From positions 10,899,943 to 10,963,942 of the forward strand of contig CM041199.1 in the NCBI GenBank assembly GCA_023078555.1: a DNA stretch of 64,000 nt, read 5' to 3'. Each line of letters opens with the position of its first letter. The first letter of the stretch is position 1. This document shows positions 1 to 64,000 of this stretch, in pieces. The notes below the pieces were generated by a model. It was not told the origin of the DNA. It saw only the letters and a list, made by a program, of their open reading frames with translations, and did not search any database. This DNA comes from Ulva prolifera (taxonomy: Eukaryota > Chlorophyta > Ulvophyceae > Ulvales > Ulvaceae). A program made the translations under genes and the position numbers.

Positions 1-621
1 GCTGCTGACTCCCAGGAGTGGCGTGGGGCAAAAGTGCACACTTTTCACCAACCATGTGAATGGACTTGGTTGTAGCCACGCAACCCCCCGCGCATCAAAA
101 GGTACGTCGCCATGAACATTCCAAGATGTTGGAGGGTATGGGATGATTATCATTCATTGCATATTTGCTGCTGACTCCCGGGAGTGGCGTGGGGCAAAAG
201 TGCACACTTTTCACCAACCTTGTGAATGGACTTGGCTATAGACAAGCATACCCCCGCGCACCATAGGGAAGTTGCCAGAAACATCCTTTGATTCTGAAAG
301 ATCTAGGACGTCAAGTATGCATTGCACAGTTGTTGCTAACTCCTAGGAGTGGCGTGGAACAAAAGTGCACACTTTTCACCAACCATGTGAATGGACTTGG
401 TTGTAGCCACGCAACCCCCCGCGCAGCAAAAGGTACGTCGCCATCAACATTCCAAGATGTTGGGGGGTATGGGATGTCCATCATTCATTGCGTATTTTCT
501 GCAGACACCATGGAGTGGTGTGGTGCAAAAGTGCACACTTTCCACCAACCCATGTGAATGGACTTGGTTGTAGCCACGCAACCCCCCGCGCATCAAAAGG
601 TACGTCCCCATGGACATTCAA

Positions 622-2691
622 AGATGTTGGGGGGTATGGGATGTCCATCATCCATTGCGTATTTTCTGCAGACACCATGGAGTGGTGTGGTGCAAAAGTG
701 CACACTTTCCACCAACCCATGTGAATGGACTTGGTTGTAGCCACGCAACCCCCCGCGCATCAAAAGGTACGTCGCCATGAACATTCCAAGATGTTGTGGG
801 GTATGGGATGATTATCATTCATTGCATATTTGCTGCTGACTCCCAGGAGTGGCGTGGGGCAAAAGTGCACACTTTTCACCAACCTTGTGAATGGACTTGG
901 CTATAGACAAGCATACCCCCGCGCACCATAGGGAAGTTGCCAGAAACATCCTTTGATTCTGAAAGATCTAGGACGTCAAGTATGCATTGCACAGTTGTTG
1001 CTAACTCCTAGGAGTGGCGTGGAACAAAAGTGCACACTTTTCACCAACCATGTGAATGGACTTGGTTGTAGCCACGCAACCCCCCGCGCAGCAAAAGGTA
1101 CGTCGCCATCAACATTCCAAGATTTTGGGGGGTATGGGATGTCCATCATTCATTGCGTATTTTCTGCAGACACCATGGCGTGGTGTGGTGCAAAAGTGCA
1201 CATTTTCCACCAACCCATGTGAATGGACTTGGTTGTACCCACGCACCCCCTGCGCATCAAAAGGTACGTCGCCATCAACATTCCAAGATGTCGGGGGGTA
1301 TGGGATGTCCATCATTCATTGCGTATTTTCTGCAGACACCATGGAGTGGTGTGGTGCAAAAGTGCACACTTTCCACCAACCCATGTGAATGGACTTGGTT
1401 GTAGCCACGCAACCCCCCGCGCATCAAAAGGTACGTCCCCATGAACATTCAAAGATGTTGGGGGGTATGGGATGTCCATCATTCATTGCGTATTTTCTGC
1501 AGACACCATGGAGTGGTGTGGTGCAAAAGTGCACACTTTCCACCAACCCATGTGAATGGACTTGGTTGTAGCCACGCAACCCCCCGCGCATCAAAAGGTA
1601 CGTCCCCATGAACATTCCAAGATGTTGGGGGGTATGGGATGTCCATCATCCATTGCGTATTTTCTGCAGACACCATGGAGTGGTGTGGTGCAAAAGTGCA
1701 CACTTTCCACCAACCCATGTGAATGGACTTGGTTGTAGCCACGCAACCCCCCGCGCATCAAAAGGTACGTCGCCATGAACATTCCAAGATGTTGTGGGGT
1801 ATGGGATGATTATCATTCATTGCATATTTGCTGCTGACTCCCAGGAGTGGCGTGGGGCAAAAGTGCACACTTTTCACCAACCTTGTGAATGGACTTGGCT
1901 ATAGACAAGCATACCCCCGCGCACCATAGGGAAGTTGCCAGAAACATCCTTTGATTCTGAAAGATCTAGGACGTCAAGTATGCATTGCACAGTTGTTGCT
2001 AACTCCTAGGAGTGGCGTGGAACAAAAGTGCACACTTTTCACCAACCATGTGAATGGACTTGGTTGTAGCCACGCAACCCCCCGCGCAGCAAAAGGTACG
2101 TCGCCATCAACATTCCAAGATTTTGGGGGGTATGGGATGTCCATCATTCATTGCGTATTTTCTGCAGACACCATGGCGTGGTGTGGTGCAAAAGTGCACA
2201 TTTTCCACCAACCCATGTGAATGGACTTGGTTGTACCCACGCACCCCCTGCGCATCAAAAGGTACGTCGCCATCAACATTCCAAGATGTTGGGGGGTATG
2301 GGATGTCCATCATTCATTGCGTATTTTCTGCAGACACCATGGAGTGGTGTGGTGCAAAAGTGCACACTTTCCACCAACCCATGTGAATGGACTTGGTTGT
2401 AGCCACGCAACCCCCCGCGCATCAAAAGGTACGTCCCCATGAACATTCAAAGATGTTGGGGGGTATGGGATGTCCATCATTCATTGCGTATTTTCTGCAG
2501 ACACCATGGAGTGGTGTGGTGCAAAAGTGCACACTTTCCACCAACCCATGTGAATGGACTTGGTTGTAGCCACGCAACCCCCCGCGCATCAAAAGGTACG
2601 TCCCCATGAACATTCCAAGATGTTGGGGGGTATGGGATGTCCATCATCCATTGCGTATTTTCTGCAGACACCATGGAGTGGTGTGGTGCAA
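622..2691 (+). repeat. 998-bp HOR (6-mer), tandem duplication
   Basis: The stretch from about 622 to 1693 matches about 1620 to 2691 at an offset of 998 bp. Shared landmarks include the unusual GTTGTGGGG tract of the B unit (near 793 and 1791), the GATTTTGG A unit and the ACCCACGCACCCCCTGCGC unit. One difference seen is GATGTCGG at about 1288 against GATGTTGG in the second copy. The match ends near 2692, where the second copy turns to AATGCACAC. Confidence 0.85.
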
Positions 2692-3050
2692 AAATGCACA
2701 CTTTCCACCAACCCATGTGAATGGACTTGGTTGTAGCCACGCAACCACCCGCGCAGCAAAAGGTACGTTGCCATCAACATTCCAAGATGTTGGGGGGTAT
2801 GGGATGTCCATCATTCATTGCGTATTTTCTGCAGACACCATGGCGTGGTGTGGTGCAAAAGTGTACACTTTCCACCAACCCATGTGAATGGACTTGGTTG
2901 TAGCCACGCAACCCCCCGCGCATCAAAAGGTACATCGCCATCAACATTCCAAGATGTTGGGGGGTATGGGATGTCCATCATTCATTGCGTATTTTCTGCA
3001 GACACCATGGAGTGGTGTGGTGCAAAAGTGCACACTTTCCACCAACCCAT

Positions 3051-3216
3051 GTGAATGGACTTGGTTGTAGCCACGCAACCCCCCGCGCATCAAAAGGTAC
3101 GTCGCCATGAACATTCCAAGATGTTGGGGGGTATGGGATGATTATCATTCATTGCATATTTGCTGCTGACTCCCAGGAGTGGCGTGGGGCAAAAGTGCAC
3201 ACTTTTCACCAACCAT
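3051..3216 (+). repeat. Type B monomer, representative (166 bp)
   Basis: The first half is like A. From GGGATGATTATCATTC onward it differs: CATATTTGCTGCTGACTCCCAGG, GTGGCGTGGGGC, then AAAAGTGCACACTTTTC and ACCAACCAT. B units occur singly or in pairs directly before C units. In a pair, the second B usually has GGAGGG where the first has an unbroken or TAGGGGG tract. Sub-variants include CCCGGG for CCCAGG and GGGCC with TTCTCC near the 3' end (22,800; 28,960; 32,630; 35,460; 47,100; 51,590). Confidence 0.95.
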
Positions 3217-3382
3217 GTGAATGGACTTGGTTGTAGCCACGCAACCCCCCGCGCATCAAAAGGTACGTCGCCATGAACATTCCAAGATGTTGGAGGGTAT
3301 GGGATGATTATCATTCATTGCATATTTGCTGCTGACTCCCGGGAGTGGCGTGGGGCAAAAGTGCACACTTTTCACCAACCTT

Positions 3383-3547
3383 GTGAATGGACTTGGCTAT
3401 AGACAAGCATACCCCCGCGCACCATAGGGAAGTTGCCAGAAACATCCTTTGATTCTGAAAGATCTAGGACGTCAAGTATGCATTGCACAGTTGTTGCTAA
3501 CTCCTAGGAGTGGCGTGGAACAAAAGTGCACACTTTTCACCAACCAT
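3383..3547 (+). repeat. Type C monomer, representative (165 bp), the HOR punctuation unit
   Basis: This is the most diverged unit. Ends match B (GTGAATGGACTTGG and GTGCACACTTTTCACC), but the centre reads CTATAGACAAGC, CACCATAGGGAAG, GATTCTGAAAGATCTAGG, TGCATTGCACAG and GCTAACTCCTAGG. It is still alignable with B along its length, so it is an old paralogous monomer rather than an insertion. It lacks the GGTACGT and CTGCAG landmarks of A. Fifty-three copies were located. Local variants: ATTTCACAG with CTTCCAGG (18424, 19585, 20248, 21244, 21575, 39210, 39873) and CTCCCAAG (57005, 57503, 59496, 63153). Confidence 0.95.
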
Positions 3548-3714
3548 GTGAATGGACTTGGTTGTAGCCACGCAACCCCCCGCGCAGCAAAAGGTACGTC
3601 GCCATCAACATTCCAAGATGTTGGGGGGTATGGGATGTCCATCATTCATTGCGTATTTTCTGCAGACACCATGGAGTGGTGTGGTGCAAAAGTGCACACT
3701 TTCCACCAACCCAT
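3548..3714 (+). repeat. Type A monomer, representative (167 bp)
   Basis: This is the commonest unit. Landmarks in order: GTGAATGGACTTGG, TTGTAGCCACGC, a C6 tract, AAAAGGTACGTCGCC, a G6 tract, GGGATGTCCATC, TATTTTCTGCAG, ACACCATGG, TGGTGTGGTGC, AAAAGTGCACACTTTCC and ACCAACCCAT. Frequent sub-variants include GTACCCACGCACCCCCTGCGC (166 bp, one base shorter), a G5 tract (one base shorter), GCGTGG for GAGTGG after CCAT, GTGTACAC for GTGCACAC, AATGCACAC, and GTCCCCATG, GTCGACATG or GTTGCCATC after GGTAC. Confidence 0.95.
3666..3708 (+). other. Two adjacent dyad symmetries in a type A monomer (representative)
   Basis: First dyad: ACACCA (3666-3671) and TGGTGT (3677-3682), separated by 5 bp. Second dyad: AAAGTG (3689-3694) and CACTTT (3697-3702) around a CA centre, flanked after a small 2x1 mismatch by TGGTG (3682-3686) and CACCA (3704-3708). 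In B and C units the inner arms become AAAAGTG and CACTTTT, a perfect 7-bp pair. In A units with GTGTAC the inner 14 bp form a perfect palindrome. Short dyads are a reported feature of centromeric satellites lacking CENP-B boxes. A role here is inference. Confidence 0.6.
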
Positions 3715-6700
3715 GTGAATGGACTTGGTTGTAGCCACGCAACCCCCCGCGCATCAAAAGGTACGTCCCCATGAACATTCAAAGATGTTGGGGGGTATGG
3801 GATGTCCATCATCCATTGCGTATTTTCTGCAGACACCATGGAGTGGTGTGGTGCAAAAGTGCACACTTTCCACCAACCCATGTGAATGGACTTGGTTGTA
3901 GCCACGCAACCCCCCGCGCATCAAAAGGTACGTCGCCATGAACATTCCAAGATGTTGGGGGGTATGGGATGATTATCATTCATTGCATATTTGCTGCTGA
4001 CTCCCAGGAGTGGCGTGGGGCAAAAGTGCACACTTTCCACCAACCCATGTGAATGGACTTGGTTGTAGCCACGCAACCCCCCGCGCATCAAAAGGTACGT
4101 CCCCATGAACATTCCAAGATGTTGGGGGGTATGGGATGTCCATCATCCATTGCGTATTTTCTGCAGACACCATGGAGTGGTGTGGTGCAAAAGTGCACAC
4201 TTTCCACCAACCCATGTGAATGGACTTGGTTGTAGCCACGCAACCCCCCGCGCATCAAAAGGTACGTCGACATGAACATTCCAAGATGTTGGGGGGTATG
4301 GGATGTCCATCATTCATTGCGTATTTTCTGCAGACACCATGGCGTGGTGTGGTGCAAAAGTGCACACTTTCCACCAACCCATGTGAATGCACTTGGTTGT
4401 AGCCACGCAACCCCCCGCGCATCAAAAGGTACGTCGCCATGAACATTCAAAGATGTTGGGGGGTATGGGATGTCCATCATTCATTGCGTATTTTCTGCAG
4501 ACACCATGGCGTGGTGTGGTGCAAAAATGCACACTTTCCACCAACCCATGTGAATGGACTTGGTTGTAGCCACGCAACCCCCCGCGCATCAAAAGGTACG
4601 TCGCCATGAACATTCAAAGATGTTGGGGGGTATGAGATGTCCATCATTCATTGCGTATTTTCTGCAGACACCATGGAGTGGTGTGGTGCAAAAATGCACA
4701 CTTTCCACCAACCCATGTGAATGGACTTGGTTGTAGCCACGCAACCACCCGCGCAGCAAAAGGTACGTTGCCATCAACATTCCAAGATGTTGGGGGGTAT
4801 GGGATGTCCATCATTCATTGCGTATTTTCTGCAGACACCATGGCGTGGTGTGGTGCAAAAGTGTACACTTTCCACCAACCCATGTGAATGGACTTGGTTG
4901 TAGCCACGCAACCCCCCGCGCATCAAAAGGTACATCGCCATCAACATTCCAAGATGTTGGGGGGTATGGGATGTCCATCATTCATTGCGTATTTTCTGCA
5001 GACACCATGGAGTGGTGTGGTGCAAAAGTGCACACTTTCCACCAACCCATGTGAATGGACTTGGTTGTAGCCACGCAACCCCCCGCGCATCAAAAGGTAC
5101 GTCGCCATGAACATTCCAAGATGTTGGGGGGTATGGGATGATTATCATTCATTGCATATTTGCTGCTGACTCCCAGGAGTGGCGTGGGGCAAAAGTGCAC
5201 ACTTTTCACCAACCATGTGAATGGACTTGGTTGTAGCCACGCAACCCCCCGCGCATCAAAAGGTACGTCGCCATGAACATTCCAAGATGTTGGAGGGTAT
5301 GGGATGATTATCATTCATTGCATATTTGCTGCTGACTCCCGGGAGTGGCGTGGGGCAAAAGTGCACACTTTTCACCAACCTTGTGAATGGACTTGGCTAT
5401 AGACAAGCATACCCCCGCGCACCATAGGGAAGTTGCCAGAAACATCCTTTGATTCTGAAAGATCTAGGACGTCAAGTATGCATTGCACAGTTGTTGCTAA
5501 CTCCTAGGAGTGGCGTGGAACAAAAGTGCACACTTTTCACCAACCATGTGAATGGACTTGGTTGTAGCCACGCAACCCCCCGCGCAGCAAAAGGTACGTC
5601 GCCATCAACATTCCAAGATGTTGGAGGGTATGGGATGATTATCATTCATTGCATATTTGCTGCTGACTCCCGGGAGTGGCGTGGGGCAAAAGTGCACACT
5701 TTTCACCAACCTTGTGAATGGACTTGGCTATAGACAAGCATACCCCCGCGCACCATAGGGAAGTTGCCAGAAACATCCTTTGATTCTGAAAGATCTAGGA
5801 CGTCAAGTATGCATTGCACAGTTGTTGCTAACTCCTAGGAGTGGCGTGGAACAAAAGTGCACACTTTTCACCAACCATGTGAATGGACTTGGTTGTAGCC
5901 ACGCAACCCCCCGCGCAGCAAAAGGTACGTCGCCATCAACATTCCAAGATGTTGGGGGGTATGGGATGTCCATCATTCATTGCGTATTTTCTGCAGACAC
6001 CATGGAGTGGTGTGGTGCAAAAGTGCACACTTTCCACCAACCCATGTGAATGGACTTGGTTGTAGCCACGCAACCCCCCGCGCATCAAAAGGTACGTCCC
6101 CATGAACATTCAAAGATGTTGGGGGGTATGGGATGTCCATCATCCATTGCGTATTTTCTGCAGACACCATGGAGTGGTGTGGTGCAAAAGTGCACACTTT
6201 CCACCAACCCATGTGAATGGACTTGGTTGTAGCCACGCAACCCCCCGCGCATCAAAAGGTACGTCGCCATGAACATTCCAAGATGTTGGGGGGTATGGGA
6301 TGATTATCATTCATTGCATATTTGCTGCTGACTCCCAGGAGTGGCGTGGGGCAAAAGTGCACACTTTCCACCAACCCATGTGAATGGACTTGGTTGTAGC
6401 CACGCAACCCCCCGCGCATCAAAAGGTACGTCCCCATGAACATTCCAAGATGTTGGGGGGTATGGGATGTCCATCATCCATTGCGTATTTTCTGCAGACA
6501 CCATGGAGTGGTGTGGTGCAAAAGTGCACACTTTCCACCAACCCATGTGAATGGACTTGGTTGTAGCCACGCAACCCCCCGCGCATCAAAAGGTACGTCG
6601 ACATGAACATTCCAAGATGTTGGGGGGTATGGGATGTCCATCATTCATTGCGTATTTTCTGCAGACACCATGGCGTGGTGTGGTGCAAAAGTGCACACTT

Positions 6701-7779
6701 TCCACCAACCCATGTGAATGCACTTGGTTGTAGCCACGCAACCCCCCGCGCATCAAAAGGTACGTCGCCATGAACATTCAAAGATGTTGGGGGGTATGGG
6801 ATGTCCATCATTCATTGCGTATTTTCTGCAGACACCATGGCGTGGTGTGGTGCAAAAATGCACACTTTCCACCAACCCATGTGAATGGACTTGGTTGTAG
6901 CCACGCAACCCCCCGCGCATCAAAAGGTACGTCGCCATGAACATTCAAAGATGTTGGGGGGTATGAGATGTCCATCATTCATTGCGTATTTTCTGCAGAC
7001 ACCATGGAGTGGTGTGGTGCAAAAATGCACACTTTCCACCAACCCATGTGAATGGACTTGGTTGTAGCCACGCAACCACCCGCGCAGCAAAAGGTACGTT
7101 GCCATCAACATTCCAAGATGTTGGGGGGTATGGGATGTCCATCATTCATTGCGTATTTTCTGCAGACACCATGGCGTGGTGTGGTGCAAAAGTGTACACT
7201 TTCCACCAACCCATGTGAATGGACTTGGTTGTAGCCACGCAACCCCCCGCGCATCAAAAGGTACATCGCCATCAACATTCCAAGATGTTGGGGGGTATGG
7301 GATGTCCATCATTCATTGCGTATTTTCTGCAGACACCATGGAGTGGTGTGGTGCAAAAGTGCACACTTTCCACCAACCCATGTGAATGGACTTGGTTGTA
7401 GCCACGCAACCCCCCGCGCATCAAAAGGTACGTCGCCATGAACATTCCAAGATGTTGGGGGGTATGGGATGATTATCATTCATTGCATATTTGCTGCTGA
7501 CTCCCAGGAGTGGCGTGGGGCAAAAGTGCACACTTTTCACCAACCATGTGAATGGACTTGGTTGTAGCCACGCAACCCCCCGCGCATCAAAAGGTACGTC
7601 GCCATGAACATTCCAAGATGTTGGAGGGTATGGGATGATTATCATTCATTGCATATTTGCTGCTGACTCCCGGGAGTGGCGTGGGGCAAAAGTGCACACT
7701 TTTCACCAACCTTGTGAATGGACTTGGCTATAGACAAGCATACCCCCGCGCACCATAGGGAAGTTGCCAGAAACATCCT

Positions 7780-8441
7780 TTGATTCTGAAAGATCTAGGA
7801 CGTCAAGTATGCATTGCACAGTTGTTGCTAACTCCTAGGAGTGGCGTGGAACAAAAGTGCACACTTTTCACCAACCATGTGAATGGACTTGGTTGTAGCC
7901 ACGCAACCCCCCGCGCAGCAAAAGGTACGTCGCCATCAACATTCCAAGATGTTGGAGGGTATGGGATGATTATCATTCATTGCATATTTGCTGCTGACTC
8001 CCGGGAGTGGCGTGGGGCAAAAGTGCACACTTTTCACCAACCTTGTGAATGGACTTGGCTATAGACAAGCATACCCCCGCGCACCATAGGGAAGTTGCCA
8101 GAAACATCCTTTGATTCTGAAAGATCTAGGACGTCAAGTATGCATTGCACAGTTGTTGCTAACTCCTAGGAGTGGCGTGGAACAAAAGTGCACACTTTTC
8201 ACCAACCATGTGAATGGACTTGGTTGTAGCCACGCAACCCCCCGCGCAGCAAAAGGTACGTCGCCATCAACATTCCAAGATGTTGGAGGGTATGGGATGA
8301 TTATCATTCATTGCATATTTGCTGCTGACTCCCGGGAGTGGCGTGGGGCAAAAGTGCACACTTTTCACCAACCTTGTGAATGGACTTGGCTATAGACAAG
8401 CATACCCCCGCGCACCATAGGGAAGTTGCCAGAAACATCCT
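7780..8441 (+). repeat. 331-bp C-B dimer, tandem copies
   Basis: Units 7780-8110 and 8111-8441 are each one C plus one B-like monomer (with GCAGCAAAAGG, CATCAACATT and GGAGGG) and look identical. The same dimer occurs at 5449-5779. This is the shortest HOR in the window. Confidence 0.9.
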
Positions 8442-9411
8442 TTGATTCTGAAAGATCTAGGACGTCAAGTATGCATTGCACAGTTGTTGCTAACTCCTAG
8501 GAGTGGCGTGGAACAAAAGTGCACACTTTTCACCAACCATGTGAATGGACTTGGTTGTAGCCACGCAACCCCCCGCGCAGCAAAAGGTACGTCGCCATCA
8601 ACATTCCAAGATGTTGGGGGGTATGGGATGTCCATCATTCATTGCGTATTTTCTGCAGACACCATGGAGTGGTGTGGTGCAAAAGTGCACACTTTCCACC
8701 AACCCATGTGAATGGACTTGGTTGTAGCCACGCAACCCCCCGCGCATCAAAAGGTACGTCGCCATGAACATTCCAAGATGTTGGAGGGTATGGGATGATT
8801 ATCATTCATTGCATATTTGCTGCTGACTCCCGGGAGTGGCGTGGGGCAAAAGTGCACACTTTTCACCAACCTTGTGAATGGACTTGGCTATAGACAAGCA
8901 TACCCCCGCGCACCATAGGGAAGTTGCCAGAAACATCCTTTGATTCTGAAAGATCTAGGACGTCAAGTATGCATTGCACAGTTGTTGCTAACTCCTAGGA
9001 GTGGCGTGGAACAAAAGTGCACACTTTTCACCAACCATGTGAATGGACTTGGTTGTAGCCACGCAACCCCCCGCGCAGCAAAAGGTACGTCGCCATCAAC
9101 ATTCCAAGATGTTGGGGGGTATGGGATGTCCATCATTCATTGCGTATTTTCTGCAGACACCATGGAGTGGTGTGGTGCAAAAGTGCACACTTTCCACCAA
9201 CCCATGTGAATGGACTTGGTTGTAGCCACGCAACCCCCCGCGCATCAAAAGGTACGTCCCCATGAACATTCAAAGATGTTGGGGGGTATGGGATGTCCAT
9301 CATCCATTGCGTATTTTCTGCAGACACCATGGAGTGGTGTGGTGCAAAAGTGCACACTTTCCACCAACCCATGTGTATGGACTTGGTTGTAGCCACGCAA
9401 CCCCCCGCGCA

Positions 9412-11390
9412 TCAAAAGGTACGTCGCCATGAACATTCCAAGATGTTGGGGGGTATGGGATGATTATCATTCATTGCATATTTGCTGCTGACTCCCAGGA
9501 GTGGCGTGGGGCAAAAGTGCACACTTTTCACCAACCATGTGAATGGACTTGGTTGTAGCCACGCAACCCCCCGCGCATCAAAAGGTACGTCGCCATGAAC
9601 ATTCCAAGATGTTGGAGGGTATGGGATGATTATCATTCATTGCATATTTGCTGCTGACTCCCAGGAGTGGCGTGGGGCAAAAGTGCACACTTTTCACCAA
9701 CCTTGTGAATGGACTTGGCTATAGACAAGCATACCCCCGCGCACCATAGGGAAGTTGCCAGAAACATCCTTTGATTCTGAAAGATCTAGGACGTCAAGTA
9801 TGCATTGCACAGTTGTTGCTAACTCCCAGGAGTGGCGTGGAACAAAAGTGCACACTTTTCACCAACCATGTGAATGGACTCGGTTGTAGCCACGCAACCC
9901 CCCGCGGAGCAAAAGGTACGTCGCCATCAACATTCCAAGATGTTGGGGGGTATGGGATGTCCATCATTCATTGCGTATTTTCTGCAGACACCATGGAGTG
10001 GTGTGGTGCAAAAGTGCACACTTTCCACCAACCCATGTGAATGGACTTGGTTGTAGCCACGCAACCCCCCGCGCATCAAAAGGTACGTCCCCATGAACAT
10101 TCAAAGATGTTTGGGGGTATGGGATGTCCATCATTCATTGCGTATTTTCTGCAGACACCATGGCGTGGTGTGGTGCAAAAATGCACACTTTCCACCAACC
10201 CATGTGAATGGACTTGGTTGTAGCCACGCAACCCCCCGCGCATCAAAAGGTACGTCGCCATGAACATTCAAAGATGTTGGGGGGTATGAGATGTCCATCA
10301 TTCATTGCGTATTTTCTGCAGACACCATGGAGTGGTGTGGTGCAAAAATGCACACTTTCCACCAACCCATGTGAATGGACTTGGTTGTAGCCACGCAACC
10401 CCCCGCGCATCAAAAGGTACGTCGCCATGAACATTCCAAGATGTTGGGGGGTATGGGATGATTATCATTCATTGCATATTTGCTGCTGACTCCCAGGAGT
10501 GGCGTGGGGCAAAAGTGCACACTTTTCACCAACCATGTGAATGGACTTGGTTGTAGCCACGCAACCCCCCGCGCATCAAAAGGTACGTCGCCATGAACAT
10601 TCCAAGATGTTGGAGGGTATGGGATGATTATCATTCATTGCATATTTGCTGCTGACTCCCAGGAGTGGCGTGGGGCAAAAGTGCACACTTTTCACCAACC
10701 TTGTGAATGGACTTGGCTATAGACAAGCATACCCCCGCGCACCATAGGGAAGTTGCCAGAAACATCCTTTGATTCTGAAAGATCTAGGACGTCAAGTATG
10801 CATTGCACAGTTGTTGCTAACTCCCAGGAGTGGCGTGGAACAAAAGTGCACACTTTTCACCAACCATGTGAATGGACTCGGTTGTAGCCACGCAACCCCC
10901 CGCGGAGCAAAAGGTACGTCGCCATCAACATTCCAAGATGTTGGGGGGTATGGGATGTCCATCATTCATTGCGTATTTTCTGCAGACACCATGGAGTGGT
11001 GTGGTGCAAAAGTGCACACTTTCCACCAACCCATGTGAATGGACTTGGTTGTAGCCACGCAACCCCCCGCGCATCAAAAGGTACGTCCCCATGAACATTC
11101 AAAGATGTTGGGGGGTATGGGATGTCCATCATTCATTGCGTATTTTCTGCAGACACCATGGCGTGGTGTGGTGCAAAAATGCACACTTTCCACCAACCCA
11201 TGTGAATGGACTTGGTTGTAGCCACGCAACCCCCCGCGCATCAAAAGGTACGTCGCCATGAACATTCAAAGATGTTGGGGGGTATGAGATGTCCATCATT
11301 CATTGCGTATTTTCTGCAGACACCATGGAGTGGTGTGGTGCAAAAATGCACACTTTCCACCAACCCATGTGAATGGACTTGGTTGTAGCC
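9412..11390 (+). repeat. 998-bp HOR (6-mer), tandem duplication
   Basis: About 9412-10392 matches 10410-11390 at an offset of 998. Private markers shared by both are GACTCGGTTG with CGCGGAGC (near 9887 and 10885) and CTCCCAGG in the C unit. One difference is GTTTGGGGG at about 10109 against GTTGGGGGG at about 11107. After 11390 the second copy continues into A units rather than a B pair. Confidence 0.85.
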
Positions 11391-12719
11391 ACGCAACCAC
11401 CCGCGCAGCAAAAGGTACGTTGCCATCAACATTCCAAGATGTTGGGGGGTATGGGATGTCCATCATTCATTGCGTATTTTCTGCAGACACCATGGAGTGG
11501 TGTGGTGCAAAAGTGCACACTTTCCACCAACCAATGTGAATGGACTTGGTTGTAGCCACGCAACCCCCCGCGCAGCAAAAGGTACGTTGCCATCAACATT
11601 CCAAGATGTTGGGGGGTATGGGATGTCCATCATTCATTGCGTATTTTCTGCAGACACCATGGAGTGGTGTGGTGCAAAAATGCACACTTTCCACCAACCA
11701 ATGTGAATGGACTTGGTTGTAGCCACGCAACCCCCCGCGCATCAAAAGGTACGTCGCCATGAACATTCAAAGATGTTGGGGGGTATGAGATGTCCATCAT
11801 TCATTGCGTATTTTCTGCAGACACCATGGAGTGGTGTGGTGCAAAAATGCACACTTTCCACCAACCCATGTGAATGGACTTGGTTGTAGCCACGCAACCC
11901 CCCGCGCAGCAAAAGGTACGTCGCCATCAACATTCCAAGATTTTGGGGGGTATGGGATGTCCATCATCCATTGCGTATTTTCTGCAGACACCATGGAGTG
12001 GTGTGGTGCAAAAGTGCACACTTTCCACCAACCCATGTGAATGGACTTGGTTGTAGCCACGCAACCCCCCGCGCAGCAAAAGGTACGTCGCCATCAACAT
12101 TCCAAGATTTTGGGGGGTATGGGATGTCCATCATTCATTGCGTATTTTCTGCAGACACCATGGCGTGGTGTGGTGCAAAAGTGCACACTTTCCACCAACC
12201 CATGTGAATGCACTTGGTTGTAGCCACGCAACCCCCCGCGCATCAAAAGGTACGTCGCCATGAACATTCAAAGATGTTGGGGGGTATGAGATGTCCATCA
12301 TTCATTGCGTATTTTCTGCAGACACCATGGAGTGGTGTGGTGCAAAAATGCACACTTCCCACCAACCCATGTGAATGGACTTGGTTGTAGCCACGCAACC
12401 CCCCGCGCAGCAAAAGGTACGTTGCCATCAACATTCCAAGATGTTGGGGGGTATGGGATGTCCATCATTCATTGCGTATTTTCTGCAGACACCATGGCGT
12501 GGTGTGGTGCAAAAGTGTACACTTTCCACCAACCCATGTGAATGGACTTGGTTGTAGCCACGCAACCCCCCGCGCATCAAAAGGTACATCGCCATCAACA
12601 TTCCAAGATGTTGGGGGGTATGGGATGTCCATCATTCATTGCGTATTTTCTGCAGACACCATGGCTTGGTGTGGTGCAAAAGTGCACACTTTCCACCAAC
12701 CCATGTGAATGGACTTGGT

Positions 12720-12721
12720 TG
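12720..12721. other. Target-site duplication TG, left copy
   Basis: Satellite reads GGTTG up to 12721 and the inserted element starts at 12722. The uninterrupted monomer reads GGTTGTAGCC, so only one TG is expected, and a second copy lies beyond the right end. Two bases is short, so microhomology is an alternative to a true target duplication. Confidence 0.55.
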
Positions 12722-12775
12722 CACAGGTTCTACGCCACACTTGCACACCCAGGTGCGCCACTGGACTGGGTGCGC
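12722..12775 (+). repeat. Left terminal inverted repeat of the insertion
   Basis: The left end reads CACAGG, then ACG at positions 11-13, TGCACACCCA at 21-30 and TGGGTGCGC at 46-54 from the terminus. The reverse complement of the right end has the same four blocks at positions 1-6, 11-13, 21-30 and 44-52. The first three are in perfect register and the last is shifted by 2 bp. The stretches between blocks are largely unmatched. This spaced-block pattern suggests short protein-binding sites at fixed distances from the cut site, which is an inference. Confidence 0.7.
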
Positions 12776-15321
12776 GATCTTGGGGTGAGCCGAATCGTAA
12801 GTCCTTGGGAAATGCGAGATTTGATGATCTCAAGGTATCATTGTGCTCTAGAGTCAGTTTAACATACGTTGGTGGGCTTGGAACCCCTGTGATAGCTAGG
12901 GGATGCATCTAATGGCCACCCATCACCTTTTCTGCCCACCTGGTGGGTGCTCCATGTCCAAAGGTGCGCCGACAGTGGGTGAGCTGGTCTGGCGAAGTCA
13001 CTGCAACCGGGTCTGCGGCAGGCCTAATCGTGTTGGAATGCAAAATCACAGTACCAGAGTTGCTGTACAGCTGTTGGAATGTGGAGCTGGGTTCCTGGAG
13101 CGTGGGTCACTACGAACAGCTCACCCAAAGGGTGTGCCATGGTTCTGAGTGAGGTGTGCTTTGTGGGAACCTGGCCGATGAAAGGCCCATCGCCATGGGG
13201 ATTCGCAGAGCATGGCATGTTACACCATCTCATCAAGTGGAGGAAGACTGTTCGGCTCAGTCTGCTGGTTGGATACTGTGTACTATGTGAAGGTTGTGGA
13301 TGAGCCTGTTCAAGTCAACACTGAGGCGGGCTCAGCACCCGCTGCACATGCCAATGTGAATTTAGTTGGCTTAAATCAGCTGGGATGTGTCCGTGAATGG
13401 TGAATGGAGATTGCACGTGGTGTCCATGCCGTGTGACTGAAGTACGAGCCAACTGCGCCATACACCAGATCAGATATCCGTGCATTCACATAAATCTGTC
13501 ACCATTGAAGAGCATGCTGTAATCCGTGGTCGATTGTCCGCAAGGTCTGTCCTAGCAAAGGCCACACATGTACAGAGCCATCGACAGCCCGTTCAATGGT
13601 GTTGCAGGCGTGCAAAATTCCGTCATGTCATATCCAACGGTCTACACAAAGTGCAGCATCCTTGAATGCGGCGCATTGCAATGGCGCGCGATGGTGTTCA
13701 TGCTTTCAGACGTCGCCGAGGTACGAACAACTGTAGATCAGTGCATCGTTGCCACTCCGCCACACATGGTTGAACATCAGAAGACCCGTGCAGCTGACAG
13801 CTATCCCACGTACGCCAGTGCAAGACATGTTATACTGGTGCAATTACATGTCGAAGCGATTGCATGGACAGATAACGGCCAGGACACAGCATTCGCGTGT
13901 AGTACTTGCGGTAGCGTCGCCTGCAGGCAGCCGTCGCTACGAAACATGATTACTTTCTGAAGTGGATATTTACCTTTGGCGCGTTAGGGAGGCTTGTGAT
14001 GCTGCGTCGATCAGCTCTTGCATGTCGCCGTGTCAGTTGCAGCTCCCCGTTGCAGTATAACTAGGTGATCTGCATTCACCGATGGCGTAGATCGTTTCGC
14101 AAGTATGTATTACTTTATCCTCCATGGTATAATATCTTTTATGTCTGTACACTGTGCTGTCACGCAAATTTCACGAGCACTCGTTGTTGATCAAGCCCCT
14201 CGAGCAGGCCCCGAGCCCGGCGAAGACAAGGGCGAGCTTGTGTTCGCGTGAGTGACGTTGATTAGACTCTTTCTGTTCCATGGATTGTCTTGAAATGGTG
14301 CATACCTCGAAGCGTTTGCCTGATGTCAAGAGCTGTGCGTGCGTGCAGGTGCACTTGCTACACCTCTCCAACTTGAGACACAGATCCGATGTCGACAGTC
14401 AATGTGTATTTTTCAACTTCAATCAGAGACCTTTGTTGAGCAGAGGTTCGTTCTGAGACTGTCAAGCTAGCAATTGACTTTTCGTTGCAGCTTTAGCACA
14501 AACGGTCGGTCACATGATTATGATACATTTGCTGTAAATGGTCACAACGCCTGGCTGTTGTAGCTGATGTCCTGACACGGATGGCTGCCAGCTCTGGACG
14601 TCTCAGGAATACTTGCTCATGTAGGTCTACAACCAGCACACAGATTGCAACATACAGAGATTGAGGCATCGACAATCAGTACAGCCACAATGAGGACATG
14701 CAGCATATATCTGCTGACCGAACTGGCCTGATGGTCCAAATGGTTCGCTGCTGCCCCGATAGCTTGCTGATGTGTTCAGTCGATCGATAGACTCATTTCA
14801 TACTAAGATGCTTTGAATATGAAAAAACTGATCGCATGCAGGATGGCAATGGCCAAAGCTTTGGATACCTGACAAGACCGATGCAGTAAGCCTAGCATGG
14901 CAGGTGTGCATACACTGTCTTGCATCTCTGAATGCCACCTTGCACCTTCATTATTTTCTTTCCGTGAATTTTTACCCCGTAGATGCCTTGGTCTGTGCAA
15001 CAAGGCGTCATATCATCTCTGGTATGCAGGAGCAGACTTGGCGAAGGAGCAGACCTCCACTCGATAAGGCCACGTTCAATTGTGCAGTGAGCAAGTATAT
15101 ACCAGCTAGTGTCGATTTGATGGTGAATGTTGAGTGTATTTAATGTATGGTAGTAAGCAATTTGAGCAAGACTGAGCAGTGCATGGTGGGAGCGACTTGA
15201 GGTGGTTCAAGGACCACCGTAGATTGGCGCCAGCGATGATAGGAATGTACCAAACACGTATTACAATGCTGTACCTGATTATGAAGCATCTATTTGATGA
15301 TTTGCGTGTTCAGGCAATTCA
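12776..15321. other. Element interior, left part; no gene recognised
   Basis: About 2.5 kb of mixed-composition DNA unrelated to the satellite. The longest open frame (13568-13960, plus strand, about 130 codons) shows no motif I recognise and has no equally open neighbour. I do not regard it as a gene. The first 400 bp carry repeated CACCCA/TGGGTG hexamers (12746, 12767, 12944, 12976, 13122) and a short palindrome, CCCACC-T-GGTGGG, at 12935-12947. None of these hexamers was found from about 13130 to 15320. An AT-richer patch lies near 14101-14160. I saw no tRNA-like fold, microsatellite or long internal repeat. Confidence 0.6.
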
Positions 15322-15439
15322 GCGCACCCAGCATGCTCACGCATACATGTGTCGCGCACTCGATGGCGCACTCTAGTGGGTGAGCCTTGGTTTCACAGGC
15401 GCACAAACGCGAGTGGGTGCGCAGACGCAGAGTGCGCCA
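15322..15439. repeat. Internal cluster of terminus-like motifs in the element
   Basis: Positions 15322-15351 read like the right end of the element (16491-16520) in the same orientation: GCGCACCCA, one change, CATGCTCAC, one change, CAT, then TGTG after three changes. About 40 bp later, 15394-15422 contains CACAGG followed by TGGGTGCGC, the outer and inner blocks of the left end, although 25 bp closer together than at the true end. Perfect 11-bp inverted arms, TGGCGCACTCT and AGAGTGCGCCA, at 15364-15374 and 15429-15439 enclose the left-like part. The right-end-then-left-end order could mean that the insertion is a fusion of two related elements (about 12722-15352 and 15394-16542), or that internal binding-site repeats exist. 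Confidence 0.45.
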
Positions 15440-16490
15440 ACTAGAAGACGTGCGATATGGCACACAATCAAGGCTAATTGCCCGCTATCATATTGCATAA
15501 GTGATCCTGGGCAAAACTGTGTCCAGCGACATCGAATTGATGAATATCGATCGGTGTGCAGTGGCCCGCGAATCGTAACGCACGGAGGCTTCCACATTGT
15601 CATCGTGCAACTGGTACTATGCACTTATCATATGAAAGAGTACTTGCATTCAGCGAGATTGTGTTGAGCGGGGCGTTCGCGCGGGCTGCAACCTCACATT
15701 CATGCTTGCAGTGCGCTTTGCTTTACTGGCAACGCCACGTAACCAGAAGCTTTTGGCACACCATTTCGCGGCTGATATAATCAGATCTCACCATCGTGAA
15801 AACACTGTGGACATGATCGTGGCTTTGCCACGGATGACAGCAGACAGCTTGGGCATTTTCGCAACAGCACGAACACACACGACACCTGGCATGTCCTGAT
15901 TTGGCTGGAGTCGGCACTCGTATACATACCAAAGAGCTTTCTGTTATTCCTGACGTAGACTTCTCGCGCGCACGGAACCTATAGTGGATCTCTCCAACAT
16001 ACAGAGCATACGATGGCCGCGCATGTATCTGTCTCACTGCAAGCGAACCAGTCACAGGATGGCATGCAGCAGCAGACTAACATAACTAGAGTTCACCAAT
16101 TGGCTTAAGCCATACACTTTAGCCTTTTCCGGCCTTGGATCTGGATTGTACTATCAATTCGTGCTGCGTTGCCGCGGAGCCATGGCATCACGGAGCGGAC
16201 ACGAGAGAGCCGGATCATGGCAGACCGTGCCGCAAACCAGTCATGTGTACAAACTAAGTAACTAAGAACATTATTGTACGGTCTGTGCACAATGCTATGT
16301 CTCCTGCGTGCCATGTCACCGTTCGCTGCGTCGCGTCCGAGCCACTATCATGAAGCCACGGGAGGCCAAGTGCTCCAGCGATCACCTTCGGAATGCTTCC
16401 TTGATCCATTAAATGTACATATCTACTACTGTGGGCCTTCACGAGCCAAATTGAAGCTGTTTCAGCACATTTAATATTTCAGTGCAGCTT
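15440..16490. other. Element interior, right part; no gene recognised
   Basis: About 1 kb of unique-looking DNA between the internal motif cluster and the right TIR. The longest open frame is on the minus strand (15723-16055, about 110 codons). It is cysteine-rich in places but has no spacing I can assign to a known zinc-binding domain, so I do not call it a gene. No CACCCA/TGGGTG hexamers were found here until the right TIR. Confidence 0.55.
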
Positions 16491-16542
16491 GCGCACCCAA
16501 CATGCTCACCCATGGGTGTGCATGCTGGTCGTCTGCCCTGTG
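16491..16542 (-). repeat. Right terminal inverted repeat of the insertion
   Basis: Read from the outer edge inward on the minus strand, this end matches the left end at CACAGG, ACG, TGCACACCCA and TGGGTGCGC. It contains a perfect 12-bp palindrome, CACCCATGGGTG, at 16507-16518, which the left end lacks. The outer edge is fixed by the return of satellite sequence (TGTAGCCACGC) at 16543. Confidence 0.7.
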
Positions 16543-16544
16543 TG
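16543..16544. other. Target-site duplication TG, right copy
   Basis: TG follows the terminal CCTGTG of the element and precedes TAGCCACGC of the interrupted monomer. Counting this TG only once gives an exact 167-bp monomer across the insertion. Confidence 0.55.
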
Positions 16545-17027
16545 TAGCCACGCAACCCCCCGCGCATCAAAAGGTACGTCGCCATCAACATTCCAAGATG
16601 TTGGGGGGTATGGGATGTCCATCATTCATTGCGTATTTTCTGCAGACACCATGGAGTGGTGTGGTGCAAAAGTGCACATTTTCCACCAACCCATGTGAAT
16701 GGACTTGGTTGTACCCACGCACCCCCTGCGCATCAAAAGGTACGTCGCCATCAACATTCCAAGATGTTGGGGGGTATGGGATGTCCATCATTCATTGCGT
16801 ATTTTCTGCAGACACCATGGAGTGGTGTGGTGTAAAAGTGCACACTTTCCACCAACCCATGTGAATGGACTTGGTTGTAGCCACGCAACCCCCCGCGCAT
16901 CAAAAGGTACGTCCCCATGAACATTCAAAGATGTTGGGGGGTATGGGATGTCCATCATCCATTGCGTATTTTCTGCAGACACCATGGAGTGGTGTGGTGC
17001 AAAAGCGCACACTTTCCACCAACCCAT

Positions 17028-17193
17028 GTGAATGGACTTGGTTGTAGCCACGCAACCCCCCGCGCATCAAAAGGTACGTCGCCATGAACATTCCAAGATG
17101 TTGGGGGGTATGGGATGATTATCGTTCATTGCATATTTGCTGCTAACTTCCAGGAGTGGCGTGGAACAAAAGTGCACACTTTTCACCAACCAT
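17028..17193 (+). repeat. Chimeric monomer B/C
   Basis: The first two thirds are B (GGGATGATTATCG, GCATATTTGCTGC), then the unit switches to C-type TAACTTCCAGG and GTGGAAC. It leads into an A unit although no complete C unit is present. This is what an unequal exchange or conversion tract inside a monomer would leave. Confidence 0.8.
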
Positions 17194-17925
17194 GTGAATG
17201 GACTTGGTTGTAGCCACGCAACCCCCCGCGCATCAAAAGGTACGTCGCCATCAACATTCCAAGATGTTGGGGGGTATGGGATGTCCATCATTCATTGCGT
17301 ATTTTCTGCAGACACCATGGAGTGGTGTGGTGCAAAAGTGCACACTTTCCACCAACCCATGTGAATGGACTTGGTTGTAGCCACGCAACCCCCCGCGCAT
17401 CAAAAGGTACGTCGCCATCAACATTCCAAGATGTTGGGGGGTATGGGATGTCCATCATCAATTGCGTATTTTCTGCAGACACCATGGAGTGGTGTGGTGC
17501 AAAAGTGCACACTTTCCACCAACCCATGTGAATGGACTTGGTTGTAGCCACGCAACCCCCCGCGCATCAAAAGGTACGTCGCCATGAACATTCCAAGATG
17601 TTGGGGGGTATGGGATGATTATCGTTCATTGCATATTTGCTGCTGACTCCCAGGAGTGGCGTGGGGCAAAAGTGCACACTTTTCACCAACCATGTGAATG
17701 GACTTGGTTGTAGCCACGCAACCCCCCGCGCATGAAAAGGTACGTCGCCATGAACATTCCAAGATGTTGGGGGGTATGGGATGATTATCATTCATTGCAT
17801 ATTTGCTGGTGACTCCCAGGAGTGGCGTGGGGCAAAAGTGCACACTTTTCACCAACCATGTGAATGGATTTGGCTATAGACAAGCATACCCCCGCGCACC
17901 ATAGGGAAGTTGCCAGAAACATCCT

Positions 17926-20247
17926 TTGATTCTGAAAGATCTAGGACGTCAAGTATGCATTGCACAGTTGTTGCTAACTCCTAGGAGTGGCGTGGAACAA
18001 AAGTGCACACTTTTCACCAACCATGTGAATGGACTTGGTTGTAGCCACGCAACCCCCCGCGCAGCAAAAGGTACGTCGCCATCAACATTCCAAGCTTTTG
18101 GGGGGTATGGGATGTCCATCATTCATTGCGTATTTTCTGCAGACACCATGGCGTGGTGTGGTGCAAAAGTGCACACTTTCCACCAACCCATGTGAATGGA
18201 CTTGGTTGTAGCCACGCAACCCCCCGCGCATCAAAAGGTACGTCGCCATGAACATTCCAAGATGTTGGGGGGTATGGGATGATTATCATTCATTGCATAT
18301 TTGCTGCTGACTCCCAGGAGTGGCGTGGGGCAAAAGTGCACACTTTTCACCAACCATGTGAATGGACTTGGCTATAGACAAGCATACCCCCGCGCACCAT
18401 AGGGAAGTTGCCAGAAACATCCTTTGATTCTGAAAGATCTAGGACGTCAAGTATGCATTTCACAGTTGTTGCTAACTTCCAGGAGTGGCGTGGAACAAAA
18501 GTGCACACTTTTCACCAACCATGTGAATGGACTTGGTTGTAGCCACGCAACCCCCCGCGCAGCAAAAGGTACGTCGCCATCAACATTCCAAGATGTTGGG
18601 GGGTATGGGATGATTATCATTCATTGCATATTTGCTGCTGACTCCCAGGAGTGGCGTGGGGCAAAAGTGCACACTTTTCACCAACCATGTGAATGGACTT
18701 GGCTATAGACAAGCATACCCCCGCGCACCATAGGGAAGTTGCCAGAAACATCCTTTGATTCTGAAAGATCTAGGACGTCAAGTATGCATTGCACAGTTGT
18801 TGCTAACTCCTAGGAGTGGCGTGGAACAAAAGTGCACATTTTCCACCAACCCATGTGAATGGACTTGGTTGTAGCCACGCAACCCCCCGCGCATGAAAAG
18901 GTACGTCGCCATGAACATTCCAAGATGTTGGGGGATATGGGATGATTATCATTCATTGCATATTTGCTGCTGACTCCCAGGAGTGGCGTGGGGCAAAAGT
19001 GCACACTTTTCACCAACCATGTGAATGGACTTGGCTATAGACAAGCATACCCCCGCGCACCATAGGGAAGTTGCCAGAAACATCCTTTGATTCTGAAAGA
19101 TCTAGGACGTCAAGTATGCATTGCACAGTTGTTGCTAACTCCTAGGAGTGGCGTGGAACAAAAGTGCACACTTTTCACCAACCATGTGAATGGACTTGGT
19201 TGTAGCCACGCAACCCCCCGCGCAGCAAAAGGTACGTCGCCATCAACATTCCAAGCTTTTGGGGGGTATGGGATGTCCATCATTCATTGCGTATTTTCTG
19301 CAGACACCATGGCGTGGTGTGGTGCAAAAGTGCACACTTTCCACCAACCCATGTGAATGGACTTGGTTGTAGCCACGCAACCCCCCGCGCATCAAAAGGT
19401 ACGTCGCCATGAACATTCCAAGATGTTGGGGGGTATGGGATGATTATCATTCATTGCATATTTGCTGCTGACTCCCAGGAGTGGCGTGGGGCAAAAGTGC
19501 ACACTTTTCACCAACCATGTGAATGGACTTGGCTATAGACAAGCATACCCCCGCGCACCATAGGGAAGTTGCCAGAAACATCCTTTGATTCTGAAAGATC
19601 TAGGACGTCAAGTATGCATTTCACAGTTGTTGCTAACTTCCAGGAGTGGCGTGGAACAAAAGTGCACACTTTTCACCAACCATGTGAATGGACTTGGTTG
19701 TAGCCACGCAACCCCCCGCGCAGCAAAAGGTACGTCGCCATCAACATTCCAAGATGTTGGGGGGTATGGGATGATTATCATTCATTGCATATTTGCTGCT
19801 GACTCCCAGGAGTGGCGTGGGGCAAAAGTGCACACTTTTCACCAACCATGTGAATGGACTTGGCTATAGACAAGCATACCCCCGCGCACCATAGGGAAGT
19901 TGCCAGAAACATCCTTTGATTCTGAAAGATCTAGGACGTCAAGTATGCATTGCACAGTTGTTGCTAACTCCTAGGAGTGGCGTGGAACAAAAGTGCACAT
20001 TTTCCACCAACCCATGTGAATGGACTTGGTTGTAGCCACGCAACCCCCCGCGCATGAAAAGGTACGTCGCCATGAACATTCCAAGATGTTGGGGGATATG
20101 GGATGATTATCATTCATTGCATATTTGCTGCTGACTCCCAGGAGTGGCGTGGGGCAAAAGTGCACACTTTTCACCAACCATGTGAATGGACTTGGCTATA
20201 GACAAGCATACCCCCGCGCACCATAGGGAAGTTGCCAGAAACATCCT
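17926..20247 (+). repeat. 1161-bp HOR (7-mer), two adjacent copies; relative at 38712-39872
   Basis: C-unit spacings 498, 331 and 332 repeat exactly: 17926-19086 and 19087-20247. Both copies share CAAGCTTTTGG (18091 and 19252), GGGGGATATGG (18930 and 20091) and a C unit whose tail is A-like. A single copy at 38712-39872 has the same plan but CAAGATTTTGG. So the local tandem duplication is younger than its split from the distant copy. The preceding B pair (CGTTCATTG, GCTGGTGAC, GGATTTGGC) is also shared with about 38353-38711. Confidence 0.87.
18689..18854 (+). repeat. Chimeric monomer C/A
   Basis: A C body, including CTATAGAC and GATTCTGAAAG, ends in the A-type tail GTGCACATTTTCCACC and ACCAACCCAT. 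The same junction recurs in the duplicated copies near 19850-20015 and 39475-39640. It was therefore made once and then amplified. Confidence 0.8.
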
Positions 20248-20513
20248 TTGATTCTGAAAGATCTAGGACGTCAAGTATGCATTTCACAGTTGTTGCTAAC
20301 TTCCAGGAGTGGCGTGGAACAAAAGTGCACACTTTTCACCAACCATGTGAATGGACTTGGTTGTAGCCACGCAACCCCCCGCGCAGCAAAAGGTACGTCG
20401 CCATCAACATTCCAAGATGTTGGGGGGTATGGGATGTCCATCATTCATTGCGTATTTTCTGCAGACACCATGGAGTGGTGTAATGCAAAAGTGCACACTT
20501 TCCACCAACCCAT

Positions 20514-21011
20514 GTGAACGGACTTGGTTGCAGCCACGCAACCCCCCGCACATCAAAGGTACGATGACATGAACATTCCAAGATGTTGGGGGGTATGGGA
20601 TGTCCATCATTCATTGCGTATTTTCTGCAGACACCATGGAGTGGTGTAATGCAAAAGTGCACACTTTCCACCAACCCATGTGAACGGACTTGGTTGCAGC
20701 CACGCAACCCCCCGCACATCAAAGGTACGACTACATGAACATTCCAAGATGTTGGGGGGTATGGGATGTCCATCATTCATTGCGTATTTTCTGCAGACAC
20801 CATGGAGTGGTGTAATGCAAAAGTGCACACTTTCCACCAACCCATGTGAACGGACTTGGTTGCAGCCACGCAACCCCCCGCACATCAAAGGTACGACTAC
20901 ATGAACATTCCAAGATGTTGGGGGGCATGGGATGTCCATCATTCATTGCGTATTTTCTGCAGACACCATGGAGTGGTGTGGTGCAAAAGTGCACACTTTC
21001 CACCAACCCAT
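20514..21011 (+). repeat. Type D monomers, representative run of three (166 bp each)
   Basis: D units start at 20514, 20680 and 20846. They derive from A but read GTGAACGG, TTGCAGCC, CCCCGCACATC, AAAGGTACG (one A fewer) and GATGACATG or GACTACATG, and they tend to follow a unit ending in GTGTAATGC. Other runs of two or three D units lie near 27334-27831, 31326-31823, 34156-34653, 40139-40470, 45465-45961, 50289-50786 and 54781-55278. Single D units lie near 24668, 27001, 30993, 33823, 38148, 45132, 49457, 50123 and 54448. None was seen in the left arm or after 55.3 kb, although GTGTAATGC alone recurs at 57.2-63.9 kb. Confidence 0.88.
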
Positions 21012-21177
21012 GTGAATGGACTTGGTTGTAGCCACGCAACCCCCCGCGCATCAAAAGGTACGTCGACATGAACATTCAAAGATGTTGGGGGGTATGGGAT
21101 GTCCATCATTCATTGCATATTTGCTGCTGACTCCCAGGAGTGGCGTGGGGCAAAAGTGCACACTTTTCACCAACCAT
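21012..21177 (+). repeat. Chimeric monomer A/B
   Basis: A-type GTCGACATG, CAAAGATG and GGGATGTCCATC are joined to B-type GCATATTTGCTGC and CTCCCAGG. It stands where a B unit would normally precede the C unit at 21244. Mirror-image B/A tails occur near 4000-4050 and 6331-6380 (GGGGC followed by CACTTTCC). Confidence 0.8.
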
Positions 21178-21678
21178 GTGAATGGACTTGGCTATAGACA
21201 AGCATACCCCCGCGCACCATAGGGAAGTTGCCAGAAACATCCTTTGATTCTGAAAGATCTAGGACGTCAAGTATGCATTTCACAGTTGTTGCTAACTTCC
21301 AGGAGTGGCGTGGAACAAAAGTGCACACTTTTCACCAACCATGTGAATGGACTTGGTTGTAGCCACGCAACCCCCCGCGCAGCAAAAGGTACGTCGCCAT
21401 CAACATTCCAAGATGTTGGGGGGTATGGGATGATTATCATTCATTGCATATTTGCTGCTGACTCCCAGGAGTGGCGTGGGGCAAAAGTGCACACTTTTCA
21501 CCAACCATGTGAATGGACTTGGCTATAGACAAGCATACCCCCGCGCACCATAGGGAAGTTGCCAGAAACATCCTTTGATTCTGAAAGATCTAGGACGTCA
21601 AGTATGCATTTCACAGTTGTTGCTAACTTCCAGGAGTGGCGTGGAACAAAAGTGCACACTTTCCACCAACCCATGTGA

Positions 21679-22640
21679 ATGGACTTGGTTGTAGCCACGC
21701 AACCCCCCGCGCAGCAAAAGGTACGTTGCCATCAACATTCCAAGATGTTGGGGGGTATGGGATGTCCATCATTCATTGCGTATTTTCTGCAGACACCATG
21801 GCGTGGTGTGGTGCAAAAGTGTACACTTTCCACCAACGCATGTGAATGGACTTGGTTGTACCCACGCACCCCCTGCGCATCAAAAGGTACGTCGCCATCA
21901 ACATTCCAAGATGTTGGAGGGTATGGGATGTCCATCATCCATTGCGTATTTTCTGCAGACACTATGGAGTGGTGTGGTGCAAAAATGCACACTTTCCACC
22001 AACCCATGTGAATGGACTTGGTTGTAGCCACGCAACCCCCCGCGCATCAAAAGGTACGTCGCCATGAACATTCCAAGATGTTGGGGGGTATGGGATGATT
22101 ATCATTCATTGCATATTTGCTGCTGACTCCCAGGAGTGGCGTGGGGCAAATGTGCACACTTTTCACCAACCATGTGAATGGACTTGGCTATAGACAAGCA
22201 TACCCCCGCGCACCATAGGGAAGTTGCCAGAAACATCCTTTGATTCTGAAAGATCTAGGACGTCAAGTATGCATTGCACAGTTGTTGCTAACTCCCAGGA
22301 GTGGCGTGGAACAAAAGTGCACACTTTTCACCAACCATGTGAATGGACTTGGTTGTAGCCACGCAACCCCCCGCGCAGCAAAAGGAACGTCGCCATCAAC
22401 ATTCCAAGATTTTGGGGGGTATGGGATGTCCATCATTCATTGCGTATTTTCTGCAGACACCATGGCGTGGTGTGGTGCAAAAGTGCACACTTTCCACCAA
22501 CCCATGTGAATGGACTTGGTTGTAGCCATGCAACCCCCCGCGCAGCAAAAGGTACGTTGCCATCAACATTCCAAGATGTTGGGGGGTATGGGATGTCCAT
22601 CATTCATTGCGTATTTTCTGCAGACACCATGGAGTGGTGT
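21679..22640 (+). repeat. Block shared with 42308-43269 (offset 20629)
   Basis: Both blocks carry CAACGCATGTG, the ACCCACG unit, GGAGGG with CATCATCC, a B unit with GGCAAATGTG, and the C unit at 22240/42869 followed by AAAGGAACGTCG. This block lies outside the main super-unit pair, so duplication at about 18-20 kb distance is not limited to it. Confidence 0.75.
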
Positions 22641-23506
22641 GGTGCAAAAGTGCACACTTTCCACCAACCCATGTGAATGGACTTGGTTGTAGCCACGCAA
22701 CCCCCCGCGCATCAAAAGGTACGTCGCCATGAACATTCCAAGATGTGGGGGGGCATGGGATGATTATCATTCATTGCATATTTGCTGCTGACTCCCAGGA
22801 GTGGCGTGGGCCAAAAGTGCACACTTTTCTCCAACCATGTGAATGGACTTGGTTGTAGCCACGCAACCCCCCGCGCATCAAAAGGTACGTCGCCATGAAC
22901 ATTCCAAGATGTTGGAGGGTATGGGATGATTATCATTCATTGCATATTTGCTGCTGACTCCCAGGAGTGGCGTGGGGCAAAAGTGCACACTTTTCACCAA
23001 CCTTGTGAATGGACTTGGCTATAGACAAGCATACCCCCGCGCACCATAGGGAAGTTGCCAGAAACATCCTTTGATTCTGAAAGATCTAGGACGTCAAGTA
23101 TGCATTGCACAGTTGTTGCTAACTCCTAGGAGTGGCGTGGAACAAAAGTGCACACTTTCCACCAACCCATGTGAATGGACTTGGTTGTAGCCACGCAACC
23201 CCCCGCGCAGCAAAAGGTACGTCGCCATCAACATTCCAAGATTTTGGGGGGTATGGGATGTCCATCATTCATTGCGTATTTTCTGCAGACACCATGGCGT
23301 GGTGTGGTGCAAAAGTGCACATTTTCCACCAACCCATGTGAATGGACTTGGTTGTACCCACGCACCCCCTGCGCATCAAAAGGTACGTCGCCATCAACAT
23401 TCCAAGATGTTGGGGGTATGGGATGTCCATCATTCATTGCGTATTTTCTGCAGACACCATGGAGTGGTGTGGTGCAAAAGTGTACACTTTCCACCAACCC
23501 ATGTGA

Positions 23507-26500
23507 ATGGACTTGGTTGTAGCCACGCAACCCCCCGCGCATCAAAAGGTACATCGCCATCAACATTCCAAGATGTTGGGGGGTATGGGATGTCCATCAG
23601 TCATTGCGTATTTTCTGCAGACACCATGGAGTGGTGTGGTGCAAAAGTGCACACTTTCCACCAACCCATGTGAATGGACTTGGTTGTAGCCACGCAACCC
23701 CCCGCGCATCAAAAGGTACGTCGCCATGAACATTCCAAGATGTTAGGGGGTATGGGATGATTATCATTCATTGCATATTTGCTGCTGACTCCCAGGAGTG
23801 GCGTGGGGCAAAAGTGCACACTTTTCACCAACCATGTGAATGGACTTGGTTGTAGCCACGCAACCCCCCGCGCATGAAAAGGTACGTCGCCATGAACATT
23901 CCAAGATGTTGGAGGGTATGGGATGATTATCATTCATTGCATATTTGCTGCTGACTCCCAGGAGTGGCGTGGGGCAAAAGTGCACACTTTTCACCAACCT
24001 TGTGAATGGACTTGGCTATAGACAAGCATACCCCCGCGCACCATAGGGAAGTTGCCAGAAACATCCTTTGATTCTGAAAGATCTAGGACGTCAAGTATGC
24101 ATTGCACAGTTGTTGCTAACTCCTAGGAGTGGCGTGGAACAAAAGTGCACACTTTTCACCAACCATGTGAATGGACTTGGTTGTAGCCACGCAACCCCCC
24201 GCGCAGCAAAAGGTACGTCGCCATCAACATTCCAAGATTTTGGGGGGTATGGGATGTCCATCATTCATTGCGTATTCTCTGCAGAAACCATGGAGTGGTG
24301 TGGTGCAAAAGTGCACACTTTCCACCAACCCATGTGAATGGACTTGGTTGTAGCCACGCAACCCCCCGCGCATCAAAAGGTACGTCGACATGAACATTCA
24401 AAGATGTTGGGGGGTATGGGATGTCCATCATTCATTGCGTATTTTCTGCAGACACCATGGCGTGGTGTGGTGCAAAAGTGCAAACTTTCCACCAACCCAT
24501 GTGAATGGACTTGGTTGTAGCCACGCAACCCCCCGCGCATCAAAAGGTACGTCGCCATGAACATTCAAAGATGTTGGGGGGTATGAGATGTCCATCATTC
24601 ATTGCGTATTTTCTGCAGACACCATGGAGTGGTGTAATGCAAAAGTGCACACTTGCCACCAACCCATGTGAACGGACTTGGTTGCAGCCACGCAACCCCC
24701 CGCACATCAAAGGTACGACTACATGAACATTCCAAGATGTTGGGGGGCATGGGATGTCCATCATTCATTGCGTATTTTCTGCAGACACCATGGAGTGGTG
24801 TGGTGCAAAAGTGCACACTTTCCACCAACCCATGTGAATGGACTTGGTTGTAGCCACGCAACCCCCCGCGCATCAAAAGGTACGTCGACATGAACATTCA
24901 AAGATGTTGGGGGGTATGGGATGTCCATCATTCATTGCGTATTTTCTGCAGACACCATGGAGTGGTGTGGTGCAAAAGTGCACACTTTCCACCAACCCAT
25001 GTGAATGGACTTGGTTGTAGCCACGCAACCCCCCGCGCATCAAAAGGTACGTCGACATGAACATTCAAAGATGTTGGGGGGTATGGGATGTCCATCATTC
25101 ATTGCGTATTTTCTGCAGACACCATGGCGTGGTGTGGTGCAAAAGTGCACACTTTCCACCAACCCATGTGAATGGACTTGGTTGTAGCCACGCAACCCCC
25201 AGCGCAGCAAAAGGTACGTCGACATGAACATTCAAAGATGTTGGGGGGTATGGGATGTCCATCATTCATTGCGTATTTTCTGCAGACACCATGGCGTGGT
25301 GTGGTGCAAAAGTGCAAACTTTCCACCAACCCATGTGAATGGACTTGGTTGTAGCCACGCAACCCCCCGCGCATCAAAAGGTACGTCGCCATGAACATTC
25401 AAAGATGTTGGGGGGTATGGGATGTCCATCATTCATTGCGTATTTTCTGCAGACACCATGGCGTGGTGTGGTGCAAAAGTGTACACTTTCCACCAACCCA
25501 TGTGAATGGACTTGGTTGTAGCCACGCAACCCCCCGCGCAGCAAAAGGAACGTCGCCATCAACATTCCAAGATTTTGGGGGGTATGGGATGTCCATCATT
25601 CATTGCGTATTTTCTGCAGACACCATGGCGTGGTGTGGTGCAAAAGTGCACACTTTCCACCAACCCATGTGAATGGACTTGGTTGTAGCCACGCAACCCC
25701 CCGCGCAGCAAAAGGTACGTTGCCATCAACATTCCAAGATGTTGGGGGGTATGGGATGTCCATCATTCATTGCGTATTTTCTGCAGACACCATGGCGTGG
25801 TGTGGTGCAAAAGTGTACACTTTCCACCAACCCATGTGAATGGACTTGGTTGTAGCCACGCAACCCCCCGCGCATCAAAAGGTACATCGCCATCAACATT
25901 CCAAGATGTTGGGGGGTATGGGATGTCCATCAGTCATTGCGTATTTTCTGCAGACACCATGGAGTGGTGTGGTGCAAAAGTGCACACTTTCCACCAACCC
26001 ATGTGAATGGACTTGGTTGTAGCCACGCAACCCCCCGCGCATCAAAAGGTACGTCGCCATGAACATTCCAAGATGTTAGGGGGTATGGGATGATTATCAT
26101 TCATTGCATATTTGCTGCTGACTCCCAGGAGTGGCGTGGGGCAAAAGTGCACACTTTTCACCAACCATGTGAATGGACTTGGTTGTAGCCACGCAACCCC
26201 CCGCGCATGAAAAGGTACGTCGCCATGAACATTCCAAGATGTTGGAGGGTATGGGATGATTATCATTCATTGCATATTTGCTGCTGACTCCCAGGAGTGG
26301 CGTGGGGCAAAAGTGCACACTTTTCACCAACCTTGTGAATGGACTTGGCTATAGACAAGCATACCCCCGCGCACCATAGGGAAGTTGCCAGAAACATCCT
26401 TTGATTCTGAAAGATCTAGGACGTCAAGTATGCATTGCACAGTTGTTGCTAACTCCTAGGAGTGGCGTGGAACAAAAGTGCACACTTTTCACCAACCATG

Positions 26501-27290
26501 TGAATGGACTTGGTTGTAGCCACGCAACCCCCCGCGCAGCAAAAGGTACGTCGCCATCAACATTCCAAGATTTTGGGGGGTATGGGATGTCCATCATTCA
26601 TTGCGTATTCTCTGCAGAAACCATGGAGTGGTGTGGTGCAAAAGTGCACACTTTCCACCAACCCATGTGAATGGACTTGGTTGTAGCCACGCAACCCCCC
26701 GCGCATCAAAAGGTACGTCGACATGAACATTCAAAGATGTTGGGGGGTATGGGATGTCCATCATTCATTGCGTATTTTCTGCAGACACCATGGCGTGGTG
26801 TGGTGCAAAAGTGCAAACTTTCCACCAACCCATGTGAATGGACTTGGTTGTAGCCACGCAACCCCCCGCGCATCAAAAGGTACGTCGCCATGAACATTCA
26901 AAGATGTTGGGGGGTATGAGATGTCCATCATTCATTGCGTATTTTCTGCAGACACCATGGAGTGGTGTAATGCAAAAGTGCACACTTGCCACCAACCCAT
27001 GTGAACGGACTTGGTTGCAGCCACGCAACCCCCCGCACATCAAAGGTACGACTACATGAACATTCCAAGATGTTGGGGGGCATGGGATGTCCATCATTCA
27101 TTGCGTATTTTCTGCAGACACCATGGAGTGGTGTGGTGCAAAAGTGCACACTTTCCACCAACCCATGTGAATGGACTTGGTTGTAGCCACGCAACCCCCC
27201 GCGCATCAAAAGGTACGTCGACATGAACATTCAAAGATGTTGGGGGGTATGGGATGTCCATCATTCATTGCGTATTTTCTGCAGACACCA
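23507..27290 (+). repeat. 2333-bp HOR (14-mer), tandem copies
   Basis: About 23507-24950 matches 25840-27290 at an offset of 2333. Markers shared are CATCAGTCATTG, GTTAGGGGG, ATGAAAAGG, GTATTCTCTGCAGAAACC, GCAAACTTTCC, GTATGAGATG and CACTTGCCACC. The match ends after the first GTCGACATG A unit. The first copy then continues with GTGGTGC units and the second with GTAATGC and D units. Confidence 0.83.
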
Positions 27291-30200
27291 TGGAGTGGTG
27301 TAATGCAAAAGTGCACACTTTCCACCAACCCATGTGAACGGACTTGGTTGCAGCCACGCAACCCCCCGCACATCAAAGGTACGATGACATGAACATTCCA
27401 AGATGTTGGGGGGTATGGGATGTCCATCATTCATTGCGTATTTTCTGCAGACACCATGGAGTGGTGTAATGCAAAAGTGCACACTTTCCACCAACCCATG
27501 TGAACGGACTTGGTTGCAGCCACGCAACCCCCCGCACATCAAAGGTACGATGACATGAACATTCCAAGATGTTGGGGGGTATGGGATGTCCATCATTCAT
27601 TGCGTATTTTCTGCAGACACCATGGAGTGGTGTAATGCAAAAGTGCACACTTTCCACCAACCCATGTGAACGGACTTGGTTGCAGCCACGCAACCCCCCG
27701 CACATCAAAGGTACGACTACATGAACATTCCAAGATGTTTGGGGGCATGGGATGTCCATCATTCATTGCGTATTTTCTGCAGACACCATGGAGTGGTGTG
27801 GTGCAAAAGTGCACACTTTCCACCAACCCATGTGAATGGACTTGGTTGTAGCCACGCAACCCCCCGCGCATCAAAAGGTACGTCGACATGAACATTCAAA
27901 GATGTTGGGGGGTATGGGATGTCCATCATTCATTGCGTATTTTCTGCAGACACCATGGCGTGGTGTGGTGCAAAAGTGCACACTTTCCACCAACCCATGT
28001 GAATGGACTTGGTTGTAGCCACGCAACCCCCCGCGCAGCAAAAGGTACGTCGACATGAACATTCAAAGATGTTGGGGGGTATGGGATGTCCATCATTCAT
28101 TGCGTATTTTCTGCAGACACCATGGCGTGGTGTGGTGCAAAAGTGCACACTTTCCACCAACCCATGTGAATGGACTTGGTTGTAGCCACGCAACCCCCCG
28201 CGCAGCAAAAGGTACGTTGCCATCAACATTCCAAGATGTTGGGGGGTATGGGATGTCCATCATTCATTGCGTATTTTCTGCAGACACCATGGCGTGGTGT
28301 GGTGCAAAAGTGTACACTTTCCACCAACCCATGTGAATGGACTTGGTTGTAGCCACGCAACCCCCCGCGCAGCAAAAGGAACGTCGCCATCAACATTCCA
28401 AGATTTTGGGGGGTATGGGATGTCCATCATTCATTGCGTATTTTCTGCAGACACCATGGCGTGGTGTGGTGCAAAAGTGCACACTTTCCACCAACCCATG
28501 TGAATGGACTTGGTTGTAGCCACGCAACCCCCCGCGCAGCAAAAGGTACGTTGCCATCAACATTCCAAGATGTTGGGGGGTATGGGATGTCCATCATTCA
28601 TTGCGTATTTTCTGCAGACACCATGGCGTGGTGTGGTGCAAAAGTGTACACTTTCCACCAACGCATGTGAATGGACTTGGTTGTACCCACGCACCCCCTG
28701 CGCATCAAAAGGTACGTCGCCATCAACATTCCAAGATGTTGGAGGGTATGGGATGTCCATCATCCATTGCGTATTTTCTGCAGACACCATGGAGTGGTGT
28801 GGTGCAAAAATGCACACTTTCCACCAACCCATGTGAATGGACTTGGTTGTAGCCACGCAACCCCCCGCGCATCAAAAGGTACGTCGCCATGAACATTCCA
28901 AGACGTTGGGGGGCATGGGATGATTATCATTCATTGCATATTTGCTGCTGACTCCCAGGAGTGGCGTGGGCCAAAAGTGCACACTTTTCTCCAACCATGT
29001 GAATGGACTTGGTTGTAGCCACGCAACCCCCCGCGCATCAAAAGGTACGTCGCCATGAACATTCCAAGATGTTGGAGGGTATGGGATGATTATCATTCAT
29101 TGCATATTTGCTGCTGACTCCCAGGAGTGGCGTGGGGCAAAAGTGCACACTTTTCACCAACCTTGTGAATGGACTTGGCTATAGACAAGCATACCCCCGC
29201 GCACCATAGGGAAGTTGCCAGAAACATCCTTTGATTCTGAAAGATCTAGGACGTCAAGTATGCATTGCACAGTTGTTGCTAACTCCTAGGAGTGGCGTGG
29301 AACAAAAGTGCACACTTTTCACCAACCATGTGAATGGACTTGGTTGTAGCCACGCAACCCCCCGCGCAGCAAAAGGTACGTCGCCATCAACATTCCAAGA
29401 TTTTGGGGGGTATGGGATGTCCATCATTCATTGCGTATTTTCTGCAGACACCATGGAGTGGTGTGGTGCAAAAGTGCACATTTTCCACCAACCCATGTGA
29501 ATGGACTTGGTTGTACCCACGCACCCCCTGCGCATCAAAAGGTACGTCGCCATCAACATTCCAAGATGTTGGGGGTATGGGATGTCCATCATTCATTGCG
29601 TATTTTCTGCAGACACCATGGAGTGGTGTGGTGCAAAAGTGCACACTTTCCACCAACCCATGTGAATGGACTTGGTTGTAGCCACGCATCCCCCCGCGCA
29701 TCAAAAGGTACGTCGCCATGAACATTCCAAGATGTTAGGGGGTATGGGATGATTATCATTCATTGCATATTTGCTGCTGACTCCCAGGAGTGGCGTGGGG
29801 CAAAAGTGCACACTTTTCACCAACCATGTGAATGGACTTGGTTGTAGCCACGCAACCCCCCGCGCATGAAAAGGTACGTCGCCATGAACATTCCAAGATG
29901 TTGGAGGGTATGGGATGATTATCATTCATTGCATATTTGCTGCAGACTCCCAGGAGTGGCGTGGGGCAAAAGTGCACACTTTTCACCAACCTTGTGAATG
30001 GACTTGGCTATAGACAAGCATACCCCCGCGCACCATAGGGAAGTTGCCAGAAACATCCTTTGATTCTGAAAGATCTAGGACGTCAAGTATGCATTGCACA
30101 GTTGTTGCTAACTCCTAGGAGTGGCGTGGAACAAAAGTGCACACTTTTCACCAACCATGTGAATGGACTTGGTTGTAGCCACGCAACCCCCCGCGCAGCA

Positions 30201-33200
30201 AAAGGTACGTCGCCATCAACATTCCAAGATTTTGGGGGGTATGGGATGTCCATCATTCATTGCGTATTTTCTGCAGACACCATGGCGTGGTGTGGTGCAA
30301 AAGTGCACACTTTCCACCAACCCATGCGAATGGACTTGGTTGTAGCCACGCAACCCCCCGCGCAGCAAAAGGTACGTCGCCATCAACATTCCAAGATTTT
30401 GGGAGGTATGGGATGTCCATCATTCATTGCGTATTTTCTGCAGACACCATGGAGTGGTGTGGTGCAAAAGTGCACACTTTCCACCAACCCATGTGAATGG
30501 ACTTGGTTGTACCCACGCACCCCCTGCGCATCAAAAGGTACGTCGCCGTCAACATTCCAAGATGTTGGAGGGTATGGGATGTCCATCATTCATTGCGTAT
30601 TCTCTGCAGAAACCATGGAGTGGTGTGGTGCAAAAGTGCACACTTTCCACCAACCCATGTGAATGGACTTGGTTGTAGCCACGCAACCCCCCGCGCATCA
30701 AAAGGTACGTCGACATGAACATTCAAAGATGTTGGGGGGTATGGGATGTCCATCATTCATTGCGTATTTTCTGCAGACACCATGGCGTGGTGTGGTGCAA
30801 AAGTGCAAACTTTCCACCAACCCATGTGAATGGACTTGGTTGTAGCCACGCAACCCCCCGCGCATCAAAAGGTACGTCGCCATGAACATTCAAAGATGTT
30901 GGGGGGTATGAGATGTCCATCATTCATTGCGTATTTTCTGCAGACACCATGGAGTGGTGTAATGCAAAAGTGCACACTTGCCACCAACCCATGTGAACGG
31001 ACTTGGTTGCAGCCACGCAACCCCCCGCACATCAAAGGTACGACTACATGAACATTCCAAGATGTTGGGGGGCATGGGATGTCCATCATTCATTGCGTAT
31101 TTTCTGCAGACACCATGGAGTGGTGTGGTGCAAAAGTGCACACTTTCCACCAACCCATGTGAATGGACTTGGTTGTAGCCACGCAACCCCCCGCGCATCA
31201 AAAGGTACGTCGACATGAACATTCAAAGATGTTGGGGGGTATGGGATGTCCATCATTCATTGCGTATTTTCTGCAGACACCATGGAGTGGTGTAATGCAA
31301 AAGTGCACACTTTCCACCAACCCATGTGAATGGACTTGGTTGCAGCCACGCAACCCCCCGCACATCAAAGGTACGATGACATGAACATTCCAAGATGTTG
31401 GGGGGTATGGGATGTCCATCATTCATTGCGTATTTTCTGCAGACACCATGGAGTGGTGTAATGCAAAAGTGCACACTTTCCACCAACCCATGTGAACGGA
31501 CTTGGTTGCAGCCACGCAACCCCCCGCACATCAAAGGTACGATGACATGAACATTCCAAGATGTTGGGGGGTATGGGATGTCCATCATTCATTGCGTATT
31601 TTCTGCAGACACCATGGAGTGGTGTAATGCAAAAGTGCACACTTTCCACCAACCCATGTGAACGGACTTGGTTGCAGCCACGCAACCCCCCGCACATCAA
31701 AGGTACGACTACATGAACATTCCAAGATGTTTGGGGGCATGGGATGTCCATCATTCATTGCGTATTTTCTGCAGACACCATGGAGTGGTGTGGTGCAAAA
31801 GTGCACACTTTCCACCAACCCATGTGAATGGACTTGGTTGTAGCCACGCAACCCCCCGCGCATCAAAAGGTACGTCGACATGAACATTCAAAGATGTTGG
31901 GGGGTATGGGATGTCCATCATTCATTGCGTATTTTCTGCAGACACCATGGCGTGGTGTGGTGCAAAAGTGCACACTTTCCACCAACCCATGTGAATGGAC
32001 TTGGTTGTAGCCACGCAACCCCCCGCGCAGCAAAAGGTACGTTGCCATCAACATTCCAAGATGTTGGGGGGTATGGGATGTCCATCATTCATTGCGTATT
32101 TTCTGCAGACACCATGGCGTGGTGTGGTGCAAAAGTGTACACTTTCCACCAACCCATGTGAATGGACTTGGTTGTAGCCACGCAACCCCCCGCGCAGCAA
32201 AAGGAACGTCGCCATCAACATTCCAAGATTTTGGGGGGTATGGGATGTCCATCATTCATTGCGTATTTTCTGCAGACACCATGGCGTGGTGTGGTGCAAA
32301 AGTGCACACTTTCCACCAACCCATGTGAATGGACTTGGTTGTAGCCACGCAACCCCCCGCGCAGCAAAAGGTACGTTGCCATCAACATTCCAAGATGTTG
32401 GAGGGTATGGGATGTCCATCATCCATTGCGTATTTTCTGCAGACACCATGGAGTGGTGTGGTGCAAAAATGCACACTTTCCACCACCCCATGTGAATGGA
32501 CTTGGTTGTAGCCACGCAACCCCCCGCGCATCAAAAGGTACGTCGCCATGAACATTCCAAGACGTTGGGGGGCATGGGATGATTATCATTCATTGCATAT
32601 TTGCTGCTGACTCCCAGGAGTGGCGTGGGCCAAAAGTGCACACTTTTCTCCAACCATGTGAATGGACTTGGTTGTAGCCACGCAGCCCCCCGCGCATCAA
32701 AAGGTACGTCGCCATGAACATTCCAAGATGTTGGAGGGTATGGGATGATTATCATTCATTGCATATTTGCTGCTGACTCCCAGGAGTGGCGTGGGGCAAA
32801 AGTGCACACTTTTCACCAACCTTGTGAATGGACTTGGCTATAGACAAGCATACCCCCGCGCACCATAGGGAAGTTGCCAGAAACATCCTTTGATTCTGAA
32901 AGATCTAGGACGTCAAGTATGCATTGCACAGTTGTTGCTAACTCCTAGGAGTGGCGTGGAACAAAAGTGCACACTTTTCACCAACCATGTGAATGGACTT
33001 GGTTGTAGCCACGCAACCCCCCGCGCAGCAAAAGGTACGTCGCCATCAACATTCCAAGATTTTGGGGGGTATGGGATGTCCATCATTCATTGCGTATTTT
33101 CTGCAGAAACCATGGAGTGGTGTGGTGCAAAAGTGCACACTTTCCACCAACCCATGTGAATGGACTTGGTTGTAGCCACGCAACCCCCCGCGCAGCAAAA

Positions 33201-36200
33201 GGTACGTCGCCATCAACATTCCAAGATTTTGGGGGGTATGGGATGTCCATCATTCATTGCGTATTTTCTGCAGACACCATGGAGTGGTGTGGTGCAAAAG
33301 TGCACACTTTCCACCAACCCATGTGAATGGACTTGGTTGTACCCACGCACCCCCTGCGCATCAAAAGGTACGTCGCCGTCAACATTCCAAGATGTTGGAG
33401 GGTATGGGATGTCCATCATTCATTGCGTATTCTCTGCAGAAACCATGGAGTGGTGTGGTGCAAAAGTGCACACTTTCCACCAACCCATGTGAATGGACTT
33501 GGTTGTAGCCACGCAACCCCCCGCGCATCAAAAGGTACGTCGACATGAACATTCAAAGATGTTGGGGGGTATGGGATGTCCATCATTCATTGCGTATTTT
33601 CTGCAGACACCATGGCGTGGTGTGGTGCAAAAGTGCAAACTTTCCACCAACCCATGTGAATGGACTTGGTTGTAGCCACGCAACCCCCCGCGCATCAAAA
33701 GGTACGTCGCCATGAACATTCAAAGATGTTGGGGGGTATGAGATGTCCATCATTCATTGCGTATTTTCTGCAGACACCATGGAGTGGTGTAATGCAAAAG
33801 TGCACACTTGCCACCAACCCATGTGAACGGACTTGGTTGCAGCCACGCAACCCCCCGCACATCAAAGGTACGACTACATGAACATTCCAAGATGTTGGGG
33901 GGCATGGGATGTCCATCATTCATTGCGTATTTTCTGCAGACACCATGGAGTGGTGTGGTGCAAAAGTGCACACTTTCCACCAACCCATGTGAATGGACTT
34001 GGTTGTAGCCACGCAACCCCCCGCGCATCAAAAGGTACGTCGACATGAACATTCAAAGATGTTGGGGGGTATGGGATGTCCATCATTCATTGCGTATTTT
34101 CTGCAGACACCATGGAGTGGTGTAATGCAAAAGTGCACACTTTCCACCAACCCATGTGAATGGACTTGGTTGCAGCCACGCAACCCCCCGCACATCAAAG
34201 GTACGATGACATGAACATTCCAAGATGTTGGGGGGTATGGGATGTCCATCATTCATTGCGTATTTTCTGCAGACACCATGGAGTGGTGTAATGCAAAAGT
34301 GCACACTTTCCACCAACCCATGTGAACGGACTTGGTTGCAGCCACGCAACCCCCCGCACATCAAAGGTACGATGACATGAACATTCCAAGATGTTGGGGG
34401 GTATGGGATGTCCATCATTCATTGCGTATTTTCTGCAGACACCATGGAGTGGTGTAATGCAAAAGTGCACACTTTCCACCAACCCATGTGAACGGACTTG
34501 GTTGCAGCCACGCAACCCCCCGCACATCAAAGGTACGACTACATGAACATTCCAAGATGTTTGGGGGCATGGGATGTCCATCATTCATTGCGTATTTTCT
34601 GCAGACACCATGGAGTGGTGTGGTGCAAAAGTGCACACTTTCCACCAACCCATGTGAATGGACTTGGTTGTAGCCACGCAACCCCCCGCGCATCAAAAGG
34701 TACGTCGACATGAACATTCAAAGATGTTGGGGGGTATGGGATGTCCATCATTCATTGCGTATTTTCTGCAGACACCATGGCGTGGTGTGGTGCAAAAGTG
34801 CACACTTTCCACCAACCCATGTGAATGGACTTGGTTGTAGCCACGCAACCCCCCGCGCAGCAAAAGGTACGTTGCCATCAACATTCCAAGATGTTGGGGG
34901 GTATGGGATGTCCATCATTCATTGCGTATTTTCTGCAGACACCATGGCGTGGTGTGGTGCAAAAGTGTACACTTTCCACCAACCCATGTGAATGGACTTG
35001 GTTGTAGCCACGCAACCCCCCGCGCAGCAAAAGGAACGTCGCCATCAACATTCCAAGATTTTGGGGGGTATGGGATGTCCATCATTCATTGCGTATTTTC
35101 TGCAGACACCATGGCGTGGTGTGGTGCAAAAGTGCACACTTTCCACCAACCCATGTGAATGGACTTGGTTGTAGCCACGCAACCCCCCGCGCAGCAAAAG
35201 GTACGTTGCCATCAACATTCCAAGATGTTGGAGGGTATGGGATGTCCATCATCCATTGCGTATTTTCTGCAGACACCATGGAGTGGTGTGGTGCAAAAAT
35301 GCACACTTTCCACCACCCCATGTGAATGGACTTGGTTGTAGCCACGCAACCCCCCGCGCATCAAAAGGTACGTCGCCATGAACATTCCAAGACGTTGGGG
35401 GGCATGGGATGATTATCATTCATTGCATATTTGCTGCTGACTCCCAGGAGTGGCGTGGGCCAAAAGTGCACACTTTTCTCCAACCATGTGAATGGACTTG
35501 GTTGTAGCCACGCAGCCCCCCGCGCATCAAAAGGTACGTCGCCATGAACATTCCAAGATGTTGGAGGGTATGGGATGATTATCATTCATTGCATATTTGC
35601 TGCTGACTCCCAGGAGTGGCGTGGGGCAAAAGTGCACACTTTTCACCAACCTTGTGAATGGACTTGGCTATAGACAAGCATACCCCCGCGCACCATAGGG
35701 AAGTTGCCAGAAACATCCTTTGATTCTGAAAGATCTAGGACGTCAAGTATGCATTGCACAGTTGTTGCTAACTCCTAGGAGTGGCGTGGAACAAAAGTGC
35801 ACACTTTTCACCAACCATGTGAATGGACTTGGTTGTAGCCACGCAACCCCCCGCGCAGCAAAAGGTACGTCGCCATCAACATTCCAAGATTTTGGGGGGT
35901 ATGGGATGTCCATCATTCATTGCGTATTTTCTGCAGACACCATGGAGTGGTGTGGTGCAAAAGTGCACATTTTCCACCAACCCATGTGAATGGACTTGGT
36001 TGTACCCACGCACCCCCTGCGCATCAAAAGGTACGTCGCCATCAACATTCCAAGATGTTGGGGGTATGGGATGTCCATCATTCATTGCGTATTTTCTGCA
36101 GACACCATGGAGTGGTGTGGTGCAAAAGTGCACACTTTCAACCAACCCATGTGAATGGACTTGGTTGTAGCCACGCAACCCCCCGCGCAGCAAAAGGTAC

Positions 36201-38333
36201 GTCGCCATCAACATTCCAAGATGTTGGGGGGTATGGGATGTCCATCATTCATTGCGTATTTTCTGCAGACACCATGGCGTGGTGTGGTGCAAAAGTGCAC
36301 ATTTTCCACCAACCCATGTGAATGGACTTGGTTGTACCCACGCACCCCCTGCGCATCAAAAGGTACGTCGCCATCAACATTCCAAGATGTTGGGGGTATG
36401 GGATGTCCATCATTCATTGCGTATTTTCTGCAGACACCATGGAGTGGTGTGGTGCAAAAGTGCACACTTTCCACCAACCCATGTGAACGGACTTGGTTGT
36501 AGCCACGCAACCCCCCGCGCATCAAAAGGTACGTCCCCATGAACATTCAAAGATGTTGGGGGGTATGGGATGTCCATCATCCATTGCGTATTTTCTGCAG
36601 ACACCATGGAGTGGTGTGGTGCAAAAGTGTACACTTTCCACCAACCCATGTGAATGGACTTGGTTGTAGCCACGCAACCCCCCGCGCATCAAAAGGTACA
36701 TCGCCATCAACATTCCAAGATGTGGGGGGGTATGGGATGTCCATCAGTCATTGCGTATTTTCTGCAGACACCATGGAGTGGTGTGGTGCAAAAGTGCACA
36801 CTTTCCACCAACCCATGTGAATGGACTTGGTTGTAGCCACGCAACCCCCCGCGCATCAAAAGGTACGTCGCCATGAACATTCCAAGATGTTAGGGGGTAT
36901 GGGATGATTATCATTCATTGCATATTTGCTGCTGACTCCCAGGAGTGGCGTGGGGCAAAAGTGCACACTTTTCACCAACCATGTGAATGGACTTGGTTGT
37001 AGCCACGCAACCCCCCGCGCATGAAAAGGTACGTCGCCATGAACATTCCAAGATGTTGGAGGGTATGGGATGATTATCATTCATTGCATATTTGCTGCTG
37101 ACTCCCAGGAGTGGCGTGGGGCAAAAGTGCACACTTTTCACCAACCTTGTGAATGGACTTGGCTATAGACAAGCATACCCCCGCGCACCATAGGGAAGTT
37201 GCCAGAAACATCCTTTGATTCTGAAAGATCTAGGACGTCAAGTATGCATTGCACAGTTGTTGCTAACTCCTAGGAGTGGCGTGGAACAAAAGTGCACACT
37301 TTTCACCAACCATGTGAATGGACTTGGTTGTAGCCACGCAACCCCCCGCGCAGCAAAAGGTACGTCGCCATCAACATTCCAAGATTTTGGGGGGTATGGG
37401 ATGTCCATCATTCATTGCGTATTTTCTGCAGACACCATGGCGTGGTGTGGTGCAAAAGTGCACACTTTCCACCAACCCATGTGAATGGACTTGGTTGTAG
37501 CCACGCAACCCCCCGCGCAGCAAAAGGTACGTCGCCATCAACATTCCAAGATTTTGGGGGGTATGGGATGTCCATCATTCATTGCGTATTTTCTGCAGAC
37601 ACCATGGAGTGGTGTGGTGCAAAAGTGCACACTTTCCACCAACCCATGTGAATGGACTTGGTTGTACCCACGCACCCCCTGCGCATCAAAAGGTACGTCG
37701 CCGTCAACATTCCAAGATGTTGGAGGGTATGGGATGTCCATCATTCATTGCGTATTCTCTGCAGAAACCATGGAGTGGTGTGGTGCAAAAGTGCACACTT
37801 TCCACCAACCCATGTGAATGGACTTGGTTGTAGCCACGCAACCCCCCGCGCATCAAAAGGTACGTCGACATGAACATTCAAAGATGTTGGGGGGTATGGG
37901 ATGTCCATCATTCATTGCGTATTTTCTGCAGACACCATGGCGTGGTGTGGTGCAAAAGTGCAAACTTTCCACCAACCCATGTGAATGGACTTGGTTGTAG
38001 CCACGCAACCCCCCGCGCATCAAAAGGTACGTCGCCATGAACATTCAAAGATGTTGGGGGGTATGAGATGTCCATCATTCATTGCGTATTTTCTGCAGAC
38101 ACCATGGAGTGGTGTAATGCAAAAGTGCACACTTGCCACCAACCCATGTGAACGGACTTGGTTGCAGCCACGCAACCCCCCGCACATCAAAGGTACGACT
38201 ACATGAACATTCCAAGATGTTGGGGGGCATGGGATGTCCATCATTCATTGCGTATTTTCTGCAGACACCATGGAGTGGTGTGGTGCAAAAGTGCACACTT
38301 TCCACCAACCCATGTGAATGGACTTGGTTGTAG
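25840..38333 (+). repeat. Multi-HOR super-unit, copy 1 (about 12.5 kb)
   Basis: An ordered series of HORs (C units at 26401, 29231, 30060, 32890, 35720 and 37215) is collinear with a second series at about 43971-54633. Offsets step from 18131 to 18464 to 18963, and then 16133 to 16300, because each copy has private gains. This copy has an extra 2830-bp tandem unit. Its partner has about 334, 499 and 167 bp more at three places. The net length difference, about 1830 bp, is accounted for exactly by those steps. Confidence 0.82.
30060..35719 (+). repeat. 2830-bp HOR (17-mer), two adjacent near-identical copies
   Basis: Positions 30060-32889 and 32890-35719 have the same monomer order at an offset of 2830: C, GATTTTGG A units, ACCCACG unit, GAAACC unit, GTCGACATG units, D units, A variants, B pair. 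Differences seen are confined to the first units: ATGCGAATGG at about 30325 against ATGTGAATGG, GGCGTGG against GGAGTGG, and TTGGGAGG against TTGGGGGG. Related 17-mers of slightly different composition lie at 26401-29230 and 44532-47360 (2829 bp, with one C missing from a C6 tract near 45492). Confidence 0.87.
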
Positions 38334-41309
38334 CCACGCAACCCCCCGCGCATCAAAAGGTACGTCGCCATGAACATTCCAAGATGTTGGGGGGTATGGG
38401 ATGATTATCGTTCATTGCATATTTGCTGCTGACTCCCAGGAGTGGCGTGGGGCAAAAGTGCACACTTTTCACCAACCATGTGAATGGACTTGGTTGTAGC
38501 CACGCAACCCCCCGCGCATGAAAAGGTACGTCGCCATGAACATTCCAAGATGTTGGGGGGTATGGGATGATTATCATTCATTGCATATTTGCTGGTGACT
38601 CCCAGGAGTGGCGTGGGGCAAAAGTGCACACTTTTCACCAACCATGTGAATGGATTTGGCTATAGACAAGCATACCCCCGCGCACCATAGGGAAGTTGCC
38701 AGAAACATCCTTTGATTCTGAAAGATCTAGGACGTCAAGTATGCATTGCACAGTTGTTGCTAACTCCTAGGAGTGGCGTGGAACAAAAGTGCACACTTTT
38801 CACCAACCATGTGAATGGACTTGGTTGTAGCCACGCAACCCCCCGCGCAGCAAAAGGTACGTCGCCATCAACATTCCAAGATTTTGGGGGGTATGGGATG
38901 TCCATCATTCATTGCGTATTTTCTGCAGACACCATGGCGTGGTGTGGTGCAAAAGTGCACACTTTCCACCAACCCATGTGAATGGACTTGGTTGTAGCCA
39001 CGCAACCCCCCGCGCATCAAAAGGTACGTCGCCATGAACATTCCAAGATGTTGGGGGGTATGGGATGATTATCATTCATTGCATATTTGCTGCTGACTCC
39101 CAGGAGTGGCGTGGGGCAAAAGTGCACACTTTTCACCAACCATGTGAATGGACTTGGCTATAGACAAGCATACCCCCGCGCACCATAGGGAAGTTGCCAG
39201 AAACATCCTTTGATTCTGAAAGATCTAGGACGTCAAGTATGCATTTCACAGTTGTTGCTAACTTCCAGGAGTGGCGTGGAACAAAAGTGCACACTTTTCA
39301 CCAACCATGTGAATGGACTTGGTTGTAGCCACGCAACCCCCCGCGCAGCAAAAGGTACGTCGCCATCAACATTCCAAGATGTTGGGGGGTATGGGATGAT
39401 TATCATTCATTGCATATTTGCTGCTGACTCCCAGGAGTGGCGTGGGGCAAAAGTGCACACTTTTCACCAACCATGTGAATGGACTTGGCTATAGACAAGC
39501 ATACCCCCGCGCACCATAGGGAAGTTGCCAGAAACATCCTTTGATTCTGAAAGATCTAGGACGTCAAGTATGCATTGCACAGTTGTTGCTAACTCCTAGG
39601 AGTGGCGTGGAACAAAAGTGCACATTTTCCACCAACCCATGTGAATGGACTTGGTTGTAGCCACGCAACCCCCCGCGCATGAAAAGGTACGTCGCCATGA
39701 ACATTCCAAGATGTTGGGGGATATGGGATGATTATCATTCATTGCATATTTGCTGCTGACTCCCAGGAGTGGCGTGGGGCAAAAGTGCACACTTTTCACC
39801 AACCATGTGAATGGACTTGGCTATAGACAAGCATACCCCCGCGCACCATAGGGAAGTTGCCAGAAACATCCTTTGATTCTGAAAGATCTAGGACGTCAAG
39901 TATGCATTTCACAGTTGTTGCTAACTTCCAGGAGTGGCGTGGAACAAAAGTGCACACTTTTCACCAACCATGTGAATGGACTTGGTTGTAGCCACGCAAC
40001 CCCCCGCGCAGCAAAAGGTACGTCGCCATCAACATTCCAAGATGTTGGGGGGTATGGGATGTCCATCATTCATTGCGTATTTTCTGCAGACACCATGGAG
40101 TGGTGTAATGCAAAAGTGCACACTTTCCACCAACCCATGTGAACGGACTTGGTTGCAGCCACGCAACCCCCCGCACATCAAAGGTACGATGACATGAACA
40201 TTCCAAGATGTTGGGGGGTATGGGATGTCCATCATTCATTGCGTATTTTCTGCAGACACCATGGAGTGGTGTAATGCAAAAGTGCACACTTTCCACCAAC
40301 CCATGTGAACGGACTTGGTTGCAGCCACGCAACCCCCCGCACATCAAAGGTACGACTACATGAACATTCCAAGATGTTGGGGGGCATGGGATGTCCATCA
40401 TTCATTGCGTATTTTCTGCAGACACCATGGAGTGGTGTGGTGCAAAAGTGCACACTTTCCACCAACCCATGTGAATGGACTTGGTTGTAGCCACGCAACC
40501 CCCCGCGCATCAAAAGGTACGTCGACATGAACATTCAAAGATGTTGGGGGGTATGGGATGTCCATCATTCATTGCGTATTTTCTGCAGACACCATGGCGT
40601 GGTGTGGTGCAAAAGTGCACACTTTCCACCAACCCATGTGAATGGACTTGGTTGTAGCCACGCAACCCCCCGCGCATCAAAAGGTACGTCGCCATGAACA
40701 TTCAAAGATGTTGGGGGGTATGAGATGTCCATCATTCATTGCGTATTTTCTGCAGACACCATGGAGTGGTGTGGTGCAAAAAAGCACACTTTCCACCAAC
40801 CCATGTGAATGGACTTGGTTGTAGCCACGCAACCCCCCGCGCAGCAAAAGGTAAGTTGCCATCAACATTCCAAGATGTTGGGGGGTATGGGATGTCCATC
40901 ATTCATTGCGTATTTTCTGCAGACACCATGGCGTGGTGTGGTGCAAAAGTGTACACTTTCCACCAACCCATGTGAATGGACTTGGTTGTAGCCACGCAAC
41001 CCCCCGCGCATCAAAAGGTACATCGCCATCAACATTCCAAGATGTTGAAGGGTATGGGATGTCCATCATTCATTGCGTATTTTCTGCAGACACCATGGAG
41101 TGGTGTGGTGCAAAAGTGCACACTTTCCACCAACCCATGTGAATGGACTTGGTTGTAGCCACGCAACCCCCCGCGCATCAAAAGGTACGTCGCCATGAAC
41201 ATTCCAAGATGTTGGAGGGTATGGGATGTCCATCATTCATTGCGTATTTTCTGCAGACACCATGGAGTGGTGTGGTGCAAAAATGCACACTTCCCACCAA
41301 CCCATGTGA

Positions 41310-42037
41310 ATGGACTTGGTTGTAGCCACGCAACCCCCCGCGCAGCAAAAGGTACGTTGCCATCAACATTCCAAGATGTTGGGGGGTATGGGATGTCCAT
41401 CATTCATTGCGTATTTTCTGCAGACACCATGGCGTGGTGTGGTGCAAAAGTGTACACTTTCCACCAACCCATGTGAATGGACTTGGTTGTAGCCACGCAA
41501 CCCCCCGCGCATCAAAAGGTACATCGCCATCAACATTCCAAGATGTTGGGGGGTATGGGATGTCCATCATTCATTGCGTGTTTTCTGCAGACACCATGGA
41601 GTGGTGTGGTGCAAAAGTGCACACTTTCCACCAACCCATGTGAATGGACTTGGTTGTAGCCACGCAACCCCCCGCGCATCAAAAGGTACGTCGCCATGAA
41701 CATTCCAAGATGTTGGGGGGTATGGGATGATTATCATTCATTGCATATTTGCTGCTGACTCCCAGGAGTGGCGTGGGGCAAAAGTGCACACTTTTCACCA
41801 ACCATGTGAATGGACTTGGTTGTAGCCACGCAACCCCCCGCGCATCAAAAGGTACGTCGCCATGAACATTCCAAGATGTTGGAGGGTATGGGATGATTAT
41901 CATTCATTGCATATTTGCTGCTGACTCCCACGAGTGGCGTGGGGCAAAAGTGCTCACTTTTCACCAACCTTGTGAATGGACTTGGCTATAGACAAGCATA
42001 CCCCCGCGCACCATAGGGAAGTTGCCAGAAACATCCT
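41310..42037 (+). repeat. Block shared with 55450-56177 (offset 14140)
   Basis: Both carry GTTGCCATC, GTGTACAC, GTACATCGCC and a B pair leading to a C unit with CTCCCAGG (42038 and 56178). The copies differ by scattered single bases, such as GCGTGTTTTC at about 41577, CCCACGAG at about 41929, and ATAATTGTC in the second copy at about 55868. Confidence 0.75.
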
Positions 42038-45000
42038 TTGATTCTGAAAGATCTAGGACGTCAAGTATGCATTGCACAGTTGTTGCTAACTCCCAGGAGT
42101 GGCGTGGAACAAAAGTGCAGACTTTTCACCAACCATGTGAATGGACTTGGTTGTAGCCACGCAACCCCCCGCGCAGCAAAAGGAACGTCGCCATCAACAT
42201 TCCAAGATTTTGGGGGGTATGGGATGTCCATCATTCATTGCGTATTTTCTGCAGACACCATGGCGTGGTGTGGTGCAAAAGTGCACACTTTCCACCAACC
42301 CATGTGAATGGACTTGGTTGTAGCCACGCAACCCCCCGCGCAGCAAAAGGTACGTTGCCATCAACATTCCAAGATGTTGGGGGGTATGGGATGTCCATCA
42401 TTCATTGCGTATTTTCTGCAGACACCATGGCGTGGTGTGGTGCAAAAGTGTACACTTTCCACCAACGCATGTGAATGGACTTGGTTGTACCCACGCACCC
42501 CCTGCGCATCAAAAGGTACGTCGCCATCAACATTCCAAGATGTTGGAGGGTATGGGATGTCCATCATCCATTGCGTATTTTCTGCAGACACCATGGAGTG
42601 GTGTGGTGCAAAAATGCACACTTTCCACCAACCCATGTGAATGGACTTGGTTGTAGCCACGCAACCCCCCGCGCATCAAAAGGTACGTCGCCATGAACAT
42701 TCCAAGATGTTGGGGGGTATGGGATGATTATCATTCATTGCATATTTGCTGCTGACTCCCAGGAGTGGCGTGGGGCAAATGTGCACACTTTTCACCAACC
42801 ATGTGAATGGACTTGGCTATAGACAAGCATACCCCCGCGCACCATAGGGAAGTTGCCAGAAACATCCTTTGATTCTGAAAGATCTAGGACGTCAAGTATG
42901 CATTGCACAGTTGTTGCTAACTCCCAGGAGTGGCGTGGAACAAAAGTGCACACTTTTCACCAACCATGTGAATGGACTTAGTTGTAGCCACGCAACCCCC
43001 CGCGCAGCAAAAGGAACGTCGCCATCAACATTCCAAGATTTTGGGGGGTATGGGATGTCCATCATTCATTGCGTATTTTCTGCAGACACCATGGCGTGGT
43101 GTGGTGCAAAAGTGCACACTTTCCACCAACCCATGTGAATGGACTTGGTTGTAGCCACGCAACCCCCCGCGCAGCAAAAGGTACGTTGCCATCAACATTC
43201 CAAGATGTTGGGGGGTATGGGATGTCCATCATTCATTGCGTATTTTCTGCAGACACCATGGCGTGGTGTGGTGCAAAAGTGTACACTTTCCACCAACGCA
43301 TGTGAATGGACTTGGTTGTACCCACGCACCCCCTGCGCATCAAAAGGTACGTCGCCATCTACATTCCAAGATGTTGGAGGGTATGGGATGTCCATCATCC
43401 ATTGCGTATTTTCTGCAGACACCATGGAGTGGTGTGGTGCAAAAGTGCACATTTTCCACCAACCCATGTGAATGGACTTGGTTGTACCCACGCACCCCCT
43501 GCGCATCAAAAGGTACGTCGCCATCAACATTCCAAGATGTTGGGGGTATGGGATGTCCATCATTCATTGCGTATTTTCTGCAGACACCATGGAGTGGTGT
43601 GGTGCAAAAGTGCACACTTTCAACCAACCCATGTGAAAGGACTTGGTTGTAGCCACGCAACCCCCCGCGCATCAAAAGGTACGTCCCCATGAACATTCAA
43701 AGATGTTGGGGGGTATGGGATGTCCATCATCCATTGCGTATTTTCTGCAGACACCATGGAGTGGTGTGGTGCAAAAGTGCACACTTTCCACCAACCCATG
43801 TGAATGGACTTGGTTGTAGCCACGCAACCCCCCGCGCAGCAAAAGGTACGTCGCCATCAACATTCCAAGATTTTGGGGGGTATGGGATGTCCATCATTCA
43901 TTGCGTATTTTCTGCAGACACCATGGCGTGGTGTGGTGCAAAAGTGTACACTTTCCACCAACCCATGTGAATGGACTTGGTTGTAGCCACGCAACCCCCC
44001 GCGCATCAAAAGGTACATCGCCATCAACATTCCAAGATGTTGGGGGGTATGGGATGTCCATCAGTCATTGCGTATTTTCTGCAGACACCATGGAGTGGTG
44101 TGGTGCAAAAGTGCACACTTTCCACCAACCCATGTGAATGGACTTGGTTGTAGCCAAGCAACCCCCCGCGCATCAAAAGGTACGTCGCCATGAACATTCC
44201 AAGATGTTAGGGGGTATGGGATGATTATCATTCATTGCATATTTGCTGCTGACTCCCAGGAGTGGCGTGGGGCAAAAGTGCACACTTTTCACCAACCATG
44301 TGAATGGACTTGGTTGTAGCCACGCAACCCCCCGCGCATGAAAAGGTACGTCGCCATGAACATTCCAAGATGTTGGAGGGTATGGGATGATTATCATTCA
44401 TTGCATATTTGCTGCTGACTCCCAGGAGTGGCGTGGGGCAAAAGTGCACACTTTTCACCAACCTTGTGAATGGACTTGGCTATAGACAAGCATACCCCCG
44501 CGCACCATAGGGAAGTTGCCAGAAACATCCTTTGATTCTGAAAGATCTAGGACGTCAAGTATGCATTGCACAGTTGTTGCTAACTCCTAGGAGTGGCGTG
44601 GAACAAAAGTGCACACTTTTCACCAACCATGTGAATGGACTTGGTTGTAGCCACGCAACCCCCCGCGCAGCAAAAGGTACGTCGCCATCAACATTCCAAG
44701 ATTTTGGGGGGTATGGGATGTCCATCATTCATTGCGTATTCTCTGCAGAAACCATGGAGTGGTGTGGTGCAAAAGTGCACACTTTCCACCAACCCATGTG
44801 AATGGACTTGGTTGTAGCCACGCAACCCCCCGCGCATCAAAAGGTACGTCGACATGAACATTCAAAGATGTTGGGGGGTATGGGATGTCCATCATTCATT
44901 GCGTATTTTCTGCAGACACCATGGCGTGGTGTGGTGCAAAAGTGCAAACTTTCCACCAACCCATGTGAATGGACTTGGTTGTAGCCACGCAACCCCCCGC

Positions 45001-48000
45001 GCATCAAAAGGTACGTCGCCATGAACATTCAAAGATGTTGGGGGGTATGAGATGTCCATCATTCATTGCGTATTTTCTGCAGACACCATGGAGTGGTGTA
45101 ATGCAAAAGTGCACACTTGCCACCAACCCATGTGAACGGACTTGGTTGCAGCCACGCAACCCCCCGCACATCAAAGGTACGACTACATGAACATTCCAAG
45201 ATGTTGGGGGGCATGGGATGTCCATCATTCATTGCGTATTTTCTGCAGACACCATGGAGTGGTGTGGTGCAAAAGTGCACACTTTCCACCAACCCATGTG
45301 AATGGACTTGGTTGTAGCCACGCAACCCCCCGCGCATCAAAAGGTACGTCGACATGAACATTCAAAGATGTTGGGGGGTATGGGATGTCCATCATTCATT
45401 GCGTATTTTCTGCAGACACCATGGAGTGGTGTAATGCAAAAGTGCACACTTTCCACCAACCCATGTGAACGGACTTGGTTGCAGCCACGCAACCCCCGCA
45501 CATCAAAGGTACGATGACATGAACATTCCAAGATGTTGGGGGGTATGGGATGTCCATCATTCATTGCGTATTTTCTGCAGACACCATGGAGTGGTGTAAT
45601 GCAAAAGTGCACACTTTCCACCAACCCATGTGAACGGACTTGGTTGCAGCCACGCAACCCCCCGCACATCAAAGGTACGATGACATGAACATTCCAAGAT
45701 GTTGGGGGGTATGGGATGTCCATCATTCATTGCGTATTTTCTGCAGACACCATGGAGTGGTGTAATGCAAAAGTGCACACTTTCCACCAACCCATGTGAA
45801 CGGACTTGGTTGCAGCCACGCAACCCCCCGCACATCAAAGGTACGACTACATGAACATTCCAAGATGTTTGGGGGCATGGGATGTCCATCATTCATTGCG
45901 TATTTTCTGCAGACACCATGGAGTGGTGTGGTGCAAAAGTGCACACTTTCCACCAACCCATGTGAATGGACTTGGTTGTAGCCACGCAACCCCCCGCGCA
46001 TCAAAAGGTACGTCGACATGAACATTCAAAGATGTTGGGGGGTATGGGATGTCCATCATTCATTGCGTATTTTCTGCAGACACCATGGCGTGGTGTGGTG
46101 CAAAAGTGCACACTTTCCACCAACCCATGTGAATGGACTTGGTTGTAGCCACGCAACCCCCCGCGCAGCAAAAGGTACGTCGACATGAACATTCAAAGAT
46201 GTTGGGGGGTATGGGATGTCCATCATTCATTGCGTATTTTCTGCAGACACCATGGCGTGGTGTGGTGCAAAAGTGCACACTTTCCACCAACCCATGTGAA
46301 TGGACTTGGTTGTAGCCACGCAACCCCCCGCGCAGCAAAAGGTACGTTGCCATCAACATTCCAAGATGTTGGGGGGTATGGGATGTCCATCATTCATTGC
46401 GTATTTTCTGCAGACACCATGGCGTGGTGTGGTGCAAAAGTGTACACTTTCCACCAACCCATGTGAATGGACTTGGTTGTAGCCACGCAACCCCCCGCGC
46501 AGCAAAAGGAACGTCGCCATCAACATTCCAAGATTTTGGGGGGTATGGGATGTCCATCATTCATTGCGTATTTTCTGCAGACACCATGGCGTGGTGTGGT
46601 GCAAAAGTGCACACTTTCCACCAACCCATGTGAATGGACTTGGTTGTAGCCACGCAACCCCCCGCGCAGCAAAAGGTACGTTGCCATCAACATTCCAAGA
46701 TGTTGGGGGGTATGGGATGTCCATCATTCATTGCGTATTTTCTGCAGACACCATGGCGTGGTGTGGTGCAAAAGTGTACACTTTCCACCAACGCATGTGA
46801 ATGGACTTGGTTGTACCCACGCACCCCCTGCGCATCAAAAGGTACGTCGCCATCAACATTCCAAGATGTTGGAGGGTATGGGATGTCCATCATCCATTGC
46901 GTATTTTCTGCAGACACCATGGAGTGGTGTGGTGCAAAAATGCACACTTTCCACCAACCCATGTGAATGGACTTGGTTGTAGCCACGCAACCCCCCGCGC
47001 ATCAAAAGGTACGTCGCCATGAACATTCCAAGACGTTGGGGGGCATGGGATGATTATCATTCATTGCATATTTGCTGCTGACTCCCAGGAGTGGCGTGGG
47101 CCAAAAGTGCACACTTTTCTCCAACCATGTGAATGGACTTGGTTGTAGCCACGCAACCCCCCGCGCATCAAAAGGTACGTCGCCATGAACATTCCAAGAT
47201 GTTGGAGGGTATGGGATGATTATCATTCATTGCATATTTGCTGCTGACTCCCAGGAGTGGCGTGGGGCAAAAGTGCACACTTTTCACCAACCTTGTGAAT
47301 GGACTTGGCTATAGACAAGCATACCCCCGCGCACCATAGGGAAGTTGCCAGAAACATCCTTTGATTCTGAAAGATCTAGGACGTCAAGTATGCATTGCAC
47401 AGTTGTTGCTAACTCCTAGGAGTGGCGTGGAACAAAAGTGCACACTTTTCACCAACCATGTGAATGGACTTGGTTGTAGCCACGCAACCCCCCGCGCAGC
47501 AAAAGGTACGTCGCCATCAACATTCCAAGATTTTGGGGGGTATGGGATGTCCATCATTCATTGCGTATTTTCTGCAGACACCATGGAGTGGTGTGGTGCA
47601 AAAGTGCACATTTTCCACCAACCCATGTGAATGGACTTGGTTGTACCCACGCACCCCCTGCGCATCAAAAGGTACGTCGCCATCAACATTCCAAGATGTT
47701 GGGGGTATGGGATGTCCATCATTCATTGCGTATTTTCTGCAGACACCATGGAGTGGTGTGGTGCAAAAGTGCACACTTTCAACCAACCCATGTGAAAGGA
47801 CTTGGTTGTAGCCACGCAACCCCCCGCGCATCAAAAGGTACGTCCCCATGAACATTCAAAGATGTTGGGGGGTATGGGATGTCCATCATCCATTGCGTAT
47901 TTTCTGCAGACACCATGGAGTGGTGTGGTGCAAAAGTGTACACTTTCCACCAACCCATGTGAATGGACTTGGTTGTAGCCACGCAACCCCCCGCGCATCA

Positions 48001-48949
48001 AAAGGTACATCGCCATCAACATTCCAAGATGTTGGGGGGTATGGGATGTCCATCAGTCATTGCGTATTTTCTGCAGACACCATGGAGTGGTGTGGTGCAA
48101 AAGTGCACACTTTCCACCAACCCATGTGAATGGACTTGGTTGTAGCCACGCAACCCCCCGCGCATCAAAAGGTACGTCGCCATGAACATTCCAAGATGTT
48201 AGGGGGTATGGGATGATTATCATTCATTGCATATTTGCTGCTGACTCCCAGGAGTGGCGTGGGGCAAAAGTGCACACTTTTCACCAACCATGTGAATGGA
48301 CTTGGTTGTAGCCACGCAACCCCCCGCGCATGAAAAGGTACGTCGCCATGAACATTCCAAGATGTTGGAGGGTATGGGATGATTATCATTCATTGCATAT
48401 TTGCTGCAGACTCCCAGGAGTGGCGTGGGGCAAAAGTGCACACTTTTCACCAACCTTGTGAATGGACTTGGCTATAGACAAGCATACCCCCGCGCACCAT
48501 AGGGAAGTTGCCAGAAACATCCTTTGATTCTGAAAGATCTAGGACGTCAAGTATGCATTGCACAGTTGTTGCTAACTCCTAGGAGTGGCGTGGAACAAAA
48601 GTGCACACTTTTCACCAACCATGTGAATGGACTTGGTTGTAGCCACGCAACCCCCCGCGCAGCAAAAGGTACGTCGCCATCAACATTCCAAGATTTTGGG
48701 GGGTATGGGATGTCCATCATTCATTGCGTATTTTCTGCAGACACCATGGAGTGGTGTGGTGCAAAAGTGCACATTTTCCACCAACCCATGCGAATGGACT
48801 TGGTTGTAGCCACGCAACCCCCCGCGCAGCAAAAGGTACGTCGCCATCAACATTCCAAGATTTTGGGGGGTATGGGATGTCCATCATTCATTGCGTATTT
48901 TCTGCAGACACCATGGAGTGGTGTGGTGCAAAAGTGCACACTTTCCACC

Positions 48950-50240
48950 AACCCATGTGAATGGACTTGGTTGTACCCACGCACCCCCTGCGCATCAAAA
49001 GGTACGTCGCCGTCAACATTCCAAGATGTTGGAGGGTATGGGATGTCCATCATTCATTGCGTATTCTCTGCAGAAACCATGGAGTGGTGTGGTGCAAAAG
49101 TGCACACTTTCCACCAACCCATGTGAATGGACTTGGTTGTAGCCACGCAACCCCCCGCGCATCAAAAGGTACGTCGACATGAACATTCAAAGATGTTGGG
49201 GGGTATGGGATGTCCATCATTCATTGCGTATTTTCTGCAGACACCATGGCGTGGTGTGGTGCAAAAGTGCAAACTTTCCACCAACCCATGTGAATGGACT
49301 TGGTTGTAGCCACGCAACCCCCCGCGCATCAAAAGGTACGTCGCCATGAACATTCAAAGATGTTGGGGGGTATGAGATGTCCATCATTCATTGCGTATTT
49401 TCTGCAGACACCATGGAGTGGTGTAATGCAAAAGTGCACACTTGCCACCAACCCATGTGAACGGACTTGGTTGCAGCCACGCAACCCCCCGCACATCAAA
49501 GGTACGACTACATGAACATTCCAAGATGTTGGGGGGCATGGGATGTCCATCATTCATTGCGTATTTTCTGCAGACACCATGGAGTGGTGTGGTGCAAAAG
49601 TGCACACTTTCCACCAACCCATGTGAATGGACTTGGTTGTACCCACGCACCCCCTGCGCATCAAAAGGTACGTCGCCGTCAACATTCCAAGATGTTGGAG
49701 GGTATGGGATGTCCATCATTCATTGCGTATTCTCTGCAGAAACCATGGAGTGGTGTGGTGCAAAAGTGCACACTTTCCACCAACCCATGTGAATGGACTT
49801 GGTTGTAGCCACGCAACCCCCCGCGCATCAAAAGGTACGTCGACATGAACATTCAAAGATGTTGGGGGGTATGGGATGTCCATCATTCATTGCGTATTTT
49901 CTGCAGACACCATGGCGTGGTGTGGTGCAAAAGTGCAAACTTTCCACCAACCCATGTGAATGGACTTGGTTGTAGCCACGCAACCCCCCGCGCATCAAAA
50001 GGTACGTCGCCATGAACATTCAAAGATGTTGGGGGGTATGAGATGTCCATCATTCATTGCGTATTTTCTGCAGACACCATGGAGTGGTGTAATGCAAAAG
50101 TGCACACTTGCCACCAACCCATGTGAACGGACTTGGTTGCAGCCACGCAACCCCCCGCACATCAAAGGTACGACTACATGAACATTCCAAGATGTTGGGG
50201 GGCATGGGATGTCCATCATTCATTGCGTATTTTCTGCAGA
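48950..50240 (+). repeat. 666-bp (4-mer) tandem duplication inside super-unit copy 2
   Basis: Landmarks at 48961, 49127, 49294 and 49442 recur at 49627, 49793, 49960 and 50108. The markers are the ACCCACG unit with GTCGCCGTC, the GAAACC unit, the GCAAACTTTCC unit and the CACTTGCCACC/D unit. The copies part at about 50245, where one continues with GTGGTGC and the other with GTAATGC. Confidence 0.85.
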
Positions 50241-51955
50241 CACCATGGAGTGGTGTAATGCAAAAGTGCACACTTTCCACCAACCCATGTGAACGGACTT
50301 GGTTGCAGCCACGCAACCCCCCGCACATCAAAGGTACGATGACATGAACATTCCAAGATGTTGGGGGGTATGGGATGTCCATCATTCATTGCGTATTTTC
50401 TGCAGACACCATGGAGTGGTGTAATGCAAAAGTGCACACTTTCCACCAACCCATGTGAACGGACTTGGTTGCAGCCACGCAACCCCCCGCACATCAAAGG
50501 TACGATGACATGAACATTCCAAGATGTTGGGGGGTATGGGATGTCCATCATTCATTGCGTATTTTCTGCAGACACCATGGAGTGGTGTAATGCAAAAGTG
50601 CACACTTTCCACCAACCCATGTGAACGGACTTGGTTGCAGCCACGCAACCCCCCGCACATCAAAGGTACGACTACATGAACATTCCAAGATGTTTGGGGG
50701 CATGGGATGTCCATCATTCATTGCGTATTTTCTGCAGACACCATGGAGTGGTGTGGTGCAAAAGTGCACACTTTCCACCAACCCATGTGAATGGACTTGG
50801 TTGTAGCCACGCAACCCCCCGCGCATCAAAAGGTACGTCGACATGAACATTCAAAGATGTTGGGGGGTATGGGATGTCCATCATTCATTGCGTATTTTCT
50901 GCAGACACCATGGCGTGGTGTGGTGCAAAAGTGCACACTTTCCACCAACCCATGTGAATGGACTTGGTTGTAGCCACGCAACCCCCCGCGCAGCAAAAGG
51001 TACGTTGCCATCAACATTCCAAGATGTTGGGGGGTATGGGATGTCCATCATTCATTGCGTATTTTCTGCAGACACCATGGCGTGGTGTGGTGCAAAAGTG
51101 TACACTTTCCACCAACCCATGTGAATGGACTTGGTTGTAGCCACGCAACCCCCCGCGCAGCAAAAGGAACGTCGCCATCAACATTCCAAGATTTTGGGGG
51201 GTATGGGATGTCCATCATTCATTGCGTATTTTCTGCAGACACCATGGCGTGGTGTGGTGCAAAAGTGCACACTTTCCACCAACCCATGTGAATGGACTTG
51301 GTTGTAGCCACGCAACCCCCCGCGCAGCAAAAGGTACGTTGCCATCAACATTCCAAGATGTTGGAGGGTATGGGATGTCCATCATCCATTGCGTATTTTC
51401 TGCAGACACCATGGAGTGGTGTGGTGCAAAAATGCACACTTTCCACCAACCCATGTGAATGGACTTGGTTGTAGCCACGCAACCCCCCGCGCATCAAAAG
51501 GTACGTCGCCATGAACATTCCAAGACGTTGGGGGGCATGGGATGATTATCATTCATTGCATATTTGCTGCTGACTCCCAGGAGTGGCGTGGGCCAAAAGT
51601 GCACACTTTTCTCCAACCATGTGAATGGACTTGGTTGTAGCCACGCAACCCCCCGCGCATCAAAAGGTACGTCGCCATGAACATTCCAAGATGTTGGAGG
51701 GTATGGGATGATTATCATTCATTGCATATTTGCTGCTGACTCCCAGGAGTGGCGTGGGGCAAAAGTGCACACTTTTCACCAACCTTGTGAATGGACTTGG
51801 CTATAGACAAGCATACCCCCGCGCACCATAGGGAAGTTGCCAGAAACATCCTTTGATTCTGAAAGATCTAGGACGTCAAGTATGCATTGCACAGTTGTTG
51901 CTAACTCCTAGGAGTGGCGTGGAACAAAAGTGCACACTTTTCACCAACCATGTGA

Positions 51956-52953
51956 ATGGACTTGGTTGTAGCCACGCAACCCCCCGCGCAGCAAAAGGTA
52001 CGTCGCCATCAACATTCCAAGATTTTGGGGGGTATGGGATGTCCATCATTCATTGCGTATTTTCTGCAGACACCATGGAGTGGTGTGGTGCAAAAGTGCA
52101 CATTTTCCACCAACCCATGTGAATGGACTTGGTTGTACCCACGCACCCCCTGCGCATCAAAAGGTACGTCGCCATCAACATTCCAAGATGTTGGGGGTAT
52201 GGGATGTCCATCATTCATTGCGTATTTTCTGCAGACACCATGGAGTGGTGTGGTGCAAAAGTGCACACTTTCAACCAACCCATGTGAAAGGACTTGGTTG
52301 TAGCCACGCAACCCCCCGCGCATCAAAAGGTACGTCCCCATGAACATTCAAAGATGTTGGGGGGTATGGGATGTCCATCATCCATTGCGTATTTTCTGCA
52401 GACACCATGGAGTGGTGTGGTGCAAAAGTGCACACTTTCCACCAACCCATGTGAATGGACTTGGTTGTAGCCACGCAACCCCCCGCGCAGCAAAAGGTAC
52501 GTCGCCATCAACATTCCAAGATTTTGGGGGGTATGGGATGTCCATCATTCATTGCGTATTTTCTGCAGACACCATGGCGTGGTGTGGTGCAAAAGTGCAC
52601 ATTTTCCACCAACCCATGTGAATGGACTTGGTTGTACCCACGCACCCCCTGCGCATCAAAAGGTACGTCGCCATCAACATTCCAAGATGTTGGGGGTATG
52701 GGATGTCCATCATTCATTGCGTATTTTCTGCAGACACCATGGAGTGGTGTGGTGCAAAAGTGCACACTTTCCACCAACCCATGTGAACGGACTTGGTTGT
52801 AGCCACGCAACCCCCCGCGCATCAAAAGGTACGTCCCCATGAACATTCAAAGATGTTGGGGGGTATGGGATGTCCATCATCCATTGCGTATTTTCTGCAG
52901 ACACCATGGAGTGGTGTGGTGCAAAAGTGTACACTTTCCACCAACCCATGTGA
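51956..52953 (+). repeat. 499-bp (3-mer) tandem duplication
   Basis: Units at 51956-52454 and 52455-52953 share GATTTTGG, GTGCACATTTTCC, the ACCCACGCACCCC unit, the G5 tract and the GTCCCCATG unit. They differ at CAACCAACCCATGTGAAAGG (first) against CCACC with GTGAACGG (second). A comparable pair in copy 1 lies at about 35823-36321, with an intermediate version. Confidence 0.8.
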
Positions 52954-55900
52954 ATGGACTTGGTTGTAGCCACGCAACCCCCCGCGCATCAAAAGGTACA
53001 TCGCCATCAACATTCCAAGATGTTGGGGGGTATGGGATGTCCATCAGTCATTGCGTATTTTCTGCAGACACCATGGAGTGGTGTGGTGCAAAAGTGCACA
53101 CTTTCCACCAACCCATGTGAATGGACTTGGTTGTAGCCACGCAACCCCCCGCGCATCAAAAGGTACGTCGCCATGAACATTCCAAGATGTTAGGGGGTAT
53201 GGGATGATTATCATTCATTGCATATTTGCTGCTGACTCCCAGGAGTGGCGTGGGGCAAAAGTGCACACTTTTCACCAACCATGTGAATGGACTTGGTTGT
53301 AGCCACGCAACCCCCCGCGCATGAAAAGGTACGTCGCCATGAACATTCCAAGATGTTGGAGGGTATGGGATGATTATCATTCATTGCATATTTGCTGCTG
53401 ACTCCCAGGAGTGGCGTGGGGCAAAAGTGCACACTTTTCACCAACCTTGTGAATGGACTTGGCTATAGACAAGCATACCCCCGCGCACCATAGGGAAGTT
53501 GCCAGAAACATCCTTTGATTCTGAAAGATCTAGGACGTCAAGTATGCATTGCACAGTTGTTGCTAACTCCTAGGAGTGGCGTGGAACAAAAGTGCACACT
53601 TTTCACCAACCATGTGAATGGACTTGGTTGTAGCCACGCAACCCCCCGCGCAGCAAAAGGTACGTCGCCATCAACATTCCAAGATTTTGGGGGGTATGGG
53701 ATGTCCATCATTCATTGCGTATTTTCTGCAGACACCATGGCGTGGTGTGGTGCAAAAGTGCACACTTTCCACCAACCCATGTGAATGGACTTGGTTGTAG
53801 CCACGCAACCCCCCGCGCAGCAAAAGGTACGTCGCCATCAACATTCCAAGATTTTGGGGGGTATGGGATGTCCATCATTCATTGCGTATTTTCTGCAGAC
53901 ACCATGGAGTGGTGTGGTGCAAAAGTGCACACTTTCCACCAACCCATGTGAATGGACTTGGTTGTACCCACGCACCCCCTGCGCATCAAAAGGTACGTCG
54001 CCGTCAACATTCCAAGATGTTGGAGGGTATGGGATGTCCATCATTCATTGCGTATTCTCTGCAGAAACCATGGAGTGGTGTGGTGCAAAAGTGCACACTT
54101 TCCACCAACCCATGTGAATGGACTTGGTTGTAGCCACGCAACCCCCCGCGCATCAAAAGGTACGTCGACATGAACATTCAAAGATGTTGGGGGGTATGGG
54201 ATGTCCATCATTCATTGCGTATTTTCTGCAGACACCATGGCGTGGTGTGGTGCAAAAGTGCAAACTTTCCACCAACCCATGTGAATGGACTTGGTTGTAG
54301 CCACGCAACCCCCCGCGCATCAAAAGGTACGTCGCCATGAACATTCAAAGATGTTGGGGGGTATGAGATGTCCATCATTCATTGCGTATTTTCTGCAGAC
54401 ACCATGGAGTGGTGTAATGCAAAAGTGCACACTTGCCACCAACCCATGTGAACGGACTTGGTTGCAGCCACGCAACCCCCCGCACATCAAAGGTACGACT
54501 ACATGAACATTCCAAGATGTTGGGGGGCATGGGATGTCCATCATTCATTGCGTATTTTCTGCAGACACCATGGAGTGGTGTGGTGCAAAAGTGCACACTT
54601 TCCACCAACCCATGTGAATGGACTTGGTTGTAGCCACGCAACCCCCCGCGCATCAAAAGGTACGTCGACATGAACATTCAAAGATGTTGGGGGGTATGGG
54701 ATGTCCATCATTCATTGCGTATTTTCTGCAGACACCATGGAGTGGTGTAATGCAAAAGTGCACACTTTCCACCAACCCATGTGAACGGACTTGGTTGCAG
54801 CCACGCAACCCCCCGCACATCAAAGGTACGATGACATGAACATTCCAAGATGTTGGGGGGTATGGGATGTCCATCATTCATTGCGTATTTTCTGCAGACA
54901 CCATGGAGTGGTGTAATGCAAAAGTGCACACTTTCCACCAACCCATGTGAACGGACTTGGTTGCAGCCACGCAACCCCCCGCACATCAAAGGTACGATGA
55001 CATGAACATTCCAAGATGTTGGGGGGTATGGGATGTCCATCATTCATTGCGTATTTTCTGCAGACACCATGGAGTGGTGTAATGCAAAAGTGCACACTTT
55101 CCACCAACCCATGTGAACGGACTTGGTTGCAGCCACGCAACCCCCCGCACATCAAAGGTACGACTACATGAACATTCCAAGATGTTTGGGGGCATGGGAT
55201 GTCCATCATTCATTGCGTATTTTCTGCAGACACCATGGAGTGGTGTGGTGCAAAAGTGCACACTTTCCACCAACCCATGTGAATGGACTTGGTTGTAGCC
55301 ACGCAACCCCCCGCGCATCAAAAGGTACGTCGACATGAACATTCAAAGATGTTGTGGGGTATGGGATGTCCATCATTCATTGCGTATTTTCTGCAGACAC
55401 CATGGCGTGGTGTGGTGCAAAAGTGCACACTTTCCACCAACCCATGTGAATGGACTTGGTTGTAGCCACGCAACCCCCCGCGCAGCAAAAGGTACGTTGC
55501 CATCAACATTCCAAGATGTTGGGGGGTATGGGATGTCCATCATTCATTGCGTATTTTCTGCAGACACCATGGCGTGGTGTGGTGCAAAAGTGTACACTTT
55601 CCACCAACCCATGTGAATGGACTTGGTTGTAGCCACGCAACCCCCCGCGCATCAAAAGGTACATCGCCATCAACATTCCAAGATGTTGGGGGGTATGGGA
55701 TGTCCATCATTCATTGCGTATTTTCTGCAGACACCATGGAGTGGTGTGGTGCAAAAGTGCACACTTTCCACCAACCCATGTGAATGGACTTGGTTGTAGC
55801 CACGCAACCCCCCGCGCATCAAAAGGTACGTCGCCATGAACATTCCAAGATGTTGGGGGGTATGGGATAATTGTCATTCATTGCATATTTGCTGCTGACT

Positions 55901-56177
55901 CCTAGGAGTGGCGTGGGGCAAAAGTGCACACTTTTCACCAACCATGTGAATGGACTTGGTTGTAGCCACGCAACCCCCCGCGCATCAAAAGGTACGTCGC
56001 CATGAACATTCCAAGATGTTGGAGGGTATGGGATGATTATCATTCATTGCATATTTGCTGCTGACTCCCAGGAGTGGCGTGGGGCAAAAGTGCACACTTT
56101 TCACCAACCTTGTGAATGGACTTGGCTATAGACAAGCATACCCCCGCGCACCATAGGGAAGTTGCCAGAAACATCCT

Positions 56178-57004
56178 TTGATTCTGAAAGATCTAGGACG
56201 TCAAGTATGCATTGCACAGTTGTTGCTAACTCCCAGGAGTGGCGTGGAACAAAAGTGCACACTTTTCACCAACCATGTGAATGGACTTGGTTGTAGCCAC
56301 GCAACCCCCCGCGCAGCAAAAGGTACGTTGCCATCAACATTCCAAGATGTTGGGGGGTATGGGATGTCCATCATTCATTGCGTATTTTCTGCAGACACCA
56401 TGGAGTGGTGGTGCAAAAGTGTACACTTTCCACCAACCCATGTGAATGGACTTGGTTGTAGCCACGCAACCCCCCGCGCATCAAAAGGTACATCGCCATC
56501 AACATTCCAAGATGTTGGGGGTATGGGATGTCCATCATTCATTGCGTATTTTCTGCAGACACCATGGAGTGGTGTGGTGCAAAAGTGCACACTTTCCACC
56601 AACCCATGTGAATGGACTTGGTTGTAGCCACGCAACCCCCCGCGCATCAAAAGGTATCCCCATGAACATTCAAAGATGTTGGGGGGTATGGGATGTCCAT
56701 CATCCATTGCGTATTTTCTGCAGACACCATGGAGTGGTGTGGTGCAAAAGTGCACACTTTCCACCAACCCATGTGAATGGACTTGGTTGTAGCCACGCAA
56801 CCCCCCGCGCATCAAAAGGTACGTCGCCATGAACATTCCAAGATGTTGGAGGGTATGGGATGATTATCATTCATTGCATATTTGCTGCTGACTCCCAGGA
56901 GTGGCGTGGGGCAAAAGTGCACACTTTTCACCAACCTTGTGAATGGACTTGGCTATAGACAAGCATACCCCCGCGCACCATAGGGAAGTTGCCAGAAACA
57001 TCCT
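56178..57004 (+). repeat. 827-bp 5-mer with three small deletions
   Basis: The block reads C, A, A, A, B and should be 832 bp from unit lengths. Three losses account for the difference: 2 bp near 56408 (AGTGGTGGTGC for AGTGGTGTGGTGC), 1 bp in the G tract near 56518, and 2 bp near 56656 (GGTATCCCC for GGTACGTCCCC). Nothing suggests that they matter for function. They make this block a useful unique anchor in the array. Confidence 0.85.
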
Positions 57005-58166
57005 TTGATTCTGAAAGATCTAGGACGTCAAGTATGCATTGCACAGTTGTTGCTAACTCCCAAGAGTGGCGTGGAACAAAAGTGCACACTTTTCACCAAC
57101 CATGTGAATGGACTTGGTTGTAGCCACGCAACCCCCCGCGCAGCAAAAGGTACGTCACCATCAACATTCCAAGATGTTGGAGGGTATGGGATGTCCATCA
57201 TTCATTGCGTATTTTCTGCAGACACCATGGAGTGGTGTAATGCAAAAGTGCACACTTTCCACCAACCCATGTGAATGGACTTGGTTGTAGCCACGCAACC
57301 CCCCGCGCATGAAAAGGTACGTCGCCATGAACATTCCAAGATGTTGGGGGGTATGGGATGATTATCATTCATTGCATATTTGCTGCTGACTCCCAGGAGT
57401 GGCGTGGGGCAAAAGTGCACACTTTTCACCAACCATGTGAATGGACTTGGCTATAGACAAGCATACCCCCGCGCACCATAGGGAAGTTGCCAGAAACATC
57501 CTTTGATTCTGAAAGATCTAGGACGTCAAGTATGCATTGCACAGTTGTTGCTAACTCCCAAGAGTGGCGTGGAACAAAAGTGCACACTTTTCACCAACCA
57601 TGTGAATGGACTTGGTTGTAGCCACGCAACCCCCCGCGCAGCAAAAGGTACGTCGCCATCAACATTCCAAGATGTTGGAGGGTATGGGATGTCCATCATT
57701 CATTGCGTATTTTCTGCAGACACCATGGAGTGGTGTGGTGCAAAAGTGCACACTTTCCACCAACCCATGTGAATGGACTTGGTTGTAGCCACGCAACCCC
57801 CCGCGCAGCAAAAGGTACGTCGCCATGAACATTCCAAGATGTTGGGGGGTATGGGATGATTATCATTCATTGCATATTTGCTGCTGACTCCCAGGAGTGG
57901 CGTGGGGCAAAAGTGCACACTTTTCACCAACCATGTGAATGGACTTGGTTGTAGCCACGCAACCCCCCGCGCATCAAAAGGTACGTCGCCATGAACATTC
58001 CAAGATGTTGGAGGGTATGGGATGATTATCATTCATTGCATATTTGCTGCTGACTCCCAGGAGTGGCGTGGGGCAAAAGTGCACACTTTTCACCAACCTT
58101 GTGAATGGACTTGGCTATAGACAAGCATACCCCCGCGCACCATAGGGAAGTTGCCAGAAACATCCT

Positions 58167-60824
58167 TTGATTCTGAAAGATCTGGGACGTCAAGTATGCA
58201 TTGCACAGTTGTTGCTAACTCCCAGGAGTGGCGTGGAACAAAAGTGCACACTTTTCACCAACCATGTGAATGGACTTGGTTGTAGCCACGCAACCCCCCG
58301 CGCAGCAAAAGGTACGTCGCCATCAACATTCCAAGATGTTGGAGGGTATGGGATGTCCATCATTCATTGCGTATTTTCTGCAGACACCATGGAGTGGTGT
58401 AATGCAAAAGTGCACACTTTCCACCAACCCATGTGAATGGACTTGATTGTAGCCACGCAACCCCCCGCGCATGAAAAGGTACGTCGCCATGAACATTCCA
58501 AGATGTTGGGGGGTATGGGATGATTATCATTCATTGCATATTTGCTGCTGACTCCCAGGAGTGGCGTGGGGCAAAAGTGCACACTTTTCACCAACCATGT
58601 GAATGGACTTGGCTATAGACAAGCATACCCCCGCGCACCATAGGGAAGTTGCCAGAAACATCCTTTGATTCTGAAAGATCTAGGACGTCAAGTATGCATT
58701 GCACAGTTGTTGCTAACTCCCAGGAGTGGCGTGGAACAAAAGTGCACACTTTTCACCAACCATGTGAATGGACTTGGTTGTAGCCACGCAACCCCCCGCG
58801 CAGCAAAAGGTACGTTGCCATCAACATTCCAAGATGTTGGGGGGTATGGGATGTCCATCATTCATTGCGTATTTTCTGCAGACACCATGGAGTGGTGTGG
58901 TGCAAAAGTGTACACTTTCCACCAACCCATGTGAATGGACTTGGTTGTAGCCACGCAACCCCCCGCGCATCAAAAGGTACATCGCCATCAACATTCCAAG
59001 ATGTTGGGGGGTATGGGATGTCCATCATTCATTGCGTATTTTCTGCAGACACCATGGAGTGGTGTGGTGCAAAAGTGCACACTTTCCACCAACCCATGTG
59101 AATGGACTTGGTTGTAGCCACGCAACCCCCCGCGCAGCAAAAGGTACGTCGCCATGAACATTCCAAGATGTTGGGGGGTATGGGATGATTATCATTCATT
59201 GCATATTTGCTGCTGACTCCCAGGAGTGGCGTGGGGCAAAAGTGCACACTTTTCACCAACCATGTGAATGGACTTGGTTGTAGCCACGCAACCCCCCGCG
59301 CATCAAAAGGTACGTCGCCATGAACATTCCAAGATGTTGGAGGGTATGGGATGATTATCATTCATTGCATATTTGCTGCTGACTCCCAGGAGTGGCGTGG
59401 GGCAAAAGTGCACACTTTTCACCAACCTTGTGAATGTACTTGGCTATAGACAAGCATACCCCCGCGCACCATAGGGAAGTTGCCAGAAACATCCTTTGAT
59501 TCTGAAAGATCTAGGACGTCAAGTATGCATTGCACAGTTGTTGCTAACTCCCAAGAGTGGCGTGGAACAAAAGTGCACACTTTTCACCAACCATGTGAAT
59601 GGACTTGGTTGTAGCCACGCAACCCCCCGCGCAGCAAAAGGTACGTCGCCATCAACATTCCAAGATGTTGGAGGGTATGGGATGTCCATCATTCATTGCG
59701 TATTTTCTGCAGACACCATGGAGTGGTGTAATGCAAAAGTGCACACTTTCCACCAACCCATGTGAATGGACTTGATTGTAGCCACGCAACCCCCCGCGCA
59801 TGAAAAGGTACGTCGCCATGAACATTCCAAGATGTTGGGGGGTATGGGATGATTATCATTCATTGCATATTTGCTGCTGACTCCCAGGAGTGGCGTGGGG
59901 CAAAAGTGCACACTTTTCACCAACCATGTGAATGGACTTGGCTATAGACAAGCATACCCCCGCGCACCATAGGGAAGTTGCCAGAAACATCCTTTGATTC
60001 TGAAAGATCTAGGACGTCAAGTATGCATTGCACAGTTGTTGCTAACTCCCAGGAGTGGCGTGGAACAAAAGTGCACACTTTTCACCAACCATGTGAATGG
60101 ACTTGGTTGTAGCCACGCAACCCCCCGCGCAGCAAAAGGTACGTTGCCATCAACATTCCAAGATGTTGGGGGGTATGGGATGTCCATCATTCATTGCGTA
60201 TTTTCTGCAGACACCATGGAGTGGTGTGGTGCAAAAGTGTACACTTTCCACCAACCCATGTGAATGGACTTGGTTGTAGCCACGCAACCCCCCGCGCATC
60301 AAAAGGTACATCGCCATCAACATTCCAAGATGTTGGGGGGTATGGGATGTCCATCATTCATTGCGTATTTTCTGCAGACACCATGGAGTGGTGTGGTGCA
60401 AAAGTGCACACTTTCCACCAACCCATGTGAATGGACTTGGTTGTAGCCACGCAACCCCCCGCGCAGCAAAAGGTACGTCGCCATGAACATTCCAAGATGT
60501 TGGGGGGTATGGGATGATTATCATTCATTGCATATTTGCTGCTGACTCCCAGGAGTGGCGTGGGGCAAAAGTGCACACTTTTCACCAACCATGTGAATGG
60601 ACTTGGTTGTAGCCACGCAACCCCCCGCGCATCAAAAGGTACGTCGCCATGAACATTCCAAGATGTTGGGGGGTATGGGATGATTATCATTCATTGCATA
60701 TTTGCTGCTGACTCCCAGGAGTGGCGTGGGGCAAAAGTGCACACTTTTCACCAACCTTGTGAATGGACTTGGCTATAGACAAGCATACCCCCGCGCACCA
60801 TAGGGAAGTTGCCAGAAACATCCT
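58167..60824 (+). repeat. 1329-bp HOR (8-mer), two adjacent copies
   Basis: C spacings 498 and 831 repeat: 58167-59495 and 59496-60824. Shared markers are GGACTTGATTG (58440 and 59769), GTGTAATGC before ATGAAAAGG, and GTGTACAC with GTACATCGCC. Differences seen are GATCTGGG at 58179, CTCCCAGG against CTCCCAAG in the first C unit, GAATGTACTTGG at about 59432, and GGAGGG against GGGGGG in the last B unit. The 57005-58166 region (498 plus 664) is a shorter relative. Confidence 0.85.
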
Positions 60825-61489
60825 TTGATTCTGAAAGATCTAGGACGTCAAGTATGCATTGCACAGTTGTTGCTAACTCCCAGGAGTGGCGTGGAACAAA
60901 AGTGCACACTTTTCACCAACCATGTGAATGGACTTGGTTGTAGCCACGCAACCCCCCGCGCAGCAAAAGGTACGTTGCCATCAACATTCCAAGATGTTGG
61001 GGGGTATGGGATGTCCATCATTCATTGCGTATTTTCTGCAGACACCATGGAGTGGTGTGGTGCAAAAGTGTACACTTTCCACCAACCCATGTGAATGGAC
61101 TTGGTTGTTGCCACGCAACCCCCCGCGCATCAAAAGGTACATCGCCATCAACATTCCAAGATGTTGGGGGGTATGGGATGTCCATCATTCATTGCGTATT
61201 TTCTGCAGACACCATGGAGTGGTGTAATGCAAAAGTGCACACTTTCCACCAACCCATGTAAATGGACTTGGTTGTAGCCACGCAACCCCCCGCGCATGAA
61301 AAGGTACGTCGCCATGAACATTCCAAGATGTTGGGGGGTATGGGATGATTATCATTCATTGCATATTTGCTGCTGACTCCCAGGAGTGGCGTGGGGCAAA
61401 AGTGCACACTTTTCACCAACCATGTGAATGGACTTGGCTATAGACAAGCATACCCCCGCGCACCATAGGGAAGTTGCCAGAAACATCCT

Positions 61490-63152
61490 TTGATTCTGAA
61501 AGATCTAGGACGTCAAGTATGCATTGCACAGTTGTTGCTAACTCCCAGGAGTGGCGTGGAACAAAAGTGCACACTTTTCACCAACCATGTGAATGGACTT
61601 GGTTGTAGCCACGCAACCCCCCGCGCAGCAAAAGGTACGTTGCCATCAACATTCCAAGATGTTGGGGGGTATGGGATGTCCATCATTCATTGCGTATTTT
61701 CTGCAGACACCATGGAGTGGTGTGATGCAAAAGTGTACACTTTCCACCAACCCATGTGAATGGACTTGGTTGTAGCCACGCAACCCCCCGCGCATCAAAA
61801 GGTACATCGCCATCAACATTCCAAGACGTTGGGGGGTATGGGATGTCCATCATTCATTGCGTATTTTCTGCAGACACCATGGAGTGGTGTGGTGCAAAAG
61901 TGCACACTTTCCACCAACCCATGTGAATGGACTTGGTTGTAGCCACGCAACCCCCCGCGCATCAAAAGGTACGTCGCCATGAACATTCCAAGATGTTAGG
62001 GGGTATGGGATGATTATCATTCATTGCATATTTGCTGCTGACTCCCAGGAGTGGCGTGGGGCAAAAGTGCACACTTTTCACCAACCATGTGAATGGACTT
62101 GGTTGTAGCCACGCAACCCCCCGCGCATCAAAAGGTACGTCGCCATGAACATTCCAAGATGTTGGAGGGTATGGGATGATTATCATTCATTGCACATTTG
62201 CTGCTGACTCCCAGGAGTGGCGTGGGGCAAAAGTGCACACTTTTCACCAACCTTGTGAATGGACTTGGCTATAGACAAGCATACCCCCGCGCACCATAGG
62301 GAAGTTGCCAGAAACATCCTTTGATTCTGAAAGATCTAGGACGTCAAGTATGCATTGCACAGTTGTTGCTAACTCCTAGGAGTGGCGTGGAACAAAAGTG
62401 CACACTTTTCACCAACCATGTGAATGGACTTGGTTGTAGCCACGCAACCCCCCGCGCAGCAAAAGGTACGTTGCCATCAACATTCAAAAGATGTTGGGGG
62501 GTATGGGATGTCCATCATTCATTGCGTATTTTCTGCAGACACCATGGAGTGGTGTGATGCAAAAGTGTACACTTTCCACCAACCCATGTGAATGGACTTG
62601 GTTGTAGCCACGCAACCCCCCGCGCATCAAAAGGTACATCGCCATCAACATTCCAAGATGTTGGGGGGTATGGGATGTCCATCATTCATTGCGTATTTTC
62701 TGCAGACACCATGGAGTGGTGTGGTGCAAAAGTGCACACTTTCCACCAACCCATGTGAATGGACTTGGTTGTAGCCACGCAACCCCCCGCGCATCAAAAG
62801 GTACGTCGCCATGAACATTCCAAGATGTTAGGGGGTATGGGATGATTATCATTCATTGCATATTTGCTGCTGACTCCCAGGAGTGGCGTGGGGCAAAAGT
62901 GCACACTTTTCACCAACCATGTGAATGGACTTGGTTGTAGCCACGCAACCCCCCGCGCATCAAAAGGTACGTCGCCATGAACATTCCAAGATGTTGGAGG
63001 GTATGGGATGATTATCATTCATTGCATATTTGCTGCTGACTCCCAGGAGTGGCGTGGGGCAAAAGTGCACACTTTTCACCAACCTTGTGAATGGACTTGG
63101 CTATAGACAAGCATACCCCCGCGCACCATAGGGAAGTTGCCAGAAACATCCT
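61490..63152 (+). repeat. 831-bp HOR (5-mer), two adjacent copies
   Basis: Copies 61490-62320 and 62321-63152 both read C, A with GTGTGATGC and GTGTACAC, A with GTACATCGCC, B with GTTAGGGGG, and B with GGAGGG. The second is 832 bp because of one extra base in CATTCAAAAGATG at about 62480. The first has CAAGACGTTGG at about 61825 and CACATTTGC at about 62193. Confidence 0.85.
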
Positions 63153-64000
63153 TTGATTCTGAAAGATCTAGGACGTCAAGTATGCATTGCACAGTTGTTG
63201 CTAACTCCCAAGAGTGGCGTGGAACAAAAGTGCACACTTTTCACCAACCATGTGAATGGACTTGGTTGTAGCCACGCAACCCCCCGCGCAGCAAAAGGTA
63301 CGTCGCCATGAACATTCCAAGATGTTGGGGGGTATGGGATGATTATCATTCATTGCATATTTGCTGCTGACTCCCAGGAGTGGCGTGGGGCAAAAGTGCA
63401 CACTTTTCACCAACCATGTGAATGGACTTGGCTATAGACAAGCATACCCCCGCGCACCATAGGGAAGTTGCCAGAAACATCCTTTGATTCTGAAAGATCT
63501 AGGACGTCAAGTATGCATTGCACAGTTGTTGCTAACTCCCAGGAGTGGCGTGGAACAAAAGTGCACACTTTTCACCAACCATGTGAATGGACTTGGTTGT
63601 AGCCACGCAACCCCCCGCGCAGCAAAAGGTACGTTGCCATCAACATTCCAAGATGTTGGGGGGTATGGGATGTCCATCATTCATTGCGTATTTTCTGCAG
63701 ACACCATGGAGTGGTGTGGTGCAAAAGTGTACACTTTCCACCAACCCATGTGAATGGACTTGGTTGTAGCCACGCAACCCCCCGCGCATCAAAAGGTACA
63801 TCGCCATCAACATTCCAAGATGTTGGGGGGTATGGGATGTCCATCATTCATTGCGTATTTTCTGCAGACACCATGGAGTGGTGTAATGCAAAAGTGCACA
63901 CTTTCCACCAACCCATGTGAATGGACTTGGTTGTAGCCACGCAACCCCCCGCGCATGAAAAGGTACGTCGCCATGAACATTCCAAGATGTTGGGGGGTAT

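Follow-up and report, generated by a model that had tools for sequence, protein, structure and literature searches.

A CACTA-like transposon inside a single satellite monomer and its probable multiplication along the array

Satellite units are near-identical, and the arrays that they form are therefore hard to follow. The locus described here raises the question of how 3.8 kb of other DNA came to lie inside one monomer of such an array, and whether it has been copied along with the array since. The window, which is the whole stretch of 64,000 nucleotides analysed, corresponds to C4:10899943-10963942 in an assembly of 88.9 Mb and 44 contigs and is almost wholly satellite. TRF places the 167-bp satellite (+ strand) at 15-12721 on the left side of the inserted element and at 16543-64000 on its right side. 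The monomers of the window measure 167 bp (167 of 359), 166 bp (132 of 359), 165 bp (59 of 359) and, in one case, 168 bp, hinting at interleaved subtypes and a higher-order structure.

The inserted element occupies 12722-16542 (+ strand), has 3821 bp, starts with CACAGG, ends with CCTGTG and splits a single 167-bp monomer. It is preceded by the bases TTGGTTG and followed by TGTAGCC, the dinucleotide TG at 12720-12721 being repeated at 16543-16544, and a regular monomer is regained once the 3821 bp and a single TG are excised. Flanks of 200 bp from each side, joined with one TG removed, give the best alignment with the uninterrupted array (97.75% over 400 bp, 1 gap column, 688 bits), and the same join with both TGs retained has 3 gap columns and 675 bits. 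This alignment and the survey of other copies given below mark the two TGs as the left and right copies of a 2-bp target site duplication (TSD). The insertion of 3,821 bp into one monomer, which the first-pass annotation had proposed, is thus borne out; its split of 17 + 150 bp is the same as the 2 + 165 bp (left + right) counted here after removal of one TG, merely in a different phase. An array boundary or a chance match of phase was considered and rejected, because the TSD and the other copies define exact ends.

The element has an imperfect terminal inverted repeat, whose 30-nt left arm (12722-12751, + strand) begins with CACAGG and is 70% complementary, and whose right arm (16513-16542, - strand) terminates in CCTGTG. 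Short GC(N)CACCC-like motifs are clustered on the left at 12743-13137 (element positions 22 to 409) and on the right at 16491-16522, and an inner cluster at 15322-15466 includes inverted repeat arms at 15359-15374 and 15429-15444. The outer 320 bp at either end hold 10 of the 16 motif sites versus 2.7 expected, an enrichment that is post hoc because the motif was picked by eye, with overlapping sites counted separately. Of the 48 listed open frames, which have at least 50 amino acids and in some cases extend into the satellite, eight were searched against Pfam, none with a match above the curated cut-off, and an Rfam search of the window gave no RNA family at gathering scores. The element, whose ends recur in other genomic copies, is a non-autonomous DNA transposon in which no coding gene is recognised.

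The DNA search of the genome with the element gave at least 44 matches, several of which are parts of one locus, and among the matches scored (40 of 43 candidates) only element copies, fragments and relatives are recognisable. A captured host gene was set aside on these matches and on the Pfam result for the eight frames. Both ends are readable at 16 loci, which are the window, L005-L009, L011-L015, L032-L035 and a 10.8-kb relative (L026/L027), with the array insertion counted once. This count leaves out L002-L004, which have the window's junction, L010, whose left end is missing, L016, L017, L019 and L020, which are the places of L032-L035, and the fragments and diverged or one-ended matches L018, L025, L028-L031 and L036-L039. 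Copies start with CACAGG and end with CCTGTG, and so have CAC..GTG termini, at 15 of the 16 loci, L009 being without the first 3 bp on the left; copies with other ends were what the first-pass annotation had named as a refutation. The array copy L002, counted together with the window, ends in ACTGTG. A 2-bp target duplication is present at 14 of the 16 loci, the exceptions being L007, which has AA versus TT, and L009, whose left end has no CAC. The duplicated dinucleotides (TG, CT, TT, CC, AC, CG, AT and AG) vary between loci, and therefore no target rule is evident. The order of events first suggested, in which the array existed before the element entered and duplicated TG, is supported by this frequency of 2-bp TSDs and by element copies that diverge less than monomers.

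In L035 an internal deletion leaves a copy of 2368 bp. At L018 (C2:10456092-10461451, position 1500) the element reads as far as its position 2359 and there meets a second end of CACAGG type; this copy looks as if invaded by a related element. In L032, L033 and L034 the element is interrupted by roughly 1179, 758 and 1474 bp of inserted sequence and overlaps at the break by 9, 4 and 7 bp, as if these copies had been struck by other transposons. L011 and L013 also lie, around position 1500, within long tandem repeats, which have periods of 45 and 33 bp.

The left junction between satellite and CACAGG occurs 4 times in the genome and the right junction 5 times, at up to 2 mismatches; all junction matches are on the + strand of C4, spread over about 650 kb, and the reversed-pattern control gives 0. 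The tagged places are C4:10.385, 10.537, 10.644, 10.913 and 11.034 Mb, of which 10.913 is the window and 10.537 has its left end missing. The earlier statement that the element has not been amplified with the array therefore holds for the 64-kb window and fails for the array, C4 having four more places with this junction. The array copies differ mutually by 0 to 13 bases of 3821 (at most 0.34%). At element positions 299 and 1799 all five have A, a base absent from the other aligned copies (11 at 299 and 12 at 1799, in an alignment that leaves out L032-L035 and smaller fragments). In a tree of 14 copies, which omits L004 (identical to L003), the partial L018 and L025, and L032-L035, the array copies separate from the rest with an ultrafast bootstrap of 94, just below the usual 95.

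The flanking monomers also bear on a common origin. The right part of the split monomer, including the duplicated TG (16543-16709, + strand), is identical at 167 of 167 positions beside L003, L004 and L010, and over the first three monomers of the right flank the window differs from each of these copies by 0, 1 and 1. The right flanks of the window and L010 remain close for about 10 monomers. Random pairs of 167-bp monomers in the window have a median of 6 differences (3.6%) and a 5th percentile of 1, with 1.4% of 500 pairs identical, and the junction monomer is at distance 2 from 17 monomers of the window. Junction counts, shared bases, flanks and tree agree with several copies that have the same junction and derive from one ancestral insertion. 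Because the array copies differ by at most 0.34%, versus a monomer median of 3.6%, the insertion appears to postdate most of the diversity among monomers.

Between L003 and L004, the 3821-bp element and 1500 bp of either flank show no difference. Satellite matches near these two copies are paired at offsets of 388.9 to 392.0 kb, which reach C4:10.763 and 11.152 Mb, and C4:10638895-10763524 pairs with C4:11028350-11152439. On its right L003 has a 2497-bp (15-monomer) tandem duplication, which has no counterpart at L004 in the 5.5 kb compared, and the step of the offset from 389,455 to 391,952 agrees with this gain of 2497 bp. From these comparisons of sequence, it seems that a block of more than 100 kb was duplicated inside the array and that whole monomers were gained and lost. 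Satellite matches are also paired at an offset of 482,195 bp (10414935/10897130 and 10415152/10897347), a hint of a further duplicated block. The left flanks of the array copies agree far less, and the right flank of L002 is rearranged beyond one monomer; unequal exchange, repeated near the insertion, could produce such dissimilar left flanks, in agreement with the model presented in the available part of PMC2853522. In L010, the satellite joins element position 220 at a common TGG and the left 219 bp are gone, pointing to a deletion of about 231 bp by microhomology.

The 10.8-kb relative, which has 10,778 bp at C4:7943755-7954532, has similar ends and an AT target duplication. Its identity with the element is 68% over the left 476 bp, 84% over a shared 115-bp block at window 15352-15466, and 72% over the right 238 bp. 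Clustered subterminal repeats are found at similar positions in both, and the inner motif cluster begins 1220 bp from the right end of the element and 1222 bp from that of the relative; this matching layout is better evidence than the enrichment count. Comparable scores and block spacing on C4, C1 and C2 (9585, 9625 and 9591 bp) suggest two more copies of the large relative on C1 and C2. The open frames of the 10.8-kb relative match diverged relatives, with changes biased towards the third codon position. Against L031, changes at codon positions 1, 2 and 3 number 36, 22 and 104 (196 codons) and 68, 55 and 134 (219 codons) in two frames, and 46, 44 and 88 (135 codons) and 59, 39 and 92 (157 codons) in further ones. 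Against L030 the codon bias is weak, with 21, 24 and 30 changes over 326 codons, a dN of 0.069 and a dS of 0.122, and a stop is present within some of these stretches in both L030 and L031. One open frame of the relative has CDKC and a later one has HIPPH, which are transposase-like motifs whose catalytic residues are not established. Pfam searches of 10 open frames of the relatives gave no match above the cut-off and no transposase family whatever, and the search of the genome with PF02992 gave 0 matches, as did its controls, so it is uninformative.

Clustered subterminal repeats are a feature of CACTA/EnSpm transposons. According to the available part of PMC12730594, the EnSpm-type (CMCT) clade has 5'-CA..TG-3' termini, which are CAC..GTG in EnSpm, the target duplications of CMCT have 2 to 5 bp, and the DDE transposase of the EnSpm-type clade has C(2)C and H(3-4)H motifs. 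The termini, the subterminal motifs and the transposase-like motifs of the relative point to this clade, and the 2-bp duplication at 14 of the 16 loci lies within the CMCT range. The family resembles CACTA/EnSpm (CMC or CMCT clade) in its CAC..GTG termini, short imperfect inverted repeats and clusters of subterminal motifs, and in having short non-coding copies alongside a larger, candidate coding relative. It differs in its 2-bp duplication, that of CACTA being given as 3 bp in the accessible text of PMC4158355, and in ending with CACAGG, not CACTA; its transposase membership is that of a candidate. A 3-bp duplication of the plant type was tested at the 16 loci and found at 0 of 16. Because of this and because no transposase is matched in Pfam, the element is filed as CACTA-like in the wide clade and not as plant-type. 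It is unlikely that it belongs to another group of DNA transposons with 2-bp duplications, such as Plavaka-like or Harbinger-related elements, and not to CACTA/EnSpm proper. Such duplications are known also from Plavaka and Harbinger relatives (PMC12730594, in the part available) and the lack of a Pfam transposase match would suit that assignment, whereas the CAC..GTG ends, the clustered motifs and the succession of C(2)C and H(3)H fit the EnSpm-type clade as described there.

The copies along C4 are very probably explained by a single CACTA-like insertion, with TG duplicated, that was then multiplied within the array by recombination. In a single cut-and-paste event the non-autonomous transposon would have entered one 167-bp monomer behind its TG and duplicated this 2-bp target. 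Its transposase would most likely have come in trans from a larger relative, represented in the genome by the 10.8-kb copy with transposase-like frames. Unequal exchange and block duplication would then have copied the satellite stretch that bears the insertion within the array, to its present five places spread across about 650 kb, at one of which the left 219 bp are gone. Counting against this explanation are the loci without a 2-bp duplication (L007 and L009), the dissimilar left flanks, the rearranged right flank of L002, the 10 frames of the relatives without a Pfam transposase and the stops in L030 and L031; low differences between monomers are also not rare singly, as about 5% of random pairs have at most 1.

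Independent insertions by a transposase that chooses the same base of the monomer are highly improbable: some taste for repeats is possible, because 3 of the 16 insertion loci (the window, L011 and L013) lie within long tandem repeats, but the duplicated dinucleotides differ from locus to locus, the array copies form one group and most of them have flank variants in common, and the four full copies are all at the same base and in the same orientation, among 334 possibilities per monomer (1 in 334 each if there is no preference). An assembly artefact, in which one insertion was falsely duplicated to give the extra array copies or part of them, is improbable too, if somewhat less so. The identity of L003 and L004 over the element and 1500 bp on each side would suit it, and the scaffolding here is imperfect, because C4 ends in a 5-kb N run followed by an element fragment (L025) that matches L009 on C7 without mismatch. 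However, the window, L002, L003 and L010 have 1 to 13 mutual differences and differ in their flanks, and the right-hand tandem duplication of L003, which L004 lacks in the stretch compared, is matched by the offset step.

At the end of C4, L025 (C4:11173603-11183602) runs from satellite through 5 kb of N into a 1.4-kb fragment of the element; this fragment was dropped as a sixth array copy, given its place behind the N run and its perfect match to L009. Close to the ends of C3 and C7, L036 and L037 start again beside N runs, with a right flank that resembles that of L009. A scaffolding problem at these contig ends is likely.

One 21-mer of the satellite is present 2529 times in the genome, on a single strand, the first occurrences listed being all on C4 from 10,095,962 onwards, and the satellite search gave at least 131 matches, every one on C4 (18 of 282 candidates scored). 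The satellite is likely confined to C4. Telomere-type repeats were found in none of the five contig-end stretches examined, and searching the literature for an algal satellite of 167 bp gave nothing relevant. The genome has 38 matches to the chlorophyll-binding family, among them a frame of 221 residues that in one stretch is closest to chains named Lhcb or chlorophyll a-b binding protein, with chains the size of LHC polyproteins (9vfj) scoring higher over several stretches; the source is accordingly read as a green alga. It is conceivable, although less likely than not, that the sampled array of about 1 Mb is an algal centromere, in which case its transposon-tagged blocks would record its turnover.

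ATHILA in the centromeres of Arabidopsis and the transposon-bearing repeat units of human satellites are insertions that were multiplied within arrays. The present case would be like them, with one insertion copied together with flanking satellite through array recombination, and unlike them in that a DNA transposon is involved, in an apparent green alga and in an array that is only possibly centromeric. ATHILA insertions are marked in Arabidopsis arrays in the available part of PMC10804481, which does not address their copying. For human alpha satellite, the available part of PMC2853522 presents a model of unequal crossover, in which array segments are homogenised locally and amplified as they may be here; unlike the present analysis, it tracks diagnostic nucleotides, and that text has neither "transpos" nor "insertion". 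The constituent processes are each known elsewhere.

The analysis adds a CACTA-like family with 2-bp duplications and a candidate coding relative in an apparent green alga. An insertion of known starting state marks descent in an array, and the tagged insertion is a handy marker of how this array copies itself. Its five copies suggest that array segments move over hundreds of kilobases and that adjoining monomers are gained or lost. If the centromere reading is true, one insertion would have been copied repeatedly, across 0.1 to 0.65 Mb, and the few mutations of the element could put these rounds, the changes in monomer number around each copy and the one deletion in order, giving a clocked measure of long-range satellite copying.
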